A DNA stretch of 64,000 nt from Selenomonadaceae bacterium. GTDB lineage: Bacteria > Bacillota > Negativicutes > Selenomonadales > Selenomonadaceae. A program made the position numbers and the translations under genes. Shown here piece after piece: positions 1 through 64,000 of the stretch. Where the stretch lies: positions 1 to 64,000 of the forward strand of contig JAQYBD010000106.1 in the NCBI GenBank assembly GCA_029338835.1, written 5' to 3'. The notes under the pieces were generated by a model that saw only the letters and a list, made by a program, of their open reading frames with translations, did not search any database and had not been told where the DNA came from. The first letter of the stretch is position 1; each line of letters starts with the position of its first letter.

Positions 1-714
1 TGGTATATCGAACTCACGAAGGCACGCCTCTACGACAAGGAGAACGAGCGCGCCAAGAATACGGCACTCTATGTCCTCTCGTATGTCCTCGAGCATACGC
101 TGCGCCTGCTGCATCCGTTCATGCCGTTCCTCACGGAGGAAATCTGGCAGAAGGTGCCGCATGATGAGAAATTCAAGAGCATCATGATCGCTGATTGGCC
201 GACGGATAACGGCAAACTGGTCAATGAGGCTGCTGAGGCTCATATGACGGCCATCATGGAGACCATCAAGACGGTCCGCAACCTGCGCGCCGAGGTCGGT
301 GCAGCTCCGGGACACAAGAGCGAGGTCATGCTCCACTTCACGGAGAGCAGCCTGCGTCCGGTCTTCGCGGAGAACGAGGGCTATCTCAAGGCCTTGGCTG
401 CTGCTGAACCGGTCACGCTGCTTGCAGATGATGCCGAGAAGCCGGAGAACGCCATGGCTGGCGTCGTCGGCGGTGTCGAGATCTATCTGCCGCTCAAGGG
501 TCTCATCGATGTTGAGAAGGAGACGGCCCGCCTGCAGAAGGAACTCGACAAGCTCGAGAAAGAGATAGGGCGCCTTTCCGGCAAGCTCAGCAATGAGGGC
601 TTCCTCAAGAAAGCTCCGGAGGCTGTCGTCGCCAAGGAGCGCGAGAAGCTTGCAGGTTATGAGGAGAAGAAACAGGCGGTGGAGGGCCGCATCCAGGACC
701 TCGCCAAGCTTTGA
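1..714 (+). CDS. valS: Valyl-tRNA synthetase, C-terminal part (5' truncated)
   Basis: The frame is open from base 1 to TGA at 712-714, leaving 237 C-terminal residues; the catalytic Rossmann domain lies outside the window. The visible part holds the end of the anticodon-binding domain (residues around HPFMPFLTEEIWQ) and a terminal Lys/Glu-rich helical stretch (about 165-235) that fits the valyl-tRNA synthetase tRNA-binding coiled-coil arm. The enzyme charges tRNA-Val with valine in the cytoplasm. folC follows after 18 bases, so the two are probably cotranscribed. The family call is secure because both the HPFMPF..EE.W motif and the coiled-coil tail are characteristic of ValS. Confidence 0.95.
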   Translation, partial: WYIELTKARLYDKENERAKNTALYVLSYVLEHTLRLLHPFMPFLTEEIWQKVPHDEKFKSIMIADWPTDNGKLVNEAAEAHMTAIMETIKTVRNLRAEVGAAPGHKSEVMLHFTESSLRPVFAENEGYLKALAAAEPVTLLADDAEKPENAMAGVVGGVEIYLPLKGLIDVEKETARLQKELDKLEKEIGRLSGKLSNEGFLKKAPEAVVAKEREKLAGYEEKKQAVEGRIQDLAKL

Positions 715-732
715 GAAACGGAGCGACGTGAT

Positions 733-2037
733 ATGAATTATCAGGAAGCCATTTCCTATCTGGAAGGGCTGAAGATTTTTGGCATCCGGCTCGGACTCAG
801 CCGCATTACCAGGCTTTTGGAACTCCTCGGTGAACCGCAGGACCGTTACCGTACCATCCATGTGACGGGGACGAATGGCAAAGGCTCTGTCTCTGCCATG
901 CTTGAAGGAATCCTGCGCCGCAGCGGCATCCATACGGGCTTCTACAGCTCGCCGCATCTCGTTTCGTATACGGAACGCATCCGGGTCGATGGTCAGGCCA
1001 TCAGTGAGCAGGAGTTTGCGGATGGGATCGCGCTCATCCGCGAAAAGGCGGAGCAGATGGTGGCGGAGGGCGATGAATGCCCGACGCAATTCGAGGTCCT
1101 GACGGCACTGGGTTTTTACTATTTTGCCAAGTGCCAGGTCGAATACGCGGTCATTGAGGTAGGACTCGGCGGTACGCTCGATTCGACGAATGTCATTACG
1201 CCGGAGGTGTCGGTCATCACGAATGTCACGTTCGAGCATGCCGACAAGCTCGGCGGTACGATAAGCAGCATTGCGGAGAATAAGGCGGGCATCATCAAAG
1301 AAGGTGTGCCCGTGGTCACGGCCGCTGCCGATGAACCGCTTGCCATCATCCGCAAGCGCGCAGAGGAGAAGAATGCGGATATCTTTGTGGCTGGTGAGGA
1401 TTTTGCTTCGCGTTTCCTTTCCTGCGATGGACGCACCCAGACTCTCGAATTCACCTCAGAACTCCTGGGCGTCGTCAAAGAGCCGTATGAACTCCATCTG
1501 CTGGGACGTCATCAGGTGGAGAATAGCTCGCTGGCGGTCATGACCAGCATGCTGCTGCACAACATAGATGAACGCATCACCATGACATGCGTGCGCGAGG
1601 CCCTGCGGCTGGTGAGCTGGCCGGCTCGTTTTGAACTCATCGAGCTTGCCGGACAGAAGGTCCTCATCGATGGCGCGCACAATCCGGCAGGCATGCGCGT
1701 GCTGCGCGACAGCTTGGATGATATTTTCCCAGCCGAGCCGCGTGTCCTGCTGCTTGGCATCCTCAAAGACAAGGACATTGATGCGATGCTCGATATCCTG
1801 CTGCGCCCCACGGATACGGTCGTGGTAACCATGCCGCAGTCTGAGCGCGCCGATACGGCGGACGATTTGCTGCGTCGCGTGGCGCCTTATGTCCAGCATG
1901 TCGAGGCCTTTGCGGACAATCGCGAGGCTCTGCGGCGTGCGTTGGAACTCGCGAATAAGGAGCGCCTCCTCGTCATTGCCGGGTCTCTGTACCTGGTCGG
2001 CGGGGTGCGCCAGATGCTGCTCGCACGAAAGGAATGA
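733..2037 (+). CDS. folC: Folylpolyglutamate synthase / dihydrofolate synthase
   Basis: 434 residues, usual length for FolC. It adds L-glutamate to dihydropteroate or reduced folates with ATP in the cytoplasm. The Mur-ligase-type P-loop TGTNGKGS lies near residues 45-52, followed by the SSPHL and ERI elements typical of FolC and the central GLGGTLDSTN segment; the C-terminal Mur ligase domain carries DGAHNPAG. The start ATG at 733 follows a GGAGCGACGTGAT stretch in the 18-base gap after valS. The next gene begins 4 bases after the stop, indicating a tight operon valS-folC-ligase-rex. Confidence 0.95.
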   Translation: MNYQEAISYLEGLKIFGIRLGLSRITRLLELLGEPQDRYRTIHVTGTNGKGSVSAMLEGILRRSGIHTGFYSSPHLVSYTERIRVDGQAISEQEFADGIALIREKAEQMVAEGDECPTQFEVLTALGFYYFAKCQVEYAVIEVGLGGTLDSTNVITPEVSVITNVTFEHADKLGGTISSIAENKAGIIKEGVPVVTAAADEPLAIIRKRAEEKNADIFVAGEDFASRFLSCDGRTQTLEFTSELLGVVKEPYELHLLGRHQVENSSLAVMTSMLLHNIDERITMTCVREALRLVSWPARFELIELAGQKVLIDGAHNPAGMRVLRDSLDDIFPAEPRVLLLGILKDKDIDAMLDILLRPTDTVVVTMPQSERADTADDLLRRVAPYVQHVEAFADNREALRRALELANKERLLVIAGSLYLVGGVRQMLLARKE

Positions 2038-2041
2038 GGTC

Positions 2042-4012
2042 ATGGAGGAGAATCAGACATCTGCACACATCCGTCAGAAACGCCGTGCCATCCTGCAGGA
2101 ACGCCGCCGACGCCGTCTGAGGGTCATTGCCTGGTACGGCCTGCTGGCCGAGGTTTTCCTGCTGCCGCTCTCACCGGGGGCAGCGACATTTGCCCTTCTG
2201 GTTGCGAGCCTTGCCACGGGGCTTCGTCTCTGGAAAGATGAGTCGTTCTCTTTCCGTCACCTGCCCTTTGATGTGCCGGCGATACTCTTTGTGGTCATCA
2301 GCGCGCTCTCGGTGCTGGCTTCGCCCAATCGGGCCTTCAGTTTCTACAATTATTACAATCTCGTCGGGGTCTATGTACTGACCTATCTCCTGGTCGGGCA
2401 GAATGTCCGTCAGGCGCAGCAGATGAAGACCATCTTGCGCGTGGCAGGTGTCTCTGCCGTCCTGGTCATCCTTTATGGATATTATCAGTTCCTGTTCGGC
2501 ATCGATATCAGCTCGATGAAATGGGTCGATGGCGATGCCTTCCCGGAACTGCGCAAGCGCGTATTCTCGACCTGGGAGAACCCCAATATCCTTGCTGGGT
2601 ATCTTGATATCGTCATCTGCCTGGCTTTCGGCCTGTTCATGCATGCCGGTACGCGCCGGAAACGCATGATGTTCGGCGCTTTCATGCTGGCGGCTGCGGC
2701 CTGCCTGGCCATGACGTATGCGCGTGGTGCCTGCCTGGTGATCGCGGTCATCCTGGCTGGCTACGGGGCGCTGAAGGACCGTCGCGTGCTGCTTGCCTGC
2801 CTGATCGTGGGGGCGCTCCTGCTCGCCGTGGATCCCGTCCTCTATGAGCGGCTGACCTCGGTCTTCACGAAAGTGGATACTTCGACGGAGATGCGTCTGG
2901 CATTCTGGGAAAGCACGGTGGCGATGATACAGGACCACCCGTTCCTGGGCATCGGCTGGGGCGCGTATTGGCTGGTTTATCCGGAATACGATTTTTACCT
3001 GCAGGGGGCAGATGTTCTCATTGTCCATGCCCACAATATCTATCTGAACTACATGGCAGAGATCGGCATCCCGGGAGCAGTGGCGTTTTTCTGGTTCTTT
3101 TTCGGCACGATGTTCCTGGCTCTGCACTTGCCTTTTGCCGGAGCGGAGAAAACAGAGGAACAGCGTTTGCTGCGCGGTTTGTCCCTTGGCTTGGGACTGG
3201 CTGTCTTGTCGGTGGCACTCAATGGCCTGACCGATGACCTGCTCTTCAATATCCCGTCGTCGATGGTTCTCTGGATGATGGCGGCATTCGTAGGAGCGTT
3301 GTCTTTCCTGAGTCAGCCGGATCCAGCCGGCAGCAGCTGCTGTTTCCATTTGCCGCGGGAGACGATGCGTGCCGTGGTTTCCAAGGCGTCCATCCTCTGG
3401 CAGCAGAAGGATACCGGGGAAAAATCTATGGCGGAAAAAGAGGAAAATACAGAAAAAACTACGCCCTCTGCCGAAAAAACAGAGGCACCTGTGCCAGAAA
3501 CTCCGGAAGTCACGGAAAAAACACCGAAAAAACAGCCAGAGCAGGTGGAGGAGACAGAGCATCCGGGCAGCATGACTCTTTCCGCCGATGATATCGCTGA
3601 ACTCGTCAAGGAAGCAACGGCTCTGCCGAACCATTCTCCTGCGCCGGAGATGACGGCAGGGGAAGAACAGGCGGGGGAGCCTGCCAGAAAAAACGAGGCG
3701 GAAGAGGCGTCCGAGGAGGAAGCGACGGAAGAGCCTGCCGCTTCCCCCGGGGAAAATACAGAGACTCCGGTCAAAGCTGCTCCTGCGCAGGTGCAGGACA
3801 TGGATGACGGAACTGCAGCACCTGCAGATGCAGAGCCTGCAGACAAAGAGGCAAAAGTCGGCGAAGCAGGGAAAAACCTTGATCCGCAGGCTGATGCCGA
3901 TAATGATAACGATGCAGACCTGCCTTTAAAGCAGCAAGCAAGCCATGATCAAGACAAACAGGAGGCAGATTCGCATGAAGGAACAGACAAGCATATCAAA
4001 AGCGACAATTGA
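2042..4012 (+). CDS. O-antigen ligase/polymerase-like membrane protein with long acidic C-terminal tail
   Basis: 656 residues from ATG 2042, which has AAGGAATGAGG just upstream; an in-frame extension to 1889 would run back into folC and is rejected. Residues about 25-455 form roughly a dozen hydrophobic segments with a Wzy_C-like extracytoplasmic loop (GIGWGAYW...HAHNIYLNYMAEIG), the pattern of O-antigen ligases/polymerases that handle lipid-linked glycans in the inner membrane. From about residue 463 the protein becomes a roughly 194-residue low-complexity tail rich in Glu, Ala, Pro, Asp and Thr, without hydrophobic segments. An in-frame ATG at 3428, after a weak GGGGAAA, could start the tail as a separate protein. 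The last 38 bases overlap rex. The glycan substrate cannot be told from sequence. Confidence 0.75.
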   Translation: MEENQTSAHIRQKRRAILQERRRRRLRVIAWYGLLAEVFLLPLSPGAATFALLVASLATGLRLWKDESFSFRHLPFDVPAILFVVISALSVLASPNRAFSFYNYYNLVGVYVLTYLLVGQNVRQAQQMKTILRVAGVSAVLVILYGYYQFLFGIDISSMKWVDGDAFPELRKRVFSTWENPNILAGYLDIVICLAFGLFMHAGTRRKRMMFGAFMLAAAACLAMTYARGACLVIAVILAGYGALKDRRVLLACLIVGALLLAVDPVLYERLTSVFTKVDTSTEMRLAFWESTVAMIQDHPFLGIGWGAYWLVYPEYDFYLQGADVLIVHAHNIYLNYMAEIGIPGAVAFFWFFFGTMFLALHLPFAGAEKTEEQRLLRGLSLGLGLAVLSVALNGLTDDLLFNIPSSMVLWMMAAFVGALSFLSQPDPAGSSCCFHLPRETMRAVVSKASILWQQKDTGEKSMAEKEENTEKTTPSAEKTEAPVPETPEVTEKTPKKQPEQVEETEHPGSMTLSADDIAELVKEATALPNHSPAPEMTAGEEQAGEPARKNEAEEASEEEATEEPAASPGENTETPVKAAPAQVQDMDDGTAAPADAEPADKEAKVGEAGKNLDPQADADNDNDADLPLKQQASHDQDKQEADSHEGTDKHIKSDN

Positions 4013-4604
4013 CCGCTTGCCGTTATATTTCCGTACCCTGCGGCTCGTCCAGGATGAGGGGCGGGATATCATTTCTTCCGAGGAACTCGGGCGACGTCTC
4101 GGCATCACCCCGGAGCAGATCCGCAAGGATCTTGCATCCTTCGGCCAGTTTGGCAAAAAGGGAGTCGGCTACTACGTCAACGAACTCAAGCGCAACGTAG
4201 GGGAGATCCTGGGACTCAACAACCATTGGAACATCGCCATCGTTGGCCTTGGCCACCTCGGTGCGGCTCTGGCCAACTACCAGAATTTCGTGACACTCGG
4301 CTTCAACCTTGTGGCTCTTTTTGATCAGGACCCGAATGTTATCGGCACGATTGTCAACCATGTCAAAGTGGATGACATCAAGCATCTGAAAGCAGTGGTC
4401 AAGGAACGCAATATCCAGATCGGCATCATCGCCGTTCCAGCGGCTTTTGCGCAGGGCGTGGCCGACCAGCTGGTCGATGCCGGCGTCAAGGGCATCTGGA
4501 ATTTTGCTCCCATCAAGATGAAGGTCCCCGATACGATGCATATTGTCAATGAGGATCTGTCCATCGGGCTCAGCAGCCTTTCTTACCACATCACGAGAAA
4601 GTGA
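3975..4604 (+). CDS. rex: Redox-sensing transcriptional repressor Rex
   Basis: 209 residues, normal for Rex. The N-terminal winged helix (about 1-80) contains the RLPLYFRTL and GVGYYVNEL segments of the family; residues about 85-205 form the Rossmann NADH-binding domain with GLGHLG and end in the swapped helix. Rex senses the NADH/NAD+ ratio and represses fermentation and respiration genes. ATG 3975 was chosen because AGGAGG precedes it and the protein then begins at the usual place; a longer start at 3945 adds unrelated residues. It overlaps the upstream membrane protein gene by 38 bases and is followed by a strong terminator. Confidence 0.95.
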   Translation: MKEQTSISKATIDRLPLYFRTLRLVQDEGRDIISSEELGRRLGITPEQIRKDLASFGQFGKKGVGYYVNELKRNVGEILGLNNHWNIAIVGLGHLGAALANYQNFVTLGFNLVALFDQDPNVIGTIVNHVKVDDIKHLKAVVKERNIQIGIIAVPAAFAQGVADQLVDAGVKGIWNFAPIKMKVPDTMHIVNEDLSIGLSSLSYHITRK

Positions 4605-4623
4605 ATATCGTCACGTAGTTATG

Positions 4624-4665
4624 GACGTGCCATCAATCGGACTGTATTGACGGCACGTCTTTTTC
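4624..4665 (+). terminator. Rho-independent terminator after rex
   Basis: GACGTGCCATCAAT (4624-4637) pairs with ATTGACGGCACGTC (4646-4659) with a single mismatch across an 8-base loop, followed by a T-rich run. It closes the valS-folC-ligase-rex unit and isolates it from the propionate operon. Confidence 0.9.
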
Positions 4666-4691
4666 GTGGTATTCTTAGGCATAGGGCATAA

Positions 4692-4738
4692 TTGATACAT
4701 AACAATACAATAATCTATGATTATAGACTATTGTTATG
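4692..4738 (+). promoter_or_regulatory. Promoter and palindromic operator of the propionate operon
   Basis: A TTGATA element (4692-4697) and TATGAT (4716-4721) are 18 bases apart and fit a sigma-A promoter. The -10 sits inside nested inverted repeats: CATAACAATA (4698-4707) against TATTGTTATG (4729-4738), a perfect 10-base match, and inside it TCTAT/ATAGA (4714-4718/4723-4727). A repressor bound here would cover the -10. The half-sites run ACAA...TTGT, opposite to the usual Rex box, so Rex is not assumed. Confidence 0.6.
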
Positions 4739-4870
4739 ATAACCTTGCGTTATAATTTTCTCAAACTCGTGTTTGTGGAATGACCAGGGTGCAGAGCGTT
4801 GCTGTATCGTATCCATGCTTTTACCGTTTTTTTGAAGGGGAATCCTGATATCGATGGGGGAGGTTTTCCG

Positions 4871-6370
4871 ATGATTGATATTCTCGATCGCGTGCGTAAC
4901 AAATCGCTCCAGGAGAAGATCGTGACAGCCGAAGAAGCCGCCGCGTTCATCAAACCTGGCATGAATGTTGCGACAAGCGGATTCACGGCTTCTGCTTATC
5001 CGAAAGCTGTGCCGGTTGCTCTGGCAGAGCGCATGAAGAAAGAGCCGTTTACGATTAATTTGTGGACAGGTGCATCGACGGGGCCGGAACTTGATGATGT
5101 CCTGGCTTCGGTCCATGGCATCAAGAAGCGTTTGCCATATCAGACCGATAAAGTGCTCCGCAGCGAGATCAATGATGGTTCGGTTGATTATCTTGATCTT
5201 CATCTTTCTGAATCCGCACAGCTGAGCCGTTGCGGCTACCTCGGCAAGATCGATGTAGCCATCGTTGAGGCTTGCGCAATCACGGAAGAAGGCAACATCA
5301 TTCCGACGACTTCGCTCGGCAATGCTGCTTCGTATGTGCAGTCGGCAGATACGGTTATCGTAGAAGTCAATGTTTCCCAGCCGCTCGAGCTCGAAGGCAT
5401 GCATGATGTCTACATCCCGCTGGATCCGCCAAACCGCCTGCCAATCCCGATCGTCAAGGCTGATGACCGTGTCGGCACGCCGTATATCCCGTGTACGCCG
5501 GAGAAGATCAAATACATCGTGCCTTGCGATGTCAAGGATCACACGCGTTCGCTGTCGGCCATCGATGAGAATTCCAAGAAGATGTCGGCTTTCACGCTGG
5601 ATTTCCTGCAGAAGGAGATTGAAGCTGGACGCATGCCGAAGAACCTGCTGCCGCTGCAGTCCGGTGTCGGCAACGTCGCCAATGCTGTCATCGCCGGCTT
5701 CGTTGATTCGGATCTCAAGGATCTGACGGTATATACGGAAGTCATCCAGGATGGCATGCTGGATCTCATTGATGCAGGCAAGCTGAACTTTGCTTCCGGT
5801 ACGGCGTTCTCCCCGTCTCCGGAGGGTCTCGCACGCTTCTACAAGGATGTGGCCAAGTACAAGAAATACCTGCTGCTGCGTCCGGAAGAAGTTTCGAACA
5901 GCCCGGAAGTTGTCCATCGTCTCGGCGTCATCGCCATGAATACGGCTATCGAAGTCGATATCTATGGCAACGTCAACTCCACGCACATCACGGGTACGAA
6001 GATGATGAACGGTATCGGCGGCAGCGGCGATTTCGCACGCAACGCATACCTGACGATCTTCTACACGCCTTCGGTCGCAAAAGACGGCAAGATTTCTTCC
6101 GTTGTACCGTTCTGCTCGCATATCGACCACACGGAACACGATGTCGATATCATCATCACGGAGCAGGGCATTGCCGATCTGCGCGGCAAAGCTCCGCGCG
6201 AGCGTGCGCTTGAGATCATCAACAACTGTGCGCATCCGGATTACCGTGATCGCCTGCTCGATTACTTCCAGCGCGCCGATGCCGCTACCAAACACAATCA
6301 TACGCCGCATATCCTCGAGGAAGCATTCTCGTTCCATGAGAAGTTCCTGAAGGATGGCTCGATGAAATAA
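4871..6370 (+). CDS. Succinate/propionate (acetyl-CoA hydrolase family) CoA-transferase
   Basis: 499 residues, matching the Cat1/ScpC/AarC branch of the acetyl-CoA hydrolase/transferase family. In this context it probably moves CoA from propionyl-CoA (or acetyl-CoA) to succinate, giving succinyl-CoA for the mutase and releasing propionate. The conserved stretch NTAIEVDIYGNVNSTH contains the Glu expected to form the glutamyl-CoA intermediate, followed by the glycine-rich NGIGGSGDFARNAY element. ATG 4871 follows GGGGGAGG; the upstream ATG-like extension to 4799 lacks a binding site. It is the first gene after the operator-containing promoter and precedes the mutase by 63 bases. Acyl donor specificity is inferred from position. 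Confidence 0.88.
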   Translation: MIDILDRVRNKSLQEKIVTAEEAAAFIKPGMNVATSGFTASAYPKAVPVALAERMKKEPFTINLWTGASTGPELDDVLASVHGIKKRLPYQTDKVLRSEINDGSVDYLDLHLSESAQLSRCGYLGKIDVAIVEACAITEEGNIIPTTSLGNAASYVQSADTVIVEVNVSQPLELEGMHDVYIPLDPPNRLPIPIVKADDRVGTPYIPCTPEKIKYIVPCDVKDHTRSLSAIDENSKKMSAFTLDFLQKEIEAGRMPKNLLPLQSGVGNVANAVIAGFVDSDLKDLTVYTEVIQDGMLDLIDAGKLNFASGTAFSPSPEGLARFYKDVAKYKKYLLLRPEEVSNSPEVVHRLGVIAMNTAIEVDIYGNVNSTHITGTKMMNGIGGSGDFARNAYLTIFYTPSVAKDGKISSVVPFCSHIDHTEHDVDIIITEQGIADLRGKAPRERALEIINNCAHPDYRDRLLDYFQRADAATKHNHTPHILEEAFSFHEKFLKDGSMK

Positions 6371-6433
6371 GTCTTCATCTCAACATAAAATATATAGAGA
6401 ATGAACTGAATGAAGTCAGGAGGATTTTCCATT

Positions 6434-8083
6434 ATGAGCAATGATAAGATCCAGGCTGAGCTTGACAAATACAAAGCCAGCGTTGAAAAAGCAATCGCCC
6501 GCTTCCCGGAGCGTCCGCATCTTCCGGAGCAGCGCCTCTATACGCCGCTCGATATCAAAGATGAGGACTATGCAGAGGAACTCAGCTTCCCGGGCGTTTA
6601 TCCGTATACGCGCGGCGTACAGCCGACGATGTATCGCGGCCGTTTCTGGACGATGCGCATGTATGCAGGTTTCTCGACGGCTGAGGAATCCAACAAGCGT
6701 TATCGCATGCTGATCGAGAACGGCGCAACGGGCCTTTCCTGCGCATTCGACCTGCCGACGCAGATCGGTTACGATTCCACGGATCCGATTTCGGAAGGCG
6801 AAGTCGGTAAAGTCGGTGTTGCCATCGATTCGCTGGCTGATATGGAGACGCTGTTCGACAAGATTGATCTGGGCAAGGTTTCCACTTCCATGACGATCAA
6901 TGCACCGGCTTCGGTCCTGCTCGCCATGTACATCGCTGTTGCTGAGAAGCAGGGTGTTCCGGCTGATCAGCTGCGCGGCACGATCCAGAACGATATCCTC
7001 AAGGAGTATGCGGCTCGTGGCACGTACATCTTCCCGCCGCGTCCTTCGATGCGTCTGATCACGAACATCTTTGAATATTGCTCGAAGTACGTACCGAAAT
7101 GGAATACGATCTCCATTTCCGGTTACCATATCCGTGAGGCTGGTTCGACGGCTGCACAGGAAATCGCTTTCACGATTGCTGATGGTATCGCTTACTGCGA
7201 AGCAGCACTCAAGGCTGGCCTCCACATCGATGATTTCGCTGGCCGTCTCTCCTTCTTCTGGAATGCACACAACAACGTCCTCGAGGAAGTTGCGAAGTTC
7301 CGTGCTTCCCGCCGCATCTGGGCCAAGGTCATGAAAGAGCGCTTCCATGCTCAGAAAGACAAGTCCATGAAACTGCGCTTCCATACGCAGACGGCTGGTT
7401 CCATGCTGACGGCTCAGCAGCCGAACAACAACATCGTCCGCGTTGCACTGCAGACGGCCGCTGCTGTCATGGGTGGCACGCAGTCCCTGCACACGAACTC
7501 CCGCGATGAGGCACTTGCTCTGCCGACGCAGGAATCCGTTACGATTGCTCTGCGCACGCAGCAGATCGTTGCTTATGAAAGCGGCCTGGCTGACGTCATC
7601 GATCCGCTGGCTGGTTCCTACTATGTCGAGGCTATGACGAATAAGATCGAAGCTGAGGCTTGGGACTACATCAAGAAGATCGATGAGATGGGCGGTGCTG
7701 TTGCTGCTATCGAGAAGGGCTATATCCAGAAGGAAATCCAGGATAGTGCCTACAAGTGGCAGATGGATGTTGAATCCGGCGCTCGTACGATTGTCGGTGT
7801 CAACAAGTTCCAGATGGAAAATGAAGAACCTCCAAAAGACCTGCTGAAGGTTGATGAAGCTGTCGGCGAGCGCCAGAAGGCTAAAGTCGAAGCCATGAAG
7901 GCAAAACGCGACAATGAAGCAGTCAAAGCTGCTCTGGCTGACCTCAAGGCTGCCTGCGAGGATGAGAAGGAGAACCTCATGCCGCATATCCTGGCTGCTG
8001 TCAAGACGTATGCAACGCTCGGCGAAATCTGCAATGTCATGCGTGAAGTATTCGGCGAGTACGAAGCACACGTCAGCCTCTAA
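6434..8083 (+). CDS. Methylmalonyl-CoA mutase, large (substrate-binding) subunit
   Basis: 549 residues forming the substrate-binding TIM barrel of an acyl-CoA mutase but without the B12-binding domain, which is encoded by the next gene. The signature [20 protein letters not shown] near residues 55-75 and the LPTQIGYDS motif identify the methylmalonyl-CoA type rather than the isobutyryl type. It interconverts succinyl-CoA and (R)-methylmalonyl-CoA. The start ATG 6434 follows AGGAGG at 6419-6424. This split arrangement differs from the fused two-chain enzymes of Propionibacterium and resembles the archaeal-type separate subunits. Cotranscribed with its small subunit, meaB and the epimerase. Confidence 0.93.
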
Positions 8084-8151
8084 GAGCTGTCATCTGCTGC
8101 AGGAATCTTGCATATACATATCGTTTCGTGCGATAGTTTGGAGGAATCGAA

Positions 8152-8547
8152 ATGGAAAAGAAGATCAGAGTATTAGTTGCTAAACCGGGTCTTGATGGTC
8201 ATGACCGCGGAGCAAAAGTCGTTGCCCGCGCTCTGCGCGATGCTGGCTTTGAGGTTATCTACACGGGCCTGCGCCAGACGCCGGAACAGATTGCTGAAGC
8301 TGCTCTGCAGGAAGATGTCAATGTCATTGCCATGAGCATTCTCTCGGGTGCGCATGGACATCTCTTCCCGAAAGTCGTTGACCTCGTCCGCAAAGAGGGC
8401 ATGAATGATGTCCTGATCATCGGCGGCGGCGTTATCCCTGAGACCGATATCCCGGCTCTCAAAGAGGCTGGTATTGCTGAGGTATTCACGCCGGGCACGC
8501 CGACGGGCGATGTTGTCAAGTTCATCCAAGAGCATGTAAAAGCGTAA
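8152..8547 (+). CDS. Methylmalonyl-CoA mutase, cobalamin-binding small subunit
   Basis: 131 residues, almost exactly one B12-binding domain. The lower axial ligand motif DGHDRG (D15-x-H17-x-x-G20) is present, followed by the SxL element (SILSGAH) and the GGG nucleotide-tail loop (IIGGGVIP). It binds adenosylcobalamin base-off/His-on and pairs with the large subunit encoded 68 bases upstream. ATG 8152 has GGAGGAATCGAA before it. A hairpin lies directly downstream before meaB. Confidence 0.95.
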
Positions 8548-8552
8548 GCAAA

Positions 8553-8604
8553 AGTGTTGGGAGCCTGGGGCCTGAGGGAATCTTGGCCCCTTGCTGCCAA
8601 CACT
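8553..8604 (+). terminator. Hairpin inside the mutase operon, possible attenuator
   Basis: Outer arms AGTGTTGG (8553-8560) and CCAACACT (8597-8604) enclose inner arms GGGGCC (8567-8572) and GGCCCC (8585-8590). Only a short ATTTTATT run follows, so termination is likely partial. It sits between the small mutase subunit and meaB and could lower expression of the downstream chaperone or protect the upstream mRNA end. Confidence 0.5.
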
Positions 8605-8677
8605 ATTTTATTGCCAACGTTTGTCAACAAATCGCATATAGGTGGTTGACGTTCAAAAAGAGAAAGGTGGTGGAGTC

Positions 8678-9694
8678 TTGGATATAGCAAAGGAACTCTT
8701 GGCGGGGAATCGTCTGGCACTTTCTCGTGCCATCACGGCTATCGAGAATGAATATGACGAAGCGACCGAAATCATGAAAGAGATTTATCCGCATACGGGT
8801 CATGCTTATGTCCTGGGCATTACCGGGCCTCCAGGTGCCGGCAAGAGTACGTTGACGGACAAAATCGCCAAGGCTTACCGATCACAAGGCAAGACGGTAG
8901 GCATCATCGCCGTGGATCCGACGAGCCCCTTTACGGGCGGCGCCATCCTGGGCGATCGTATCCGCATGAACAGTTTGACGCTGGATGAAGGCGTATTCAT
9001 CCGCAGCATGGGGACGCGTGGCAGCCTGGGCGGTCTTTCCCATAAGACGGCAGATGCCGTCAAGGCCATGGATGCCTTTGGCAAGGATATCATCATTGTC
9101 GAAACGGTCGGCGTCGGTCAATCTGAGGTCGATATCGTCAAAGCGGCAGATACTACCGTGGTTGTCTTGATCCCGGGCATGGGCGATGACATCCAGGCCA
9201 TCAAGGCCGGTATCCTTGAGATCGGCGATGTCTTCTGCGTCAACAAGGCTGATCATGATGGTGCGGACAAGCTCGTGCGAGAACTCAACATGATGCTGGA
9301 CCTCGATGCGAACAGCATGATGACTTCGGACGAGACGAAGAAAGCCCTGCAGGATCAGTTCCATCATCTGTCGGCTGCTATCATGGCACCGACGACAGGC
9401 TGGCGCCCGTCCATCGACAAGGTGGTCGCAAACCAGAATGAGGGCATTGATGTGCTGCTGGAAAGTATCCACAAACATCGTGTCCATATCGAGACGGATG
9501 GTGAACTCGCCTGGCGCCGCACAAAGCGTACGCGCGATGAGATGCTCGATATCCTTGAAAGCGATATCGGGCGCTATGTCAAGAAACGCATTGTCGCAAC
9601 GGGACGCATCGACGGCTACGTTGAGAAAATCAAGAACCATGAGACAGACCCGTACTCCGTAGTCGGGGAACTGCTTCAGGAAATGCTGAAATAA
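8678..9694 (+). CDS. meaB: MeaB-type GTPase chaperone of methylmalonyl-CoA mutase
   Basis: 338 residues from a TTG at 8678 with GGTGGTGGAG upstream; a GTG at 8642 would add 12 residues without homology-like content. A G3E-family P-loop NTPase: Walker A GPPGAGKST at about residues 50-58, the VDPTSPFTGGAILGDRIRM switch region, and NKAD for guanine recognition. MeaB gates cofactor loading and protects the mutase from inactivation; its place between mutase and epimerase genes supports that role over the older ArgK label. A hairpin precedes the gene. Confidence 0.93.
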   Translation: MDIAKELLAGNRLALSRAITAIENEYDEATEIMKEIYPHTGHAYVLGITGPPGAGKSTLTDKIAKAYRSQGKTVGIIAVDPTSPFTGGAILGDRIRMNSLTLDEGVFIRSMGTRGSLGGLSHKTADAVKAMDAFGKDIIIVETVGVGQSEVDIVKAADTTVVVLIPGMGDDIQAIKAGILEIGDVFCVNKADHDGADKLVRELNMMLDLDANSMMTSDETKKALQDQFHHLSAAIMAPTTGWRPSIDKVVANQNEGIDVLLESIHKHRVHIETDGELAWRRTKRTRDEMLDILESDIGRYVKKRIVATGRIDGYVEKIKNHETDPYSVVGELLQEMLK

Positions 9695-9727
9695 AGCAAG
9701 GTAAGGAATGAATTGGAGGGAACTACT

Positions 9728-10144
9728 ATGTTCAAGGTTTTAGGTGTCGATCATATCGGTATTGCTGTCGCAGACCTCAAAGAGGTTGGCGCATTCTGGT
9801 CGGAAGCTCTGGGCCTGCCGGCAAACGGTGAGGAAACGGTAGCAGAGCAGAAGGTCACGACGGGCTTCTTCCCGACGCCGAATGGCAGCGAGATTGAACT
9901 GCTGGCTGCTACGGACGAGGAATCCCCGATTGCAAAATTCATTGAGAAGAACAAGGGCCGCGGCGGTATCCAGCACATCGCTCTGCGCGTCGATGACCTC
10001 GAGGCTGCTCTGGCAGACCTCAAAGAGAAGGGCGTACGCCTGATTGATGAGAAACCGCGCAAGGGTGCAGGCGGTGCAAAGATTGCCTTTGTTCATCCGA
10101 AAGCTTCCCATGGCGTTCTCCTCGAACTCTGCCAGCGTGACTAA
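9728..10144 (+). CDS. mce: Methylmalonyl-CoA epimerase
   Basis: 138 residues, a two-module vicinal-oxygen-chelate (glyoxalase) fold. It converts (R)- to (S)-methylmalonyl-CoA so the decarboxylase can use the mutase product. Metal ligands are recognisable as the His in VDHIGIAV, the His in IQHIALRV and the Glu in LLELC near the C-terminus. ATG 9728 follows TTGGAGGG. It is placed exactly between mutase/MeaB and the decarboxylase in pathway order. Small VOC proteins can be hard to separate by sequence, but the length and context make this assignment firm. Confidence 0.92.
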   Translation: MFKVLGVDHIGIAVADLKEVGAFWSEALGLPANGEETVAEQKVTTGFFPTPNGSEIELLAATDEESPIAKFIEKNKGRGGIQHIALRVDDLEAALADLKEKGVRLIDEKPRKGAGGAKIAFVHPKASHGVLLELCQRD

Positions 10145-10167
10145 GATTTATCACTTGGTGATAAATC
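10145..10167 (+). promoter_or_regulatory. Perfect palindrome between epimerase and decarboxylase genes
   Basis: GATTTATCAC (10145-10154) and GTGATAAATC (10158-10167) are perfect inverted repeats with a 3-base spacer. A second, weaker stem (CACG/CGTG, about 10180-10192) follows. There is no proper T-run and the arms are AT-rich, so an operator or mRNA-processing hairpin is more likely than a terminator. Confidence 0.5.
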
Positions 10168-10243
10168 CTTGCATTTTTCACGTAAATCGTGCAAAATAGA
10201 ACTTGCAAGAACAAAGCGATATGCTTTACATAGGAGGTATATA

Positions 10244-11773
10244 ATGGCTACTGTTCAGGAAAAGATCGCCCTGATGCATGCAAAAAAAGAGCACATCAGA
10301 CTGGGTGGCGGTCAGGCACGCATTGACAAGCAGCATGAGAAGGGCAAACTGACGGCCCGTGAACGCATCAACATGCTGTTCGATGAAGGTACCTTCGTCG
10401 AACTCGATATGTTCATGAAACATCGCTGCACGAATTTCGGCATGGAGAAAAAGGAAATGCCGGGTGAGGGCGTTGTCACGGGTTACGGCACGGTTGACGG
10501 CCGTCTCGTCTATGCTTATGCACAGGACTTCACCGTTTCCGGCGGCTCCCTCGGCGAGAAACATGCGCACAAGATCTGGAAGGTCCAGGATCTGGCCCTC
10601 AAGATGGGCGCTCCCTGCATCGGCATCAACGATTCCGGCGGTGCGCGTATCCAGGAAGCAGTCGATGCTCTTTCCGGTTTCGGCGGCATCTTCTATCGCA
10701 ACACGGCTTCTTCGGGTGTCATCCCGCAGATCTCGGTCATCATGGGACCGTGCGCCGGTGGTGCTGTTTACAGCCCGGCCATCACGGACTTCATCTACAT
10801 GGTCAAGAACACGAGCCAGATGTTCATCACGGGTCCGGCCGTCATCAAATCCGTTACGGCAGAGGAAGTCACGGCTGAGCAGCTCGGCGGTGCCATGACG
10901 CACAATACGAGAAGCGGTGTTGCTCATTTCGCTGCAGATAACGAGGAAGACTGCATCAAGCAGATCCGCTACCTGCTGTCCTTCCTGCCGAGCAACAATA
11001 TGGAAGATGCACCGATCGTTGAGACGGGCGATGACCCGGATCGCCAGGATGAGAGCCTCAACACCATCATCCCGGACAATCCGAACATGCCGTACGATAT
11101 GAAGGATGTCATCCGTTCGCTCGTCGATAACGGTGAATTCTACGAAGTCCATGAGCATTTTGCCACGAACATCATCTGCTGCTTCGCGCGTTTTGATGGC
11201 CGCAGCGTCGGCATCATCGCCAACCAGCCGAATGTCATGGCAGGCTGCCTCGATGTCGATGCATCTGATAAGGCATCCCGCTTCATCCGCTTCTGCGATG
11301 CGTTCAACATCCCGCTCGTCAACCTCGTTGATGTTCCGGGCTTCCTGCCGGGTGTCGATCAGGAGCATAACGGCATCATCCGCCACGGCGCAAAGATGCT
11401 CTATGCATACAGCGAGGCGACGGTTCCCAAGGTCACGGTCATCACGCGTAAGGCATACGGCGGTTCTTACATCGCTATGTGCTGCCGTGAACTCGGTGCA
11501 GATCAGGTCATGGCTTGGCCGACGGCTGAGATCGCTGTCATGGGTCCGGCTGGTGCCGCAAACATCATCTTCCGCAAGGATCCGGACAAAGAAGCTAAGA
11601 CGAAGGAATACGTCGAGAACTTTGCTACCCCGTACGTTGCTGCAGAGCGCGGCTATGTCGATATGGTCATCGAGCCGAAAGAGACGCGCCCGAGCATCAT
11701 CACGGCTCTCAATGCCCTTGCAAGCAAGCGCGAGGTCGGCCCTGCCAAGAAGCATGGCAATATTCCGCTTTGA
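10244..11773 (+). CDS. mmdA: Methylmalonyl-CoA decarboxylase alpha subunit (carboxyltransferase)
   Basis: 509 residues of the acyl-CoA carboxyltransferase family with tandem crotonase-like halves. It moves the carboxyl group of (S)-methylmalonyl-CoA to the biotin carrier, giving propionyl-CoA. Visible signatures include the oxyanion-hole GGARIQEAV in the first half and [16 protein letters not shown] with GGSYIAMC in the second. ATG 10244 has a strong TAGGAGG. It is followed by mmdE and the biotin carrier. The same fold serves propionyl-CoA carboxylase; the small MmdE gene and the absence of a linked biotin carboxylase favour the decarboxylase. Confidence 0.9.
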
Positions 11774-11789
11774 TTGAGGGGTGAGCAAC

Positions 11790-11939
11790 TTGAAGATTGA
11801 CGCAAAAAAGGTCAGCCCGGAAGTCGTTGCTGCGATTTCGGCTGCTGTCCAGATGATGACCGGAAACCGTGTCATCGCCGTTCGCATCAAGCGTACGAGC
11901 AATGCCTGGGCCATGGCGGCTCGTGGCGGCCGTCGCTGA
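11790..11939 (+). CDS. mmdE: Small epsilon-like subunit of methylmalonyl-CoA decarboxylase
   Basis: 49 codons from a TTG at 11790, 8 bases after GAGGGG; an in-frame GTG at 11781 overlaps that binding site and is less likely. The peptide begins MKIDAKKVSPEVVAAISAAV and ends WAMAARGGRR, with an Ala/Val-rich amphipathic helix and a basic tail. This resembles the roughly 55-residue epsilon subunit of the Veillonella decarboxylase and the C-terminal part of delta (OadG-like) subunits, which stabilise the complex. It lies 16 bases after mmdA and 50 before the biotin carrier gene. No delta or beta subunit gene is adjacent, so how the complex reaches the membrane is open. Confidence 0.75.
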   Translation: MKIDAKKVSPEVVAAISAAVQMMTGNRVIAVRIKRTSNAWAMAARGGRR

Positions 11940-11989
11940 GATGGATGCGTTATCCATGATGGATTACAGATAACTTGGAGGAAATTTCA

Positions 11990-12376
11990 ATGAAAAAGTT
12001 CAATATCACGGTAAATGGCACGTCCTACGAAGTAGAAGTAGAAGAAGTAAAAGCTGCATCGGCTGCTGCCCCGAAAGCTGCTGCCCCGAAGGCTGCACCG
12101 GCTCCGAAAGCTCCGGCTGCACCGGCTGCTCCGGCTAAGGCTGCTGTTGCCGCTGGTGCTGGTGAGCATTCCATCGATGCACCGATGCCGGGCAAGATCG
12201 TCAAGCTCGTCGCTCAGGAAGGCCAGGCTGTCAAGGCTGGCGATGTCCTGCTGATCCTCGAGGCTATGAAGATGCAGAATGAGATCACGGCTGATGCAGA
12301 CGGCACGGTCAAGACGTTCAATGTTTCGGCTGGCCAGAGCGTCAAAGTGCATGATTCTCTCGTGATCCTCGGCTGA
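11990..12376 (+). CDS. mmdC: Biotin carrier (gamma) subunit of methylmalonyl-CoA decarboxylase
   Basis: 128 residues. Residues 1-20 form a short N-terminal strand region, 21-58 an Ala/Pro/Lys-rich flexible linker, and 59-128 a biotinyl domain with the EAMKM motif; Lys94 is the expected biotinylation site. The swinging biotin shuttles CO2 from the alpha subunit to the membrane decarboxylase. ATG 11990 follows TTGGAGGAAA. The gene is directly followed by a strong terminator, which marks the end of the operon. Confidence 0.93.
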
Positions 12377-12390
12377 TCGCTATAGGATGG

Positions 12391-12441
12391 GGCTGCCGCA
12401 TCGAGCAACTGCTGGGTGCTGGCAGCCTTTTATTTTCTTTT
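12391..12441 (+). terminator. Terminator after the methylmalonyl-CoA decarboxylase genes
   Basis: GGCTGCC (12391-12397) pairs with GGCAGCC (12421-12427), with further pairing possible in the loop, and is followed by a T-rich tract. It closes the propionate operon after mmdC, before any mmdB or mmdD gene could occur. Confidence 0.85.
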
Positions 12442-12457
12442 CAAAAGGAGGTATATC

Positions 12458-13402
12458 ATGGCAACTGGTTTGACAGAACTCTTAGGAATCCGCTATCCAA
12501 TCATCCAGGGCGGCATGGCCTGGATTTCCGATGCTGGTCTGGCGGCAGCGGTATCGAATGCGGGCGGTGCCGGTATCATCTCGACAGGAGGGCGCACGAC
12601 GGAGTATACGGAGAGTGAGATTCGTCGCTGCCGGACACTCACCGATAAACCTTTTGGCGTCAATGTCATGCTGATGGCTCCGAACCGTGAGGAAATCGTT
12701 GATGTCATCTGCCGGGAGAAACCGGCTTTCGTGACACTAGGGGCGGGCAATCCTGTGCCGTATTTTGACAGACTGCATGAGGCCGGTATCCGTGTCATCC
12801 CTGTCGTGCCGAATCTGCGCCTGGCAAAGCGCGTGGAAGCAAAAGGCGCGGATGCCATCGTGGTCGAGGGCATGGAAGCCGGCGGCCATATCGGCACGCT
12901 TTGCACGCTGCCGCTCATGACGCAGGTCATTCCGGAAATCCATATCCCGGTCATCATGGCTGGCGGTTTTGCTGATGGACGTGGCTTGGCCGCAGCACTC
13001 CTGATGGGCGCAGCTGGTATCCAGATGGGGACGCGATTCCTCGTGGCCGAAGAATGCCCGGCACATCCGCATATGAAACAGAAGCTGCTCGAGGCGACGG
13101 ATACCGACAGCATCGTGACGGGCCTGACGATCGGCGGTGCCGTGCGTGGCCTGCGCAATCCGTTCTCGGAGCATTTCGTTGAGCTGGAACTGGCGGGCAA
13201 GACGGACAAGGAAACCCTGCTCAAGATGGCCACCGGCACGAACCGCCTAGCAGCCGTTGACGGCGATGTGGAGCATGGCATGATGCAGGCGGGACAGAGT
13301 CTCACACCGCTTACTGCCATTGAACCGGCGGCTGTCATCCTTGAACGGATCATCCAGGAAGCGCGCGAAACGCTTGACAAAGCTGCTACAATAAAAATAT
13401 AA
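12458..13402 (+). CDS. FabK-like enoyl-ACP reductase / nitronate monooxygenase family
   Basis: 314 residues, an FMN-binding TIM barrel. The N-terminus (LLGIRYPIIQGGMAWISDAG), the EAGGHIG loop and the MAGGFADGRG phosphate-binding segment match FabK (enoyl-ACP reductase II) more closely than classical nitronate monooxygenases, although the two share a fold and are often cross-labelled. If FabK, it carries out the last reduction of fatty acid elongation with NAD(P)H. ATG 12458 has AAAAGGAGG. It is alone between two terminators, not in a fab cluster, so the fatty-acid role is inferred from sequence only. Confidence 0.75.
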   Translation: MATGLTELLGIRYPIIQGGMAWISDAGLAAAVSNAGGAGIISTGGRTTEYTESEIRRCRTLTDKPFGVNVMLMAPNREEIVDVICREKPAFVTLGAGNPVPYFDRLHEAGIRVIPVVPNLRLAKRVEAKGADAIVVEGMEAGGHIGTLCTLPLMTQVIPEIHIPVIMAGGFADGRGLAAALLMGAAGIQMGTRFLVAEECPAHPHMKQKLLEATDTDSIVTGLTIGGAVRGLRNPFSEHFVELELAGKTDKETLLKMATGTNRLAAVDGDVEHGMMQAGQSLTPLTAIEPAAVILERIIQEARETLDKAATIKI

Positions 13403-13419
13403 TTGAGATAGAATTTCAA

Positions 13420-13456
13420 GAGCGCAGGCACGCAGGGTGCCGGCGCTCCTCTTTTA
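13420..13456 (+). terminator. Terminator after the FabK-like gene
   Basis: GAGCGC (13420-13425) pairs with GCGCTC (13443-13448) and GGCAC with GTGCC inside, interrupted by one A/G mismatch, then CTCTTTT. Typical intrinsic terminator. Confidence 0.8.
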
Positions 13457-13476
13457 AAGAAGAAGGGAGAATTTTT

Positions 13477-14376
13477 TTGAAAAAAATCATAAGCCTGATC
13501 CTCTGCCTGATGCTCGTTTTCCTGGTGGCGGGCTGCGGCAGCACGAAGCAGGGGAGCCGCGATAAGAAAGCGTTCCGTATCGTTACGTCATTTTATCCGA
13601 TGTACATCGATGTCATCAATATCACGAAAGGCGTCGATGGGGTCGAGGTCGTCAATATGACGAAACCGCAGACCGGCTGCCTCCACGATTATCAGCTGAC
13701 GACAGAAGACATGAAGACGCTCGAGCAGGCCGATGCGTTCGTCGTCAATGGCGCGGGGATGGAGAGTTTCCTCGACAAGGTCATCAAGCAGCAGAAGAAT
13801 CTCAAGATCATTGATGCCTCTAAATCGGATGAAATCCATCTGCTCAAGGATGGCGATGAGGAGAATCCGCATGTCTGGCTCAGCGTGACCTACAGCATCG
13901 AGCAGGTGAAAGCCATCACGAGCCAGCTCTGTGAGGCGGATCCGGCGCATGCCGATGCCTATCGCAAGAATGCACTGGATTATGTGACGAAGCTCGATAA
14001 GCTCCGCACGCAGATGCATGAGGAACTCGACAATCTGCCGCACAAGGATATCGTGACGTTCCATGAAGCGTTCCCATACCTGGCAAAGGAATTCAAGCTC
14101 AACGTGGTCAGCGTGATTGAGCGCGAGCCGGGAACAGAGCCGACGCCGCAGGAACTGGAGGAGACAATCCAGCAGGTGAATGCCCTGCCAGTCAAGGTAC
14201 TCTTCGCGGAGCCGCAGTATTCTCCCTCTGCTGCCAAGACGATTGCAGCTGAGACGGGCGCAAAACTCTACCAGCTCGATCCTGTGGTGACAGGGGAAGC
14301 GAATGAGCAGGCCATGAATGCCTATATTGATGCCATGAAAAAGAATATGGAAGTCCTCAAAGAGGCACTTCAGTGA
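13477..14376 (+). CDS. Metal ABC transporter substrate-binding lipoprotein (ZnuA/TroA family)
   Basis: 299 residues from a TTG at 13477 preceded by AAGGGAGA. An N-terminal lipoprotein signal ends in the lipobox LVAGC (Cys20), so the mature protein is anchored by lipid. The rest is a cluster A-I binding protein: SFYPMYID, then a HDYQLT segment, then NPHVWLS and HEAFPYLAKEF supply likely metal-binding His residues, followed by the EPTPQELEETIQ helix. It probably binds zinc or manganese. The ATPase and permease genes expected beside it are absent: a FabK-like gene lies upstream and ctsR downstream, with terminators on both sides. Confidence 0.85.
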   Translation: MKKIISLILCLMLVFLVAGCGSTKQGSRDKKAFRIVTSFYPMYIDVINITKGVDGVEVVNMTKPQTGCLHDYQLTTEDMKTLEQADAFVVNGAGMESFLDKVIKQQKNLKIIDASKSDEIHLLKDGDEENPHVWLSVTYSIEQVKAITSQLCEADPAHADAYRKNALDYVTKLDKLRTQMHEELDNLPHKDIVTFHEAFPYLAKEFKLNVVSVIEREPGTEPTPQELEETIQQVNALPVKVLFAEPQYSPSAAKTIAAETGAKLYQLDPVVTGEANEQAMNAYIDAMKKNMEVLKEALQ

Positions 14377-14382
14377 TTTTCC

Positions 14383-14421
14383 GCCGTATGAGCAGCTTCT
14401 CGTTGTTCATACGGCTTTTTT
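14383..14421 (+). terminator. Terminator after the metal-binding lipoprotein gene
   Basis: GCCGTATGA (14383-14391) pairs with TCATACGGC (14407-14415), followed by six T. Clear intrinsic terminator. Confidence 0.9.
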
Positions 14422-14436
14422 GCCCTCATTTTCCAC

Positions 14437-14493
14437 TTGCAGAAAGTCAAAAAATCAAATATAATAGAAGAAATAATAGTCAAATAGTCAATT
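14437..14493 (+). promoter_or_regulatory. ctsR promoter with two CtsR-like direct-repeat operators
   Basis: TTGCAG (14437-14442) and TATAAT (14460-14465) are 17 bases apart. Two copies of a GTCAAA-type direct repeat overlap the promoter: AGTCAAAAAATCAAAT (14445-14460) and AGTCAAATAGTCAATT (14478-14493). They resemble CtsR heptad operators, but the repeat units are 8 bases apart instead of the 10 recalled for Bacillus. Placement fits autorepression of the operon. Confidence 0.7.
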
Positions 14494-14512
14494 GCAAGTG
14501 AAGGTGATTATC

Positions 14513-14965
14513 GTGAGTAATATCGCAGATTTGATTGAAGCTTATATCTTGCGCCAGCTTGCTACGAAGCAGGATGGCAAAGTGGAGCTGCGGCGTACGG
14601 ATATCGCAGACGAGATTTCCTGTGCTCCGTCCCAGATCAGTTATGTGCTGTCCACACGTTTCACACCGGCAAAGGGCTTTGTCGTAGAGTCACGCCGTGG
14701 CCTCGGCGGCTATATCCGCGTTGTGCAGGTGCCGCTGAAGAATCTTGTCTATCAGGATATGATGGACAAGATCAAGGAAGATACGGACTATCAGACCGTT
14801 CAGTCCATGATCCGTTATCTCCTGCAGCATGAGATGGTCACGAACCGTGAAGCAGCTTTGATGATGCAGGTCGTGACATCCGTTTATCAGTCGGAGGGCA
14901 TGTCCGCTAAAGAGCGTGTCCATCTGCTCAAGGCTATGCTGATGACGGTGGAGAATTTCTCGTAG
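14513..14965 (+). CDS. ctsR: Transcriptional repressor CtsR
   Basis: 150 residues, usual CtsR length. It represses clp and related heat-shock genes and releases DNA on heating or arginine-phosphorylation-linked turnover. The conserved opening SNIADLIEAYILRQL, the helix-turn-helix with CAPSQISYVLSTRF, and the glycine-rich RRGLGGYIR wing that acts as thermosensor are all present. GTG 14513 fits the family start and follows AAGGTGAT. First gene of ctsR-mcsA-mcsB-clpC. Confidence 0.96.
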   Translation: MSNIADLIEAYILRQLATKQDGKVELRRTDIADEISCAPSQISYVLSTRFTPAKGFVVESRRGLGGYIRVVQVPLKNLVYQDMMDKIKEDTDYQTVQSMIRYLLQHEMVTNREAALMMQVVTSVYQSEGMSAKERVHLLKAMLMTVENFS

Positions 14966-15022
14966 TCTGTCATTTCCGGCAGGGCATGACAGTGGAGGGA
15001 GTACTTGGCAAAGGGGGAACGC

Positions 15023-15574
15023 ATGATGTTATGCGATGATTGCGGCCGCAACCGGGCCGTTGTCCATATTACACAGATCGGTCCGAATGGCCGTGTCGAG
15101 AAAAATCTTTGCGAGGATTGTGCAGCAAATTACAGCGAATTCCTCGTGGAGCCGCAGCGCAAGAAAAACGTCTCCATGAATGATTTCTTGAAGGGCGTCT
15201 TCAGTGCCGATACCGGTACGGCGGGACGCAGCAAGGAACAGGTCACAGAGATGGTCTGTCCCAATTGCGGCATGAGCTATCGCGATTTCCAGCAGACGGG
15301 CAAGATTGGCTGCAGCGTCTGCTACAGCACGTTCCGCCGTCAGCTGGAACCTCTGCTGCGCCGCATCCATGGATCGAGTACGCACAGCGGCAAGATCCCG
15401 CACCGGAGTGGCGGACGCCTGGAAATGAAGCATGAGATCGAGACGCTGCGCCGGACACTCAAAGAGTGTGTCGCGCAGGAAGAATATGAAAAGGCAGCAG
15501 AGCTGCGTGACCGCGTGCGGCTCCTGGAGAAGGAACTGGAAGAGAAGGAAGGAGGAGCTGCAGATGTCCGTTAA
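15023..15574 (+). CDS. mcsA: McsA, zinc-finger activator of the McsB arginine kinase
   Basis: 183 residues. CxxC pairs occur at the N-terminus (MLCDDCG, then LCEDCA) and in a second pair (CPNCG, CSVC), and a C-terminal UVR-type coiled region follows. McsA activates McsB and helps control CtsR. ATG 15023 was chosen because family members start immediately before the first CxxC and AGGGGG precedes it; a TTG at 15005 with GGAGGG is a credible longer start. The 3' end overlaps mcsB by 11 bases. Confidence 0.92.
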   Translation: MMLCDDCGRNRAVVHITQIGPNGRVEKNLCEDCAANYSEFLVEPQRKKNVSMNDFLKGVFSADTGTAGRSKEQVTEMVCPNCGMSYRDFQQTGKIGCSVCYSTFRRQLEPLLRRIHGSSTHSGKIPHRSGGRLEMKHEIETLRRTLKECVAQEEYEKAAELRDRVRLLEKELEEKEGGAADVR

Positions 15575-16652
15575 TACGCTTTTGCGCGACAGCCGTCTTT
15601 CCTGGCTGGCTGCATCGGGCAAGGACAGCGATGTCGTCCTGGCCAGCCGCATCCGTCTGGCTCGCAATTTCCGCCAGGTCCCGTTCCCAAATCGAGCGGA
15701 TTTCAATCAGCTTGCCGAAGTGCGCCTGCAGGTGGAAAAGATCCTGCCGGGCATTGCTTCCGACTTGCAGCAGGATTTTGACTTGCTCGATATGGAACGC
15801 CTGAGCCCGCTGCAGCGCGACGTCCTGGTCGAGAAACAGCTGATTAGCAATAACTTCATACAGAATCCACAGCATCGCGTGGCTTTCATCACGGAGGACT
15901 GCCGCACGAGCATCATGATCAATGAAGAAGATCATCTGCGCATCCAGTGCATGGCACCGGGCCTGGATCTCGATACGCCATTTGCCAAGGCTTCGCATAT
16001 CGATGATATGATTGAAGACAAGCTCGATATTGCCTTTGATGAAAAGATGGGGTATCTGACTTCGTGTCCGACGAATCTTGGCACGGGCCTGCGTGCTTCG
16101 GTGCTGCTGCATCTGCCGGGACTGGTCTTTACGCACAATATCGAGAGTATCGTCAACATCTCGCCGCAGCTTGGCCTGGCCATCCGCAGCGTCTACGGAG
16201 ACGAGAAGGATCGTGTGGGCAATCTGTTCCAGATATCCAATCAGTTGACGCTGGGATTCTCGGAGAACGAACTCATCGAGAACCTCAAGACGGCTGTGCT
16301 GGAAATTGTTTCCCATGAGCGCCAGGCACGCAAGGCGCTGGCCCTCTACATGAAGGAACGCCTGGAAGATGAGGTGTGGCGTGCCTATGGCATCCTGCGC
16401 TATGCGCGTCTTCTGTCGGAGCAGGAAGTCCTGGAACTCCTTTCGAAGGTTCGCCTGGGGATTGACCTCAAGCTCATCAATGAAGTATCTGCCGATTGTT
16501 TTGCAGAAATCCTCATCAGCAGCCGTACGAGTTATCTGCAGAATGTCGCAGAAAATGAAAATCTATCAAAACACGAAATAGACAGGCTGCGGGCAAATCA
16601 TGTGCGCCAGGCACTCTTGGCGCATGCCTGCAGCCAGGAGGCTCCAAAATGA
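15564..16652 (+). CDS. mcsB: Protein arginine kinase McsB
   Basis: 362 residues, phosphagen-kinase fold. It phosphorylates arginines on misfolded proteins, marking them for ClpCP. The ASRIRLARNF element near the N-terminus, the CPTNLGTGLRAS loop containing the catalytic Cys of the guanidino-kinase family, and the SSRIR-type nucleotide residues identify it. ATG 15564 follows GGAGGAGCTGC and overlaps mcsA; the stop overlaps the clpC start (ATGA), implying coupled translation. Confidence 0.96.
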   Translation: MSVNTLLRDSRLSWLAASGKDSDVVLASRIRLARNFRQVPFPNRADFNQLAEVRLQVEKILPGIASDLQQDFDLLDMERLSPLQRDVLVEKQLISNNFIQNPQHRVAFITEDCRTSIMINEEDHLRIQCMAPGLDLDTPFAKASHIDDMIEDKLDIAFDEKMGYLTSCPTNLGTGLRASVLLHLPGLVFTHNIESIVNISPQLGLAIRSVYGDEKDRVGNLFQISNQLTLGFSENELIENLKTAVLEIVSHERQARKALALYMKERLEDEVWRAYGILRYARLLSEQEVLELLSKVRLGIDLKLINEVSADCFAEILISSRTSYLQNVAENENLSKHEIDRLRANHVRQALLAHACSQEAPK

Positions 16653-19162
16653 ATTATCGCAATCATTTTACCAGCCGTGCCATCAATGCCGTCGAGTTCG
16701 CGCAGTATGTATCACGCAAGCTCGAACAGGATTATATCGGCACGGAGCATATATTGCTGGGACTCCTGCATGAGGAAGGCAGCGTCGCTTTTGCGGCTTT
16801 ATCTGCCGTCGGGGTGACCTTTGATGCCGTCATGCAGAAAGTCGAAGCGATGGTGTCCAGTGAGACGGATTATCCATCGGATAATCCCTATTATACTCCG
16901 AGGGCCAAGCGGGTCATGGAAACGGCCGTAGAGGAGGCGCAGAGTCTTTCTCATAATTACATCGGCACGGAACACATCCTGTTGGCGCTGATTGAGGAAA
17001 CAGAAGGTGCGGCTACGGAACTGCTCATGAGCTTGGGTACCGATTTTGATGCCCTGCAGGATGAGGTGCTGGCTCGCATTGACCGTCCGCATCCGGAAGG
17101 AGACGGCGAGGCTTCGGCAGGTCGTGGCGAGACGCGCAACCGCAAGAGTCCTGCCATGATGGTGGAGCGTTTCGGCCGTAACCTTAACGATGTAGCCAAA
17201 GAAGGCCATATGGATCCCGTGATCGGGCGCAACCAGGAAATCCAGCGCGTGGTCCAGATCCTTTCGCGTCGCACGAAGAACAACCCTATCCTCATTGGTG
17301 AACCGGGCGTCGGCAAGACGGCCATCGCTGAAGGACTGGCCCAGCGCATTGTGGAAGGCTCGGTTCCTTATATGCTGCGCGACAAGAAGGTTATTTCGCT
17401 CTCCATGGCCTCGTTGGTGGCTGGTGCGAAATACCGCGGGGAGTTCGAAGAACGGCTGAAAGGGCTCATCGACGAAATCCGCAAGGATGGCAGCATCATC
17501 CTGTTCATCGACGAGATGCACACGCTCATCGGTGCCGGTGCAGCAGAGGGCGCACTCGATGCGGCCAATATCCTGAAACCGGCCCTTTCACGCGGCGAGA
17601 TCCAGATCATCGGTGCGACGACGCTGGACGAATACAAGAAGCATCTGGAGAAGGATGCAGCTCTTTCGCGTCGTTTCCAGACCATCATGGTCGAAGAGCC
17701 CGATGAAGAAGATGCGAAGGAAATCCTGTATGGCCTGCGCCCAAAATATGAAGATTTCCACCGGGCGCATATTGAGGATGAGGCCATTGATGCGGCAGTC
17801 CGTCTCTCGCAGCGTTATATCACGGATCGGTTCCTGCCGGATAAGGCCATCGATCTCATGGATGAAGCTGCATCCAAGGTGCGCATGAAGCAGGTGGCAC
17901 AACCAGACCGCTTGAAGGATGTGCGGGCCAAACTCGAGAAACTGCAGGTCGATAAGGAAGCGGCGATTGCCGCGCAGGATTATGAGCGTGCTGCGCGCAT
18001 CCGCGATGAAGCGCAGCTCGTGAAGGATGAGCTTGACGAAGCCAAGCGCAAACTCGAAAAGCGGGGGACAAGCCGCATCGTTGTGCGGGCGGATGATATC
18101 GCTGATGTCGTGGCGCAGTGGACGGGCGTGCCCGTGCGCCAGCTGGCCGCAAAGGAATCCGACCGCCTGTTGCACATGGAAAAGAATCTTTCGCGCCGTG
18201 TTGTCGGACAGCAGGAAGCGGTGGAAGCCGTAGCCAAAGCTGTGCGCCGCGCACGGGCAGGGCTCAAGGATCCCAAGCGCCCCATTGGTTCATTCCTGTT
18301 CCTGGGGCCGACAGGTGTCGGCAAGACAGAACTGGCGAAAGCGTTGTCTGAGAATCTGTTCGGCACAGAAGATGCCATCATTCGCTTCGATATGTCCGAG
18401 TACATGGAGAAGTATGCTGTTTCCCGCATGGTCGGTGCGCCTCCAGGCTACGTGGGGTATGAGGAAGGCGGCCAGCTCACGGATGCTGTGCGCCGCAAAC
18501 CGTATTCCATCATCTTGCTCGATGAGATTGAGAAAGCACATCCCGATGTGTTCAACATCCTGCTTCAGGTTCTTGATGATGGCCGCCTGACGGACGGCAA
18601 GGGCAGGACTGTAGATTTCCGCAATACCGTCATCATCATGACGAGCAATGCAGGTGCAGATCTCCTGCGTCATACGGGAAATTCTTTGGGCTTTGCTGTC
18701 GGTGAACAGAACGATGTTTCTGAAGAAGAGGCAGGAAAGAAGCGTGTGCTGCAGTCCATCCGCCATGTATTCAAGCCAGAATTCCTCAACCGCATCGATG
18801 AACTCATCGTTTTCCATCCGCTGGGACGTGTGGAATTGGAACGCATTGTGGATATCCTGCTGCGGGATGTCCGCAGCCGTTTGCAGGAAAAGGAAATCCA
18901 TCTTGATATCAGTCCTGCAGCCAAGAATAAGCTCGTGGAACAAGGGACAGATTTCAAATACGGCGCCCGTCCTCTGAAACGTGCCATCCAGAAGCTCATT
19001 GAAGATCCGATTGCGGAACGCCTGCTGGCACGCGAATTCCGTTCCGGAGACACCATTCTCGTGCGCAAGAGCGGGGCGGAACTGACCTTTGCGCGCAAGG
19101 AAGAAAAAGCGGCCAAGGAGGAAGCTGTCCGGACAGCGGGAAATGACGATGCCAAGGAATAA
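16649..19162 (+). CDS. clpC: ATP-dependent Clp protease ATP-binding subunit ClpC
   Basis: 837 residues with the full ClpC layout: paired Clp_N repeats (about 1-145), first AAA+ module with Walker A GEPGVGKT near 217 and Walker B ILFIDEMH, a middle UVR-like coiled coil near residues 430-470, second AAA+ module with GPTGVGKTE near 552 and [12 protein letters not shown], and the D2-small C-terminal domain. It unfolds substrates, including arginine-phosphorylated ones, for ClpP. Last core gene of the CtsR operon; no clpP is in the window. Confidence 0.97.
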
Positions 19163-19286
19163 GCTGTTGCCGGAAAGCCGTGGAGCGCGTTTCTGGAATT
19201 TTTGCCAGAATCTTGCCTGGGCGGTTGTCTGGCTGGGCCGCTGGACCATCCGTCTGCTGAGGAAACTGCTGGCAAAAGATAAGTGA
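19143..19286 (+). CDS. Possible 47-residue basic/hydrophobic peptide between clpC and radA
   Basis: An ATG at 19143 inside the clpC 3' end (different frame, 20-base overlap) opens 47 codons ending at 19286, filling the clpC-radA gap. The peptide has a Trp-rich hydrophobic stretch (FCQNLAWAVVWLGRW) flanked by basic residues, so it may be amphipathic or membrane-associated. The ribosome binding site is weak (GCGGGAA). I recognise no family. It could be a chance ORF; the near-perfect fit of the gap and the non-random composition are the only support. Confidence 0.35.
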   Translation: MTMPRNKLLPESRGARFWNFCQNLAWAVVWLGRWTIRLLRKLLAKDK

Positions 19287-19296
19287 GGTGTCACGA

Positions 19297-20673
19297 TTGC
19301 CCAAGAAGAAGAAAACCGTCTACGTCTGCCAGGAATGTGGCTATGATACGCCCAAATGGCTTGGCCGCTGCCCGGGCTGTGGCGCCTGGAATACCATGGT
19401 CGAGGAGACTGTGACGCCGGAACCGGCAGCGGGGGGGCTGCGCCTGGGGCTTTCCGATGCTCGCAAGCCGCAGCCCATCGCTGACGTACGCATCGAGGAT
19501 CTGCCACGCTTTGCGACAGGCTCCGGAGAACTGGATCGCGTACTCGGCGGCGGTGTCATTCCCGGTTCCATGGTACTCATCGTCGGCGATCCAGGCGTCG
19601 GCAAGTCGAGCCTGACGCTGCGCGTCTGTGCAGAGGTGGCGCGGGGCGGGCGCAAGGTCCTTTATGTGACTGGCGAGGAAAGCACGCGCCAGGTGCGCAT
19701 GCGCGCGGATCGCCTGCATGCCCTGGCCGATTCTCTTTTCGTCGTCAGCGAGACGAATCTCGAGACGATTGAGCAGCATATCCTGGCGGAAAAGCCGGAA
19801 CTACTGGTCATCGATTCAATCCAGACCATCTTCAAGCCTGATGTACAGAGTGCGCCGGGCTCCGTTTCCCAGGTGCGGGAATGCTCCGTTGATTTGCTGC
19901 GCATCGCCAAGACGAATGGCATCGCGGCCTTCATCATCGGCCATGTCACGAAGGACGGCACGCTCGCGGGCCCGCGTGTTCTTGAACATATCGTCGATAC
20001 GGTGCTTTATTTCGAAGGGGAACGCAATGCGGAATACCGCGTGCTGCGTGCGGTCAAGAATCGTTTTGGCAGCACGAATGAACTCGGGCTCTTCGAGATG
20101 CGCGAGGTGGGACTTGTCGATGTCCCTGACGCGTCCAAACTCTTTTTGTCTGACCGGGAACAGGATTCCGGCACCGTCATCGTGCCCACCGTTGAAGGTA
20201 CACGGCCGCTGCTCGTGGAACTCCAGGCGCTGGTGGCTCCGACGCCATATGTGCCGCCGCGCCGCACGGCAGATTCCGTCGATATTAAACGGATCCAGCT
20301 TTTGCTGGCTGTACTCGAGAAACGCGTCCATCTTTCCATCGGTGCCTGTGATGTCTACATCAAGGTGGCCGGCGGCATCCGCATCGATGAGCCGGCTGCC
20401 GATCTTGGGCTCTGTGTGGCCATGGCCTCGAGTTTTGCCAATCGGCTGCTGCGCCCCAAGACCATCGTATTCGGTGAAGTTGGGCTTTCCGGCGAAGTGC
20501 GGGCTGTCAGCCAGGCGGATCTGCGCATCCATGAAGCCAAGCGACTGGGCTTCCAGCATGTCGTCCTGCCCATGAAGAATTACCGCCAGCTCAAGGACAC
20601 CATCCATGGTATTGCGTTGTATGGTGCGGAAACCATTGGCGATGCGCTGCGATTGGCCATGCCAAAGGCATAG
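19297..20673 (+). CDS. radA: DNA repair protein RadA
   Basis: 458 residues. N-terminal C4 zinc finger (CQECG...CPGCGAW), RecA-like ATPase with Walker A GDPGVGKSS near residue 97, the RadA-specific KNRFGSTNELG motif near residue 250, and a C-terminal Lon-protease-like domain. It promotes branch migration in recombinational repair. TTG 19297 is preferred because GTGAGGTG lies 8 bases upstream; a GTG at 19288 overlaps that site. Follows clpC, as in many Firmicutes. Confidence 0.95.
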   Translation: MPKKKKTVYVCQECGYDTPKWLGRCPGCGAWNTMVEETVTPEPAAGGLRLGLSDARKPQPIADVRIEDLPRFATGSGELDRVLGGGVIPGSMVLIVGDPGVGKSSLTLRVCAEVARGGRKVLYVTGEESTRQVRMRADRLHALADSLFVVSETNLETIEQHILAEKPELLVIDSIQTIFKPDVQSAPGSVSQVRECSVDLLRIAKTNGIAAFIIGHVTKDGTLAGPRVLEHIVDTVLYFEGERNAEYRVLRAVKNRFGSTNELGLFEMREVGLVDVPDASKLFLSDREQDSGTVIVPTVEGTRPLLVELQALVAPTPYVPPRRTADSVDIKRIQLLLAVLEKRVHLSIGACDVYIKVAGGIRIDEPAADLGLCVAMASSFANRLLRPKTIVFGEVGLSGEVRAVSQADLRIHEAKRLGFQHVVLPMKNYRQLKDTIHGIALYGAETIGDALRLAMPKA

Positions 20674-20698
20674 ACAGAGCGGCATGACGTGTTATAAT
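20671..20698 (+). promoter_or_regulatory. Promoter of the D,D-carboxypeptidase gene
   Basis: TAGACA (20671-20676) and TATAAT (20693-20698), 16-base spacer, beginning at the very end of radA. A terminator-like hairpin lies within the resulting leader, before the start codon at 20777. Confidence 0.6.
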
Positions 20699-20716
20699 AG
20701 AATCATCCGCAGAAAG

Positions 20717-20743
20717 CCTTCCTCCGCTGGGGAAGGTTTTTCT
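20717..20743 (+). terminator. Hairpin with T-run between radA and dacA
   Basis: CCTTCC (20717-20722) pairs with GGAAGG (20731-20736), followed by TTTTTCTT. It can end the clpC-radA transcript, but it lies downstream of the predicted dacA promoter and may also attenuate dacA. Confidence 0.7.
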
Positions 20744-20776
20744 TGTGAGAGAATCTGGATCTTGGGAGGGTTTTTA

Positions 20777-21946
20777 ATGCCTCGACTGTATGATATGACG
20801 GGCTGTATCCGGCAGCTCCGCTGGTGCGTTCTTTTCTTTTTGTTCCTGCTCTTGCCGGCATCCCTGGTGCAGGCGGCAGAACCTGAGGTTACAGCCGATG
20901 CGGCCATCTTGATCGATGCACAGACGGGACGCGTACTCTGGTCAAAGCATGGGGAGGAACGCCATTATCCGGCCAGCATGACCAAGATGATGACCTGTCT
21001 CTTGAGTCTCGGCAGCTTGAGTCCGGACAGCCTGGTGAAGATTTCGCCGCTGGCGTCCCAGACCGAAGATACGCCTTTGCAGATTGCTGCTGGAGATACG
21101 ATGCGTTTCGAGGAAATCGTGCGCGGCATGATGATGGCCTCGGACAATGGGGCAGCTGTAGCCATTGCCGAGGCGGCGGATGGCAGTGTACCGGCTTTCG
21201 TGGCACGCATGAATGAGAAAGCGGCAGAACTCGGCATGCACGGGACGCATTTTGCGAATCCGAACGGACTGACGGACGAGGATCACTATTCGACGCCGCA
21301 CGATATGGCACGACTGGCACAGTATGCCATGCGCAATCCGGTATTCCGTGATATCGTGCGTCAGCAGCAGCGCCAGATCCGCTGGGAGGAACCCGCAGGC
21401 AAGCAGTTGCTCGTGGAGAATACGAATGAACTCTTGGGGCACTATGACGGCATCACGGGCATCAAGACCGGCTGGACAAAGGCCGCCGGCGGCTGCCTGG
21501 CCGCAGCGGCGGAACGCGGCGATGTCAGGCTCATTGCCGTGGTCATGCATTCTGCCGATGAGGAGGCACGGTTTGCTGATATGCGCCGCATCCTGGATTA
21601 CGGCTTTGCGGCAACGACTATGGCGGCAGGGCCGACTGCCTCGGAATGCAAGCGGCACGTCTGGGTCAAGGGCGGCGTTCATTCCCGGACCAAGGTGATA
21701 CCGGCCGGTGATATCTATTATCCGCTGCTGCCCGGTGAATCTGCTGAACACTATACGATCTCTTATGATCTGCCGAAGGTCATCTCTGCACCGGTTGAAC
21801 CCGGTGAAGCTGTCGGCAGGCTCATCCTGTCTTACGATGGCGAAGAAGTCGGCAGTGTCGACCTCATCGCGAATCCGGTCGAGCCGGGATTCTCGCTTGG
21901 TTCCTGGCTCGTGGGCATCTTTGAGGGCGTGCTGGTGCGGTTTTGA
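20777..21946 (+). CDS. dacA: D-alanyl-D-alanine carboxypeptidase (PBP5/DacA type)
   Basis: 389 residues. A signal peptide (hydrophobic core FFLFLLLPASLV, cleavage after VQAA) exports it. The penicillin-binding catalytic motifs are in order: SMTK near residue 65, SDN near 121 and KTG near 229, followed by the PBP5_C beta-rich domain. It trims terminal D-Ala from peptidoglycan stem peptides. ATG 20777 follows GGGAGGG. The extension of this frame back to 20606 enters radA and is rejected. Confidence 0.94.
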   Translation: MPRLYDMTGCIRQLRWCVLFFLFLLLPASLVQAAEPEVTADAAILIDAQTGRVLWSKHGEERHYPASMTKMMTCLLSLGSLSPDSLVKISPLASQTEDTPLQIAAGDTMRFEEIVRGMMMASDNGAAVAIAEAADGSVPAFVARMNEKAAELGMHGTHFANPNGLTDEDHYSTPHDMARLAQYAMRNPVFRDIVRQQQRQIRWEEPAGKQLLVENTNELLGHYDGITGIKTGWTKAAGGCLAAAAERGDVRLIAVVMHSADEEARFADMRRILDYGFAATTMAAGPTASECKRHVWVKGGVHSRTKVIPAGDIYYPLLPGESAEHYTISYDLPKVISAPVEPGEAVGRLILSYDGEEVGSVDLIANPVEPGFSLGSWLVGIFEGVLVRF

Positions 21947-21972
21947 CGCCCGATACATGCTTCTCAGCGTGG

Positions 21973-22002
21973 TTGACAGTGGCAAGACGGTTATATTATA
22001 AT
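21973..22002 (+). promoter_or_regulatory. Promoter of tRNA-Leu
   Basis: TTGACA (21973-21978) and TATAAT (21997-22002), 18-base spacer, about 9 bases ahead of the mature tRNA 5' end. Both boxes are consensus. Confidence 0.8.
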
Positions 22003-22010
22003 GTCCGTAT

Positions 22011-22095
<85 letters not shown>

Positions 22096-22106
22096 AGTGC
22101 AAGATT

Positions 22107-22143
22107 CGCCGACAGCATGGAGAAGTGCTGTCGGCGTTTGTCA
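22107..22143 (+). terminator. Terminator after tRNA-Leu
   Basis: CGCCGACAGCA (22107-22117) and TGCTGTCGGCG (22126-22136) form a perfect 11-base-pair stem with an 8-base loop, then TTTGTCATTT. It separates the tRNA from ktrB. Confidence 0.85.
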
Positions 22144-22169
22144 TTTCAAGAAAAATACTATGGAGGAAT

Positions 22170-23501
22170 ATGGATATCATGCATTGCCTGCGCAGGCTGT
22201 CCTCTTTTCAGGTCATTGGCCTTAGTTTTGCTCTTCTCATTGCCACGGGAACCTTATTGCTCATGACACCCTGGGCAACGAATGATGGGCAGGGGGCGGG
22301 CCTCTTATCTGCTGCTTTTACTGCAGTTTCTGCTTCCTGTGTTACTGGCCTTACCGTGGAAGATACGGCGGCCTATTGGTCCTTTTTTGGCCAACTGGTC
22401 ATTCTGGTCCTGATCCAGATCGGCGGCCTTGGCGTCGTGACCATGGCCGTGGCCATTACCATGGCTTCCGGACAGCGGGTCGGACTCATGCAGCGCAATA
22501 CGATGCAGGAAGCTCTGTCAGCACAGCAGCTCGGCGGCATCGTCCGTCTTTTGCGCTTTATCCTGAAGTTTACGGTAGGGAGTGAATTGCTTGGAGCATT
22601 CCTTTTGATGCCGGTCTTTATCCGCGACTACGGCCTTCCTCAGGGAATCTGGATGGCTTTCTTTCATTCCATCTCCGCTTTCTGCAATGCGGGCTTTGAT
22701 CTCATGAGCAGCCGCGGCGGCGGTTCATTGATGGCTTATGCGTCAGATCCGCTGGTGAATCTCACGATCATGGGACTGATTGTGGCAGGTGGACTGGGCT
22801 TCGTGACCTGGGCGGATCTCATCACCCACCGCCACCATACCAGCCGGTGGACCTTCCAGACACGCATCATCATCCTGATGACGCTGATACTCATCCTTTT
22901 GCCGGCACTCTTTTTCTTTACTCAGGAACTCATCGGTACGGATGGATTTACGCGTTTCTGGCAGTCCCTGTTTCAATCCGTCACGACACGTACGGCTGGA
23001 TTCAATACGATGGATATCGAAGACCTCAGCGAGGCAGGGCGCTGTTTGATGGTACTCCTGATGCTGACAGGCGGCGCTCCAGGGTCTACAGCTGGCGGCA
23101 TCAAGGTTACGACGGCCTTTACGCTTTTCATGGCCATGTTGTCTGCGCTGTCCATGAAACGGGATGTTGAGTGCCTCTCGCGCCGCATGCCGATGGAAGC
23201 GCTGCAGCATGCCTTGGCAATCTTCATGATGTATCTGTTCCTGTTCATGGGGACGAGTCTTTTCATCAGTGCCTTTGATCATGCGAGCATCCTGGATTGC
23301 ATGCTGGAAACTTCTTCAGCGATTGGCACAGTAGGCCTTTCCATTGGCCTTACGGAAAAATTGTCGCCCGTATCACAGGTCCTTTTGATGTTTTTGATGT
23401 ATTTTGGCCGCGTGGGAGCGCTGACCATGATTTATGCCCTGCACAGCAGGAAAAGTGCTGCTGCGCGCCGTCTGCCCGAGGGCAAGGTCACGATTGGCTG
23501 A
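22170..23501 (+). CDS. ktrB: Potassium uptake protein KtrB/TrkH family
   Basis: 443 residues with about eight to ten hydrophobic segments forming the four M1-P-M2 repeats of the Ktr/Trk/HKT superfamily; glycine-containing pore segments occur at SCVTGLT, CNAGFD, TAGFNT and GTVGLS. It is the ion-conducting subunit working with the cytoplasmic RCK protein encoded next. The open frame runs back through the tRNA, so the start must be downstream; ATG 22170 (three bases after GGAGGA) or ATG 22179 (twelve after) are both imperfectly spaced. ktrA follows after 28 bases. Confidence 0.9.
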   Translation: MDIMHCLRRLSSFQVIGLSFALLIATGTLLLMTPWATNDGQGAGLLSAAFTAVSASCVTGLTVEDTAAYWSFFGQLVILVLIQIGGLGVVTMAVAITMASGQRVGLMQRNTMQEALSAQQLGGIVRLLRFILKFTVGSELLGAFLLMPVFIRDYGLPQGIWMAFFHSISAFCNAGFDLMSSRGGGSLMAYASDPLVNLTIMGLIVAGGLGFVTWADLITHRHHTSRWTFQTRIIILMTLILILLPALFFFTQELIGTDGFTRFWQSLFQSVTTRTAGFNTMDIEDLSEAGRCLMVLLMLTGGAPGSTAGGIKVTTAFTLFMAMLSALSMKRDVECLSRRMPMEALQHALAIFMMYLFLFMGTSLFISAFDHASILDCMLETSSAIGTVGLSIGLTEKLSPVSQVLLMFLMYFGRVGALTMIYALHSRKSAAARRLPEGKVTIG

Positions 23502-23529
23502 TGGTTCCCATACGTAATGAGGTGAGTTC

Positions 23530-24177
23530 ATGAAATCCATATTATTGATCGGGCTGGGTCGTTACGGCCGCCATGTAGCCCGCAAGCTCCATGAGATGCA
23601 GCATGAGATCCTGGCGATTGACAAGAATGAAGAGCTGGTCAATCAAGTGCTGGCCTATACGAACAATGCACTGATCGCGGATACGACAGACCGGCATTTC
23701 CTGGAGTCGCTGGGGGTCAGCAATTTTGATACCTGCATTGTTGCCATTGGCGATGATTTCCAGAGTTCCCTGGAAACGACACTGCAGCTCAGTGAACTCG
23801 GGGCACGTTACATTGTTGCCCGCGCATCAAGCAGCATTCATGAGCGATTTTTACGCCGCAACGGTGCGGATGAAGTGGTTTATCCGGAAAAGCAGCTGGC
23901 ACTCTGGACGGCTATCCGCTATGGTTCGAATCACCTGCTGGATTATTTTGAGTTGAGCCCGGGATATGCCGTTTATGAGATTTCCATGCCGGAGGTCTGG
24001 GCCGGTCATACCATTGGTGAGCTGGATATCCGCCGTAATTACCATGTCAATGTCATCGGTGTCAAGGTCAGGGGCAGCCTCACGGTGGAGATCACGCCGC
24101 AGACGTTGCTGCGAGCGGAAGATACCATCCTGGTCCTTGGCAAGCAGAAAGATGTAAATCGATTCATAGGATTTTAA
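23530..24177 (+). CDS. ktrA: Potassium uptake regulatory subunit KtrA (RCK)
   Basis: 215 residues: RCK_N Rossmann domain with GLGRYG (8-13) and the acidic Asp31 at the end of the second strand for NAD/ATP binding, then an RCK_C domain (about 135-215). It forms the octameric ring that gates KtrB in response to nucleotides. ATG 23530 follows TGAGGTGAG. Directly downstream of ktrB, the usual pairing. Confidence 0.94.
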   Translation: MKSILLIGLGRYGRHVARKLHEMQHEILAIDKNEELVNQVLAYTNNALIADTTDRHFLESLGVSNFDTCIVAIGDDFQSSLETTLQLSELGARYIVARASSSIHERFLRRNGADEVVYPEKQLALWTAIRYGSNHLLDYFELSPGYAVYEISMPEVWAGHTIGELDIRRNYHVNVIGVKVRGSLTVEITPQTLLRAEDTILVLGKQKDVNRFIGF

Positions 24178-24184
24178 GGGATGG

Positions 24185-24787
24185 ATGGCAATGGATTTCT
24201 GGCATCGTTTATTCGGCCATACGGCGATGATTCTGCGTCATAAGGCCTGGGTTTTTTATTATTGCTGCCATGCGGGGATTCCTTGGCAGGGATTCATGCA
24301 TGACTGGTCAAAATTCTCACCAATGGAATTCTGTGAGAGCGTGCGCTATTACAATGGCAAATGTTCCCCCATCAAGAGCTGCAAGGAGGCCAATCACGGC
24401 CGTTCGCTGGCCTGGTTGCATCATCATGGCCGCAATCTGCATCATTACGAAGCCTGGTTCGATGATTTTGACCATGGGGCACATCCGACTGATATGACAT
24501 ATCCGTATGCTGTGGAGATGATCTGTGATTTTTTGGGAGCTGGACGTGCTTATGGGCGTTCGTCCTTTACCTATGAAGGGGAGTATGCCTGGTGGCAGAA
24601 AAAGCAGCAGCAGGGTGTCGGCATGACGGAGCATATGCAGGCGTTTGTCGAATATATCCTTTCTAATCTGGCTGCCCATCATGATTTGGCTATCTTGCGG
24701 CCGCAGTCTACTCAGGCCATCTACCAGCGTCTGGTTTGCTTGGGGAAAGGTGAAAGCAGCGGGCAGGAAAGCCAGAGCCGCTGTTGA
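24185..24787 (+). CDS. DUF5662 family protein, function unknown
   Basis: 200 residues. Conserved elements recognised: a FGH near the start, GFMHDWSKFSP and WLHHHGRNLHHYE, plus EMICDFLGAGRAY and YEGEYAWW; the spaced His/Asp pairs (HD, HHH) resemble a helical metal-binding or HD-like fold, but no reaction is known to me. Databases sometimes mislabel such proteins as catalase; no haem-binding pattern is visible. Start is ATG 24185 or ATG 24191, the latter better spaced from TAAGGG. It lies 7 bases after ktrA and probably shares its transcript. Confidence 0.75.
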   Translation: MAMDFWHRLFGHTAMILRHKAWVFYYCCHAGIPWQGFMHDWSKFSPMEFCESVRYYNGKCSPIKSCKEANHGRSLAWLHHHGRNLHHYEAWFDDFDHGAHPTDMTYPYAVEMICDFLGAGRAYGRSSFTYEGEYAWWQKKQQQGVGMTEHMQAFVEYILSNLAAHHDLAILRPQSTQAIYQRLVCLGKGESSGQESQSRC

Positions 24788-24812
24788 ATATGATAAGGAA
24801 GGAGTGTTGGCA

Positions 24813-26015
24813 TTGAAAACAAAAAAATTGTTTGAGGAAGATGTCATGCGGCGGTCTTGCGAAGCAACGGTGCAGGCTTGCAATCCCTGCAAGGATGGCT
24901 TTCGCATCGTCCTTGACCAGACGGTCTTTTTCCCGGAGGGCGGCGGTCAGCTCAGCGACTGTGGTGTATTCAAGCGTGGGAATACCCAGATGGAAGTGGT
25001 GCATGTTTCGGAACACGATGGTCTGGTTTACCATGAGACGAAGCAGCCGCTGGAAGTGGGGACGCTCGTGACCTGCCAGCTCAACTGGCCGGTCCGCTTT
25101 GACCATATGCAGCAGCACTGTGGTGAACACATGCTTTCCTATGCATTCTGGAAACTCTGTGGAGCAGATAATGTGGGCTTTCACATGCATCCCGATATGG
25201 TGTCCATTGACCTCAATCGCGAAGTGACCCGGGAAGAAGCCATGGCTGCAGAAGCCATGACGAACCAGGCCATTGAAGAAGACCGACCCATCCATGTGGA
25301 AGTCATGCCGGCGGAACGCGCTGCCGAGCGCCCGCTGCGCAAATTCAATGACAAGCTCAAAGGCCTGCTGCGCATCGTTTCCGTCGAGGGCAACGACTCC
25401 TGTACCTGCTGCGGTACCCATCCGCCGACAACCGGTATGGTGGGTCTGGTCAAGATCCTCAAGGTCGAGCGGCACAAGGGCGGTTCCCGTATCAGCTTCC
25501 TCTGTGGGCGTGAAGCCTTGCAGAAGATAGATGTTTGGCTGCAGGCAGCGCAGGATGTGTCGAATCAGCTTTCCGTCAAAGAGGAAGAGATTGCATCAAG
25601 TGTTGCGCGTTTGCTGGCAGAAAAGAAGGAACTTCATGCACAGATCACGGCTCTTACTGACAGGCTGCTGGATCATGAACTCCGTGAACTGGACATGAAG
25701 CCGTCTTTTGACCAAGAAGGCCATCGCAAACTCATCTTCGTCCGTGATGAGTTGACACCGCAGCAGGCCAAGGTACTGGCCAGGAAGATGCTGGAGCGGG
25801 AAAATACCATAGCGGCTGTCTTTTACCATCATGGTGAACGCATCAATTATATCGTGTCCTCTACGGCAGCTGAAGTGAATTGCCAGCAAAGGATCAAGGC
25901 CATCAATGACTGCCTGCAGGGACGCGGTGGCGGGCGCCCGGATTCCTGCCAGGGCAGCGCGCCCTGGAAAGAGGGCTGGCAGCAGCTGGTGACCGGACTA
26001 GCAAATGCCTGGTGA
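24813..26015 (+). CDS. Alanyl-tRNA editing protein (AlaX type) with DHHA1 domain
   Basis: 400 residues from TTG 24813, 8 bases after AAGGAAGGAG. An N-terminal AlaRS-like beta barrel with FFPEGGGQ, then the editing-site metal motifs HCGEH (His102, His106) and CCGTH (Cys199/His203), and a coiled-coil plus DHHA1 segment at 280-400. There is no synthetase domain, so it is a free-standing trans-editing enzyme that hydrolyses mischarged Ser- or Gly-tRNA-Ala. It follows the DUF5662 gene after 25 bases. Confidence 0.9.
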   Translation: MKTKKLFEEDVMRRSCEATVQACNPCKDGFRIVLDQTVFFPEGGGQLSDCGVFKRGNTQMEVVHVSEHDGLVYHETKQPLEVGTLVTCQLNWPVRFDHMQQHCGEHMLSYAFWKLCGADNVGFHMHPDMVSIDLNREVTREEAMAAEAMTNQAIEEDRPIHVEVMPAERAAERPLRKFNDKLKGLLRIVSVEGNDSCTCCGTHPPTTGMVGLVKILKVERHKGGSRISFLCGREALQKIDVWLQAAQDVSNQLSVKEEEIASSVARLLAEKKELHAQITALTDRLLDHELRELDMKPSFDQEGHRKLIFVRDELTPQQAKVLARKMLERENTIAAVFYHHGERINYIVSSTAAEVNCQQRIKAINDCLQGRGGGRPDSCQGSAPWKEGWQQLVTGLANAW

Positions 26016-26046
26016 TCCTTAAGGATGCAGGACAGGAGGTAATACC

Positions 26047-27024
26047 ATGGCAGTAAATTATCGTTGGGCGACGCTTGGCTGCGGTGTCATCGGGCATCAG
26101 CTGGCGGAGGCAATGCAGGAACTTGGAGGGAATCTCTATAGCGTGGGCAACCGGACGTACGAGAAAGGTCTGGCCTTTGCTGCAGAGTACGGCATTCCCA
26201 AGGTTTATCATACGCCGGAGGAAATCTTTGCCGATGATGATGTGGATATCGTCTATATCTCGACGCCGCATAACACGCATATCCAATATCTGCGCCAGGC
26301 TCTGGCTGCCGGCAAGCATGTGCTTTGCGAAAAATCCATCACACTGAATGCAAAGGAGCTGGCCGAGGCTGTGCAGCTCGCTGAGAAACACCATGTCGTG
26401 CTGGCAGAAGCACAGACCATCTATCACATGCCCATCTATCGGGTACTCAAAGAACGCATGGATAAGGGCGAGTTTGGTCCTCTGCGCCTGCTGCAGATGA
26501 ATTTCGGCAGCTACAAAGACTATAATATGAAGAACCGCTTCTTCAATCGCAGCCTGGCAGGCGGCGCCATGCTGGATATCGGTGTTTATGCACTGTCCTT
26601 TGTGCGCTGGTTCATGAGTTCGTGCCCGCATGAGATTCTTTCTCAGGTCAAGTATGCGCCGACCGGCGTCGACGAGCAGGCCAGCATCCTTTTGAAGAAT
26701 GCGCAGGAGGAGATGGCAACCGTCATCCTTTCGCTGCACGCCAAGCAGCCGAAACGCGGCACGATATCTTTCGATAAAGCATATATTGAACTTTACGAGT
26801 ATCCGCGTGGGGACAAAGCCGTCATCACCTGGACGGAAGACGGCCATAAGGAAGAAGTAACGGCAGGCAACACGGCAGCTGCGCTGACCTATGAAGTGCG
26901 TGACATGGAACAGGCCGTGCGTGGCATTGAAAATACCATGCACCTTGACTATACCATTGACGTCATGGATATCATGACGAAAATCCGTCAGGACTGGGGC
27001 ATGAAATATCCCGAAGAAGAATAA
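26047..27024 (+). CDS. Gfo/Idh/MocA family oxidoreductase
   Basis: 325 residues. An N-terminal Rossmann domain with GCGVIG near residues 12-17, the EKSI (usually EKP) cofactor loop near residue 97, and a C-terminal alpha/beta domain with GGAMLDIGVYAL holding the usual active-site Asp. Such enzymes oxidise sugars, inositols or dihydrodiols with NAD(P). The substrate cannot be inferred: no sugar pathway genes are adjacent on this strand. ATG 26047 follows CAGGAGG. It ends at a bidirectional terminator shared with the convergent nucleoside operon. Confidence 0.88.
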   Translation: MAVNYRWATLGCGVIGHQLAEAMQELGGNLYSVGNRTYEKGLAFAAEYGIPKVYHTPEEIFADDDVDIVYISTPHNTHIQYLRQALAAGKHVLCEKSITLNAKELAEAVQLAEKHHVVLAEAQTIYHMPIYRVLKERMDKGEFGPLRLLQMNFGSYKDYNMKNRFFNRSLAGGAMLDIGVYALSFVRWFMSSCPHEILSQVKYAPTGVDEQASILLKNAQEEMATVILSLHAKQPKRGTISFDKAYIELYEYPRGDKAVITWTEDGHKEEVTAGNTAAALTYEVRDMEQAVRGIENTMHLDYTIDVMDIMTKIRQDWGMKYPEEE

Positions 27025-27047
27025 TGCCGCCAGTCTGTTCCAACAGC

Positions 27048-27090
27048 AAAAAGTCCCCGCAACTCAATTTTGGGGTTGCGGGGACTTTTT
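27048..27090. terminator. Bidirectional terminator between oxidoreductase and nucleoside operon
   Basis: Perfect 16-base arms at 27048-27063 (starting AAAAAGTCCCCG) and 27075-27090 (ending GGGGACTTTTT) give a GC-rich stem with T-runs on both strands. It serves the plus-strand oxidoreductase gene and the minus-strand nucleoside hydrolase gene. Confidence 0.95.
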
Positions 27091-27098
27091 GTGTGCGA

Positions 27099-28136
27099 TC
27101 AAATATTATCGATATCTTTTTTGGCAAAGTTCGTGAACAGCATCTGAGCAAATTTTTCGCCATCCGCATTCAATGCGACTTTTGCGGTAATGGGATCTTT
27201 ACCTTTCTTGGTATTGTGTACGTCTGCGACCATGCGGCCATCACAGATCCCCCCAGAGATATCGATATCGACATTGGCGTCCACATATTCTGTGACGACA
27301 GATTCATCGATGAGATAGGCAATGGTCAGGGCATCGTGGATAGGCGCGCGGTCATTGTCGTACCGGTACAGGACGACGCTGCCAACGGTTCCCGGTGTAT
27401 GACGAAGGTCGTAGTTGTGCTGCGATACATCATTGACTTTCAGATTGTCGATACGTTTTTGCACCATGACGGATGTGAATTTTGCTGCCGGTGTTCCCAG
27501 GTCAGAAAGTTCTTTGACTTGATCTTCTGTGATGCAGGCGCGCCAGGTAGCATCGAGTGGCAGGATGACCTTGGGGATTGGCGAATCCATGACAATCTTG
27601 GCCGCCTCCGGGTCAGCGTAGAAATTGAATTCGGCTGCCGAGCTGGCATTTGCTCCCGTGTGACCACCACCCATGATGACCAGTTGTTTGATTTTATCTG
27701 CGATGCGTGGTTCGATGCGCAGGGCCATGGCAATATTGGTCAGCGGACCGACAGCCGCCACATAGATATCGCCTTCGCTCTCCATGAGCTTTTTTACCAG
27801 ATAGAAGACGGCATGTTCTGGCTGCGGCTTGATCTTTGCTTCGGGCAGCGGCAGGAAATCCCCATGACAGTCGTTGCGCGTTACTCGTGGCAGGTCTGGT
27901 TTGCGCGTTGGGATCTCGTTGCAGATAATAGGATTTTCACAGCCGCGGTAGACGGGGACTTTGGAGTTCATGAACTGTACTACACGCAGGGCATTTTCCG
28001 TTGTTTTGGGAACGATGCGGTTGCCGTTGACTGTCGTGATCGCCTGCAGATCGATCTTATCGGAAAACAGTGCGAGCAGGATGGCAACGGCATCATCGGA
28101 GCCTGGATCACAATCGAGAATCACCTTTTTTTTCAT
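27099..28136 (-). CDS. Inosine/uridine-preferring nucleoside hydrolase
   Basis: 345 residues. The N-terminal DCDPGSDDA cluster (residues 8-16) provides the calcium-binding aspartates of the family and the C-terminal APIHDAL holds a further active-site His/Asp. The enzyme cleaves ribonucleosides to base and ribose. The start at 28136 (MKKKVILDCDPG) was chosen over an ATG 21 bases upstream because AAAGGTAG precedes it at good spacing. Last gene of the minus-strand operon; the released ribose would feed the two ribokinase domains encoded upstream. Confidence 0.92.
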   Translation of the reverse strand: MKKKVILDCDPGSDDAVAILLALFSDKIDLQAITTVNGNRIVPKTTENALRVVQFMNSKVPVYRGCENPIICNEIPTRKPDLPRVTRNDCHGDFLPLPEAKIKPQPEHAVFYLVKKLMESEGDIYVAAVGPLTNIAMALRIEPRIADKIKQLVIMGGGHTGANASSAAEFNFYADPEAAKIVMDSPIPKVILPLDATWRACITEDQVKELSDLGTPAAKFTSVMVQKRIDNLKVNDVSQHNYDLRHTPGTVGSVVLYRYDNDRAPIHDALTIAYLIDESVVTEYVDANVDIDISGGICDGRMVADVHNTKKGKDPITAKVALNADGEKFAQMLFTNFAKKDIDNI

Positions 28137-28196
28137 GACACATCTACCTTTCATCAAGTAATGGAAAGAGGAATGACGGCAATGATACGGGGAGTC

Positions 28197-29573
28197 TTAC
28201 ATCGTGAATACGTAAGAAGCCGCAATATCGACGAGAAGCATAATGAACAGCAAGGGAGCTGTACGCTTGGCCAGCATGATGGGTTCAATGCCTGCCGTTC
28301 CTGCGATGGCAATCAGGGCACCGCAAACCGGTGAGGAAGCGCGCCCGATGGAAGTGGCCAGTTCCATCGGCAGCAGCAGGGTCAGCGTCGGTACGCCGAG
28401 CTTGGCTGCAATCGCTGGGGTCAGAGGCCCAAAGGCGAAGAACGGAGCAGCACCGCTGCCCATGATGATGGCAAAGCCGTAGGTGATGCCGGTGAGAACA
28501 ATCATGATGATCAGGACAGCACCCTGCATATCCGCAATCATACTGGTGAATACGGAGATGCCTCCCAGGATCTTGATGCCTTGGGCAAAGACCGAGGCGG
28601 AGATGATGATGGAAACGACTGATACAAATGCCTTGCCCATGGCCTGCAGGATGACAACCATATCGTTCGGGATGGCACTGCGATCCTGGCGGCGCAGATA
28701 TTCGATGAGGAACGTCAGAGCAAAGCCGATGAAGTTGGCACTGATGACATCAATCTTCGTGGAAGGGATGAAGTAATCAGCAAAGACGATGATCAGAGGA
28801 ACGAGCGGCAGCAGGACATAGAAAGCAGGTACATCGGGATCGTCCAGTACTTCGATGTCTTTCTTTACCGCATTGTTTTCCTGGTTGGCGGCGCGGGCGG
28901 CATCCCGTGCGTCCATATAGCGGTAATAGAAAGGAATCAGCACGGCGGTGACCAGGATGATGCAGATGGCCACTTTCCATTGGTACTGGAGGAAAAGGTC
29001 GACAACATTCATATCTGCTACCGTTGACATAAAGATCGTACTGCCGTCATTGGGACCGTAGTCCAGGCAGAGCAGCGCCAGTACCGATGCGCTGGTGATG
29101 GTGCGGATACCGAGTGCCTGCAGGACAGGAAAGACGGTTGCCAGCATCAGGACGGCCAGGCTGGCCTGGCTGGTCAGCACGAGCTTCAACGCCATGCCAA
29201 TCAGGAAAAAGACGCTGAGGATCATGTATTTATTCCTGATTCCGCCAAGTACGCGGCTGGCCATGAAAGCCAGTTTTGTCGAAGCCTGGATGTGTTTCAT
29301 ATAAGTGGCGTAGCCGGTGACGACCATGATGATGGCACCGACGCCAGCGACATTGGATTTGAATGTTTTTGTAATGAAGCCGAAAGCATCTAAGAAGACA
29401 TTGCCCAGCGTATCTTTGCCCAAGATGGGCGTGCCGGTAAGCAGGCTGGCTGACATCAGGATGATGAGTCCTGATGCGAAAAATACGAAAATGGCATTAT
29501 AACGCTTCAAGATCAGTTTTGCTACAATCACGGCAAAGATGACCGTGAGCCCGATCAACAGCCAATCGAACAT
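28197..29573 (-). CDS. DcuC-family anion/solute permease, probably for nucleosides or related solutes
   Basis: 458 residues with about twelve hydrophobic segments. The pattern (two halves, conserved GPNDGS-like loop and GRASSPVCGA near the C-terminus) matches the DcuC family of anaerobic C4-dicarboxylate carriers. Its position between ribokinase and nucleoside hydrolase genes suggests a nucleoside or ribose-related substrate instead; this is inference. The start at 29573 is supported by GGAGG eight bases upstream; an ATG at 29588 overlaps that site. It lies 32 bases after the ribokinase stop. Confidence 0.8.
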   Translation of the reverse strand: MFDWLLIGLTVIFAVIVAKLILKRYNAIFVFFASGLIILMSASLLTGTPILGKDTLGNVFLDAFGFITKTFKSNVAGVGAIIMVVTGYATYMKHIQASTKLAFMASRVLGGIRNKYMILSVFFLIGMALKLVLTSQASLAVLMLATVFPVLQALGIRTITSASVLALLCLDYGPNDGSTIFMSTVADMNVVDLFLQYQWKVAICIILVTAVLIPFYYRYMDARDAARAANQENNAVKKDIEVLDDPDVPAFYVLLPLVPLIIVFADYFIPSTKIDVISANFIGFALTFLIEYLRRQDRSAIPNDMVVILQAMGKAFVSVVSIIISASVFAQGIKILGGISVFTSMIADMQGAVLIIMIVLTGITYGFAIIMGSGAAPFFAFGPLTPAIAAKLGVPTLTLLLPMELATSIGRASSPVCGALIAIAGTAGIEPIMLAKRTAPLLFIMLLVDIAASYVFTM

Positions 29574-29605
29574 GTAAATCGCCTCCATAAATCATACGGT
29601 GTGCT

Positions 29606-30523
29606 TCATCTGGATTGAGGAGAAAACCGGCAAACTTCTTCATATGAGGGAATGGATGACTGTGCGCCTGGACGCGTCACGGCAATGGCGGCTGCCTTGG
29701 CGCCGAAGTCGATGGCTGCAGAAAAATCCTGGCCGTCGAACTGGCTGAGGAAGGATGCGAGAAAACAGTCACCAGCAGCCGTGGTGTCAACGGCTTTTAC
29801 CGGATACGCCGGGAATTCCCGTATGCCGCTGTCCTGGACGAGCAGCGTGCCTTTGCCTCCAAGTGTCACCATGACGTTCTTGACGCCCATTGCGTGGAGC
29901 TTTTTGGCAGCACTTACGATTTCTTCCCGGGTGTTTGTGGGCATCCCCGTCAAGATGGATAACTCCGTCTCGTTCGGTTTGGCAATATCGACGAGTGGAA
30001 AGAGGTCAGCCGGCAGGTCCTTGACGGCCGGAGCCGGATCCAGGATGAGGAGTTTCCCTTTCTGTCGACAGAGCTTTGCTGCCTGGCAGACAATCGGCAA
30101 AGGGATTTCCAGCTGCATGACAATTGCATCCGCCTGTTCAAAAAGGTCCAGATGATCGAGCAGCAGTGTTTCGTCCAGGTCGTGATTGGCACCGGCGATG
30201 ACAGTGATGTAATTTTGGCCCTGCTCATCGATTTCAATGAAGGCCTTGCCAGTTTCCTGGCTGGATAGGCGGATGCTGCTGGTATCCACGCCGGCTGTTT
30301 GGAGATTGTGGATCAGCATCTGGCCAAACGGGTCATCGCCAACGGCTCCAATCATCGCGGTCTTCACGTTCATCCTGGCCAGTGCATACGCCTGGTTGGC
30401 GCCCTTGCCGCCCGGAACCATCTTCATGCTTTTCCCCATGACAGTTTCTCCCGGTTCCGGCCGATGACTGGTATAGACATCGAAGTCCATATTGAGACTG
30501 CCGATGACCAATACATGATTCAT
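29606..30523 (-). CDS. rbsK: Ribokinase
   Basis: 305 residues, PfkB fold. The ribose-binding GSLNMDFDV near the N-terminus, PGGKGANQA near residue 38 and DTTAAGD near residue 245 (anion hole and catalytic Asp) are all intact. It phosphorylates ribose to ribose 5-phosphate in the cytoplasm. Starts 3 bases after the stop of the LacI-ribokinase fusion, so translation is likely coupled. This is the second kinase domain of the operon. Confidence 0.94.
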   Translation of the reverse strand: MNHVLVIGSLNMDFDVYTSHRPEPGETVMGKSMKMVPGGKGANQAYALARMNVKTAMIGAVGDDPFGQMLIHNLQTAGVDTSSIRLSSQETGKAFIEIDEQGQNYITVIAGANHDLDETLLLDHLDLFEQADAIVMQLEIPLPIVCQAAKLCRQKGKLLILDPAPAVKDLPADLFPLVDIAKPNETELSILTGMPTNTREEIVSAAKKLHAMGVKNVMVTLGGKGTLLVQDSGIREFPAYPVKAVDTTAAGDCFLASFLSQFDGQDFSAAIDFGAKAAAIAVTRPGAQSSIPSYEEVCRFSPQSR

Positions 30524-30526
30524 GAG

Positions 30527-32419
30527 CTATTCCTCCTTTTTTACAAAGCGCATCTGGATTTCTTCGCGATAGGATTCCAGCAGGCTGCGCTGGGGCAGCG
30601 AGGGCTGGACGCCTGGCCCGGCAATGCAGAGGCCGGCACTATAGGTGCCAAAGCCGATTGCCGTTTCTATGGGCAGGCCTTCGCTGAGATAAACAGCCAG
30701 AGCGCTGATGAAAGCATCGGCTCCGCCTGTGGTATCGACTGCCTGGATGTCCATGGCAGGGAAATACTGTTGTATCTCCTGATTGCAGAGCAGGCAGCCA
30801 TCGGCACCGAGGGTGATGATGACGTTCTTGACGCCGGATTGCAGGAAGTATCGTGCTTTTTCCTCCAGTGAGGAGGATCCTGGACACAGGACTTCGATTT
30901 CCCGGCGGCTGGGAAGGAGATAGGCAATCTGAGGCAGGAGTGCGGCCGGAAGATGATGGATGTTGGCCGGTTTTACGAAAACGGGGATATGCCTGTGCCG
31001 GCAAATCCGCAGGGTTTCTTCGATGGCAGGCATGGGGATCTCAGTAGACAGCAGGCAGTAATGTGCATCCGCAAAATATTTTTCCTGTGCTGTGATGTGC
31101 TTGCGGCTCAGCAGTCCATTGGCCCCAGGATAAATCACGATACTGCTTTCCCCCTTTGACGTGATATTGATGTAAGCTGTGCCGGTATCCCGGGACGCGT
31201 CGGATAAAACACCAGCCCGGTGGACGTGATTTTTTTGCAGTTCCCTGAAAATCGTCTGAGCTGCGGCATCCTTTCCCATCATGCCGATGAGATAGGTCTC
31301 TGCTCCAAGCCTTGCGGCACCCACTGCCTGGTTAGCTCCCTTGCCGCCTGGCGACTGCATGATTTTTTCTGCGGTCAGGTTTTCTCCTGTCACAGGCAGA
31401 TGGGGAAGGAAGAGATTGCAATCCATGTTGATTCCGCCGACGACAATGAGTTTTTGGCCCATCCCTTTCTGAGGCGGGGGCTGGGTACTGCCGCGCGGCA
31501 AGATCTTTATCCGCAGATCATCATCCGGCGGTGCGGCTTTTGCGTGCGCATCGAGTCGGTTAAGGATCTGGCTGCTTATCTCTGCTGCATAGAGCGGCCA
31601 ATTGATCCAGGCCGTGGTAATCCTGCTGGAGAAATCACCTGGATCCTCTTTGCTGCCGAGACAGGCCAGTGAGACATCCTGTGGTATACGCACTCCATGG
31701 CTGCGCAGCTCTTCCTGCGTAAGAGCTGCAGTCTCCCAATCCGAACAGAGGATGGCCGTGCATTCTTTCGGCAGCCAGAAGGACGGCGGTGCGTCCAGCA
31801 CTTCCGCATCAAGGACCTTTCCAGCAGGCAGCTGGGCCTCTTGCAACGCCCGCTCGTATCCTTTGGGCCAGAGCCTACTCCCGTCTTTACTGATTCCCAG
31901 GATATGACGATGGCCGAGCGAGAGGAGATAGTTTATCATGTGATAAGCGGCCTCTTCTTTGATGGAGGGCAGGGGGATCGCTGCGGGACTTTTTTGGCTT
32001 GTCGGCCAGAAAATGGGGAGACTGGAGGCTGCTGCTGTGAGCGATCGGGGTGGGTCCTTGGTCAGAGCCAGGATCGCTTCTGCATGCTGTTGCTTGATGG
32101 TATCCATGAGGTATGCTTGCGCATCCGAGGCGTAGGGCAGGACCAGCAGAGCATAGCCGCTCTTGGCAAATTCTTTTGTCAGAGCTGACAGGAAACACAT
32201 GCTGTCTGTATTGTCGATATCGGTCACGATTCCCACGATCCTGCTTTGCCGTGCGTGTTCCTGCAGGATTTCCTGGTAGGGGCGATACTGATATTTTTCG
32301 ATGATTGCCAGGACTTTTTGCCGGGTACTGTCCCGGATGCCCTTGTCCTTATGGTGAATGACTTTTGAGACAGTGGCTGGTGATACCCCGGCCATTTCGG
32401 CGATATCCCTGATGTTCAA
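30527..32419 (-). CDS. LacI-type repressor fused to a ribokinase domain
   Basis: 630 residues from TTG at 32419 with AAAGGAGGG upstream. Residues 1-50 are a LacI helix-turn-helix (MNIRDIAEMAGVSPATVSKV); about 60-310 a periplasmic-binding-protein-like sensor; 321-630 a PfkB/ribokinase domain with GGINMDCNL (328-336), PGGKGANQA (357-365) and VDTTGGADAF (561-570). The usual DTTGAGD anion hole reads DTTGGAD here, with the catalytic Asp (568) kept. No frameshift or stop separates the parts. It heads an operon of ribokinase, permease and nucleoside hydrolase and has its own palindrome-containing promoter. Likely role: ribose or nucleoside sensing repressor; whether the kinase half is active is unknown. 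Confidence 0.92.
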   Translation of the reverse strand: MNIRDIAEMAGVSPATVSKVIHHKDKGIRDSTRQKVLAIIEKYQYRPYQEILQEHARQSRIVGIVTDIDNTDSMCFLSALTKEFAKSGYALLVLPYASDAQAYLMDTIKQQHAEAILALTKDPPRSLTAAASSLPIFWPTSQKSPAAIPLPSIKEEAAYHMINYLLSLGHRHILGISKDGSRLWPKGYERALQEAQLPAGKVLDAEVLDAPPSFWLPKECTAILCSDWETAALTQEELRSHGVRIPQDVSLACLGSKEDPGDFSSRITTAWINWPLYAAEISSQILNRLDAHAKAAPPDDDLRIKILPRGSTQPPPQKGMGQKLIVVGGINMDCNLFLPHLPVTGENLTAEKIMQSPGGKGANQAVGAARLGAETYLIGMMGKDAAAQTIFRELQKNHVHRAGVLSDASRDTGTAYINITSKGESSIVIYPGANGLLSRKHITAQEKYFADAHYCLLSTEIPMPAIEETLRICRHRHIPVFVKPANIHHLPAALLPQIAYLLPSRREIEVLCPGSSSLEEKARYFLQSGVKNVIITLGADGCLLCNQEIQQYFPAMDIQAVDTTGGADAFISALAVYLSEGLPIETAIGFGTYSAGLCIAGPGVQPSLPQRSLLESYREEIQMRFVKKEE

Positions 32420-32449
32420 GGTGTTTCCCTCCTTTCTTGTTTAATTTGA

Positions 32450-32521
32450 GAAACAGTTTTCATAAAACTATTTCTTTTTAAATGATGATGTCATTGTATC
32501 GCATTTTACGCGTTTTGTCAA
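32450..32521 (-). promoter_or_regulatory. Promoter and palindromic operator of the LacI-ribokinase operon
   Basis: On the minus strand TTGACA (32521-32516) and TACAAT (32498-32493) are 17 bases apart. Downstream of the expected start point lies a 25-base palindrome: GAAACAGTTTT (32450-32460) and AAAACTATTTC (32464-32474) around CAT, with one mismatched pair. Position at about +12 to +36 suits repression by roadblock, probably by the LacI-type product of the first gene. Confidence 0.8.
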
Positions 32522-32641
32522 TTTTTTCTTATCAATCATATTTGTTTTGGCGCATTGGGACGAGAAGAATTTTCCTGTGAGTCTGGGGATGACGGTGCGC
32601 GAAACAGGTATTGCGGGAGCGATATATACTACGGGCAGCAA

Positions 32642-32675
32642 AAGGCCCCATAAACCGATTGGTTTACGGGGCCTT
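32642..32675 (-). terminator. Terminator after the biotin carboxylase gene
   Basis: Arms at 32642-32656 and 32661-32675 pair over 15 bases around GATT; the single A/C mismatch becomes a G-U pair in the minus-strand RNA, followed by CCTTTTG. It ends the minus-strand accC transcript. Confidence 0.85.
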
Positions 32676-32692
32676 GCAGAAGATTCGGGATA

Positions 32693-34102
32693 TCAGGCGT
32701 AGTACATGCTGGCACTGATGGAATTGGCCAGTTCTTCCTTGCTCATATCCTTGAGGTTCTTGGGTTCCTGTTCATAAGAACGGATGCGGTTCTTGATGAA
32801 CTGAGTATCGATGTTGCCCGTGCGGAAGCAGATATCCTTGAGGATCTTCTTGTGCAGGGAGACCGTGGTCTTGACGCCGTCGATGCGGAATTCATTGAGG
32901 GCACGCTGCATGATCTTGATGGCATCGCCGCGTGTACGGCCATGCACGATGATCTTGGCAATCATGGAATCGTAGTATGGCTCAATGGCAAGACCGGCGG
33001 TTACGCCGCTGTCGAAACGGACACGCGGCCCGCTCGGTTCGTGCATGAAGTGGATCTGTCCCGGCGACGGCATGAAGTTATTTTCCGGGTCTTCCGCGTT
33101 GATGCGGCATTCAATGGCATGGCCTTTGAAATGGATATCATCCTGAGCAATGTCCAGGGGATCTCCCGAGGCAATACGGATCTGGGTACGCACGAGATCG
33201 ATGCCAGTGACGGCTTCGGTGATGCCGTGTTCTACCTGGATGCGCGGATTGATTTCCATGAAATAGAATTCATTGTTTGAGAGGTCGAGCAGGAATTCCA
33301 CCGTGCCGATATTGGAGTAATGGACACTCTTGGCCGCTTTGACCGCCAGGTTGCCGACACGTTCACGCATGTCCTGTGTCAGTGCGATGGATGGCGATTC
33401 TTCGAGCAGTTTCTGGTTGCGGCGCTGGATGGAGCATTCGCGTTCGCCAAGATGGATCACTTCGCCGTAATTATCGGCGACGATTTGCACTTCGATGTGG
33501 CGGGAGCGTTCGATATAATGCTCGAAATAATACTTGGTTTTCGTGACATCGACGAGGTAATCAAGGATATTGCGCAGGTCTTTTTCGTCGTGTGCCACGC
33601 ACATGCCTTTGCCGCCGCCGCCCGCAACCGGCTTCAGGATGACGGGGTAGCCAACTTCAGCGGCCGCTTCGATAGCCTCTTCCTTGTCGTGGAGCGGGTC
33701 GCTGCCCTTGGCCATGGGGATGCCCGATGGGGCGATGGAGGCACGTGCCACATCCTTGTCGCCGACAAGGCGGATGGTCTCCGGCATCGGTCCAATCCAG
33801 GTCAAGCCGATGCTCGTGACCTGCTCTGCGAAATCGGCGTCTTCGGAGAGGAAGCCATAGCCGGGATGGATGGCATCGGCATCCATATCGATGGCCGCGC
33901 GCAGGATGGCTGTCTTGTTGAGGTAGCTGTCCGAGGCGTCTGCGCCGCCGACACAGACTTTATGATCCGCCAGCTGTACGTGCAGCGCATTGGCATCGGC
34001 TTCGGAGTAAATGGCAATCGTCTCAATATCGAGTTCCTGGCAGGCACGGATGATGCGCACTGCGATTTCACCGCGATTGGCGATCAGGATGCGTTTGAAC
34101 AT
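32693..34102 (-). CDS. Biotin carboxylase (AccC / pyruvate carboxylase subunit A-like)
   Basis: 469 residues, ATP-grasp biotin carboxylase. The N-terminal ILIANRGEIAVRIIRA, the glycine-rich ATP loop AGGGGKGM, the EINPRIQVEH catalytic segment and the C-terminal domain are intact. It carboxylates biotin on a carrier protein using ATP and bicarbonate. It stands alone, flanked by its own terminator and the divergent uvrC; no accB or carboxyltransferase gene is adjacent. Its partner could be an acetyl-CoA carboxylase, a pyruvate carboxylase B chain, or even the biotin carrier at 11990. ATG 34102 follows GGGGG on the minus strand. Confidence 0.88.
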   Translation of the reverse strand: MFKRILIANRGEIAVRIIRACQELDIETIAIYSEADANALHVQLADHKVCVGGADASDSYLNKTAILRAAIDMDADAIHPGYGFLSEDADFAEQVTSIGLTWIGPMPETIRLVGDKDVARASIAPSGIPMAKGSDPLHDKEEAIEAAAEVGYPVILKPVAGGGGKGMCVAHDEKDLRNILDYLVDVTKTKYYFEHYIERSRHIEVQIVADNYGEVIHLGERECSIQRRNQKLLEESPSIALTQDMRERVGNLAVKAAKSVHYSNIGTVEFLLDLSNNEFYFMEINPRIQVEHGITEAVTGIDLVRTQIRIASGDPLDIAQDDIHFKGHAIECRINAEDPENNFMPSPGQIHFMHEPSGPRVRFDSGVTAGLAIEPYYDSMIAKIIVHGRTRGDAIKIMQRALNEFRIDGVKTTVSLHKKILKDICFRTGNIDTQFIKNRIRSYEQEPKNLKDMSKEELANSISASMYYA

Positions 34103-34363
34103 GGAAGAACCCCCTTCAGTTTACAATATATCTATATTTCGTCTTATTTCATCGTCATTCGTAAAACATCAGATTCTATAACCTGCTGCTAATTTTCGAA
34201 CATGAATAGATTCTAGCATATGCGTCTAAGAATTGCAATAATAACCATGAAGAATTGTATCAATAGCATGAAAGAATAATTAATACATGTATACAAAGCC
34301 ATGATGGCAGGCGGCGGGCTTTCGATGTATAATAAAGGCATCATTTGTTTGTGGAGGATGAGG

Positions 34364-36199
34364 ATGACAGATATCGTAGCGGAGAAGCTCAAATTGCTGC
34401 CGGAGAGTCCCGGCGTTTATATCATGAAAGATGAACACGGCCACATCATCTATGTGGGGAAAGCCGTGGTCCTCAAGAATCGCGTGCGTCAGTATTTCCA
34501 GAACAATCGCAGCCATACGCCGAAGGTCCGGGCCATGGTCTCTCATGTAGCCGATTTTGAGATTATCATGACGCATACGGAAGTCGAGGCCTTGATCCTC
34601 GAATGCAATCTCATCAAGAAGCATCGTCCGCGTTACAACATCAGTCTCAAGGACGATAAGAGCTATCCGTATGTCAAGGTCACAGTGGGGGAGGAATATC
34701 CGCGTGTTTTCCTGACCCATCGAGTACAGAAGGATGGCGCGCGTTATTTCGGTCCATATACGAATGTCACGGCTGTGCATGAGAGCTTGAAACTCCTGCG
34801 CCGCTTGTTCCCGCTGCGCACCTGCCGCCATCTGCAGGAGCGCCCGTGCCTGGAGTATCACATCCGCCGCTGCCTGGCGCCGTGTGCGGGCAAGGTCACG
34901 AAGGAAGAATACGATGCGATGATTCGCGCCGTGCTGCTCTTCCTGGAAGGACGTACAGAGGATGTGGAGCGCGAACTCGCGCAGCGCATGGCGAAGGCTG
35001 CGGAAGCGTATCATTTTGAAGTGGCCGCGCGCCTGCGCGATCAGCTTCAGGCTGTGAAGAAGGTGGCAGAGAAGCAGAATATTGTCACGGGAGCCGGCAA
35101 CCAGGATGCGGTCGGCATGGCTCGTTCGGAAATTGGCGTCTGTGTGCAGATCTTTTTCATCCGAGCCGGCAAGATGATCGGGCGTGAGCATTTCCTGCTG
35201 CAGGGCAGCGAGGAAGAGAGCGACGAGGACATCCTCACGGCCTTCCTGCAGCAGTATTACCATCGTGCGACGTTCATCCCGCAGGAAGTCCTGTTGCCGA
35301 TGGCCTTGCCGGAGGCAGAGCGGGAACTCCTCGAAGCATTCCTGCAGGAGAAGAAGCAGCAGGGGAAAGTCAACCTGCTTTGCCCGCAGCGCGGCACGAA
35401 GCATGATATCGTGGCGATGGCTGCCAGCAATGCTGAAAAATATCTAGCGGATGAGGCTGCACGCATCAAGCGGGCCAATGAACAGACGCTCGGAGCGGTG
35501 GAAGAACTTGGCCGGTATCTCGGTCTCAAGACGCCGCCTCATCGCATGGAATGTTTCGATATCTCACATATCCAGGGCTCAGAGACGGTAGCGTCCATGG
35601 TTGTCTTTGAGGGCGGCCTGCCGAAGAAATCAGCTTATCGCCGCTTCAAGATCCGCAGTACGGAGGGCAAGCCGGATGATTTCCTCTCGATGCGTGAGGT
35701 GACGACGCGGCGTTATGTCGGCTTGCCGGAGGATGAACTCCCGGACCTCATCGTCATTGATGGCGGCAAGGGGCAGCTTTCATCGGCACTTGAGATCATC
35801 CGCGGTGCCGGTCATAAGGATGTGCCGGTCGTGGGGCTGGCAAAACAGTTTGAACTCGTATTCACCGAGGGGAATCCCGAGCCTGTTGTCCTGCCGCGCC
35901 ATAGTCAGGCACTCTATCTCATCCAGCGTATCCGTGATGAGGCGCATCGTTTTGCCATCACATACCATCGCAAACTGCGCGGCAAGCGCAATCTCGTTTC
36001 CATCCTGGATCATATTGTCGGCATCGGTCCAAAGAGGCGTCAGGCGCTGCGGTCACATTTTGGCTCTTTGGCGCGCATCAAGGAGGCAGATGTTGAGGAG
36101 CTGGCTGCTGTGGATGGCATGAACAGGCCTGCTGCCGAGGCGGTCTATCAGTTCTTCCAGACCAGGAAGGAATGGCGCGGCGGGCACCTGACTTTGTGA
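34364..36199 (+). CDS. uvrC: UvrABC excinuclease subunit C
   Basis: 611 residues, typical UvrC. GIY-YIG nuclease at the N-terminus (GVYIMKD...IYVGKAVVLKNRVRQYF), a Cys-containing linker (CRHLQERPCLEYHIRRC), UVR motif near 205-240, RNase H-like second nuclease with CFDISHIQG and IDGGKGQL, and tandem helix-hairpin-helix at the end. It makes both incisions in nucleotide excision repair. ATG 34364 follows GGAGGATGAGG; the frame upstream to 34301 is not homologous. Confidence 0.96.
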   Translation: MTDIVAEKLKLLPESPGVYIMKDEHGHIIYVGKAVVLKNRVRQYFQNNRSHTPKVRAMVSHVADFEIIMTHTEVEALILECNLIKKHRPRYNISLKDDKSYPYVKVTVGEEYPRVFLTHRVQKDGARYFGPYTNVTAVHESLKLLRRLFPLRTCRHLQERPCLEYHIRRCLAPCAGKVTKEEYDAMIRAVLLFLEGRTEDVERELAQRMAKAAEAYHFEVAARLRDQLQAVKKVAEKQNIVTGAGNQDAVGMARSEIGVCVQIFFIRAGKMIGREHFLLQGSEEESDEDILTAFLQQYYHRATFIPQEVLLPMALPEAERELLEAFLQEKKQQGKVNLLCPQRGTKHDIVAMAASNAEKYLADEAARIKRANEQTLGAVEELGRYLGLKTPPHRMECFDISHIQGSETVASMVVFEGGLPKKSAYRRFKIRSTEGKPDDFLSMREVTTRRYVGLPEDELPDLIVIDGGKGQLSSALEIIRGAGHKDVPVVGLAKQFELVFTEGNPEPVVLPRHSQALYLIQRIRDEAHRFAITYHRKLRGKRNLVSILDHIVGIGPKRRQALRSHFGSLARIKEADVEELAAVDGMNRPAAEAVYQFFQTRKEWRGGHLTL

Positions 36200-36241
36200 G
36201 TCACAGGAAATCGCCGGGGCTATTGGCATGGAGGTGTGCAT

Positions 36242-37150
36242 ATGATTGATGAACATGAATGGCGCAGTGTCCTGCAGGTCGTGGAAGACGGGACGTTTTC
36301 GGCAGCGGCTCGTCACCTCTTCCTTTCTCAGCCTTCGCTTTCGCAATGCATCAAGAAGATTGAAGGGGAACTGGGACAGCCGCTTTTCGACCGCAGCCAG
36401 ACGCCGCTCGCGCTCACACCAGCCGGGCGTATCTATGTGCGGGAAGCCCGCCGCCTGGCTGCCGTGGCAAGAGAGATGAAAAAAGCCGTCGAGGATCTGT
36501 CGTCGCTGCAGACGGGTAGGCTGATCATCGGCAGTTCGCATACGCGTTCGTTCTGTTATCTCGCACCACAGCTCGTTTCGTTCCATCGCATGTTCCCGGG
36601 CATCGAGCTGAATGTCCTCGAAGGCAGTGTCGTGCAGCTCCGGGAGTACGTCCGGCAGGGCAAGGTGGATTTTGCCCTGCTTTACGCGCCCTTGCCGGAA
36701 CGGGAATTTTCTTTCCTTTCCCTGCTGGATGAACATGTCTGCCTGGCGGTCCCGCTGGATCATCCTCTGGCTGTTCCGTATCATGGGATCCAGCCGCTGC
36801 CGTGGCCTGTGATTTCCTTTGCAGAACTCCAGGGCCTGCCGTTCATTCCTTTGAAGGCGAGTCGCCAGATGGCCGCCGTGTACCAGAAGCTCTGCAGCCA
36901 GAACGATACGCAGCCTCAAGAGGTCTTTGTGGCCGATTCCATCATCGGTGCCATGCGGCTGGCTTCTCTGGGCATGGGGGCGACCCTGGCCACGGATATG
37001 ATGACAGAGACTCCGATGGGCGGGGGGCAGCTTTTATATTTTTCGCTGTCCGAATACGTGGAGCCACGCCATCTTGTGGCGGCATACGGCAGACGCCAGC
37101 CGCTTTCTCATGCGGCGCGGGAATTCATTCGTCGTTTGCAGGAATCATGA
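36242..37150 (+). CDS. LysR family transcriptional regulator
   Basis: 302 residues. N-terminal winged helix-turn-helix (GTFSAAARHLFLSQPSLSQC) and a C-terminal effector-binding domain with the usual two subdomains. ATG 36242 follows GGAGG by seven bases. It is immediately upstream of and codirectional with the fumarate reductase genes, separated by a 216-base AT-rich region with a strong T-N11-A-type palindrome, so it is the obvious candidate regulator of that operon. The coinducer is unknown. Confidence 0.9.
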   Translation: MIDEHEWRSVLQVVEDGTFSAAARHLFLSQPSLSQCIKKIEGELGQPLFDRSQTPLALTPAGRIYVREARRLAAVAREMKKAVEDLSSLQTGRLIIGSSHTRSFCYLAPQLVSFHRMFPGIELNVLEGSVVQLREYVRQGKVDFALLYAPLPEREFSFLSLLDEHVCLAVPLDHPLAVPYHGIQPLPWPVISFAELQGLPFIPLKASRQMAAVYQKLCSQNDTQPQEVFVADSIIGAMRLASLGMGATLATDMMTETPMGGGQLLYFSLSEYVEPRHLVAAYGRRQPLSHAAREFIRRLQES

Positions 37151-37221
37151 AGGAATGATTTGATTTTCGCCTCATTGTCTCGCGATCGATCCGTGTTTTT
37201 ACTTATATATGGTTATTCTTT

Positions 37222-37248
37222 AGGGGTATTGGATTTTCCAATACTCCT
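37222..37248. promoter_or_regulatory. Palindrome upstream of the fumarate reductase operon, candidate LysR site
   Basis: AGGGGTATTGGA (37222-37233) pairs with TCCAATACTCCT (37237-37248) around TTT with one G-T pair. The core TATTGG...CCAATA contains the T-N11-A form bound by LysR regulators. The flanking 37151-37366 region is AT-rich and holds no gene; a -10-like TAAAAT lies at 37288-37293. Confidence 0.55.
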
Positions 37249-37366
37249 TATAAGCATGTTGTATTTTTCGATAGTTTTCCTTAATGATAAAATAGCATCA
37301 AGCAAACAGATTTCAAGAGGGATGCAAGGCGTTTATCTTGCAGTGGGGAGTTTAGGAGGAAGAGCC

Positions 37367-39217
37367 ATGTCAAAAGAGATTTCAAGGCGTACCTTCATCA
37401 AGGGGGCGGCTGCAGCCGGCGTCGTGTTGGCAGCCGGCAGCTATTTTACCTGGAATGGCCGCAATATCCCGGAAAAGGTACAACAGGGCAATGTGACGTA
37501 TGATGTGCTGATCATTGGCAGCGGCGGTGCCGGGATGCGTGCCGCGCTGGCTGCGGCCGAAAATAAGGAGTTGAAGGTAGCCGTGATGACGAAGCTCATC
37601 CCGACGCGTTCGGCTTCCACCATGGCTCAGGGTGGCATGAACGGCGTCACAGGCGTTACGGATCCGGCTGATTCCGTAGAATCGCATGTATTTGATACGG
37701 TCAAGGGCGGCGATTATCTCAGTGACCAGGATGCCGTAGAATACTTTGCCGAACGGGCCGGAGCAAACATCTACGAAATGGATTATATGGGATATCCGTA
37801 CAACCGGCAGGCGGATGGCTCGTTCCATCAGCGCAAGATGGGCGGTTCGTCGCATGCGCGTGCGGCGTATTTCGAGGACCGTGCCGGCCATGCGATGGTG
37901 CATACACTGTTCGAGCAGTGCCTGGCGCACGATATCGATTTCATCTCAGAATGCCAGATGTTGGAAATCTCGATGGGCGGTGAGGACAAGAAGCAGCTCA
38001 ATGGCGTTATCGCCATGGACATGCGGACGGGCAATATCCTGGGTATCCCTGCCAAGACAGTCCTGATTGCGACAGGCGGCTACGGGCGTGCCTACTGGAT
38101 CCGTACCTCTAATCCGTACAGTTCCACCGGCGACGGCATCGTAGCCGGCATGAAGGCGGGCATCCCGTTCAAAGATCCGGAAATGGTACAGTTCCATCCG
38201 ACTGGCCTGGCCGTCAATGGTGTCCTGCTGTCAGAATCCAGTCGTGCAGAAGGTGCCTTGCTGATCAACAAGAACGGGGAGCGCTTCATGAAGAAGTATG
38301 CACCGGAACGCATGGAGCTGGCAACGCGCGATATCGTTGCCCGGGGGATTGCGACGGAGATCGAGGAGGGGCGCGGTATCGGCGAAGGTATTCATGCCGG
38401 TGTATACCTCGATTTCACGAAGATCCCGCCGGCACGCATCCATGAGCGCCTGGGGCAGGTTTATGATCTTGCACGCCGTTTTGCCGGCGTCGACATCACG
38501 AAGGAACCGGTACTCATCAGTCCCACCTGCCATTATTCCATGGGCGGCCTCGAGATGGCCGATTTCCATACGGGAGAATCGCGTGTGCCGGGCATTTATG
38601 TGGCCGGTGAATGCAGCTGTGTCTCGATCCATGGCGCTAATCGGCTGGGTGCCAATTCCCTCTCGGAAGTCCTGGTATTCGGACATACGGCTGGCGATGG
38701 TGCTGCGGCTTATGCCAAAGCTCATTCGTATGCCGGTTCCCAGCAGGGGCTGCAGGCAGACTGCCAGAAATGGCTCAATCATTTTGATGAAGTTACGCAT
38801 CGGGCACATCTCGGCAACTACACGGTGCCGGAACTGCGCGATGCCATGGTCAATACCATGTGGTTCAAGGTCGGTGTTTATCGCGATGAGCAGCATCTGC
38901 AGGAGGCTGCTCAGGAGTTGCAGGCATTGGAGCAGGCATATCAGTCCGTATACGTCGGAGATACCTCACACGTCTACAATACGGCCTTTGAACAGTATGT
39001 AGAACTCGGGAATCTGCTGCAGGTTTCTCATGCCATCGTACAGGGTGCCATTGCCCGCAAGGAGAGCCGCGGCGGTCATTCACGCCGCGATTATCCGCAG
39101 CGCAACGATAAGGATTTCCTCAAGCACACCTTGATCTTCAAGGATGAAAATGGCTGGCACACGGAATACAAGGATGTTGTCATCACCAAGTATCCGCCGA
39201 AAGAAAGGAAGTACTGA
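37367..39217 (+). CDS. mfrA: Tat-exported fumarate reductase flavoprotein (MfrA/SdhA type)
   Basis: 616 residues from ATG 37367 with TTAGGAGGAAG. The N-terminus SRRTFIKGAAAAGVVLAAG is a twin-arginine signal, so the flavoprotein is expected outside the cytoplasm. Then follow a FAD dinucleotide fold (DVLIIGSGGAGMRAAL), the histidine loop for covalent flavin (AQGGMNG context), the fumarate site HPTGLAVNGVL and the catalytic Arg region, and the C-terminal helical domain with RKESRGGHSRRDYP. This matches the A subunit of 8-methylmenaquinol:fumarate reductase (MfrA) of Wolinella/Campylobacter, not the cytoplasmic FrdA. Start of a three-gene operon. Confidence 0.88.
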   Translation: MSKEISRRTFIKGAAAAGVVLAAGSYFTWNGRNIPEKVQQGNVTYDVLIIGSGGAGMRAALAAAENKELKVAVMTKLIPTRSASTMAQGGMNGVTGVTDPADSVESHVFDTVKGGDYLSDQDAVEYFAERAGANIYEMDYMGYPYNRQADGSFHQRKMGGSSHARAAYFEDRAGHAMVHTLFEQCLAHDIDFISECQMLEISMGGEDKKQLNGVIAMDMRTGNILGIPAKTVLIATGGYGRAYWIRTSNPYSSTGDGIVAGMKAGIPFKDPEMVQFHPTGLAVNGVLLSESSRAEGALLINKNGERFMKKYAPERMELATRDIVARGIATEIEEGRGIGEGIHAGVYLDFTKIPPARIHERLGQVYDLARRFAGVDITKEPVLISPTCHYSMGGLEMADFHTGESRVPGIYVAGECSCVSIHGANRLGANSLSEVLVFGHTAGDGAAAYAKAHSYAGSQQGLQADCQKWLNHFDEVTHRAHLGNYTVPELRDAMVNTMWFKVGVYRDEQHLQEAAQELQALEQAYQSVYVGDTSHVYNTAFEQYVELGNLLQVSHAIVQGAIARKESRGGHSRRDYPQRNDKDFLKHTLIFKDENGWHTEYKDVVITKYPPKERKY

Positions 39218-39218
39218 T

Positions 39219-40172
39219 ATGGACGCCAAACTCAGAATCCACCGTTTTGTTGAGGGGCGCAAATGGATCCAGGATTACATGGTCACGGTCAAGACGGGCA
39301 TGACCATCCTCGAAGCCTTGACAGAAATCAAGGAACATCAGGATCCGACGCTCTCCTTTACCTGTTCCTGCCGTTCGAGCATCTGCGGGGCCTGTGCCGT
39401 ACGCGTCAACGGCAATGCAGAGCTCGCCTGTGAGATCCTTGTGGAGAAACTCCTGGAACGTTATGAAACGGATACGCTGACCATTGAACCGTTGGGGAAT
39501 TTCCGCGTGATCCGGGACCTCATTGTTGACTGGGATCCTAAATATGCGCGACTGAAGAAAGTGCGCCCAGTCCTGGCGCCCAAGCAGGAATTCACGGCAG
39601 AAACAGGCTGCAAGCAGTCTCCAGCTGATTTTGACAAATACAAGAAATACGCAGGCTGCATCCTTTGCGGTTCTTGTGTTTCGGAGTGCAATAAGAATAC
39701 GTTGAACCAAAAGGATTTCCTGGATCCGTTTGCTTTTGTCAAAGCAGAGAAATTGGTGGCAGACAGCCGGGAGCGCAGCCCGGAGGAGCATCTCAAGGCG
39801 GTCATCGCTGCCGGACTCTGGCGCTGCTTCAATTGCCAGGAATGCACAGCGAAATGCCCCAAAGGGCTGGATCCCGCCGGTGCCATCGAGAAACTCAAGG
39901 CGGAGACCTTCCGGCATGGTCTGGACGACAATGTCGGAGCCAGACATGCCAAAGCAATCTATGATGATATCCAGGAATTCGGAACGCTCGATGAATCGAA
40001 GCTCAACATCAAATCGGAAGGTTTTTTCCTGGCATCCCTGCGCGCACCCATGGCCCTGCGTCTCATGCATGTCGGCAAGATGAATCCACTCGAGACGCAT
40101 CCGGTCAATCCGGAAATCGATACGGTCCGCAAACTCGTGAAAGCGGCAGAATCTGCATCGCAAGAGGAATGA
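39219..40172 (+). CDS. mfrB: Fumarate reductase iron-sulfur subunit (MfrB/SdhB type)
   Basis: 317 residues. N-terminal ferredoxin domain with [2Fe-2S] ligands C51, C56, C59 and C71, and a C-terminal domain with two cysteine clusters (CILCGSCVSECNK and CFNCQECTAKCPKG) for [3Fe-4S]/[4Fe-4S] centres. It carries electrons between the flavoprotein and the CCG subunit. ATG 39219 begins one base after the mfrA stop and has AAAGGAAG upstream. It lacks its own signal peptide, so export would be by hitchhiking with MfrA. Confidence 0.9.
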   Translation: MDAKLRIHRFVEGRKWIQDYMVTVKTGMTILEALTEIKEHQDPTLSFTCSCRSSICGACAVRVNGNAELACEILVEKLLERYETDTLTIEPLGNFRVIRDLIVDWDPKYARLKKVRPVLAPKQEFTAETGCKQSPADFDKYKKYAGCILCGSCVSECNKNTLNQKDFLDPFAFVKAEKLVADSRERSPEEHLKAVIAAGLWRCFNCQECTAKCPKGLDPAGAIEKLKAETFRHGLDDNVGARHAKAIYDDIQEFGTLDESKLNIKSEGFFLASLRAPMALRLMHVGKMNPLETHPVNPEIDTVRKLVKAAESASQEE

Positions 40173-40191
40173 GAAAGAGAGGAACAAGACC

Positions 40192-41058
40192 ATGGAATTT
40201 GCATTATTCCCAGGCTGCGTCTTAAAGGGAGCTGCAGCTGAGGCAGAACAATCGCTTCATAAGGTTTGTGAAGCTCTTGGCATCCAGCTGACGGAAATAC
40301 CGAATTGGACCTGCTGCGGAGCGTCGCACGCTCAAGGGGTCAATGATCTGGCTGCCCTGGCCGTCAATGCCCGCAATATCTCGCTGGCCGAACACATGGG
40401 TCTCGATATCATGACCGTCTGCAATACCTGCACACTGCAGCTCCGGACGGCAAAATACCGTCTGGATCACGATGAGAAACTCAAGGAACAGGTCAATGGC
40501 CTCCTGCAGGAAGCCGGCCATCCGTATCCATATCAGGGAACGAGCAAGATCACGCATTTCCTCTGGGTACTCGATGAACATCCGGAGCTGCTGGATGGCA
40601 GGGTCACGGATGCCCTGCACGGCATCCGTGTCGCTTCCTACTATGGCTGCCATATCCTGCGTCCGCAGGAAATCATGGATCATGGGGATGGCAAGCATCC
40701 GGACTATTTCGAACGATTGGTACGGCGCTTCGGTGCGGAACCCGTCTGGTTTGATGCCAATCGTCTCTGCTGCGGCTTCCATGCGCAACTGGCTGCAGAA
40801 CACGATGTACTCGTGCGCACAGGGCAGATCGTGCAGAGTGCGGATAAAGCCGGTGCCGATGTCATTGTGACGCCATGCCCGCTCTGCCAGATGCAGCTTG
40901 ACATGTATGAACCGGAAGGGCGCGATGCCGTTCAATCGCAAGCGGAAATTCCCGTACTGCATTTGCAGCAGCTCATCGGCTTTGCCCTGGGCATGAGCAA
41001 AGAGGATATGGGCTTTTCACGCCATGTTTCCGCTCAGCGCAAGTGGAAGATCGGCTGA
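40192..41058 (+). CDS. mfrE: CCG-domain quinone-reactive subunit (MfrE/SdhE type)
   Basis: 288 residues with two cysteine-rich CCG modules: CCGASH with upstream FPGC, and CCGFH with TPCPLCQ, the heterodisulfide-reductase-B-like fold. There are no transmembrane segments. In type-E succinate/fumarate oxidoreductases this subunit replaces the haem b membrane anchor and contacts the (methyl)menaquinone. ATG 40192 follows an AAGAGGAAC stretch, 19 bases after mfrB. The absence of a cytochrome b subunit gene supports the MfrABE assignment. Confidence 0.87.
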   Translation: MEFALFPGCVLKGAAAEAEQSLHKVCEALGIQLTEIPNWTCCGASHAQGVNDLAALAVNARNISLAEHMGLDIMTVCNTCTLQLRTAKYRLDHDEKLKEQVNGLLQEAGHPYPYQGTSKITHFLWVLDEHPELLDGRVTDALHGIRVASYYGCHILRPQEIMDHGDGKHPDYFERLVRRFGAEPVWFDANRLCCGFHAQLAAEHDVLVRTGQIVQSADKAGADVIVTPCPLCQMQLDMYEPEGRDAVQSQAEIPVLHLQQLIGFALGMSKEDMGFSRHVSAQRKWKIG

Positions 41059-41164
41059 TTGATGTTCGTTTAGGGGAGGAGAAATCATATCGACAGGGAC
41101 CCTGCATTCTTCCAGAAAAACGTGTATAATGGAGACAGGTTTTCCCTAGAGAAAGGATTTTTCT

Positions 41165-42079
41165 ATGAAACAGCGCGAGAAACGAATCGATCTCCATGTC
41201 CATTCCCTGGTATCGGATGGCAGTTATACACCGGCAGGGCTGGCAAAGCTGGCCCGGGAGCGAGGCCTGGCAGCATTTTCCCTGACGGATCATGACAATA
41301 TCGCCGGTGATGAAGAGGCTGCAGAAGCAGCACGTCGGGAAGGTGTGGATTTTATTCCCGGCATGGAACTTACCGTTGAATTTGAGAACCGCAAACTCCA
41401 TATCGTCTGTCTGGGCTTTGATCCAGAACAGCCGGATTTCCAATCGTTCTATCGCCGCATGCGGGCGACGAAAGAAGCCAAGATCCCTGAGATCATCCAG
41501 TATATTGCGCAGCAGGGCATCGACATCTCACTGGAGAAAGTCAAGCCGTTTGCTTATGGCAAAGTACTCGACCGTTATGCCATCATGCGTTATCTTGTTT
41601 CCCTGCATCTTTACGACCATGCGCAGCCGCTCTGGGACAATTATCTCGATCCGGCCGTGCGGCTCTTGGATCTGGAGGTCAATATCACGGCAGATGAGGC
41701 TCTTCCTGTCATCCATAAGGCAGGCGGTGTGACCTCGCTGGCTCATTTCCATAAGAAGATTGGCTTCAAAGGCTTTTCGCGGCTGGAGCAGGAAACGGCC
41801 ATCCTGCATCTCCATCAGCTCGGGCTTGACGGTATGGAACGCTGGTATCCGAATTACACGGCAGAAGACGCCGCTTTTGCAGGCTATATGATTGAGAAAT
41901 ACAAACTGCTGCCGACGGGCGGCACGGATTTCCATGGTTCCAACCGACCGGAGATCGGACTGGGGACGGGCATCGATAATAATATCTTCATTCCTGATGC
42001 ATACCTTACCGGAGTCCGTGCGGCCTGCAAGAAAATTTCTGGACAGGAGCAGGAAAAGCAGGTGGATGAGGCGAATTAA
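41165..42079 (+). CDS. PHP-domain phosphoesterase
   Basis: 304 residues. Metal-binding motifs of the PHP superfamily: DLHVHSLVSDG near residue 10, TDHDN near 41, GMELT near 63, and a late GGTDFHGSN. Related proteins (TrpH/RNase AM group) hydrolyse 3',5'-nucleoside bisphosphates or short RNAs from the 5' end. It is a single gene with a TATAAT box at 41125-41130 upstream and AGAAAGGA before the ATG at 41165. Specific substrate not visible. Confidence 0.88.
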   Translation: MKQREKRIDLHVHSLVSDGSYTPAGLAKLARERGLAAFSLTDHDNIAGDEEAAEAARREGVDFIPGMELTVEFENRKLHIVCLGFDPEQPDFQSFYRRMRATKEAKIPEIIQYIAQQGIDISLEKVKPFAYGKVLDRYAIMRYLVSLHLYDHAQPLWDNYLDPAVRLLDLEVNITADEALPVIHKAGGVTSLAHFHKKIGFKGFSRLEQETAILHLHQLGLDGMERWYPNYTAEDAAFAGYMIEKYKLLPTGGTDFHGSNRPEIGLGTGIDNNIFIPDAYLTGVRAACKKISGQEQEKQVDEAN

Positions 42080-42204
42080 TACTTGTGAAATTCTTCAGGA
42101 TGTTCATGTTTTTGGCATCTGAGGCTGCTGAAAACATTTTCACGCTTCATCAATATGATGAGAATTTCTATTGGTAGATATCGTAATGACAAGGAGGCTG
42201 AATC

Positions 42205-42366
42205 ATGAAAGTTTGGGTTTGCACTGTTTGTGGCTGGATTTACGACGAAGCGAAAGGCGATCCGGATTATGATCTCGCACCGGGTGTACCGTTTGCAGAT
42301 CTGCCGGATGATTTCGTTTGCCCGCTTTGCGGCGTAGGCAAGGATATGTTCGAGGAGCAGTCCTGA
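42205..42366 (+). CDS. Rubredoxin
   Basis: 53 residues: a small FeS4 electron carrier. Iron ligands come as CxxC pairs C6/C9 and C39/C42, with the typical aromatic core (W4, Y13, F30, F37) and the [10 protein letters not shown] loop. ATG 42205 follows AAGGAGG. It transfers single electrons in anaerobic oxygen/peroxide detoxification and related redox reactions. It is monocistronic, ended by a strong terminator, with no rubrerythrin or superoxide reductase gene adjacent. Confidence 0.96.
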
Positions 42367-42394
42367 CGATAGCCCGTCTCCCTGAGAGAGGGCG

Positions 42395-42419
42395 GGGAGC
42401 CAGGACGGCTCCCTTTTTT
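42395..42419 (+). terminator. Terminator after rubredoxin
   Basis: GGGAGCC (42395-42401) and GGCTCCC (42407-42413) form a perfect stem with a 5-base loop, followed by TTTTTT. Confidence 0.93.
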
Positions 42420-42497
42420 GTCGCCATTGTCTTTTTGGTATAGATAAGCATTCCAATAAGTATGGATAATGGAATGATAAAATGTACACAAAATCCA

Positions 42498-42526
42498 TTG
42501 ATTTTTGACAATCATTTTGTTATAAT
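42498..42526 (+). promoter_or_regulatory. Promoter of malate dehydrogenase
   Basis: TTGATT (42498-42503) and TATAAT (42521-42526) with a 17-base spacer and an upstream TG extension of the -10. The leader to the start codon at 42637 is about 105 bases. Confidence 0.7.
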
Positions 42527-42636
42527 TTACACGTAATGAATCATAAATCTGATGCATAACGTGTGGGCATTCCGGAAGCGGGTTCCTGCCTTTGTGCGCA
42601 GAAGAACGCTTTCAAGTCATAAGGAGGCAATTTATT

Positions 42637-43605
42637 ATGAAGGTAACAGTTGTTGGCGCAGGTAATGTTGGTGCAACAGTCGCAAACGTGCTTGCCACGA
42701 AGAAGTTCTGCAGCGAGGTTGTTCTGGTTGATATCAAAGAGGGTGTTCCTCAGGGCAAGGCCATGGATATCATGCAGACGGCACATATGCTGAACTTTGA
42801 TACGACGGTAACGGGTGTCACGGCTCTGCCGAACGACCCGGAAGGCTATGCTCCGACGGCTGGCTCTGACGTCATCGTTGTAACCTCTGGCATGCCGCGT
42901 AAACCGGGCATGAGCCGTGAAGACCTCATTGGTGTCAACGCCAAGATCGTTAAGAGTGTTGTCGACCAGGCTCTCAAATATTCTCCGAACGCTTACTTCA
43001 TCATCATTTCCAACCCGATGGATGCCATGACGTTCCTGACGCTGAAAGACACGAAGCTTCCGCGCAACCGCATCCTTGGCCAGGGCGGCATGCTCGACAG
43101 CAGCCGTTTCCGTTATTTCCTCGCACAGGCTCTGACGAAAGCCGGCTATCCGGCTACGCCGGCTGATGTCGATGGCATGGTCATCGGCGGCCACAGCGAC
43201 AAGACGATGGTCCCGCTCGTCAGCTATGCTACGCTGCGCGGCATCCCTGTAACGCAGCTCCTCAGCAAGGAAGCTCTTGATGATGTTGTTGCCAATACGA
43301 AGGTTGGCGGTGCTACGCTGACGAAGCTCCTTGGTACGTCCGCATGGATTGCACCGGGTGCTGCTGCTGCTGCCATGGTCGAGGCTATTGCTCTCGATGC
43401 CAAGAAGCTCATCCCGTGCTGCGTATACCTCGAAGGCGAGTATGGCGAGAAGGATCTCTGCATCGGCGTACCGTGCATCCTCGGTAAGAACGGTCTCGAG
43501 AAGATCGTCGAGATCAAGCTCGATGGCGAAGAGAAGGCTAAATTCGAAGAGAGCGTTCAGGCTGCTCGCAACACGAACGCAAAACTCGGCGATGCCCTCA
43601 AATAA
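42637..43605 (+). CDS. mdh: Malate dehydrogenase (LDH-like type)
   Basis: 322 residues. NAD-binding GAGNVGAT near the N-terminus, Asp at the end of the second strand (VDIKEG, so NAD rather than NADP), the substrate loop with MPRKPGMSR supplying the paired arginines of malate enzymes, the ISNPMDAMT segment and the catalytic GGHSD histidine. It reduces oxaloacetate to malate, an early step of the succinate-propionate route. ATG 42637 follows AAGGAGG. Single gene with its own promoter and terminator. Confidence 0.95.
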   Translation: MKVTVVGAGNVGATVANVLATKKFCSEVVLVDIKEGVPQGKAMDIMQTAHMLNFDTTVTGVTALPNDPEGYAPTAGSDVIVVTSGMPRKPGMSREDLIGVNAKIVKSVVDQALKYSPNAYFIIISNPMDAMTFLTLKDTKLPRNRILGQGGMLDSSRFRYFLAQALTKAGYPATPADVDGMVIGGHSDKTMVPLVSYATLRGIPVTQLLSKEALDDVVANTKVGGATLTKLLGTSAWIAPGAAAAAMVEAIALDAKKLIPCCVYLEGEYGEKDLCIGVPCILGKNGLEKIVEIKLDGEEKAKFEESVQAARNTNAKLGDALK

Positions 43606-43637
43606 TCGCTTTTTGGTCAGTCTGTCACTGGCATGAT

Positions 43638-43665
43638 AAAAGTCCCTGCTTCGGCGGGGGCTTTT
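43638..43665 (+). terminator. Terminator after mdh
   Basis: A stem from AAAAGTCCCTGC (43638-43649) to GCGGGGGCTTTT (43654-43665), with two G-T pairs, around a TTCG tetraloop, running into CTTGT. Stable intrinsic terminator. Confidence 0.9.
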
Positions 43666-43708
43666 CTTGTATCAGGCTCCATGGACGCAAAATGAATTTT
43701 GGCATAGC

Positions 43709-43742
43709 AAAGGCCCGACCGGTTCTTGCCGGAAGGGCCTTT
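43709..43742 (-). terminator. Terminator after the MarR-family gene
   Basis: AAAGGCCC (43709-43716) pairs with GGGCCTTT (43735-43742), with inner CCGG/CCGG pairing. On the minus strand it follows the regulator gene; it also acts as back-up for mdh. Confidence 0.85.
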
Positions 43743-43765
43743 TGCATCTGCAGGAAGACTGTGTT

Positions 43766-44221
43766 TCAGCGCAATCCCTGCAGGATCTTATAAAGTTCTG
43801 CTTTCATGGTTTCAATCTCGTCCGGCGCCAGTATGACACCTTCTTCGGCCAGATGACAGCCCATCTGTTTCGGTACATTCCTGGCCTGCTCTTTGAGCTT
43901 CAGGCCGGCTTTTGTCAAAATGGCATTTACGACGCGCTCATCTTCCGTACTGCGTCGGCGTTCGATGTAGCCGAGTTGTTCGAGTTTCTTGAGTACGGGT
44001 GTCAAAGTGCCGGAATCAAGATAGAGGCGATGCCCGAGATCCCGCACTGATATTTCCTTTTTTTCCCAGAGTACCATCATGGTCACATACTGCGTATAGG
44101 TCAAGCCGATGGCCTTGAGGAAGGGATGATAAGCCGCCACGATTTTGCGGGCACAGGCATATATGGGAAAGCAGAGCTGCTTATCAAGCAAGAGCAAATC
44201 ATCTTCGTGTTTTTGAGTCAT
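43766..44221 (-). CDS. MarR family regulator, OhrR-like
   Basis: 151 residues. The opening LLLLDKQLCFPIYACARK matches OhrR-type organic peroxide sensors, with the reactive cysteine expected at Cys17; a second Cys lies at 23. Winged-helix core includes YTQYVTMMVLWE and SGTLTPVLKKLE. OhrR proteins repress the peroxidase gene ohr, but no ohr gene lies next to it: neighbours are mdh (convergent) and tadA (divergent). An AT-rich palindrome lies about 90-115 bases upstream of its start. Confidence 0.9.
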   Translation of the reverse strand: MTQKHEDDLLLLDKQLCFPIYACARKIVAAYHPFLKAIGLTYTQYVTMMVLWEKKEISVRDLGHRLYLDSGTLTPVLKKLEQLGYIERRRSTEDERVVNAILTKAGLKLKEQARNVPKQMGCHLAEEGVILAPDEIETMKAELYKILQGLR

Positions 44222-44311
44222 ATGATATCCTTTCTGCGATTCATGATAAGAAACCTTTTATTTATATCATGCATTTGTTTTTTTATTATAGCAAATTTTC
44301 CCGAGAACCGT

Positions 44312-44337
44312 AAATAAAATTTTTAAAAATTATATTT
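44312..44337. promoter_or_regulatory. AT-rich palindrome between the OhrR-like gene and tadA
   Basis: Centre AATTTTTAAAAATT (44318-44331) is a perfect palindrome; flanks AAATA/TATTT extend it to 26 bases with one mismatched pair. AT-rich inverted repeats of this kind resemble OhrR boxes, but it lies well upstream of the regulator start. Confidence 0.4.
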
Positions 44338-44376
44338 TACAAAATCAGTTTAGTTACCCATCTATGGCGAAACAAC

Positions 44377-44410
44377 AAAAATCGGCGCATGGATTCGTGT
44401 GCCGATTTTT
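44377..44410. terminator. Terminator-like hairpin between divergent genes
   Basis: AAAAATCGGC (44377-44386) pairs with GCCGATTTTT (44401-44410), with extra pairs below a short loop; T-runs occur on both strands. It lies upstream of both the minus-strand regulator and plus-strand tadA, so no annotated gene ends here. Confidence 0.75.
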
Positions 44411-44491
44411 GCTGCTTTTATGGTGTTTTGTGGATGACCGGCCCTATGCTATAATAAAGACGAAATCTGTATTTGAGAACGGGGGATTGCC

Positions 44492-45025
44492 ATGCGAGAA
44501 GATGCGGATTATATGAGGATGGCGCTTGAGGAGGCTCAGAAGGCATACGATCTCGGTGAGGTCCCGATTGGTGCGGTGCTGGTGGATGCGTCTGGAGAAG
44601 TCGTGGCACGCGGACATAATATGCGCGAGATCTGGCGGGATGCCACAGCGCATGCTGAAATGATTGCCATTCGCGAGGCCTGTGAGAAACTCAGCCGCTG
44701 GCGCCTTTCAGGACTCACTTTGTATGTGACGATTGAGCCGTGTCCGATGTGTGCCGGTGCCATTGTCATGAGCCGAGTGGATCGCGTGGTTTACGGCAGT
44801 ACCGATGCCAGAGCCGGAGCTTGTGAATCGGTATTCAATATCCCAGGCAATCCGATGCTCAATCATCGTCCGGAGATGACGGCCGGTATCCTGCAGGAGG
44901 AATGCGCGGGCATCATGAAACGTTTCTTCAAAGAGCGGCGGGAGAAACGGAAACATGAGAAACAGGAGCGACAGGAAAAGCTTTGTTCTCAGCGTGAGGG
45001 AGTGGAGTGCTGCGTCAGCCATTGA
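44492..45025 (+). CDS. tadA: tRNA-specific adenosine deaminase TadA
   Basis: 177 residues, slightly longer than usual because of a charged C-terminal tail (KERREKRKHEKQERQEK). Zinc ligands and catalytic Glu are intact: HAE (His54, Glu56) and PCPMC (Cys84, Cys87). It converts A34 of tRNA-Arg(ACG) to inosine. A TATAAT box is at 44449-44454. Its last 37 bases overlap the 3' end of the convergent phosphatase gene. No SRP RNA or dnaX follows it, unlike Bacillus. Confidence 0.94.
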   Translation: MREDADYMRMALEEAQKAYDLGEVPIGAVLVDASGEVVARGHNMREIWRDATAHAEMIAIREACEKLSRWRLSGLTLYVTIEPCPMCAGAIVMSRVDRVVYGSTDARAGACESVFNIPGNPMLNHRPEMTAGILQEECAGIMKRFFKERREKRKHEKQERQEKLCSQREGVECCVSH

Positions 45026-45852
45026 CTCCAGCTCACCACAAAATCCTGGCCGCGTGTATCTTTGATGTACATGCTGAATTGCTCGAGCTCTGGCAGATAG
45101 CCGGTCTGCACGAGGTCAGCACCGCCGAGGGCTTTCTGGTGGGCTGCTGCCTCTGCTGCCGATATGCCGGGAATCTCGAGCAGCTCGTACAGGGTCATGA
45201 AAGTGGTCGTACGGCCCTGGCCGGCTTGGCAGTGGAAGAAGAGCCAGCCGTGCTTCTGGGGCAGGCTGCGGTAAAAGGCGACGAAATCATCGATGGCCTG
45301 CGGTTCGGGCCAGCTCATATCCGTGGCGGCAAAGCGTTGGTAGCCGTAGCCAAAAGTACGCGCGAGATGGCGTTCCGTTGCCCAGTCGCTGACGGTTGCA
45401 GCAAAAGGGGCTGCGATGGCTTTTTGGTCGGCATTGCCCATGGGCGTGGCGATGACTTCGGTGTGCAGCACGGCAGCGAGCTGCTGCCGTTCACGTCTTT
45501 CCACTTCGGCAGCTTGAAGGCCGCGATTGGCTGCATTTTTTTCCGTATGCCAGCTTACAGCGGCACCATTGAGGAAGCCGTGAGATTCCTGCCGCAGATC
45601 GATGATCCAGAGTGAGGTGCCATCCTTGCATCCAAGCGCTTCGGGCAACGATCTCAGTGCAGCGGGGACAGGCTGGCTGCCACCGGCAATTTGCAGTTCT
45701 TTGTCGATGCGGAAATGATGCGGCATGATGGCGGCAGGGTCTGCGTCAAGACGCCAGGCTGCCTGGGCAAGAATGTGGCGTTCACTGGAAAAAATAAGGA
45801 TGAATACCGAGAAAAGCAAGAGGATGAAGGCTGGGCGTGTTATTTTCTGCAT
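44989..45852 (-). CDS. PTP-like cysteine phytase / inositol polyphosphate phosphatase homologue
   Basis: 287 residues. A signal peptide (hydrophobic residues 8-22) suggests secretion to the periplasm. The P-loop HCQAGQGRT (207-215) has the CX5R nucleophile Cys208 and Arg214, and TDMSWPEP around Asp178 supplies the general acid. The overall pattern, including the C-terminal W..WL..H segment, matches the Selenomonas ruminantium cysteine phytase as I recall it, whose P-loop reads HCEAGVGRT and acid loop TDHVWP. The Glu-to-Gln, Val-to-Gln and His-to-Met differences may change activity or substrate. Overlaps tadA by 37 bases, tail to tail. Confidence 0.82.
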   Translation of the reverse strand: MQKITRPAFILLLFSVFILIFSSERHILAQAAWRLDADPAAIMPHHFRIDKELQIAGGSQPVPAALRSLPEALGCKDGTSLWIIDLRQESHGFLNGAAVSWHTEKNAANRGLQAAEVERRERQQLAAVLHTEVIATPMGNADQKAIAAPFAATVSDWATERHLARTFGYGYQRFAATDMSWPEPQAIDDFVAFYRSLPQKHGWLFFHCQAGQGRTTTFMTLYELLEIPGISAAEAAAHQKALGGADLVQTGYLPELEQFSMYIKDTRGQDFVVSWSQWLTQHSTPSR

Positions 45853-45987
45853 CGTGCATATTCCTTTCTGTGCGTGGGCAGCAAATTTTCTTGTATTTCA
45901 AGTATAAAATAAAATGCAGCGCCTGTCAGCTTGCCATTGGAGGATAGATGTGATTGCCAGTTTTCTGGGACATGAATGCAAAAATAT

Positions 45988-46031
45988 AACGGTATCCCGT
46001 CGCGTGCATTGAGTGCAGACGGGATACCGTT
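45988..46031. terminator. Terminator after the CO dehydrogenase gene
   Basis: A perfect 14-base stem, AACGGTATCCCGTC (45988-46001) with GACGGGATACCGTT (46018-46031), flanked by T-rich tracts on both strands. It ends the minus-strand cooS transcript. Confidence 0.93.
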
Positions 46032-46047
46032 TTTTAGGCCAGGTGAT

Positions 46048-48147
46048 TTACTTCCAGCCCAGTTTCTGACGCTGTGCTTCCATATCGGCTACGATTTCTT
46101 TGCCCAGGGCGATGGGGTCGGTATTGACATGCATGACGGCACCGAGCGTGGCTTTCGTATCGTGTTTGAGGAAGTTCTCGACGTTCGTGGAACCCTGTAC
46201 CGGTGGTTCGACGCAATGATAGGAGTCGATGCCGAAGAGACGGAAAGCCAGCGAGGCATCGAGTCCTTTCTCGTTGGACCATTCGGGGCTAGAGAAGGCG
46301 TAGGGCATGTCCTTGATGGCGATGCCGGCCACCGCTGCAATACCGCCGAGGATGGCAGAAGAACGCGTGTTGTCGACGCATTCGCCGACGTGCCAGACGG
46401 GGGGCAGGTCGTGTTCTTCGAGGAAAGCTTTGAGGGATGCACCGGCTTCGTTGCGCCCTTTCTTGCTGCAAAGCCCCATCTTGAGCAGAGGGAAGGATGC
46501 ACAGCCGTTGGTCAGGATCAGGATGTTGTTCTTGAGGAGGGTCTTGGCGACATCCAAAGTAGCGCGTTCATAGATGACGCGTGGATTGGAGCAGCCGACA
46601 ATGTTGCAGATGCCGCGAATGCGTCCGTCCTTGAGTGCGTCATAGAGATCGCGGAAGCCGTGGAACTGTTCGGCAACATTTTCCCCAGTGAAGCCGACTT
46701 CAGCCGTGACTTCGTACTGCGGGATGTGTACAGGGATATCGCGGCGTTCGGCATAGCTTTCGATTGCACGCGTAATGATCTTGCGGGCCAGTTTTTCCGT
46801 ATCTTCGACATTGGCATGGTGATGGTCGTATGCGTAGTGTTCGGCACCTGGCAGACGGGCGTTGTCACTCGTCGTGATGACGGTCGTCTTGAAGCAGCGT
46901 GCCACATCCATGATGGAGGGGTAGACATCCTGGACGTCGGCACACCAGAGGTCGAGCGCCCCGGTGCCGAGAACGAGTTCTGCACCGACCGCATTGGAAA
47001 GCGGGATGACATTCTCATAACGGTACATGGCGGCAAGGCAGGAACAGCAGACACCATAGAACTGGATGCCTTCGGCACCGTGCTGCTTGGCGAGGGCAAT
47101 CATTTCCGGCGTGCGGCCGACGCGGACAATCTCGCTGACGAGGGTCGGCAGATGACCGTGTACGGCAATGTTGACCCAGCCCTTCTTGAGTGCGCCGATG
47201 TTGATTTTCGAGGTGGCGCGATGTCCATTGCCAAAGAGGACATCGGTGCCGATGTTCGCAGCCATGACACCCGTGAAACAGAAAGCCAGGCCGCAGCGCA
47301 GGAATTCCTGCATGAGGCTTTCCCAATCGCCATCCGTGCCGATGCCCGTGCGGTGGTAGGCGTCGAATACTTCATTATAGGCGCTGATGGGGATGATATC
47401 GAGCTTGTCCCATACGTCCTGGCGTTCCTTTGGTGCCATGACACGGATGGTCTTGTAGTCATCGGGGACGGCACGGCTGAGGTCTTCGAGCAGGATATCC
47501 GCGAGCTGGCCGGTGAGTTCCTGGGCGCTCTTGCTTTCCGTCTCAAGCCCGAAAGCCTGGCAGACGGTGCGCAGCTTCTTTTCGCCGAGGATGGGCAGCT
47601 TCAGGCGGCCTTCGGCAACGAATTTCATCGAGAGCAGGACTTCGCGGGCATGTGCGCCGTGCTGGGCAACACCTGCTGCAGCACTGCGCAGCAGATTGCG
47701 GGCGACGATGAGGTCGGCATCGGCACCGCAGACCCCGCGCGGACTCTTCTTCGTGATCTTGCATGGACCCATATTGCAGTTCTTGCAGCAGACGCCGGCA
47801 AGGCCAAACGTACACTGCGGCTTTTGCTGGTCAAACCGGTCAAAGATGGTCTCCTGGCCAATCTGTCCCATGTAGCGCAGCATCTCACGTACAGCCGGAT
47901 CCGGTGTTTTTTCCAGGACATCGTCCTTTGAGACGAAAGTCTTGCGATAGGCTGCGATGGCTTCCATGTAATCATTGACGCCGACTTCATGATGCTCTCC
48001 TGGTGCATGGACGTGCGTGCGCCAGTCCGGATGCTCGCCAGGCTGCAGCGGATCATCATCATGGTGATGATGGTGGTGATGGTGGTGTTCCTGTCCATGA
48101 TGATGCGTGTGGCCATCGTGGTTATGGGAAAAGGTTTCTTCTGACAT
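46048..48147 (-). CDS. cooS: Anaerobic Ni-Fe carbon monoxide dehydrogenase with His-rich N-terminus
   Basis: 699 residues, about 60 more than many CooS proteins. Residues 1-55 contain 20 histidines, 15 of them in residues 8-29 including nine consecutive (21-29), followed by acidic DDD; this resembles nickel-binding tails of HypB, CooJ or SlyD. The catalytic body has the N-terminal cluster cysteines (CCKNCNMGPCK) and the C-cluster ligands in the GCSNPR, NGCASF and HVGECVDN segments. It oxidises CO to CO2 and could feed reduced ferredoxin. No cooC, cooF or acetyl-CoA synthase gene is adjacent. The start at 48147 has GGAGAGC upstream. Hybrid-cluster protein is excluded by the CooS-specific cysteines. 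Confidence 0.92.
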   Translation of the reverse strand: MSEETFSHNHDGHTHHHGQEHHHHHHHHHDDDPLQPGEHPDWRTHVHAPGEHHEVGVNDYMEAIAAYRKTFVSKDDVLEKTPDPAVREMLRYMGQIGQETIFDRFDQQKPQCTFGLAGVCCKNCNMGPCKITKKSPRGVCGADADLIVARNLLRSAAAGVAQHGAHAREVLLSMKFVAEGRLKLPILGEKKLRTVCQAFGLETESKSAQELTGQLADILLEDLSRAVPDDYKTIRVMAPKERQDVWDKLDIIPISAYNEVFDAYHRTGIGTDGDWESLMQEFLRCGLAFCFTGVMAANIGTDVLFGNGHRATSKINIGALKKGWVNIAVHGHLPTLVSEIVRVGRTPEMIALAKQHGAEGIQFYGVCCSCLAAMYRYENVIPLSNAVGAELVLGTGALDLWCADVQDVYPSIMDVARCFKTTVITTSDNARLPGAEHYAYDHHHANVEDTEKLARKIITRAIESYAERRDIPVHIPQYEVTAEVGFTGENVAEQFHGFRDLYDALKDGRIRGICNIVGCSNPRVIYERATLDVAKTLLKNNILILTNGCASFPLLKMGLCSKKGRNEAGASLKAFLEEHDLPPVWHVGECVDNTRSSAILGGIAAVAGIAIKDMPYAFSSPEWSNEKGLDASLAFRLFGIDSYHCVEPPVQGSTNVENFLKHDTKATLGAVMHVNTDPIALGKEIVADMEAQRQKLGWK

Positions 48148-48193
48148 GATGGGCTCTCCTATTCTTTGCTTTCGTTGTCAAAACTAAAAACAT

Positions 48194-48234
48194 ACTTTAC
48201 AGATATATTTTACATATTTATAATACTGTAAAGT
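48194..48234. promoter_or_regulatory. Inverted and direct TTTACA repeats upstream of cooS
   Basis: ACTTTACAG (48194-48202) and CTGTAAAGT (48226-48234) are perfect inverted repeats with 32-base centre spacing, about three helical turns; a third copy, TTTTACAT, lies between them at 48208-48215. The region is AT-rich and includes -35/-10-like elements for the minus strand. It looks like a regulator-binding region for the CO dehydrogenase gene. Confidence 0.55.
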
Positions 48235-48402
48235 GTCCTGGTTGTCAAATGTCTTTTATCCCGGTACAGACAGGTTGTGGAAAAAGCTGCAGGAATCCGG
48301 AACATTGTCCGTGCAATCTTTTTGCACATATATTATAATGAAAACGACTGGCTGCATGGCTGGCAGCAGGATGATGAAGATAAATGAGGTGATACTGTCA
48401 AG

Positions 48403-49140
48403 ATGGATATTACGATGACTTATCTGTTGAACAGCGGCTTTCTCGTGCGTGCGGGACGTACGCTGCTGGTCTTTGATGATTACAGGGATCCAGGGCATGC
48501 CGTGGACAAGGCTGTGGCAGCGGATGATTATGACCAGCTCTATATTTTTGCCTCTCATGCGCATTTCGACCATTTTGATCCGCATATCGGTCTTTATGAG
48601 GATGCGGCGACTCAATATATTTTTGGCTATGATATCCGCCATACGAAAGGAGTGCGCGCATTCCCACAGGATAAGGTGCAGTTCCTTTCCACTTACAGCC
48701 ATTGGGAGGATGAGGATCTGTCTGTGGAATCGTTTGATTCGACGGATGCGGGAGTATCCTTTCTCGTGACCTTGAAGCATGAAGGCTGCCGCATCTTCCA
48801 TGCCGGAGATTTCAATTGGTGGGATTGGGATGGCGAAGACAGCGAGACGAGGAAGCTGGCCGAGAATGCTTTTCGCAAGCAGATGAAGAAACTGCAGGGG
48901 CTGCAGGCCGATGTCGCGTTCTTCCCTGTGGACGGACGTCTCGGCAAACAGCTGGACAAAGGTGCCAGGGAGTTCTGTGCGGCAACGGATATCAAGGCTC
49001 TGGTGACGATGCACTCAGTGGGCTATCCGGCCTGGCAACCGCCTGCCGGCTTTTTCCGGCCGGGCCATGAAGTGCCGGTATGGTCGCCGCGCGAACCGGG
49101 AGAAAAGAATGTCCTGCGCGCTGGCAGGCTATTGAAATGA
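48403..49140 (+). CDS. Metallo-beta-lactamase-fold hydrolase
   Basis: 245 residues. The metal motif SHAHFDHFDP near residue 50 and a later FHAGDFNWWD with another metal Asp mark an MBL-fold enzyme of the UlaG-like/YtkL type. The reaction is unknown; relatives include phosphodiesterases and lactonases. ATG 48403 lies ten bases after GAGGTGA. A TATAAT box (48334-48339) preceded by a GTGCAA/TTGCAC inverted repeat (48311-48327) lies upstream. The next gene starts 19 bases after its stop. Confidence 0.85.
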   Translation: MDITMTYLLNSGFLVRAGRTLLVFDDYRDPGHAVDKAVAADDYDQLYIFASHAHFDHFDPHIGLYEDAATQYIFGYDIRHTKGVRAFPQDKVQFLSTYSHWEDEDLSVESFDSTDAGVSFLVTLKHEGCRIFHAGDFNWWDWDGEDSETRKLAENAFRKQMKKLQGLQADVAFFPVDGRLGKQLDKGAREFCAATDIKALVTMHSVGYPAWQPPAGFFRPGHEVPVWSPREPGEKNVLRAGRLLK

Positions 49141-49159
49141 CAGGAGGAGATGGGGTAAA

Positions 49160-49747
49160 ATGAAGAAGATGCTTATGATGCTGCTGGCATTGACGCTTCT
49201 CTTGACGGGAGGATGCCTGGCGGCAGGAAACAGTAACGCAACATCATCAGCCAACGGAGGAGAGAAACACATGGCAAATCGCATTGCAGTATTTGAGACG
49301 AACCAGGGGAATTTTGAGATCGAGCTTTTCGAGGACAAGACGCCGATCACGACGAAGAATTTCATTGACCTTGCCCAGAAGGGCTTTTATGATGGCGTCA
49401 TCTTCCATCGCGTCATCGATGGCTTCATGATCCAGGGCGGTGACCCGACGGGAACCGGTACGGGTGGCCCGGGCTATACGATCGAGGACGAATTCGTCAA
49501 CAGCCTGCGCTTCACGGGAGAAGGCATCCTGGCTATGGCCAATACGGGCAGACCGCATACGGGCGGCAGCCAGTTCTTCATCACGCTCGACAAGACGCCT
49601 TGGCTCGATGGCCATCATACGATCTTCGGCAAGGTCGTGAAGGGCATGGACGTTGTCCGCAAGATTGGCCATGTTGAAACGGACTTTGCGGACCGCCCGC
49701 TGGAGGATGTCGTCATCAAGACCATCAAGATCCAGGAAGCGGAATGA
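49160..49747 (+). CDS. Cyclophilin-type peptidyl-prolyl isomerase, lipoprotein precursor
   Basis: 195 residues. An N-terminal lipoprotein signal ends in LTGGC (Cys19), followed by a Ser/Asn-rich linker and a cyclophilin domain (about 40-195) with FHRVIDGFMIQGGDP, MANTGRPHTGGSQFFI and WLDGHHTIFGKV, all core catalytic segments. It catalyses proline cis-trans isomerisation, here predicted at the membrane surface. A second ATG at 49271 has GGAGGAGA at good spacing and would give a cytoplasmic 158-residue form starting MANRIAVFETNQGNFE. ATG 49160 follows AGGAGATGGGG. Confidence 0.92.
   Translation: MKKMLMMLLALTLLLTGGCLAAGNSNATSSANGGEKHMANRIAVFETNQGNFEIELFEDKTPITTKNFIDLAQKGFYDGVIFHRVIDGFMIQGGDPTGTGTGGPGYTIEDEFVNSLRFTGEGILAMANTGRPHTGGSQFFITLDKTPWLDGHHTIFGKVVKGMDVVRKIGHVETDFADRPLEDVVIKTIKIQEAE
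49256..49273 (+). promoter_or_regulatory. Internal ribosome binding site and alternative start in the cyclophilin gene
   Basis: GGAGGAGAG (49256-49264) precedes an in-frame ATG at 49271, seven to ten bases away. It is as strong as the site at the annotated start and removes the entire lipoprotein signal. Confidence 0.5.
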
Positions 49748-49750
49748 ACC

Positions 49751-50020
49751 GTGCCGACGGCGTATACGTATATGGTCGAATGCGCGGATGGCAGCCTCTA
49801 TACGGGGTGGACGAATGACCTCAAGCGACGCGTGGCGGCTCACAATGCGGGGCGCGGAGCGAAGTACACGCGTGCGCGCCGGCCGGTACGCCTTGTCTAT
49901 TTTGAGTGCTTTGCGACCAAGGAAGAGGCACTCTCGCGCGAGGCTGGCATCAAGCATCTGTCCCGCGCGGCCAAACTGGCCTTGATTGACAGCTGCGGCA
50001 AAGAAACGTATAATGAATAA
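49751..50020 (+). CDS. GIY-YIG domain protein (UPF0213/YhbQ family)
   Basis: 89 residues, one GIY-YIG module: YTYMVECADGSLYTGWT carries the two tyrosine motifs, with the conserved Arg (LKRRVAAHNAG) and a later Glu. Family members are small nucleases or DNA-binding proteins of uncertain role. GTG 49751 begins four bases after the cyclophilin stop; its ribosome binding site is weak. The 3' end of the gene contains the consensus promoter for greA. Confidence 0.9.
   Translation: MPTAYTYMVECADGSLYTGWTNDLKRRVAAHNAGRGAKYTRARRPVRLVYFECFATKEEALSREAGIKHLSRAAKLALIDSCGKETYNE
49986..50014 (+). promoter_or_regulatory. greA promoter inside the preceding gene
   Basis: TTGACA (49986-49991) and TATAAT (50009-50014), 17-base spacer, both perfect consensus, within the last codons of the GIY-YIG gene. 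Confidence 0.85.
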
Positions 50021-50052
50021 GTTAAACTGAACATAAAAAGGGGCGTTTTATC

Positions 50053-50523
50053 ATGGCAGACAAGAAGGTCATGCTGACCGAGGACGGCTATAATAAACTC
50101 GTAGAAAAACTGAATTATCTCAAGAGCGTCAAGCGTATCGAGATTGCACAGCGCCTGAAGGCAGCAATTGCCCTCGGCGACCTTTCGGAGAACTCCGAGT
50201 ACGATGATGCGAAGAATGAGCAGGCATTCCTCGAAGGTGAGATCCAGGATCTCGAGGCAAAGATCCGCAATTCGCATATCATCAAAGCTGGTGCCGGTGA
50301 TGTCGTCCAGATGGGCAGCAGTGTAACGGTCAAGGATCTTGAGTTCGATGATGAGGATACGTTCATGCTCGTCGGTTCAACGGAAGCAGATCCGGATGAA
50401 GGCAAGATTTCCAACGAGTCGCCGCTCGGCCAGGCATTGCTCGGCCAGAAGAAGGGCAGTGTCGTCGATGTTCATGCACCGGCCGGCATCATCAAGTACG
50501 AGATTATCGACATCAAGGGCTAA
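50053..50523 (+). CDS. greA: Transcription elongation factor GreA
   Basis: 156 residues. N-terminal coiled coil (about 1-75) with the acidic tip [14 protein letters not shown], and a C-terminal FKBP-like globular domain. It enters the RNA polymerase secondary channel and stimulates transcript cleavage. ATG 50053 follows AAAGGGGCG. It has its own consensus promoter and is followed after 29 bases by lysS, a common pairing in Firmicutes. Confidence 0.96.
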
Positions 50524-50552
50524 GTTCCCGCAGAGATTGGAGTAAAGCAAGC

Positions 50553-52064
50553 ATGGCAGATAAGCAGAAGAAGGGGCAGCAGGCTCCTGTGGAGGACCTC
50601 AATGAGATGATGAAGGTCCGCCGCGAGAAGATGGAAGAGTTCCGCGCCATGGGTGTACCGCCGTTCGGACATCGTTATGAGGTCACGGATTATGCGGCGC
50701 CCATCAAGGAGAAGTACGCGCATCTCGAAGGTGATGAAGAAGGCGATGAAGTCCGCATAGCCGGGCGTTTGATGGCCATTCGCGGCCACGGCAAGGCATC
50801 GTTCTGCACGCTCAACGACCGCACGGGCAATATCCAGGTCTATTTCAAGATCGATGTACTCGGTGAGGATAAGTATAAGAATCAGTTCCGGAAACTCGAT
50901 ATCGGCGATATCGTCGGCATCCGCGGTGTCGTATTCAAGACGCATCGCGGCGAGGTGACGGTTCGCGTTGAAGATTTTGACCTGCTCTCCAAGTCCTTGC
51001 GTCCGCTTCCGGAGAAGTTCCATGGCCTGCAGGATGTGGATATCCGCTATCGTCAGCGCTATCTCGATCTCATCATGAACCAGGAGGTACGCGATACCTT
51101 CCGCAAGCGTACGAAGATCATCCAGTCCATCCGTACGTACCTCGATGACCGCGATTACCTCGAGGTCGAGACGCCAGTACTCTCGACGATTGCCGGCGGT
51201 GCTGCAGCGCGTCCGTTTGTCACGCATCACAATGCGCTCGACATCGACCTTTACCTGCGCATCGCAACGGAACTCAACCTCAAGCGCCTCGTCATCGGCG
51301 GCTTTGACCGCGTGTATGAGATGGGCCGTGTCTTCCGCAACGAGGGCATGGATGTGCGCCACAATCCGGAATTCACGACAATCGAATTCTATCAGGCGTA
51401 TGCAGACTATACGGACATGATGGATATCACGGAAGGCATTGTTGTCAATGCGGCCAAATCCGTACTCGGCACGCCTGTCATCAACTACCAGGGCGTCGAG
51501 ATCGACCTTTCGAAGGTCAAGCGCATCAGCATGAACGACGCTGTCAAGGAAGCGACGGGCAAGGATTTCCTTGCCTGCGAGACGGTCGAAGAGGCCCGCA
51601 AGCTGGCCGATGAGATCGGCGTTCCGTACGAGCCGCGCCACGGCATCGGCGGCATCCTCAATCAGGCTTTCGAGGAAAAAGTCGAAGAGACCCTCATGCA
51701 GCCGACGTTCATCACGGGCCATCCGACAGAAATCTCGCCGCTTGCCAAGCGCAATCCGGAAGACCCGCGCATCACGGATCGTTTTGAATTCTTCATCTAT
51801 GGCCGTGAATTGGCCAATGGCTTCACAGAACTCAATGACCCGATCGATCAGGAAGGCCGTTTCCTCGATCAGCTTAAACAGCGTGAAGCTGGCGATGATG
51901 AGGCACATGTCATGGATCGCGATTACATCACGGCCATGGAATACGGCCTGCCGCCGACGGGCGGTGTGGGCATCGGCATTGACCGCCTGGTCATGCTGCT
52001 GACGGATGCTCCGTCCATCCGCGATGTCCTGCTCTTCCCGACGATGAAACCCATTGCAGAATAA
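50553..52064 (+). CDS. lysS: Lysyl-tRNA synthetase (class II)
   Basis: 503 residues. N-terminal OB-fold anticodon-binding domain (about 60-165, [16 protein letters not shown]) and a class II catalytic core with motif 2 ([21 protein letters not shown]) and motif 3 ([12 protein letters not shown]). ATG 50553 has a modest TTGGAGT. It is probably transcribed from the greA promoter and ends at a terminator. No T-box leader is visible upstream. Confidence 0.97.
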
Positions 52065-52086
52065 TCGCATCCCCTGATGCCGGAAC

Positions 52087-52136
52087 AAAGGAGTTGTGGC
52101 GACGAGCCGTTTGGCTTGCGCCCGCAACTCCTTTTC
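52087..52136 (+). terminator. Terminator after lysS
   Basis: AAAGGAGTTG (52087-52096) pairs with CAACTCCTTT (52125-52134), with an inner AGCC/GGCT stem, then TTTCG. Forked but stable. Confidence 0.8.
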
Positions 52137-52150
52137 GCTATCTATGCTTA

Positions 52151-52179
52151 TTGACAGTGCGTTTTGGATATATTAAAAT
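52151..52179 (+). promoter_or_regulatory. Promoter of the amidohydrolase pair
   Basis: TTGACA (52151-52156) and TAAAAT (52174-52179), 17-base spacer, in an AT-rich leader before the start at 52238. Confidence 0.75.
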
Positions 52180-52237
52180 ATCTGTTAAACATACTAGTAA
52201 ACTATGTTAATAAAACACGATAAAGTGAGGGATTCCC

Positions 52238-53371
52238 ATGCAGCAGAATGAGATCATAGATAAGATCACTGAAGAATTTTACTGGTTCCACCGGCATCCG
52301 GAACTTTCCTACGAAGAAGTCGAGACGACGAAGCGCTTGCGTCAGGATCTGCAAGCTGCGGATATCAAGATCCTCGATTTACCACTCCAGACCGGCCTGG
52401 TGGCAGAAGTGGGGACGGGCAAGGCACCGTATGTTGCCTTGCGCTGCGACATAGACGGACTGCCCATCCATGAAGCCTCCGGACTTTCCTATGCTTCCGA
52501 GCATGAAGGACGCATGCATGCCTGCGGCCATGATTTCCATATCAGCACGGTACTCGGCGCGGCATATCTGCTCAAGGAGCAGGAAGCGGAGCTGCCCGGT
52601 ACGGTCTATCTGATTTTCCAGCCGGCGGAGGAAGCTCCCGGTGGGGCGCGCAAAGTGATGGAGACGGGGGTACTCAAAGAAGTACAGGCCATCTTCGGCC
52701 TGCATACCTCACCTCTTTACGATGTCGGCACACTGGGCATCCGCGCGGGGGCGGTGACCGCTTCGGTGGATAAATTCACGGTGACGTTCCATGGCAAGGG
52801 GACGCATGCTGCACATCCTGAACGCGGCATTGATCCCATCGTCATGGCAGCGAGTTTCGTCACGGCAGCACAGAGCATCGTGGCGCGCAATATTGATCCT
52901 GCCCATCCGGGGCTCATCTCGATTACGCATATCGAGAGCGGCAATACCTGGAACGTCATCCCGGAATCTTCCTGGCTGGAAGGGACAGTGCGCTGCCTGA
53001 CGGCGGATGACCGCAAGCTCATCAAGAAGCGCATTTATGGATTGGCCGAGGGACAGGCTGCATCCTTTGGCGGACATGCAGAACTCACATGGTACGCAGG
53101 CCCGCCAGCTACGAACAACACGCCGTCCTGGACAGAGTTCGCGGCAGAGGAGGCACGCAAGGCAGGACTGACCGTCGAGCCGGCACCTGTCAATCTGGCC
53201 GGTGAAGACTTTGCCTATTATCAAGAGGAGATTCCCGGGGCTTTCGTGCTGGTCGGCACGGGCAAATCTCCGGCCAATCACAATCCGAAGTTCCACGTGG
53301 ATCCGGCGGCTTTAGGTCCTGCGGCCCGCTACATGGCGGATCTGGCCTGTGGAGCCTTTGCCCGCCTTTGA
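52238..53371 (+). CDS. M20 family amidohydrolase (N-acyl amino acid / aminoacylase-like)
   Basis: 377 residues. Peptidase M20D pattern: HRHPELSYEE near the N-terminus, metal-binding MHACGHDFH near residue 92, AEEAPGGA near 130 with the catalytic Glu, a lid domain (about 180-290), and a late GEDFAYYQ. Relatives remove acyl groups from amino acids or act on indole-acetyl amino acids. ATG 52238 has AAGTGAGGG. It is followed after 15 bases by another amidohydrolase gene, suggesting a two-gene scavenging unit; the substrate is unknown. Confidence 0.9.
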   Translation: MQQNEIIDKITEEFYWFHRHPELSYEEVETTKRLRQDLQAADIKILDLPLQTGLVAEVGTGKAPYVALRCDIDGLPIHEASGLSYASEHEGRMHACGHDFHISTVLGAAYLLKEQEAELPGTVYLIFQPAEEAPGGARKVMETGVLKEVQAIFGLHTSPLYDVGTLGIRAGAVTASVDKFTVTFHGKGTHAAHPERGIDPIVMAASFVTAAQSIVARNIDPAHPGLISITHIESGNTWNVIPESSWLEGTVRCLTADDRKLIKKRIYGLAEGQAASFGGHAELTWYAGPPATNNTPSWTEFAAEEARKAGLTVEPAPVNLAGEDFAYYQEEIPGAFVLVGTGKSPANHNPKFHVDPAALGPAARYMADLACGAFARL

Positions 53372-53386
53372 GATAGAGGGATTATC

Positions 53387-54214
53387 ATGAAGATCATCGA
53401 TGCACATCTGCACTTTGGTACAGATGCTTATTTTGACCAGATCGCGAAAGCGGCTCAGCATGAGAACAGTGCGGAACACCTGCTGGAACAGTACCGCGCT
53501 CACGGGCTTGTCCATGGCATTGTCATGGGCAATCTGCCCGTGGAGGATGTGACGCCGGAGTATCCGCCATTCCTGTCGTATTGCGTGGGGCTGGACAGCA
53601 GGGTCTTTGATTTTGCGCATCTTAAGGCACAGCTGCCTTTCCTGGAGCAGCATTTGCAGCGCGATTGCTGCCGGGGCATCAAGCTCTATCCAGGATACAG
53701 TTCGTTCTATATTTACGATGAACGCCTGGCGCCCATCTATGAGCTGGCTGTGAAATACAAGAAGCCGGTGGCTGTCCATACGGGTCTGACGGCAACGGAT
53801 CAGGCTTTGCTCAAATACAGTCATCCGCTGGTCATGGATGAAGCAGCAACACGCTTCCGTGAGGTTCAGTTCGTCATGTGTCATTTTGGTGAGCCATGGT
53901 TCACGGATGCAGCGGCAGTCATCGAGAAGAATCCCAATGTGGCAGCGGATCTTTCCGGCTTACTGGAAGGCAAGATCCCTGATTTCGAGGCTTTCCTGCA
54001 GAAGAAACAGTTCTATATCAGTCGGCTGAAAGGCTGGCTGGAGTACCTGGATTGTTACGACCGCTTCCTGTTCGGCACGGATTGGCCGCTTGCCAATCTC
54101 GGGGATTACATTGCCTTCACGAAGGAAATCATACCGGAAGAACATTGGCAGGAAGTCTTCTTCGACAATGCTGTGCGCATCTATGGACTAGACCCTGCTG
54201 CGCTGCGAGTCTGA
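53387..54214 (+). CDS. Amidohydrolase 2 family metal-dependent hydrolase
   Basis: 275 residues, TIM-barrel hydrolase. DAHLHFG at the start gives the first metal His pair, KLYPGYSSF and HTGLTA mark middle strands, CHFGEPW supplies another His and FGTDWPLANLG the late Asp. Members include decarboxylases and hydrolases of small organic acids. ATG 53387 lies 15 bases after the M20 gene. No closer function can be assigned. Confidence 0.87.
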   Translation: MKIIDAHLHFGTDAYFDQIAKAAQHENSAEHLLEQYRAHGLVHGIVMGNLPVEDVTPEYPPFLSYCVGLDSRVFDFAHLKAQLPFLEQHLQRDCCRGIKLYPGYSSFYIYDERLAPIYELAVKYKKPVAVHTGLTATDQALLKYSHPLVMDEAATRFREVQFVMCHFGEPWFTDAAAVIEKNPNVAADLSGLLEGKIPDFEAFLQKKQFYISRLKGWLEYLDCYDRFLFGTDWPLANLGDYIAFTKEIIPEEHWQEVFFDNAVRIYGLDPAALRV

Positions 54215-54667
54215 ACGGCCTGTAGGCAAGGATTGGATATGCTGCAGTCAGTGGGTCATCGCTGCGTTGCGGTATGTTTTATCCAGTCGGACGATTTCTT
54301 TGCCACGGTCATCTTGGCATCGGCCTGTTGCTGAATGTCTCCTGTGGGAAGTACATTGATGCCATGCCTGCTTTGCATTTTTTATCCATCTGCAGGTATG
54401 ACGTCATTATCATCCGGAACAGGATCTGCCTGTTCTCGATGGCTGCGATACCTTTACAACTGTACAGAATACGCCGTTTTTCGGCAATCTCGTCTCAGTC
54501 ATGGAGACTTGATGATGGATTTGAAATGACAGAATAGCTTGTCGTTTTTGTATTCTTTTGTTATAATTATATACTGAACCTTGATGGTAGATGAATCGGT
54601 TTTGTATTCGTCTAGTGGACAGGGTTGAGATGAGATGGTAACAAAATAACAGTGCGAGGTGGTTTCA
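54215..54667. other. 453-base gap without a supported gene
   Basis: A plus-strand ORF at 54274-54537 has no ribosome binding site and no recognisable content. On the minus strand a 62-codon open stretch (about 54325-54510) without a good start, and a second in another frame nearer 54250, read like possible remnants of a broken gene, but I cannot name a family. The right end holds the pepT promoter. No RNA structure or repeat stands out. Confidence 0.4.
54539..54567 (+). promoter_or_regulatory. Promoter upstream of pepT
   Basis: TTGTCG (54539-54544) and TATAAT (54562-54567), 17-base spacer, with a TG extension before the -10. The start codon lies about 100 bases downstream. Confidence 0.65.
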
Positions 54668-55921
54668 ATGGCAATGGAAATCGAAATGGAAACTTTGGTG
54701 AAGCGGTTCCGCGACTACATCTCCTTTGATACGCAATCGGATGAAAACAGCGAGACGTGCCCTTCTACTGCAAAGCAGATGATCCTGGCAAAGCATTTGG
54801 CCGAGGAACTCAAGACCCTGGGGCTTGAGGAAGTCACGCTCGATGAACATGGCTATATCATGGCGACTCTGCCGGCCAATGGCGTGGAGCAGGCACCGGT
54901 AGCAGGCTTCATCGCACATATGGATACGAGCCCCGATGCTTCGGGCGCTGATATCCATGAGCAGATCATCCACTATGAAGGTGGCGATATCCTGCTGAAC
55001 CCGGAAAAGCAGATTGTCTTTTCTGTCAAGGATTTCCCGGAAATCGAGAAGTACAAGGGTCAGGATATCATGATGACGGATGGCACGACGCTCCTCGGGG
55101 CGGACGATAAGGCCGGCATCACTTCCATCGTCAGTGCGGCGGAATACTTGCTGCAGCATCCGGAAATCAAGCATGGCAAGATCCGCCTGGGCTTCACGCC
55201 TGATGAGGAGATCGGCCGCAGTGCGCTGCGCTTTGATGTCAAGAAATTCGGCGCAGATTTTGCTTACACGATCGATGGCGGCGAACTTGGCGGCCTGGAA
55301 TACGAGAATTTCAATGCTGCGAATCCGACCATCCACATCCATGGCCGCAGCGTCCATACAGGTTCCGGCAAAGGCAAGATGAAAAACGCCGTGGCGATTG
55401 CCGCTGAGTGGCAGGCCATGCTGCCGGCCGGGGAGAAACCCGAGTACACGGAAGGGCATGAGGGGTTCTATCATGTGCATAAGATCCATGGCGGTGTCGA
55501 AGAAGTCACCATGGGCATGCTGATCCGCGACCATGACAAAGAGCGTTTTGCAGCACGCAAGGCGTTCCTTGACAAGATGGCCGCCTTCCTGAACGAGAAG
55601 TATGGCGCAGGTACCGTTGAGGTTGAGCATCGTGATATTTACCATAACATGCTCGAGAAGATTGCCGATGGCAATATGTACATCGTGGATCTGGCTCGCG
55701 CAGCCATGGAAGAAGTTGGTGTGAAGCCGAACGTCCAGCCCATCCGCGGCGGCACGGACGGTGCGCGCCTCTCGTTCTGCGGCCTGCCTTGCCCGAATAT
55801 CTTCACGGGCGGTGCGAACTTCCACGGCCGTTTTGAGTACCTGCCGCTGGAATCCTTGAAGAAAGCTGCTGAAGTGACGCTGGCCATCATGGTCAAGGCC
55901 GGCGAACTCAAGAAAATTTAA
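54668..55921 (+). CDS. pepT: Peptidase T (tripeptide aminopeptidase)
   Basis: 417 residues, M20B zinc peptidase. Metal and catalytic motifs in order: HMDTSPD near residue 85, GADDKAGI near 142 and TPDEEIG near 178, with the dimerisation/lid domain at about 215-320 and a C-terminal GGTDGARLS. It cleaves N-terminal residues from tripeptides in the cytoplasm. ATG 54668 follows GAGGTGG; a start three codons earlier is possible. Single gene with its own promoter. Confidence 0.93.
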   Translation: MAMEIEMETLVKRFRDYISFDTQSDENSETCPSTAKQMILAKHLAEELKTLGLEEVTLDEHGYIMATLPANGVEQAPVAGFIAHMDTSPDASGADIHEQIIHYEGGDILLNPEKQIVFSVKDFPEIEKYKGQDIMMTDGTTLLGADDKAGITSIVSAAEYLLQHPEIKHGKIRLGFTPDEEIGRSALRFDVKKFGADFAYTIDGGELGGLEYENFNAANPTIHIHGRSVHTGSGKGKMKNAVAIAAEWQAMLPAGEKPEYTEGHEGFYHVHKIHGGVEEVTMGMLIRDHDKERFAARKAFLDKMAAFLNEKYGAGTVEVEHRDIYHNMLEKIADGNMYIVDLARAAMEEVGVKPNVQPIRGGTDGARLSFCGLPCPNIFTGGANFHGRFEYLPLESLKKAAEVTLAIMVKAGELKKI

Positions 55922-55938
55922 TATTTGTTGTTTATGAT

Positions 55939-55993
55939 GTTTCCGCCAGAAAACTTCCATTACGTATGCATATGGGAGTGGTCTGGCGGAAAC
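55939..55993. repeat. Large inverted repeat between pepT and def
   Basis: GTTTCCGCCAGA (55939-55950) and TCTGGCGGAAAC (55982-55993) are perfect 12-base arms; inside, ACTTCCAT and ATGGGAGT pair with one G-T. There is no T-run after it on the plus strand, so it is not a standard terminator for pepT. Confidence 0.75.
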
Positions 55994-56010
55994 TTGAAAA
56001 TGGGAACTAT

Positions 56011-56046
56011 GGAAAGATTGAAAAGATTGGAAAGATTGGAAAGGTA
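56011..56046. repeat. 9-base tandem repeat just upstream of def
   Basis: Four tandem units of GGAAAGATT-type sequence (56011, 56020, 56029, 56038), the second with one change and the last diverging after GGAAAG. The block ends 16 bases before the def start, where its purine-rich units resemble ribosome binding sites. Confidence 0.8.
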
Positions 56047-56061
56047 AGGAAATACATCAAT

Positions 56062-56529
56062 ATGTCAGTTATGGAAATAGTCAAGGCAGGGGCTCCGGTC
56101 CTCAAAGAGATCTGCACGCCTGTCGAACGGGTCAACAAGGAGCTGCGCCAGCTGCTCGATGACATGGCTGAGACCATGTACAAGAATGATGGTGTTGGCC
56201 TGGCAGCACCGCAGGTAGGGCGCGCCATCCGTGTCGTAGTCATCGATTGCCAGGAAGAACATGGGCTCATCGAACTCATCAATCCTGTCATCACCTTCCG
56301 CGAGGGGGAAGAGGTTGATACAGAGGGTTGTCTTTCTATTCCGGGGATTTATGGCGAAGTGGAACGCTCGGCAAGAGTCAAGGTCGAGTTCTTGGACCGC
56401 AGGGGCAAGAAACAGCACATCACAGCGACAGGCCTCCTGGCTCGCTGCATCCAGCATGAACTCGATCATCTCGATGGCCAGCTGTTCATCGATATCGCCA
56501 AGAGTCTGCATAGGGGGAACCAAGGGTGA
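56062..56529 (+). CDS. def: Peptide deformylase
   Basis: 155 residues. The three deformylase motifs are intact: GVGLAAPQVG near 44, EGCLSIP near 88 and HELDHLDG near 132, giving the Cys and two His metal ligands and the catalytic Glu. It removes the formyl group from nascent proteins. ATG 56062 gives the family N-terminus MSVMEIVKAG; the ribosome binding site is spread over the preceding purine repeat. The open frame continues upstream through the repeat to 55966 but that part is not family-like. fmt overlaps the stop by four bases. Confidence 0.95.
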   Translation: MSVMEIVKAGAPVLKEICTPVERVNKELRQLLDDMAETMYKNDGVGLAAPQVGRAIRVVVIDCQEEHGLIELINPVITFREGEEVDTEGCLSIPGIYGEVERSARVKVEFLDRRGKKQHITATGLLARCIQHELDHLDGQLFIDIAKSLHRGNQG

Positions 56530-57464
56530 AAAGATTTCGTGTGATTTTCATGGGGACGCCGGAATTTGCCGTGCCGTGCCTGGCTGCTCTATATGGATCG
56601 TGTGAAGTCATCGGCGTCGTGACACAGCCGGACAAGCCGCGCGGGCGCGGCCAGAAGCTCGTGCCGTCACCGGTCAAGGCCTGGGCGGTGGCTCATGGCC
56701 TGACGGTCTGGCAGCCGTCCAGGATCAAGGATGAGGCCTTCACAGCGTTCCTGGAGGAACAGCATCCGGATCTCATGGTGGTCGTGGCTTTTGGCCAGAT
56801 CTTGTCTCAGCGTATCCTCGATATCCCGCCGTACGGCTGCATCAACGTGCATGGCTCCCTGCTGCCGCGTTATCGCGGTGCGGCACCGATGCAGTGGTGT
56901 GTCATCGATGGCGAGACGAAGACGGGAGTGACGACCATGTTCATGGATGCCGGGCTGGATACGGGGGATATGCTGCTCAAAGCAGAATTCCCCATCGGTC
57001 CGGATACGACGCTGGAGGAGGTCCATGATGGACTGATGCAGCTCGGTGCCAAGGTCCTCATGGATACGCTGGCAAGACTCTCGGACGGCACGCTGCAGCG
57101 CACCCCGCAGACCGGGGAGTCCAACTATGCACCGATGCTCACGAAAGAGACGGGGCATATCCACTGGCACGATGCGGCAGCTCATATCCACAATCTCGTG
57201 CGTGGGCTGGATTCCTGGCCGGGAGCTTACACGTTTTTATCAGGCAAGAAGTTTAAGATATGGCGTACCAGGATGACGTCGGAGCGTTCTGCTGAACTTC
57301 CGGGGACAATCCTCCTGGCGGATAAGAAACAGGGACTCCTGGTGGCAACAGGCGATGGTGTGCTGGAAATCCTGGAGCTGCAGGCTCCGGGCAAGAAGCG
57401 CATGCGTGCGGTCGATTATCTGAACGGACATGCGTTTTCCCTGCCGGCGCGTTTTGAGGATTGA
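56526..57464 (+). CDS. fmt: Methionyl-tRNA formyltransferase
   Basis: 312 residues. N-terminal Rossmann formyltransferase domain with FMGTPEFAVP, the folate-binding HGSLLPRYRG loop near residue 108 and the catalytic Asp region, then a C-terminal OB-like tRNA-binding domain. It formylates initiator Met-tRNA using 10-formyl-tetrahydrofolate. GTG 56526 overlaps the def stop, so the two are translationally coupled. Last codons adjoin the DUF116 gene. Confidence 0.96.
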   Translation: MKRFRVIFMGTPEFAVPCLAALYGSCEVIGVVTQPDKPRGRGQKLVPSPVKAWAVAHGLTVWQPSRIKDEAFTAFLEEQHPDLMVVVAFGQILSQRILDIPPYGCINVHGSLLPRYRGAAPMQWCVIDGETKTGVTTMFMDAGLDTGDMLLKAEFPIGPDTTLEEVHDGLMQLGAKVLMDTLARLSDGTLQRTPQTGESNYAPMLTKETGHIHWHDAAAHIHNLVRGLDSWPGAYTFLSGKKFKIWRTRMTSERSAELPGTILLADKKQGLLVATGDGVLEILELQAPGKKRMRAVDYLNGHAFSLPARFED

Positions 57465-57469
57465 TGACC

Positions 57470-58321
57470 ATGGTACAGAATAAACGACAGGCTGCTTTTC
57501 CGGGAAGGCCGAAAAAGCGGCTTTTCATTGGCATGCTTTCGCTGACGACCGTGCTGATGGCTGCAATCCTCTATCTTATCTGGTACATCGGTGTGCCAGG
57601 CCTGGCCTCGATCCAGCCAGCCCTGCCGTGGATCCTTGGTGCAATCGTGACGGTACTCGTCGTCGTGTCATTCCTCGGCATCTTCAATATGGTGCTGGCA
57701 GTGGCGGGACTCCCTTATGTGCCGTTCCTGCAGCGGCAGACGTATGAACTCATCAACATGCTTTTCCCTGTGGCCGTGCGCCTCGGAAAGCTTTTTGGCA
57801 TTTCACGACGTCGCCTGGAGGGATCATTCATCGCCGTGAGCAATCTGCTCTTTAACCGCATGGGCATCCGTGTGCCGGCAGACCGGCTGCTTGTCGTGAC
57901 GCCACATTGCCTGCAGCTGGCTTCGTGTCCGCACAAGATTACGCGGGACCCTGAGAATTGCAAGCGTTGCGGTCGCTGCGACATCGGAGCGCTCGTGACG
58001 CTGTCGCATGAAATGGGGTTCCATTTTTTTGTGGCGACGGGTGGCACGCTGGCTCGGCAGATCGTCTACAAGACGCGTCCAAAGGCCGTGCTGGCCATTG
58101 CCTGCGAACGGGATCTCATGAGCGGCATCCAGGATGTTTATCCTCTGCCGGCCGTAGGCGTACTCAATATCAGGCCCAATGGTCCCTGCTACAACACGCA
58201 TGTCGATATGGACGAGGTGCGGGCTCAGCTTGAAAAAATCATTATCCCGCAGGAAAAGACTGAAGAAAGAAAGCTGGACAAGCAGGCGCAGGCAGCTGCG
58301 GAGAAAGGACAGGAGAAGTAA
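57470..58321 (+). CDS. DUF116 family membrane protein with cysteine cluster
   Basis: 283 residues. Two transmembrane helices (about 19-41 and 52-80), then a cytoplasmic or exposed domain with seven cysteines: C147, C153, C164, C167, C170, C212 and C240, where CKRCGRC looks like an iron-sulfur or zinc site. The function of DUF116 proteins is unknown to me. It is embedded between fmt and rsmB, a conserved order in related genomes, which hints at a housekeeping role linked to translation or the envelope. ATG 57470 lies nine bases after GAGGA. Confidence 0.85.
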   Translation: MVQNKRQAAFPGRPKKRLFIGMLSLTTVLMAAILYLIWYIGVPGLASIQPALPWILGAIVTVLVVVSFLGIFNMVLAVAGLPYVPFLQRQTYELINMLFPVAVRLGKLFGISRRRLEGSFIAVSNLLFNRMGIRVPADRLLVVTPHCLQLASCPHKITRDPENCKRCGRCDIGALVTLSHEMGFHFFVATGGTLARQIVYKTRPKAVLAIACERDLMSGIQDVYPLPAVGVLNIRPNGPCYNTHVDMDEVRAQLEKIIIPQEKTEERKLDKQAQAAAEKGQEK

Positions 58322-58326
58322 GAGAC

Positions 58327-59670
58327 ATGATGGATAACGCGCGCGAGACAGCAGTCCGCATCTTATATGAAGTGCATGAAAACGGTGCCTATGCCAATGT
58401 GGCGCTCGCCAAAGCGCTGCGCCGGAGCAAACTTTCGGAACAAGACCGCCGTTTCGTTACGGAACTCGTCTATGGAGCGGTGAAAGCTGGCGGTACGCTG
58501 GACTGGATCCTGCGCCGCTATGTGAAACGCCCCGTCCGCAAGATCCAGCCGTTGGTGCGGGAGATCCTGCATCTCGGTCTTTACCAGCTCTTTTACCTTG
58601 ATAAAGTCCCTGCATCGGCCGTCTGCAATACCTCGGTGGAGCTGGCCAAAGGCATGGGCATGAAGGGGCTTTCGGGATTTGTCAATGGCGTGCTGCGGAC
58701 GGCGGTTCGCGAGCCGCAGCGTGCTGCTTTCCCAGAAGGGAAGGGGCATGCCACGGAGGGATTGGCACTGCGCAGCCAGCATCCGGAATGGCTGGTGCGT
58801 CATTGGGTCAGGACTTTCGGCTTTGAAGCTGCAGAAAAGATCTGCGCCTTTGACAATGAACAGCCAATCCTGTCCGTACGTGCCAATACGCTGCGCACGG
58901 ATCGCGAACAGCTGCAGCAGGCTTTGGCGGAGGCAGGTGCAGAAGTCCGCTGCTCTGACTGGGCTCCGGAGGGACTGCTCATCACGAAGCATGGCGCACT
59001 TGACGAACTCAAGCCGCTGCAGGAAGGCCTTTGCCAGGTCCAGGATGAAAGCTCCATGCTGGTCGCACATGTCGTTGACCCGCAGCCTGGAGAATTCATC
59101 CTGGATTGCTGTGCGGCTCCCGGCGGCAAGACAACGCATATGGCAGCCCTGATGCAGGATCGGGGACGTATCGTAGCCGGCGATATTTACGATCACAAGC
59201 TGCAGCGGATTGCGGACAATGCCAGCCGCTTGGGCATCCACATCATCGAGACGCAGCGTCTCGATGCCAGAGAAGCCGGTGACTATTATGAGGGCATGGC
59301 GGATCGTGTACTTATCGATGCCCCGTGTTCGGGGCTCGGCGTCTTGCGCCGCAAGCCGGATGCCCGTTGGCGTAAGACACAGCAGGAGATCGAGGCTCTG
59401 CCGAAGCTGCAGCTGGAAATCCTCACCAGGGCATCTCGTGCTGTCAAGCCGGGAGGGATCCTGGTTTACAGTACCTGCACCATCGAATTGAGTGAAAACC
59501 AGGCCGTCGTGAGCCGCTTTCTGGAGGAACATCCTGAGTTTGAACTGCAGACGACCGGGCGGTTCCTGCCATTGCCAAGCATTCACCGGCAGGCGAAGAT
59601 GGTGCAGCTCATGCCGCAGGTGGACGGCACGGACGGCTTTTTCATCTGCCGCATGAAGCGGAAAGGGTAA
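58327..59670 (+). CDS. rsmB: 16S rRNA (cytosine-967-C5)-methyltransferase
   Basis: 447 residues. N-terminal NusB-like RNA-binding domain (about 1-130), a linker, then a SAM-dependent methyltransferase with DCCAAPGGKTTHM, the APCSGLG motif and the catalytic STCTI cysteine segment. It methylates C967 of 16S rRNA. ATG 58327 follows GGAGAAGTAAGAG five bases after the DUF116 stop. Followed 13 bases later by rlmN. Confidence 0.95.
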   Translation: MMDNARETAVRILYEVHENGAYANVALAKALRRSKLSEQDRRFVTELVYGAVKAGGTLDWILRRYVKRPVRKIQPLVREILHLGLYQLFYLDKVPASAVCNTSVELAKGMGMKGLSGFVNGVLRTAVREPQRAAFPEGKGHATEGLALRSQHPEWLVRHWVRTFGFEAAEKICAFDNEQPILSVRANTLRTDREQLQQALAEAGAEVRCSDWAPEGLLITKHGALDELKPLQEGLCQVQDESSMLVAHVVDPQPGEFILDCCAAPGGKTTHMAALMQDRGRIVAGDIYDHKLQRIADNASRLGIHIIETQRLDAREAGDYYEGMADRVLIDAPCSGLGVLRRKPDARWRKTQQEIEALPKLQLEILTRASRAVKPGGILVYSTCTIELSENQAVVSRFLEEHPEFELQTTGRFLPLPSIHRQAKMVQLMPQVDGTDGFFICRMKRKG

Positions 59671-59683
59671 AGGAAGATACGAC

Positions 59684-60724
59684 GTGAATAATATTTTTGG
59701 ACTTACCATAAAAGAGCTGCAGGCAGAGCTGGCACCGTTCCAGCTGCCGGCTTACCGCGCGCGCCAGATTGCCGAGTGGATGTACCGGAAAGGCGCGCGT
59801 TCTTTTGAGGATATGACGAACCTGCCGAAGAAACTGCGGTCAGATCTGGCATCTTCATTCGTCATTGGCCGCCCGCGCGAGAAGGATCGGCTGGATTCTG
59901 CCGATGGCCGTACGACCAAGTTCCTGCTGGAATTTGCAGACGGTACAGCCGTGGAAACGGTGCTGATGCGCCAGCCATACGGCAACAGCATCTGCGTCTC
60001 GACACAGGCGGGCTGCAATATGGGCTGTGCCTTCTGTGCATCGACTCTGCACGGCATGGCCCGCAATCTGTCCACAGGAGAAATCCTCTCTCAGGCCATC
60101 GTCATTGAGGATATGCTGCGGGCAGAACAGCAGGGCAAGGTCGATACCGTCGTCATCATGGGGTCGGGAGAGCCTTTGATGAACTACGAACACGTCCTTG
60201 CCTTTATCCGCTTGCTGCATGAACCATACGTACTCGGCATGGGGTACCGCAATATCACGCTTTCCACTTCGGGAATCGTTCCCAACATGTATCGCCTGGC
60301 GGAGGAGGGCCTGCCAATCTCGCTGTCCGTGTCATTGCATGCGCCCAATGATGTACTCCGTTCCAGGCTCATGCCTATCAATCGCAAGTATCCTATGAAA
60401 GATGTCGTGCAGGCGGCCTGCCATTATGCGGAAGTGACGAAACGCCGCGTGACGTACGAATACATCCTCATCGATCAGTTGAATGATGGTGAGGCGCAGG
60501 CGCGAGAACTCGTGGCACTCCTGCGCGGCCAGCTTGCCAGCGTCAATCTCATTCCCATCAATCCGGTGGTCGAACGTCAGCTCATGCGCCCTTCCGCTGG
60601 CCGTATCCGCTGGTTTGAGCAGTACCTGCAGGAGCATCATATCAATGTGACGGTGCGGCGTGAGATGGGAACAGATATACAGGCTGCATGTGGTCAATTG
60701 CGCAATAAGCATATCAAGGACTGA
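59684..60724 (+). CDS. rlmN: Dual-specificity 23S rRNA A2503 / tRNA A37 C2-methyltransferase (radical SAM)
   Basis: 346 residues. The radical SAM motif CNMGCAFC near residue 110 and the family-specific RxxxGTDIxAACGQL end, whose terminal Cys acts in the methyl transfer, are present. It methylates C2 of A2503 in 23S rRNA and A37 of some tRNAs. GTG 59684 follows AAAGGAAG. Last gene before the signalling and division group. Confidence 0.95.
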   Translation: MNNIFGLTIKELQAELAPFQLPAYRARQIAEWMYRKGARSFEDMTNLPKKLRSDLASSFVIGRPREKDRLDSADGRTTKFLLEFADGTAVETVLMRQPYGNSICVSTQAGCNMGCAFCASTLHGMARNLSTGEILSQAIVIEDMLRAEQQGKVDTVVIMGSGEPLMNYEHVLAFIRLLHEPYVLGMGYRNITLSTSGIVPNMYRLAEEGLPISLSVSLHAPNDVLRSRLMPINRKYPMKDVVQAACHYAEVTKRRVTYEYILIDQLNDGEAQARELVALLRGQLASVNLIPINPVVERQLMRPSAGRIRWFEQYLQEHHINVTVRREMGTDIQAACGQLRNKHIKD

Positions 60725-60745
60725 CAAGTGTCTATAAATCCCTTG

Positions 60746-60777
60746 GCTTTTCTGCTATAATGAACAGATAGAAAAGC
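60746..60777 (+). promoter_or_regulatory. Promoter with flanking inverted repeat before the FHA gene
   Basis: An extended -10, TGCTATAAT (TATAAT at 60756-60761), lies inside an inverted repeat GCTTTTCT (60746-60753)/AGAAAAGC (60770-60777). No good -35 is visible, which is common with extended -10 promoters. The start codon at 60796 is close by. Confidence 0.5.
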
Positions 60778-60795
60778 AAGGAAAGGAGCCTTAGT

Positions 60796-61521
60796 ATGGG
60801 ACTTGGTACATGGGAATCCTATTTGACCAATCACATCGAAGGATTTTTCAATAAACGCTTCAGCAGCAACCTGGAAGTGGCGGAACTCATGAATGGTATA
60901 GAGAAGGAAGTGGCGCGCCAGGCGAGCGGGGCTGGTACTCCCGTCGGCAATGTCTTTGATTTTTATCTGTGCCCCGATGATTACCATCGTCTTTGCGCGC
61001 AGCGCATCATCGATGCGCTCTGCACAACGGCAGGCCGTCAGGTCATCCTGCAGGACTGCACTATGGAGGGCAAGCTCACCATCCGCATGAAGCAGAGCCG
61101 GAAGCTCTCGCGTGGCATGTACAAGCTGCGCTGTTCAAGGGAAGACGAGGTCGAGGAGCCGGATAATACCCTGGTGCTTGAACGCCCGCGCCTTGATGAG
61201 TCCAGGCCGCTTTCTCTGCCTGCTTTCCATCCGCTGGCCTCCTTGACTGTAGTGGAGGGGCCGGACCGCGATGCCTATCTGGAGCTTGGTGAGAAGCAGA
61301 TTTACATTGGTCGCCGCGATAAGAATGAATTCATCCTGACGGATGCGAAGGCGTCCCGTCTCCATGCCTGGATTTCTTACGAGCATCATCGCCATGAATT
61401 GCATGATGCCCAGAGTACGAACGGTACTTTCGTAGAGGGGGAGCGCATTGCGACCTGCCGTCTGCAGCATGGGGATACGATACGGATCGGTGTTACGATC
61501 CTGCGATATGAGGTGATTTAA
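60796..61521 (+). CDS. DUF3662 and FHA domain protein (FhaA-like)
   Basis: 241 residues. The N-terminal DUF3662 domain (about 1-115) and a C-terminal FHA domain (about 150-240) with IYIGRRDKNEF, SRLHAWI and STNGTFV, the phosphothreonine-binding loop residues. In actinobacteria FhaA links Ser/Thr kinase signalling with peptidoglycan synthesis; the same gene order here (FHA, FHA, PP2C, SEDS, PBP) suggests a shared role. ATG 60796 follows AAAGGAGCC. Confidence 0.9.
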   Translation: MGLGTWESYLTNHIEGFFNKRFSSNLEVAELMNGIEKEVARQASGAGTPVGNVFDFYLCPDDYHRLCAQRIIDALCTTAGRQVILQDCTMEGKLTIRMKQSRKLSRGMYKLRCSREDEVEEPDNTLVLERPRLDESRPLSLPAFHPLASLTVVEGPDRDAYLELGEKQIYIGRRDKNEFILTDAKASRLHAWISYEHHRHELHDAQSTNGTFVEGERIATCRLQHGDTIRIGVTILRYEVI

Positions 61522-61974
61522 GTGCCTGTAACGGCTTGGTTCCTGAAAGGTGTACGCGTCGTGCTGGAATACGGCATGCTCTTGTGGCTCCTGTGGTTTA
61601 CCGTCAAGTTGTCGAAGTCTCTCTTCGGCGCGGTGCGCACCAGGGAAAAGGCCCTGCGTCCACCGGAGACGAGTCCTCTTGAAGCTGTCCTGTCTGTACG
61701 GGAGGCACCGGAACAAGAACTCAAGGGGAAGCGTTTTGCCTTTGGCGAGCAGATTGCCATCGGCCGCGGTCCCGATAATCATATCATCATTCCCGAAGGG
61801 TATGTGTCCCATCATCATGCTGTCATCTATCGTCATGGCAATCAATATGTCATTGAAGATCTCGGCAGCGTCAATCATACCTATGTGAATGGCAAGATAC
61901 TGGAGGGCAAAGCCTATGTGCGCCCAGGTGACAAGATACGCATTGGTCTGGTCACGCTTCAGTTCGAGAGGTGA
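61522..61974 (+). CDS. Membrane-anchored FHA domain protein (FhaB-like)
   Basis: 150 residues. One N-terminal transmembrane helix (about 9-32) and an FHA domain (about 70-150) with IAIGRGPDNHI, YVSHHHAVI and SVNHTYVN. It would recruit threonine-phosphorylated partners to the membrane. GTG 61522 directly follows the preceding stop with GAGGTGAT as binding site. The next gene overlaps or abuts the stop. Confidence 0.9.
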   Translation: MPVTAWFLKGVRVVLEYGMLLWLLWFTVKLSKSLFGAVRTREKALRPPETSPLEAVLSVREAPEQELKGKRFAFGEQIAIGRGPDNHIIIPEGYVSHHHAVIYRHGNQYVIEDLGSVNHTYVNGKILEGKAYVRPGDKIRIGLVTLQFER

Positions 61975-61979
61975 GTAGT

Positions 61980-62684
61980 TTGAATAGAGTTTATGAAGCG
62001 ACAGATGTCGGATGCGTACGCCCTATAAACGAAGACCGTGCGGCTATCTTTGAGCCGTCTGTCTACGTGGTGGCAGATGGCATGGGCGGTCATGCTGCCG
62101 GTGAAGTGGCCAGCCATATCCTCGTGGATGTCGTGCGGCAGGAACTGGCAGGCCGCGCAGCCCTCGGCGAGGCGGATCTTTCTGCTGCCATCCATGCGGC
62201 GAACCGAGCCATCCTGCAGACTGTGGCGGAACGGCCGGACTGCCAGGGGATGGGAACAACGGCGACCATCCTGCATCTTGATGGCGACCAGGCTTGGTGG
62301 GCGCATGTCGGAGACAGCCGCCTTTACCTGCTTCATGGCGGCGCGCTGCATCAGGTTACGCGCGACCATTCCTACGTCGAAGATCTGGTGGCCAGGGGGG
62401 AACTCACGGAGGAAGAGGCCCGCATTCACCCGCGGAAGAATGTCCTGACGCGTGCCGTAGGCGTAGAGAATGACATCCTCGTGGATACGGGGCGCTTTGC
62501 CATTGAGCCGGGCGATGTGTTGCTGCTGGCGACAGATGGTCTCATGAATATGGTGCCGGAAGCTGAGATGATCGCTATCCTCAGCCGTCAGGAAGGCAAT
62601 GCAGCGCAGGCACTCGTCGATGCTGCCCTCGCCTCAGGAGGACGTGATAATGTGACGGCAATCGTGGTGGTGCATGCATCATGA
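61980..62684 (+). CDS. stp: PP2C-family protein serine/threonine phosphatase
   Basis: 234 residues from TTG 61980, which has GAGGTGAG at good spacing; GTG 61971 is inside that site. PP2C metal-binding motifs are intact: GCVRPINEDR near 12, VVADGMGGH near 36, HVGDSRLYLL near 108 and SGGRDNVTAI near the C-terminus. It reverses Ser/Thr kinase phosphorylation, including that recognised by the two upstream FHA proteins. The kinase gene is expected beyond the right edge. Stop overlaps the next start. Confidence 0.93.
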   Translation: MNRVYEATDVGCVRPINEDRAAIFEPSVYVVADGMGGHAAGEVASHILVDVVRQELAGRAALGEADLSAAIHAANRAILQTVAERPDCQGMGTTATILHLDGDQAWWAHVGDSRLYLLHGGALHQVTRDHSYVEDLVARGELTEEEARIHPRKNVLTRAVGVENDILVDTGRFAIEPGDVLLLATDGLMNMVPEAEMIAILSRQEGNAAQALVDAALASGGRDNVTAIVVVHAS

Positions 62685-63949
62685 AGAATTGGAGCCTGCT
62701 GCTGGCACCTGCCGGGATCCTCATTGCCGGGCTGGGGGTGCTGTATCTGAAAGCACATCCCGCTGTGGGACGTGTCACGCCCGATATGATCCTTGGACTT
62801 TCCTACCTGCCCTGGCTGGCTGCCGTCATCATCGTTTCCCTGGTGATCCAGGCCATTCTTGTGCGTCACAAGATGGATGCATGCCTCTTTCCCATTGTCA
62901 TGACACTGGCTAGTGTCGGCGTCGTGGAAATCGCGCGCCTGAAGCCGTCTCTGCTCGTGCCTCAGCTGCGCTGGCTGCTGATTGCCATGTTCCTGATGGT
63001 GGTGCTGGTGCGTTTATGGGGCCGTGTCCACCGTTTGCTGGAATACCCTTATATCCTGGGGATTTGCTGCGTCATCGTCCTGTTCTTGCCGCTCCTTTTC
63101 GGCACAGAGATCGGCGGCAGCCGGAATTGGCTTGTGCTTGGTCCGTTCTCTGTGCAGCCGTCGGAGTTCGGCAAGATCCTCATCGTCCTGTTCCTGGCAG
63201 CATACCTTTCTGACCATCGCCGCGTCCTGACCATGCCGGCTCGGCGCATCCTGTTCCTGCGCTTGCCGCCGCTGCGTTTCATCGCACCGCTCATCTTCAT
63301 CTGGGGGATGGCTGTACTGATGTTTGTCGTGGAACGCGACCTTGGCTCGGCCCTTTTATTCTTTGGTATTGCCGTACTCATGACGTACATGGCGACGGGA
63401 AGCCGTTCGTATGTTTTCCTGGCCTTGACATTCATGGGGATCGCGGCTGTCATCTGCTATCTGGCCTTTGGTCATGTGCGCGTGCGCTTTGATATCTGGC
63501 TGAATCCCTGGCAGGATCCCAATGGCATGGCCTACCAGATCGTGCAGTCGCTCTTTTCCTTCGGTACCGGCGGCATCTGGGGAACTGGCTTTGGCTTCGG
63601 GCATCCCGGCTTCATCCCGGAAGTGCATACGGATTTCATTTTTGCGGCCATTGCCGAAGAAATGGGACTGATTGCTTCACTGATGCTGATGGCCTGCTAT
63701 TTGCTGGCGTTCTGGCGCGGCATCTGCATTGCACTTGCCTGTCAGCGGGAAAAAGACCTGCTGCTGGCTGCTGGCTGCAGTACACTGCTGCTGATGCAGG
63801 CGTTCATCATCATCGCCGGTGTGACGAAATTCCTGCCGCTGACGGGCATTACGCTGCCCTTCATCAGTTATGGCGGCAGTTCCATGGTGTCGGGCTTTTT
63901 GCTGCTCGGCATGCTGATATCCCTGTCAAAGGAGCAGAAGAATGGCTGA
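62681..63949 (+). CDS. SEDS family peptidoglycan glycosyltransferase (FtsW/RodA)
   Basis: 422 residues with about ten transmembrane helices. SEDS motifs: GGSRNWLVLGPFSVQPSEFG near residue 145, the VERDLGSALLF helix with the catalytic-type Asp, and GITLPFISYGGSS near 390. It polymerises lipid II together with a class B penicillin-binding protein, whose gene begins before this stop. The neighbourhood resembles the FtsW/RodA-PbpA pairs beside stp/pknB; whether it serves division or elongation is not decidable here. Confidence 0.92.
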   Translation: MKNWSLLLAPAGILIAGLGVLYLKAHPAVGRVTPDMILGLSYLPWLAAVIIVSLVIQAILVRHKMDACLFPIVMTLASVGVVEIARLKPSLLVPQLRWLLIAMFLMVVLVRLWGRVHRLLEYPYILGICCVIVLFLPLLFGTEIGGSRNWLVLGPFSVQPSEFGKILIVLFLAAYLSDHRRVLTMPARRILFLRLPPLRFIAPLIFIWGMAVLMFVVERDLGSALLFFGIAVLMTYMATGSRSYVFLALTFMGIAAVICYLAFGHVRVRFDIWLNPWQDPNGMAYQIVQSLFSFGTGGIWGTGFGFGHPGFIPEVHTDFIFAAIAEEMGLIASLMLMACYLLAFWRGICIALACQREKDLLLAAGCSTLLLMQAFIIIAGVTKFLPLTGITLPFISYGGSSMVSGFLLLGMLISLSKEQKNG

Positions 63950-64000
63950 TTGGAAAATCAAACGGCAGGTCCTGCGTGCTGCTTCCGTCTGCATGGTCCT
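63942..64000 (+). CDS. Start of the next gene, probably a class B penicillin-binding protein (3' truncated)
   Basis: ATG 63942 overlaps the SEDS stop by eight bases and opens a frame to the edge: about 19 residues beginning MADWKIKRQVLRAASVCMV, a basic N-terminus followed by the start of a hydrophobic segment. AAAGGAG lies ten bases upstream. The identity as a PBP partner of the SEDS protein is inferred from conserved order; too little is visible to prove it. Confidence 0.5.
   Translation, partial: MADWKIKRQVLRAASVCMV

Follow-up and report, generated by a model that had tools for sequence, protein, structure and literature searches.

A LacI-type regulator fused to an altered ribokinase domain at nucleoside-salvage loci of Selenomonadaceae and Enterococcaceae

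Introduction

In the textbook picture of the LacI repressor, the working parts are the ligand pocket and the hinge helix. Regulation and catalysis are combined in one chain in NadR, which contains a DNA-binding repressor together with enzymes of the pathway it controls, a kinase among them, and the ROK repressors (NagC, Mlc, XylR) sense sugar through a kinase-derived domain. In Escherichia coli YeiI (b2160; NCBIfam PRK09954), annotated only as a 'putative sugar kinase', a helix-turn-helix (HTH) is likewise joined to a PfkB kinase with an unusual anion hole (GADD; L127:1201-2289), and the gene adjoins nupX, for a nucleoside transporter, and rihB, for a ribonucleoside hydrolase. The gene for RbsR (E. 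coli b3753) adjoins rbsK, the gene for ribokinase.

Here we analyse a fused LacI-ribokinase protein encoded in a stretch of 64,000 nucleotides from a Selenomonadaceae bacterium (contig JAQYBD010000106.1; referred to as the window). The HTH and kinase families of NadR are unrelated to those of the fused protein, and NadR belongs to NAD metabolism, while the ROK proteins (a family named in PMC6240065) have another kinase fold and another HTH, and lack a LacI domain. The HTH of YeiI, about 50 residues long, is of a different type and is present without a LacI effector domain, and the YeiI kinase is only distantly related to the fused kinase in our tree; YeiI is possibly an independent case of the same idea. 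RbsR shares the LacI HTH, the effector fold and the ribose context with the fused protein, but is a separate protein with a pocket of its own (the Arg of RLEGY and the Asp of GYDD) and the hinge ALARSL, all of which are missing from the fused protein. The wider theme of regulator-enzyme fusion (NadR, ROK, YeiI) is already known; neither a LacI-ribokinase fusion nor a LacI repressor whose sensor appears to have been displaced was found described in the open-access literature that we searched, which is weak evidence of absence.

Results and Discussion

A conserved fusion at the head of a nucleoside-salvage operon

The fused protein is a real, conserved fusion of a regulator and an enzyme. One intact open reading frame of 630 codons had been predicted to encode a LacI HTH and effector domain followed by a complete PfkB domain, and both the reading of the frame and the Pfam matches agreed with this, the LacI (residues 3-47), Peripla_BP_3 (163-312; PF13377, 52.3 bits against a cutoff of 26.5) and PfkB (323-610) spans all scoring above their gathering scores. 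Within the span of 30527-32521 given originally, the open reading frame itself extends to 32419 on the minus strand, and the remainder up to 32521 takes in the promoter. A GGAGGG sequence (32427-32432) lies before the TTG start. The features of the gene and of those downstream are as follows.

30527..32419, minus strand: fused LacI-ribokinase gene, 630 aa, TTG start (open reading frame, Pfam, full-length homologues)
32279..32419, minus strand: LacI HTH, residues 1-47 (PF00356, 54 bits, cutoff 27)
31484..32239, minus strand: LacI effector-like domain, residues 61-312 (PF13377 at 163-312; the fastest-evolving part)
31463..31531, minus strand: interdomain linker, residues 297-319 (pLDDT <50 in the AlphaFold2 model)
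30530..31459, minus strand: ribokinase-like PfkB domain, residues 321-630 (PF00294, 192.8 bits; Foldseek)
30716..30736, minus strand: DTTGGAD anion-hole/catalytic motif, residues 562-568 (catalytic Asp568 kept)
29606..30523, minus strand: stand-alone ribokinase, 305 aa, motif DTTAAGD (TIGR02152, 337.6 bits, above the cutoff of 299.65)
28197..29588, minus strand: DcuC-family permease, 463 aa (PF03606, NF037994)
27099..28157, minus strand: inosine-uridine-type nucleoside hydrolase, 352 aa (PF01156, 271.8 bits)

Three bases separate the stop codon of the fused gene from the start of the stand-alone ribokinase gene, and the genes for the permease and then the nucleoside hydrolase follow downstream. 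The original proposal that the fused regulator heads a nucleoside-salvage operon is supported. A nucleoside hydrolase gene lies within the cluster at 15 of the 15 fused loci. A stand-alone ribokinase is encoded in the cluster at 14 of these loci, and at the remaining one (L123) it is found elsewhere in the genome. As every one of the 15 genomes has a separate ribokinase, the fused kinase is never the sole ribokinase of its host.

The 15 fused proteins comprise that of the window, one from another member of the Selenomonadaceae and 13 from the Enterococcaceae. The homologue in an uncultured Selenomonas metagenome-assembled genome (636 aa, 41% identity) has an identical four-gene order, and only these two of 189 Selenomonadaceae genomes carry the fused gene. 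The Enterococcaceae proteins (about 630-650 aa) were detected among 105 genomes, and the fused gene is also present on plasmid records of Enterococcus raffinosus, two of which are complete. No further fused homologues were found in samples of 398 Bacillota genomes. A contig search with the window protein alone as the query gave no match, and with two query rows nothing was matched beyond the Selenomonas homologue and proteins of the LacI part alone. Apparent additional LacI-kinase fusions, with 1-2 internal stops or as open frames of 690-700 aa, were rejected, since they proved to be adjacent gene pairs wherever the locus was read.

That an assembly or sequencing error joined two genes has a negligible probability, and nothing was found to speak for it. 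The region around residue 315, where a stop or frameshift would have betrayed such a merger, is free of any break, and GC3 is even across the joint of the LacI and kinase parts (0.62 and 0.61). A merger is ruled out by the 14 full-length fused homologues, which show 41% or about 31% identity, come from unrelated, independent assemblies and include the two complete E. raffinosus plasmid records. In phylogenetic trees the fused kinases form one clade (100/99), as do the fused LacI halves (99/99), and with both halves monophyletic the simplest reading of these trees is a single fusion event. The scattered distribution of the fused gene suggests that it has spread by transfer.

The LacI half

We aligned the 15 fused proteins with 18 separate LacI-family proteins as controls. 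The pocket Arg of the RxxG[FY] motif, which is Arg or Lys in 18/18 controls, is replaced by Trp, Phe, Leu or Ile in every fused protein (0/15), and the pocket Asp of G[FY]D, found in 17/18 controls, is likewise retained in none (Gly, Ile, Arg, Lys, Ser or Gln), with Arg or Lys at this position in 11 of the 15. The hinge-helix signature AR-x-L, kept by the controls, is absent from all 15 fused proteins, and the start of the hinge, usually YxPN in controls, is YxPY in each of them. Judged by this alignment, no copy of the LacI half retains the usual ligand-contact residues or the hinge signature. We do not claim a structural loss of the hinge helix, because the AlphaFold2 model, built from an input alignment with many canonical LacI rows, still has a weak, low-confidence helix at residues 48-58.

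Conservation, too, is lowest in the effector domain. Between the window and Selenomonas proteins, identity was 70% for the HTH and 50% for the kinase but 29% for the effector domain, and among Enterococcaceae pairs dN of the effector domain was about twice that of the kinase. Purifying selection on the effector domain nevertheless persists (dN/dS about 0.09-0.17).

The kinase half

Ribose is contacted in E. coli ribokinase by Asn14, Asp16, Gly42, Lys43, Asn46, Glu143 and Asp255 (PMC9604405), and these seven residues, which include the catalytic Asp, are identical in all 15 fused kinases. With the predicted fold as the query, the best Foldseek match was ribose-bound E. coli ribokinase (1rk2, TM 0.94). 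RbsK (1rk2/1rkd) thus shares its fold, ribose contacts and catalytic residue with the fused kinase, but has the anion hole AAGD and is a stand-alone enzyme.

The anion-hole motif holds the gamma-phosphate; in human ketohexokinase the contact of its third residue is through the backbone (PMC2651755). The original prediction had pointed to DTTGGAD in the fused kinase, as against DTTxAGD in ribokinases including the adjoining one (which has DTTAAGD), with the catalytic Asp retained, and this difference extends well beyond the window: the motif is GGAD (as in the window) or GASD in 14 of the 15 fused kinases, L124 being the only homologue with a normal GAGD, whereas every neighbouring stand-alone ribokinase has an unaltered AAGD. 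An Asn of the N187 type is kept in 14/15 fused kinases, and the window copy has Ser504 at that position. Against the TIGR02152 ribokinase equivalog model (cutoff 299.65) the fused domain scored 254.2 and failed, whereas its neighbour passed. In Enterococcaceae pairs, dN/dS was about 0.03-0.08 for the fused kinase and 0.06-0.12 for stand-alone ribokinases; by this measure selection constrains the fused kinase no less than true ribokinases. With its altered motif the fused ribokinase may be catalytically weak or inactive, although strong constraint and a kept catalytic Asp are equally consistent with an active enzyme, and with its normal GAGD motif at least the L124 kinase may be active.

Promoter and putative operator

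Two elements were recognised upstream of the fused gene.

32493..32521, minus strand: predicted sigma-70-type promoter, TTGACA-17-TACAAT, consensus-like (from sequence)
32449..32475, no strand assigned: putative operator AGAAATAGTTTTATGAAAACTGTTTCT (palindrome; a single site in the genome)

The palindrome, reported earlier at 32450-32474, is real and slightly longer, spanning 27 bp just downstream of the promoter. Pairing occurs at 11 of 12 arm positions, which was equalled in 5 of 1000 sequences obtained by dinucleotide shuffling of the promoter region. At 13 of 13 Enterococcaceae loci, the upstream interval that separates the fused gene from a divergent operon contains a match to RGAAAANRTTTTCNGAAARYGTTTTCYT with no more than 3 mismatches; the window site is laid out alike and differs at 5 positions. 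For the Selenomonas homologue no convincing operator was seen, as the best palindrome was equalled by 199 of 500 shuffles.

Almost every operator of the LacI family is an even palindrome, 16-22 bp long, with CG at its centre (PMC4052901). The putative operators described here are 27-29 bp long, of odd symmetry and centred on ATG or CGG, and lie outside that description; such longer, odd operators would fit with the absent hinge signature. In the Enterococcaceae each half by itself resembles a LacI-type or CcpA-type site. The Enterococcus operator may thus be a pair of adjacent sites of either type (GAAAACGTTTTC twice).

Proposed ribose sensing by the kinase domain and alternative explanations

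An emptied LacI pocket, a ribose pocket kept under strong selection and the presence of a second ribokinase would be accounted for most simply if the kinase served as the sensor. Since the LacI ligand-contact residues and hinge signature are lost in every copy, the kinase probably replaces the older sensor instead of being added to it. We therefore propose, giving the idea an even chance, that the fused protein is an autorepressor of the nucleoside-salvage operon in which ribose sensing has moved from the LacI pocket to the fused ribokinase domain. Without ribose, the protein would occupy the palindrome downstream of the promoter and block the operon. Ribose freed inside the cell by the nucleoside hydrolase would then bind the kinase domain, the kinase lid would close, the paired DNA-binding heads would shift and the operator would be freed, leaving metabolic phosphorylation to the separate ribokinase. 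Ribokinase closes its lid when ribose binds, and the subunits have the lid sheet in common (PMC9604405); such a shared sheet would offer a plausible signal route to the paired heads. Our inferences here concern the ligand (ribose), the direction in which it regulates, the signal (lid closure) and catalysis (weak or absent). The broader proposition, to which we would give somewhat under an even chance, is that these proteins form a LacI-type repressor family in which sensing has passed to a fused, catalytically altered ribokinase, the effector domain has become a mere connector and a long operator is bound independently of the usual hinge contacts.

The original prediction envisaged a regulator that phosphorylates, or simply binds, the sugar it senses, as a conceivable flux sensor in a single polypeptide. 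The balance tips towards binding, because the anion hole is altered in 14/15 proteins, none of the 15 genomes lacks a normal ribokinase and the N187-type Asn is missing from the window copy. A kinase added to a working LacI sensor is improbable, given the loss of the LacI pocket in 15/15. One alternative is a bifunctional trigger enzyme resembling NadR, that is, a working kinase for ribose (or a related pentose or nucleoside) whose catalytic state, and not simple binding, governs DNA binding. We regard this as rather unlikely. In its favour, the catalytic Asp and ribose contacts are retained throughout, the kinase half is under strong purifying selection, 14 of the 15 keep the N187-type Asn and L124 has a normal GAGD. 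This GAGD, together with a constraint and a kept catalytic Asp that suit an active enzyme equally well, counts against the kinase as a mere sensor, and the lack of a clear operator in Selenomonas counts against the proposed autorepressor. Speaking against the trigger enzyme are the change of the anion-hole Gly to Ala or Ser in 14/15, Ser504 in the window copy and the dedicated ribokinase in every genome.

The altered LacI pocket could instead bind another ligand, and Arg or Lys at the Asp position could hold a phosphate. The LacI half would then remain the sensor, its ligand being perhaps a phosphorylated sugar that one of the kinases produces, and the fused kinase would be a second enzyme or a source of inducer. 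Selection on the effector domain and the 11/15 proteins with Arg or Lys, as a phosphate-binding pocket might have, are in keeping with such a role; the substituted residues, however, differ between lineages, and the effector domain is less conserved than any other part of the protein, so that we consider this distinctly improbable. Very improbable, in our view, is an ordinary LacI repressor sharing its chain by chance with an ordinary, functionally uncoupled second ribokinase. LacI-type genes commonly adjoin PfkB kinase genes, and a lost stop codon would yield such a fusion, but the fusion apparently arose once and was retained over a large divergence, and both halves are altered in the same clade-wide manner.

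If the kinase domain is indeed the sensor, a LacI repressor can swap sensors through domain fusion. The protein would then be a natural design for repressors that respond via an enzyme domain, and a clean test case of a kinase becoming a sensor while still attached to an older one.

Transporters and surroundings of the fused loci

The transporter at the locus varies. It is of the DcuC family in the window, in Selenomonas and at L123 (Enterococcaceae), an ECF transporter with an MFS protein at most Enterococcaceae loci, and an APC-type permease at L125. A permease of the DcuC family (C4-dicarboxylate carriers) is thus linked to genes for a nucleoside hydrolase and a fused regulator in both Selenomonadaceae (window 28197-29588) and Enterococcaceae (L123:5859-7232), and the permease of these loci may carry nucleosides or ribose. 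In most Enterococcaceae with the fused gene, the ECF transporter (L114:8817-11878 and equivalents) is encoded in a divergent nucleoside operon. Its S component is related to the CD3073 family with a score below the cutoff, and its substrate may be a nucleoside. The cluster of the fused homologue at L124:8113-10026 encodes an additional PfkB-like kinase, an HAD-like protein and a dehydrogenase-like protein.

In the window, about 6.7 kb (26016-32692), comprising the operon and a Gfo/Idh-type gene (26047-27024), lie between a DHHA-domain gene and accC. This segment is absent from the corresponding position in both congeners searched (G001 and G002), in which the DHHA-domain gene and accC directly adjoin. 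A strong terminator-like hairpin is present at 32642-32675, between accC and the fused gene.
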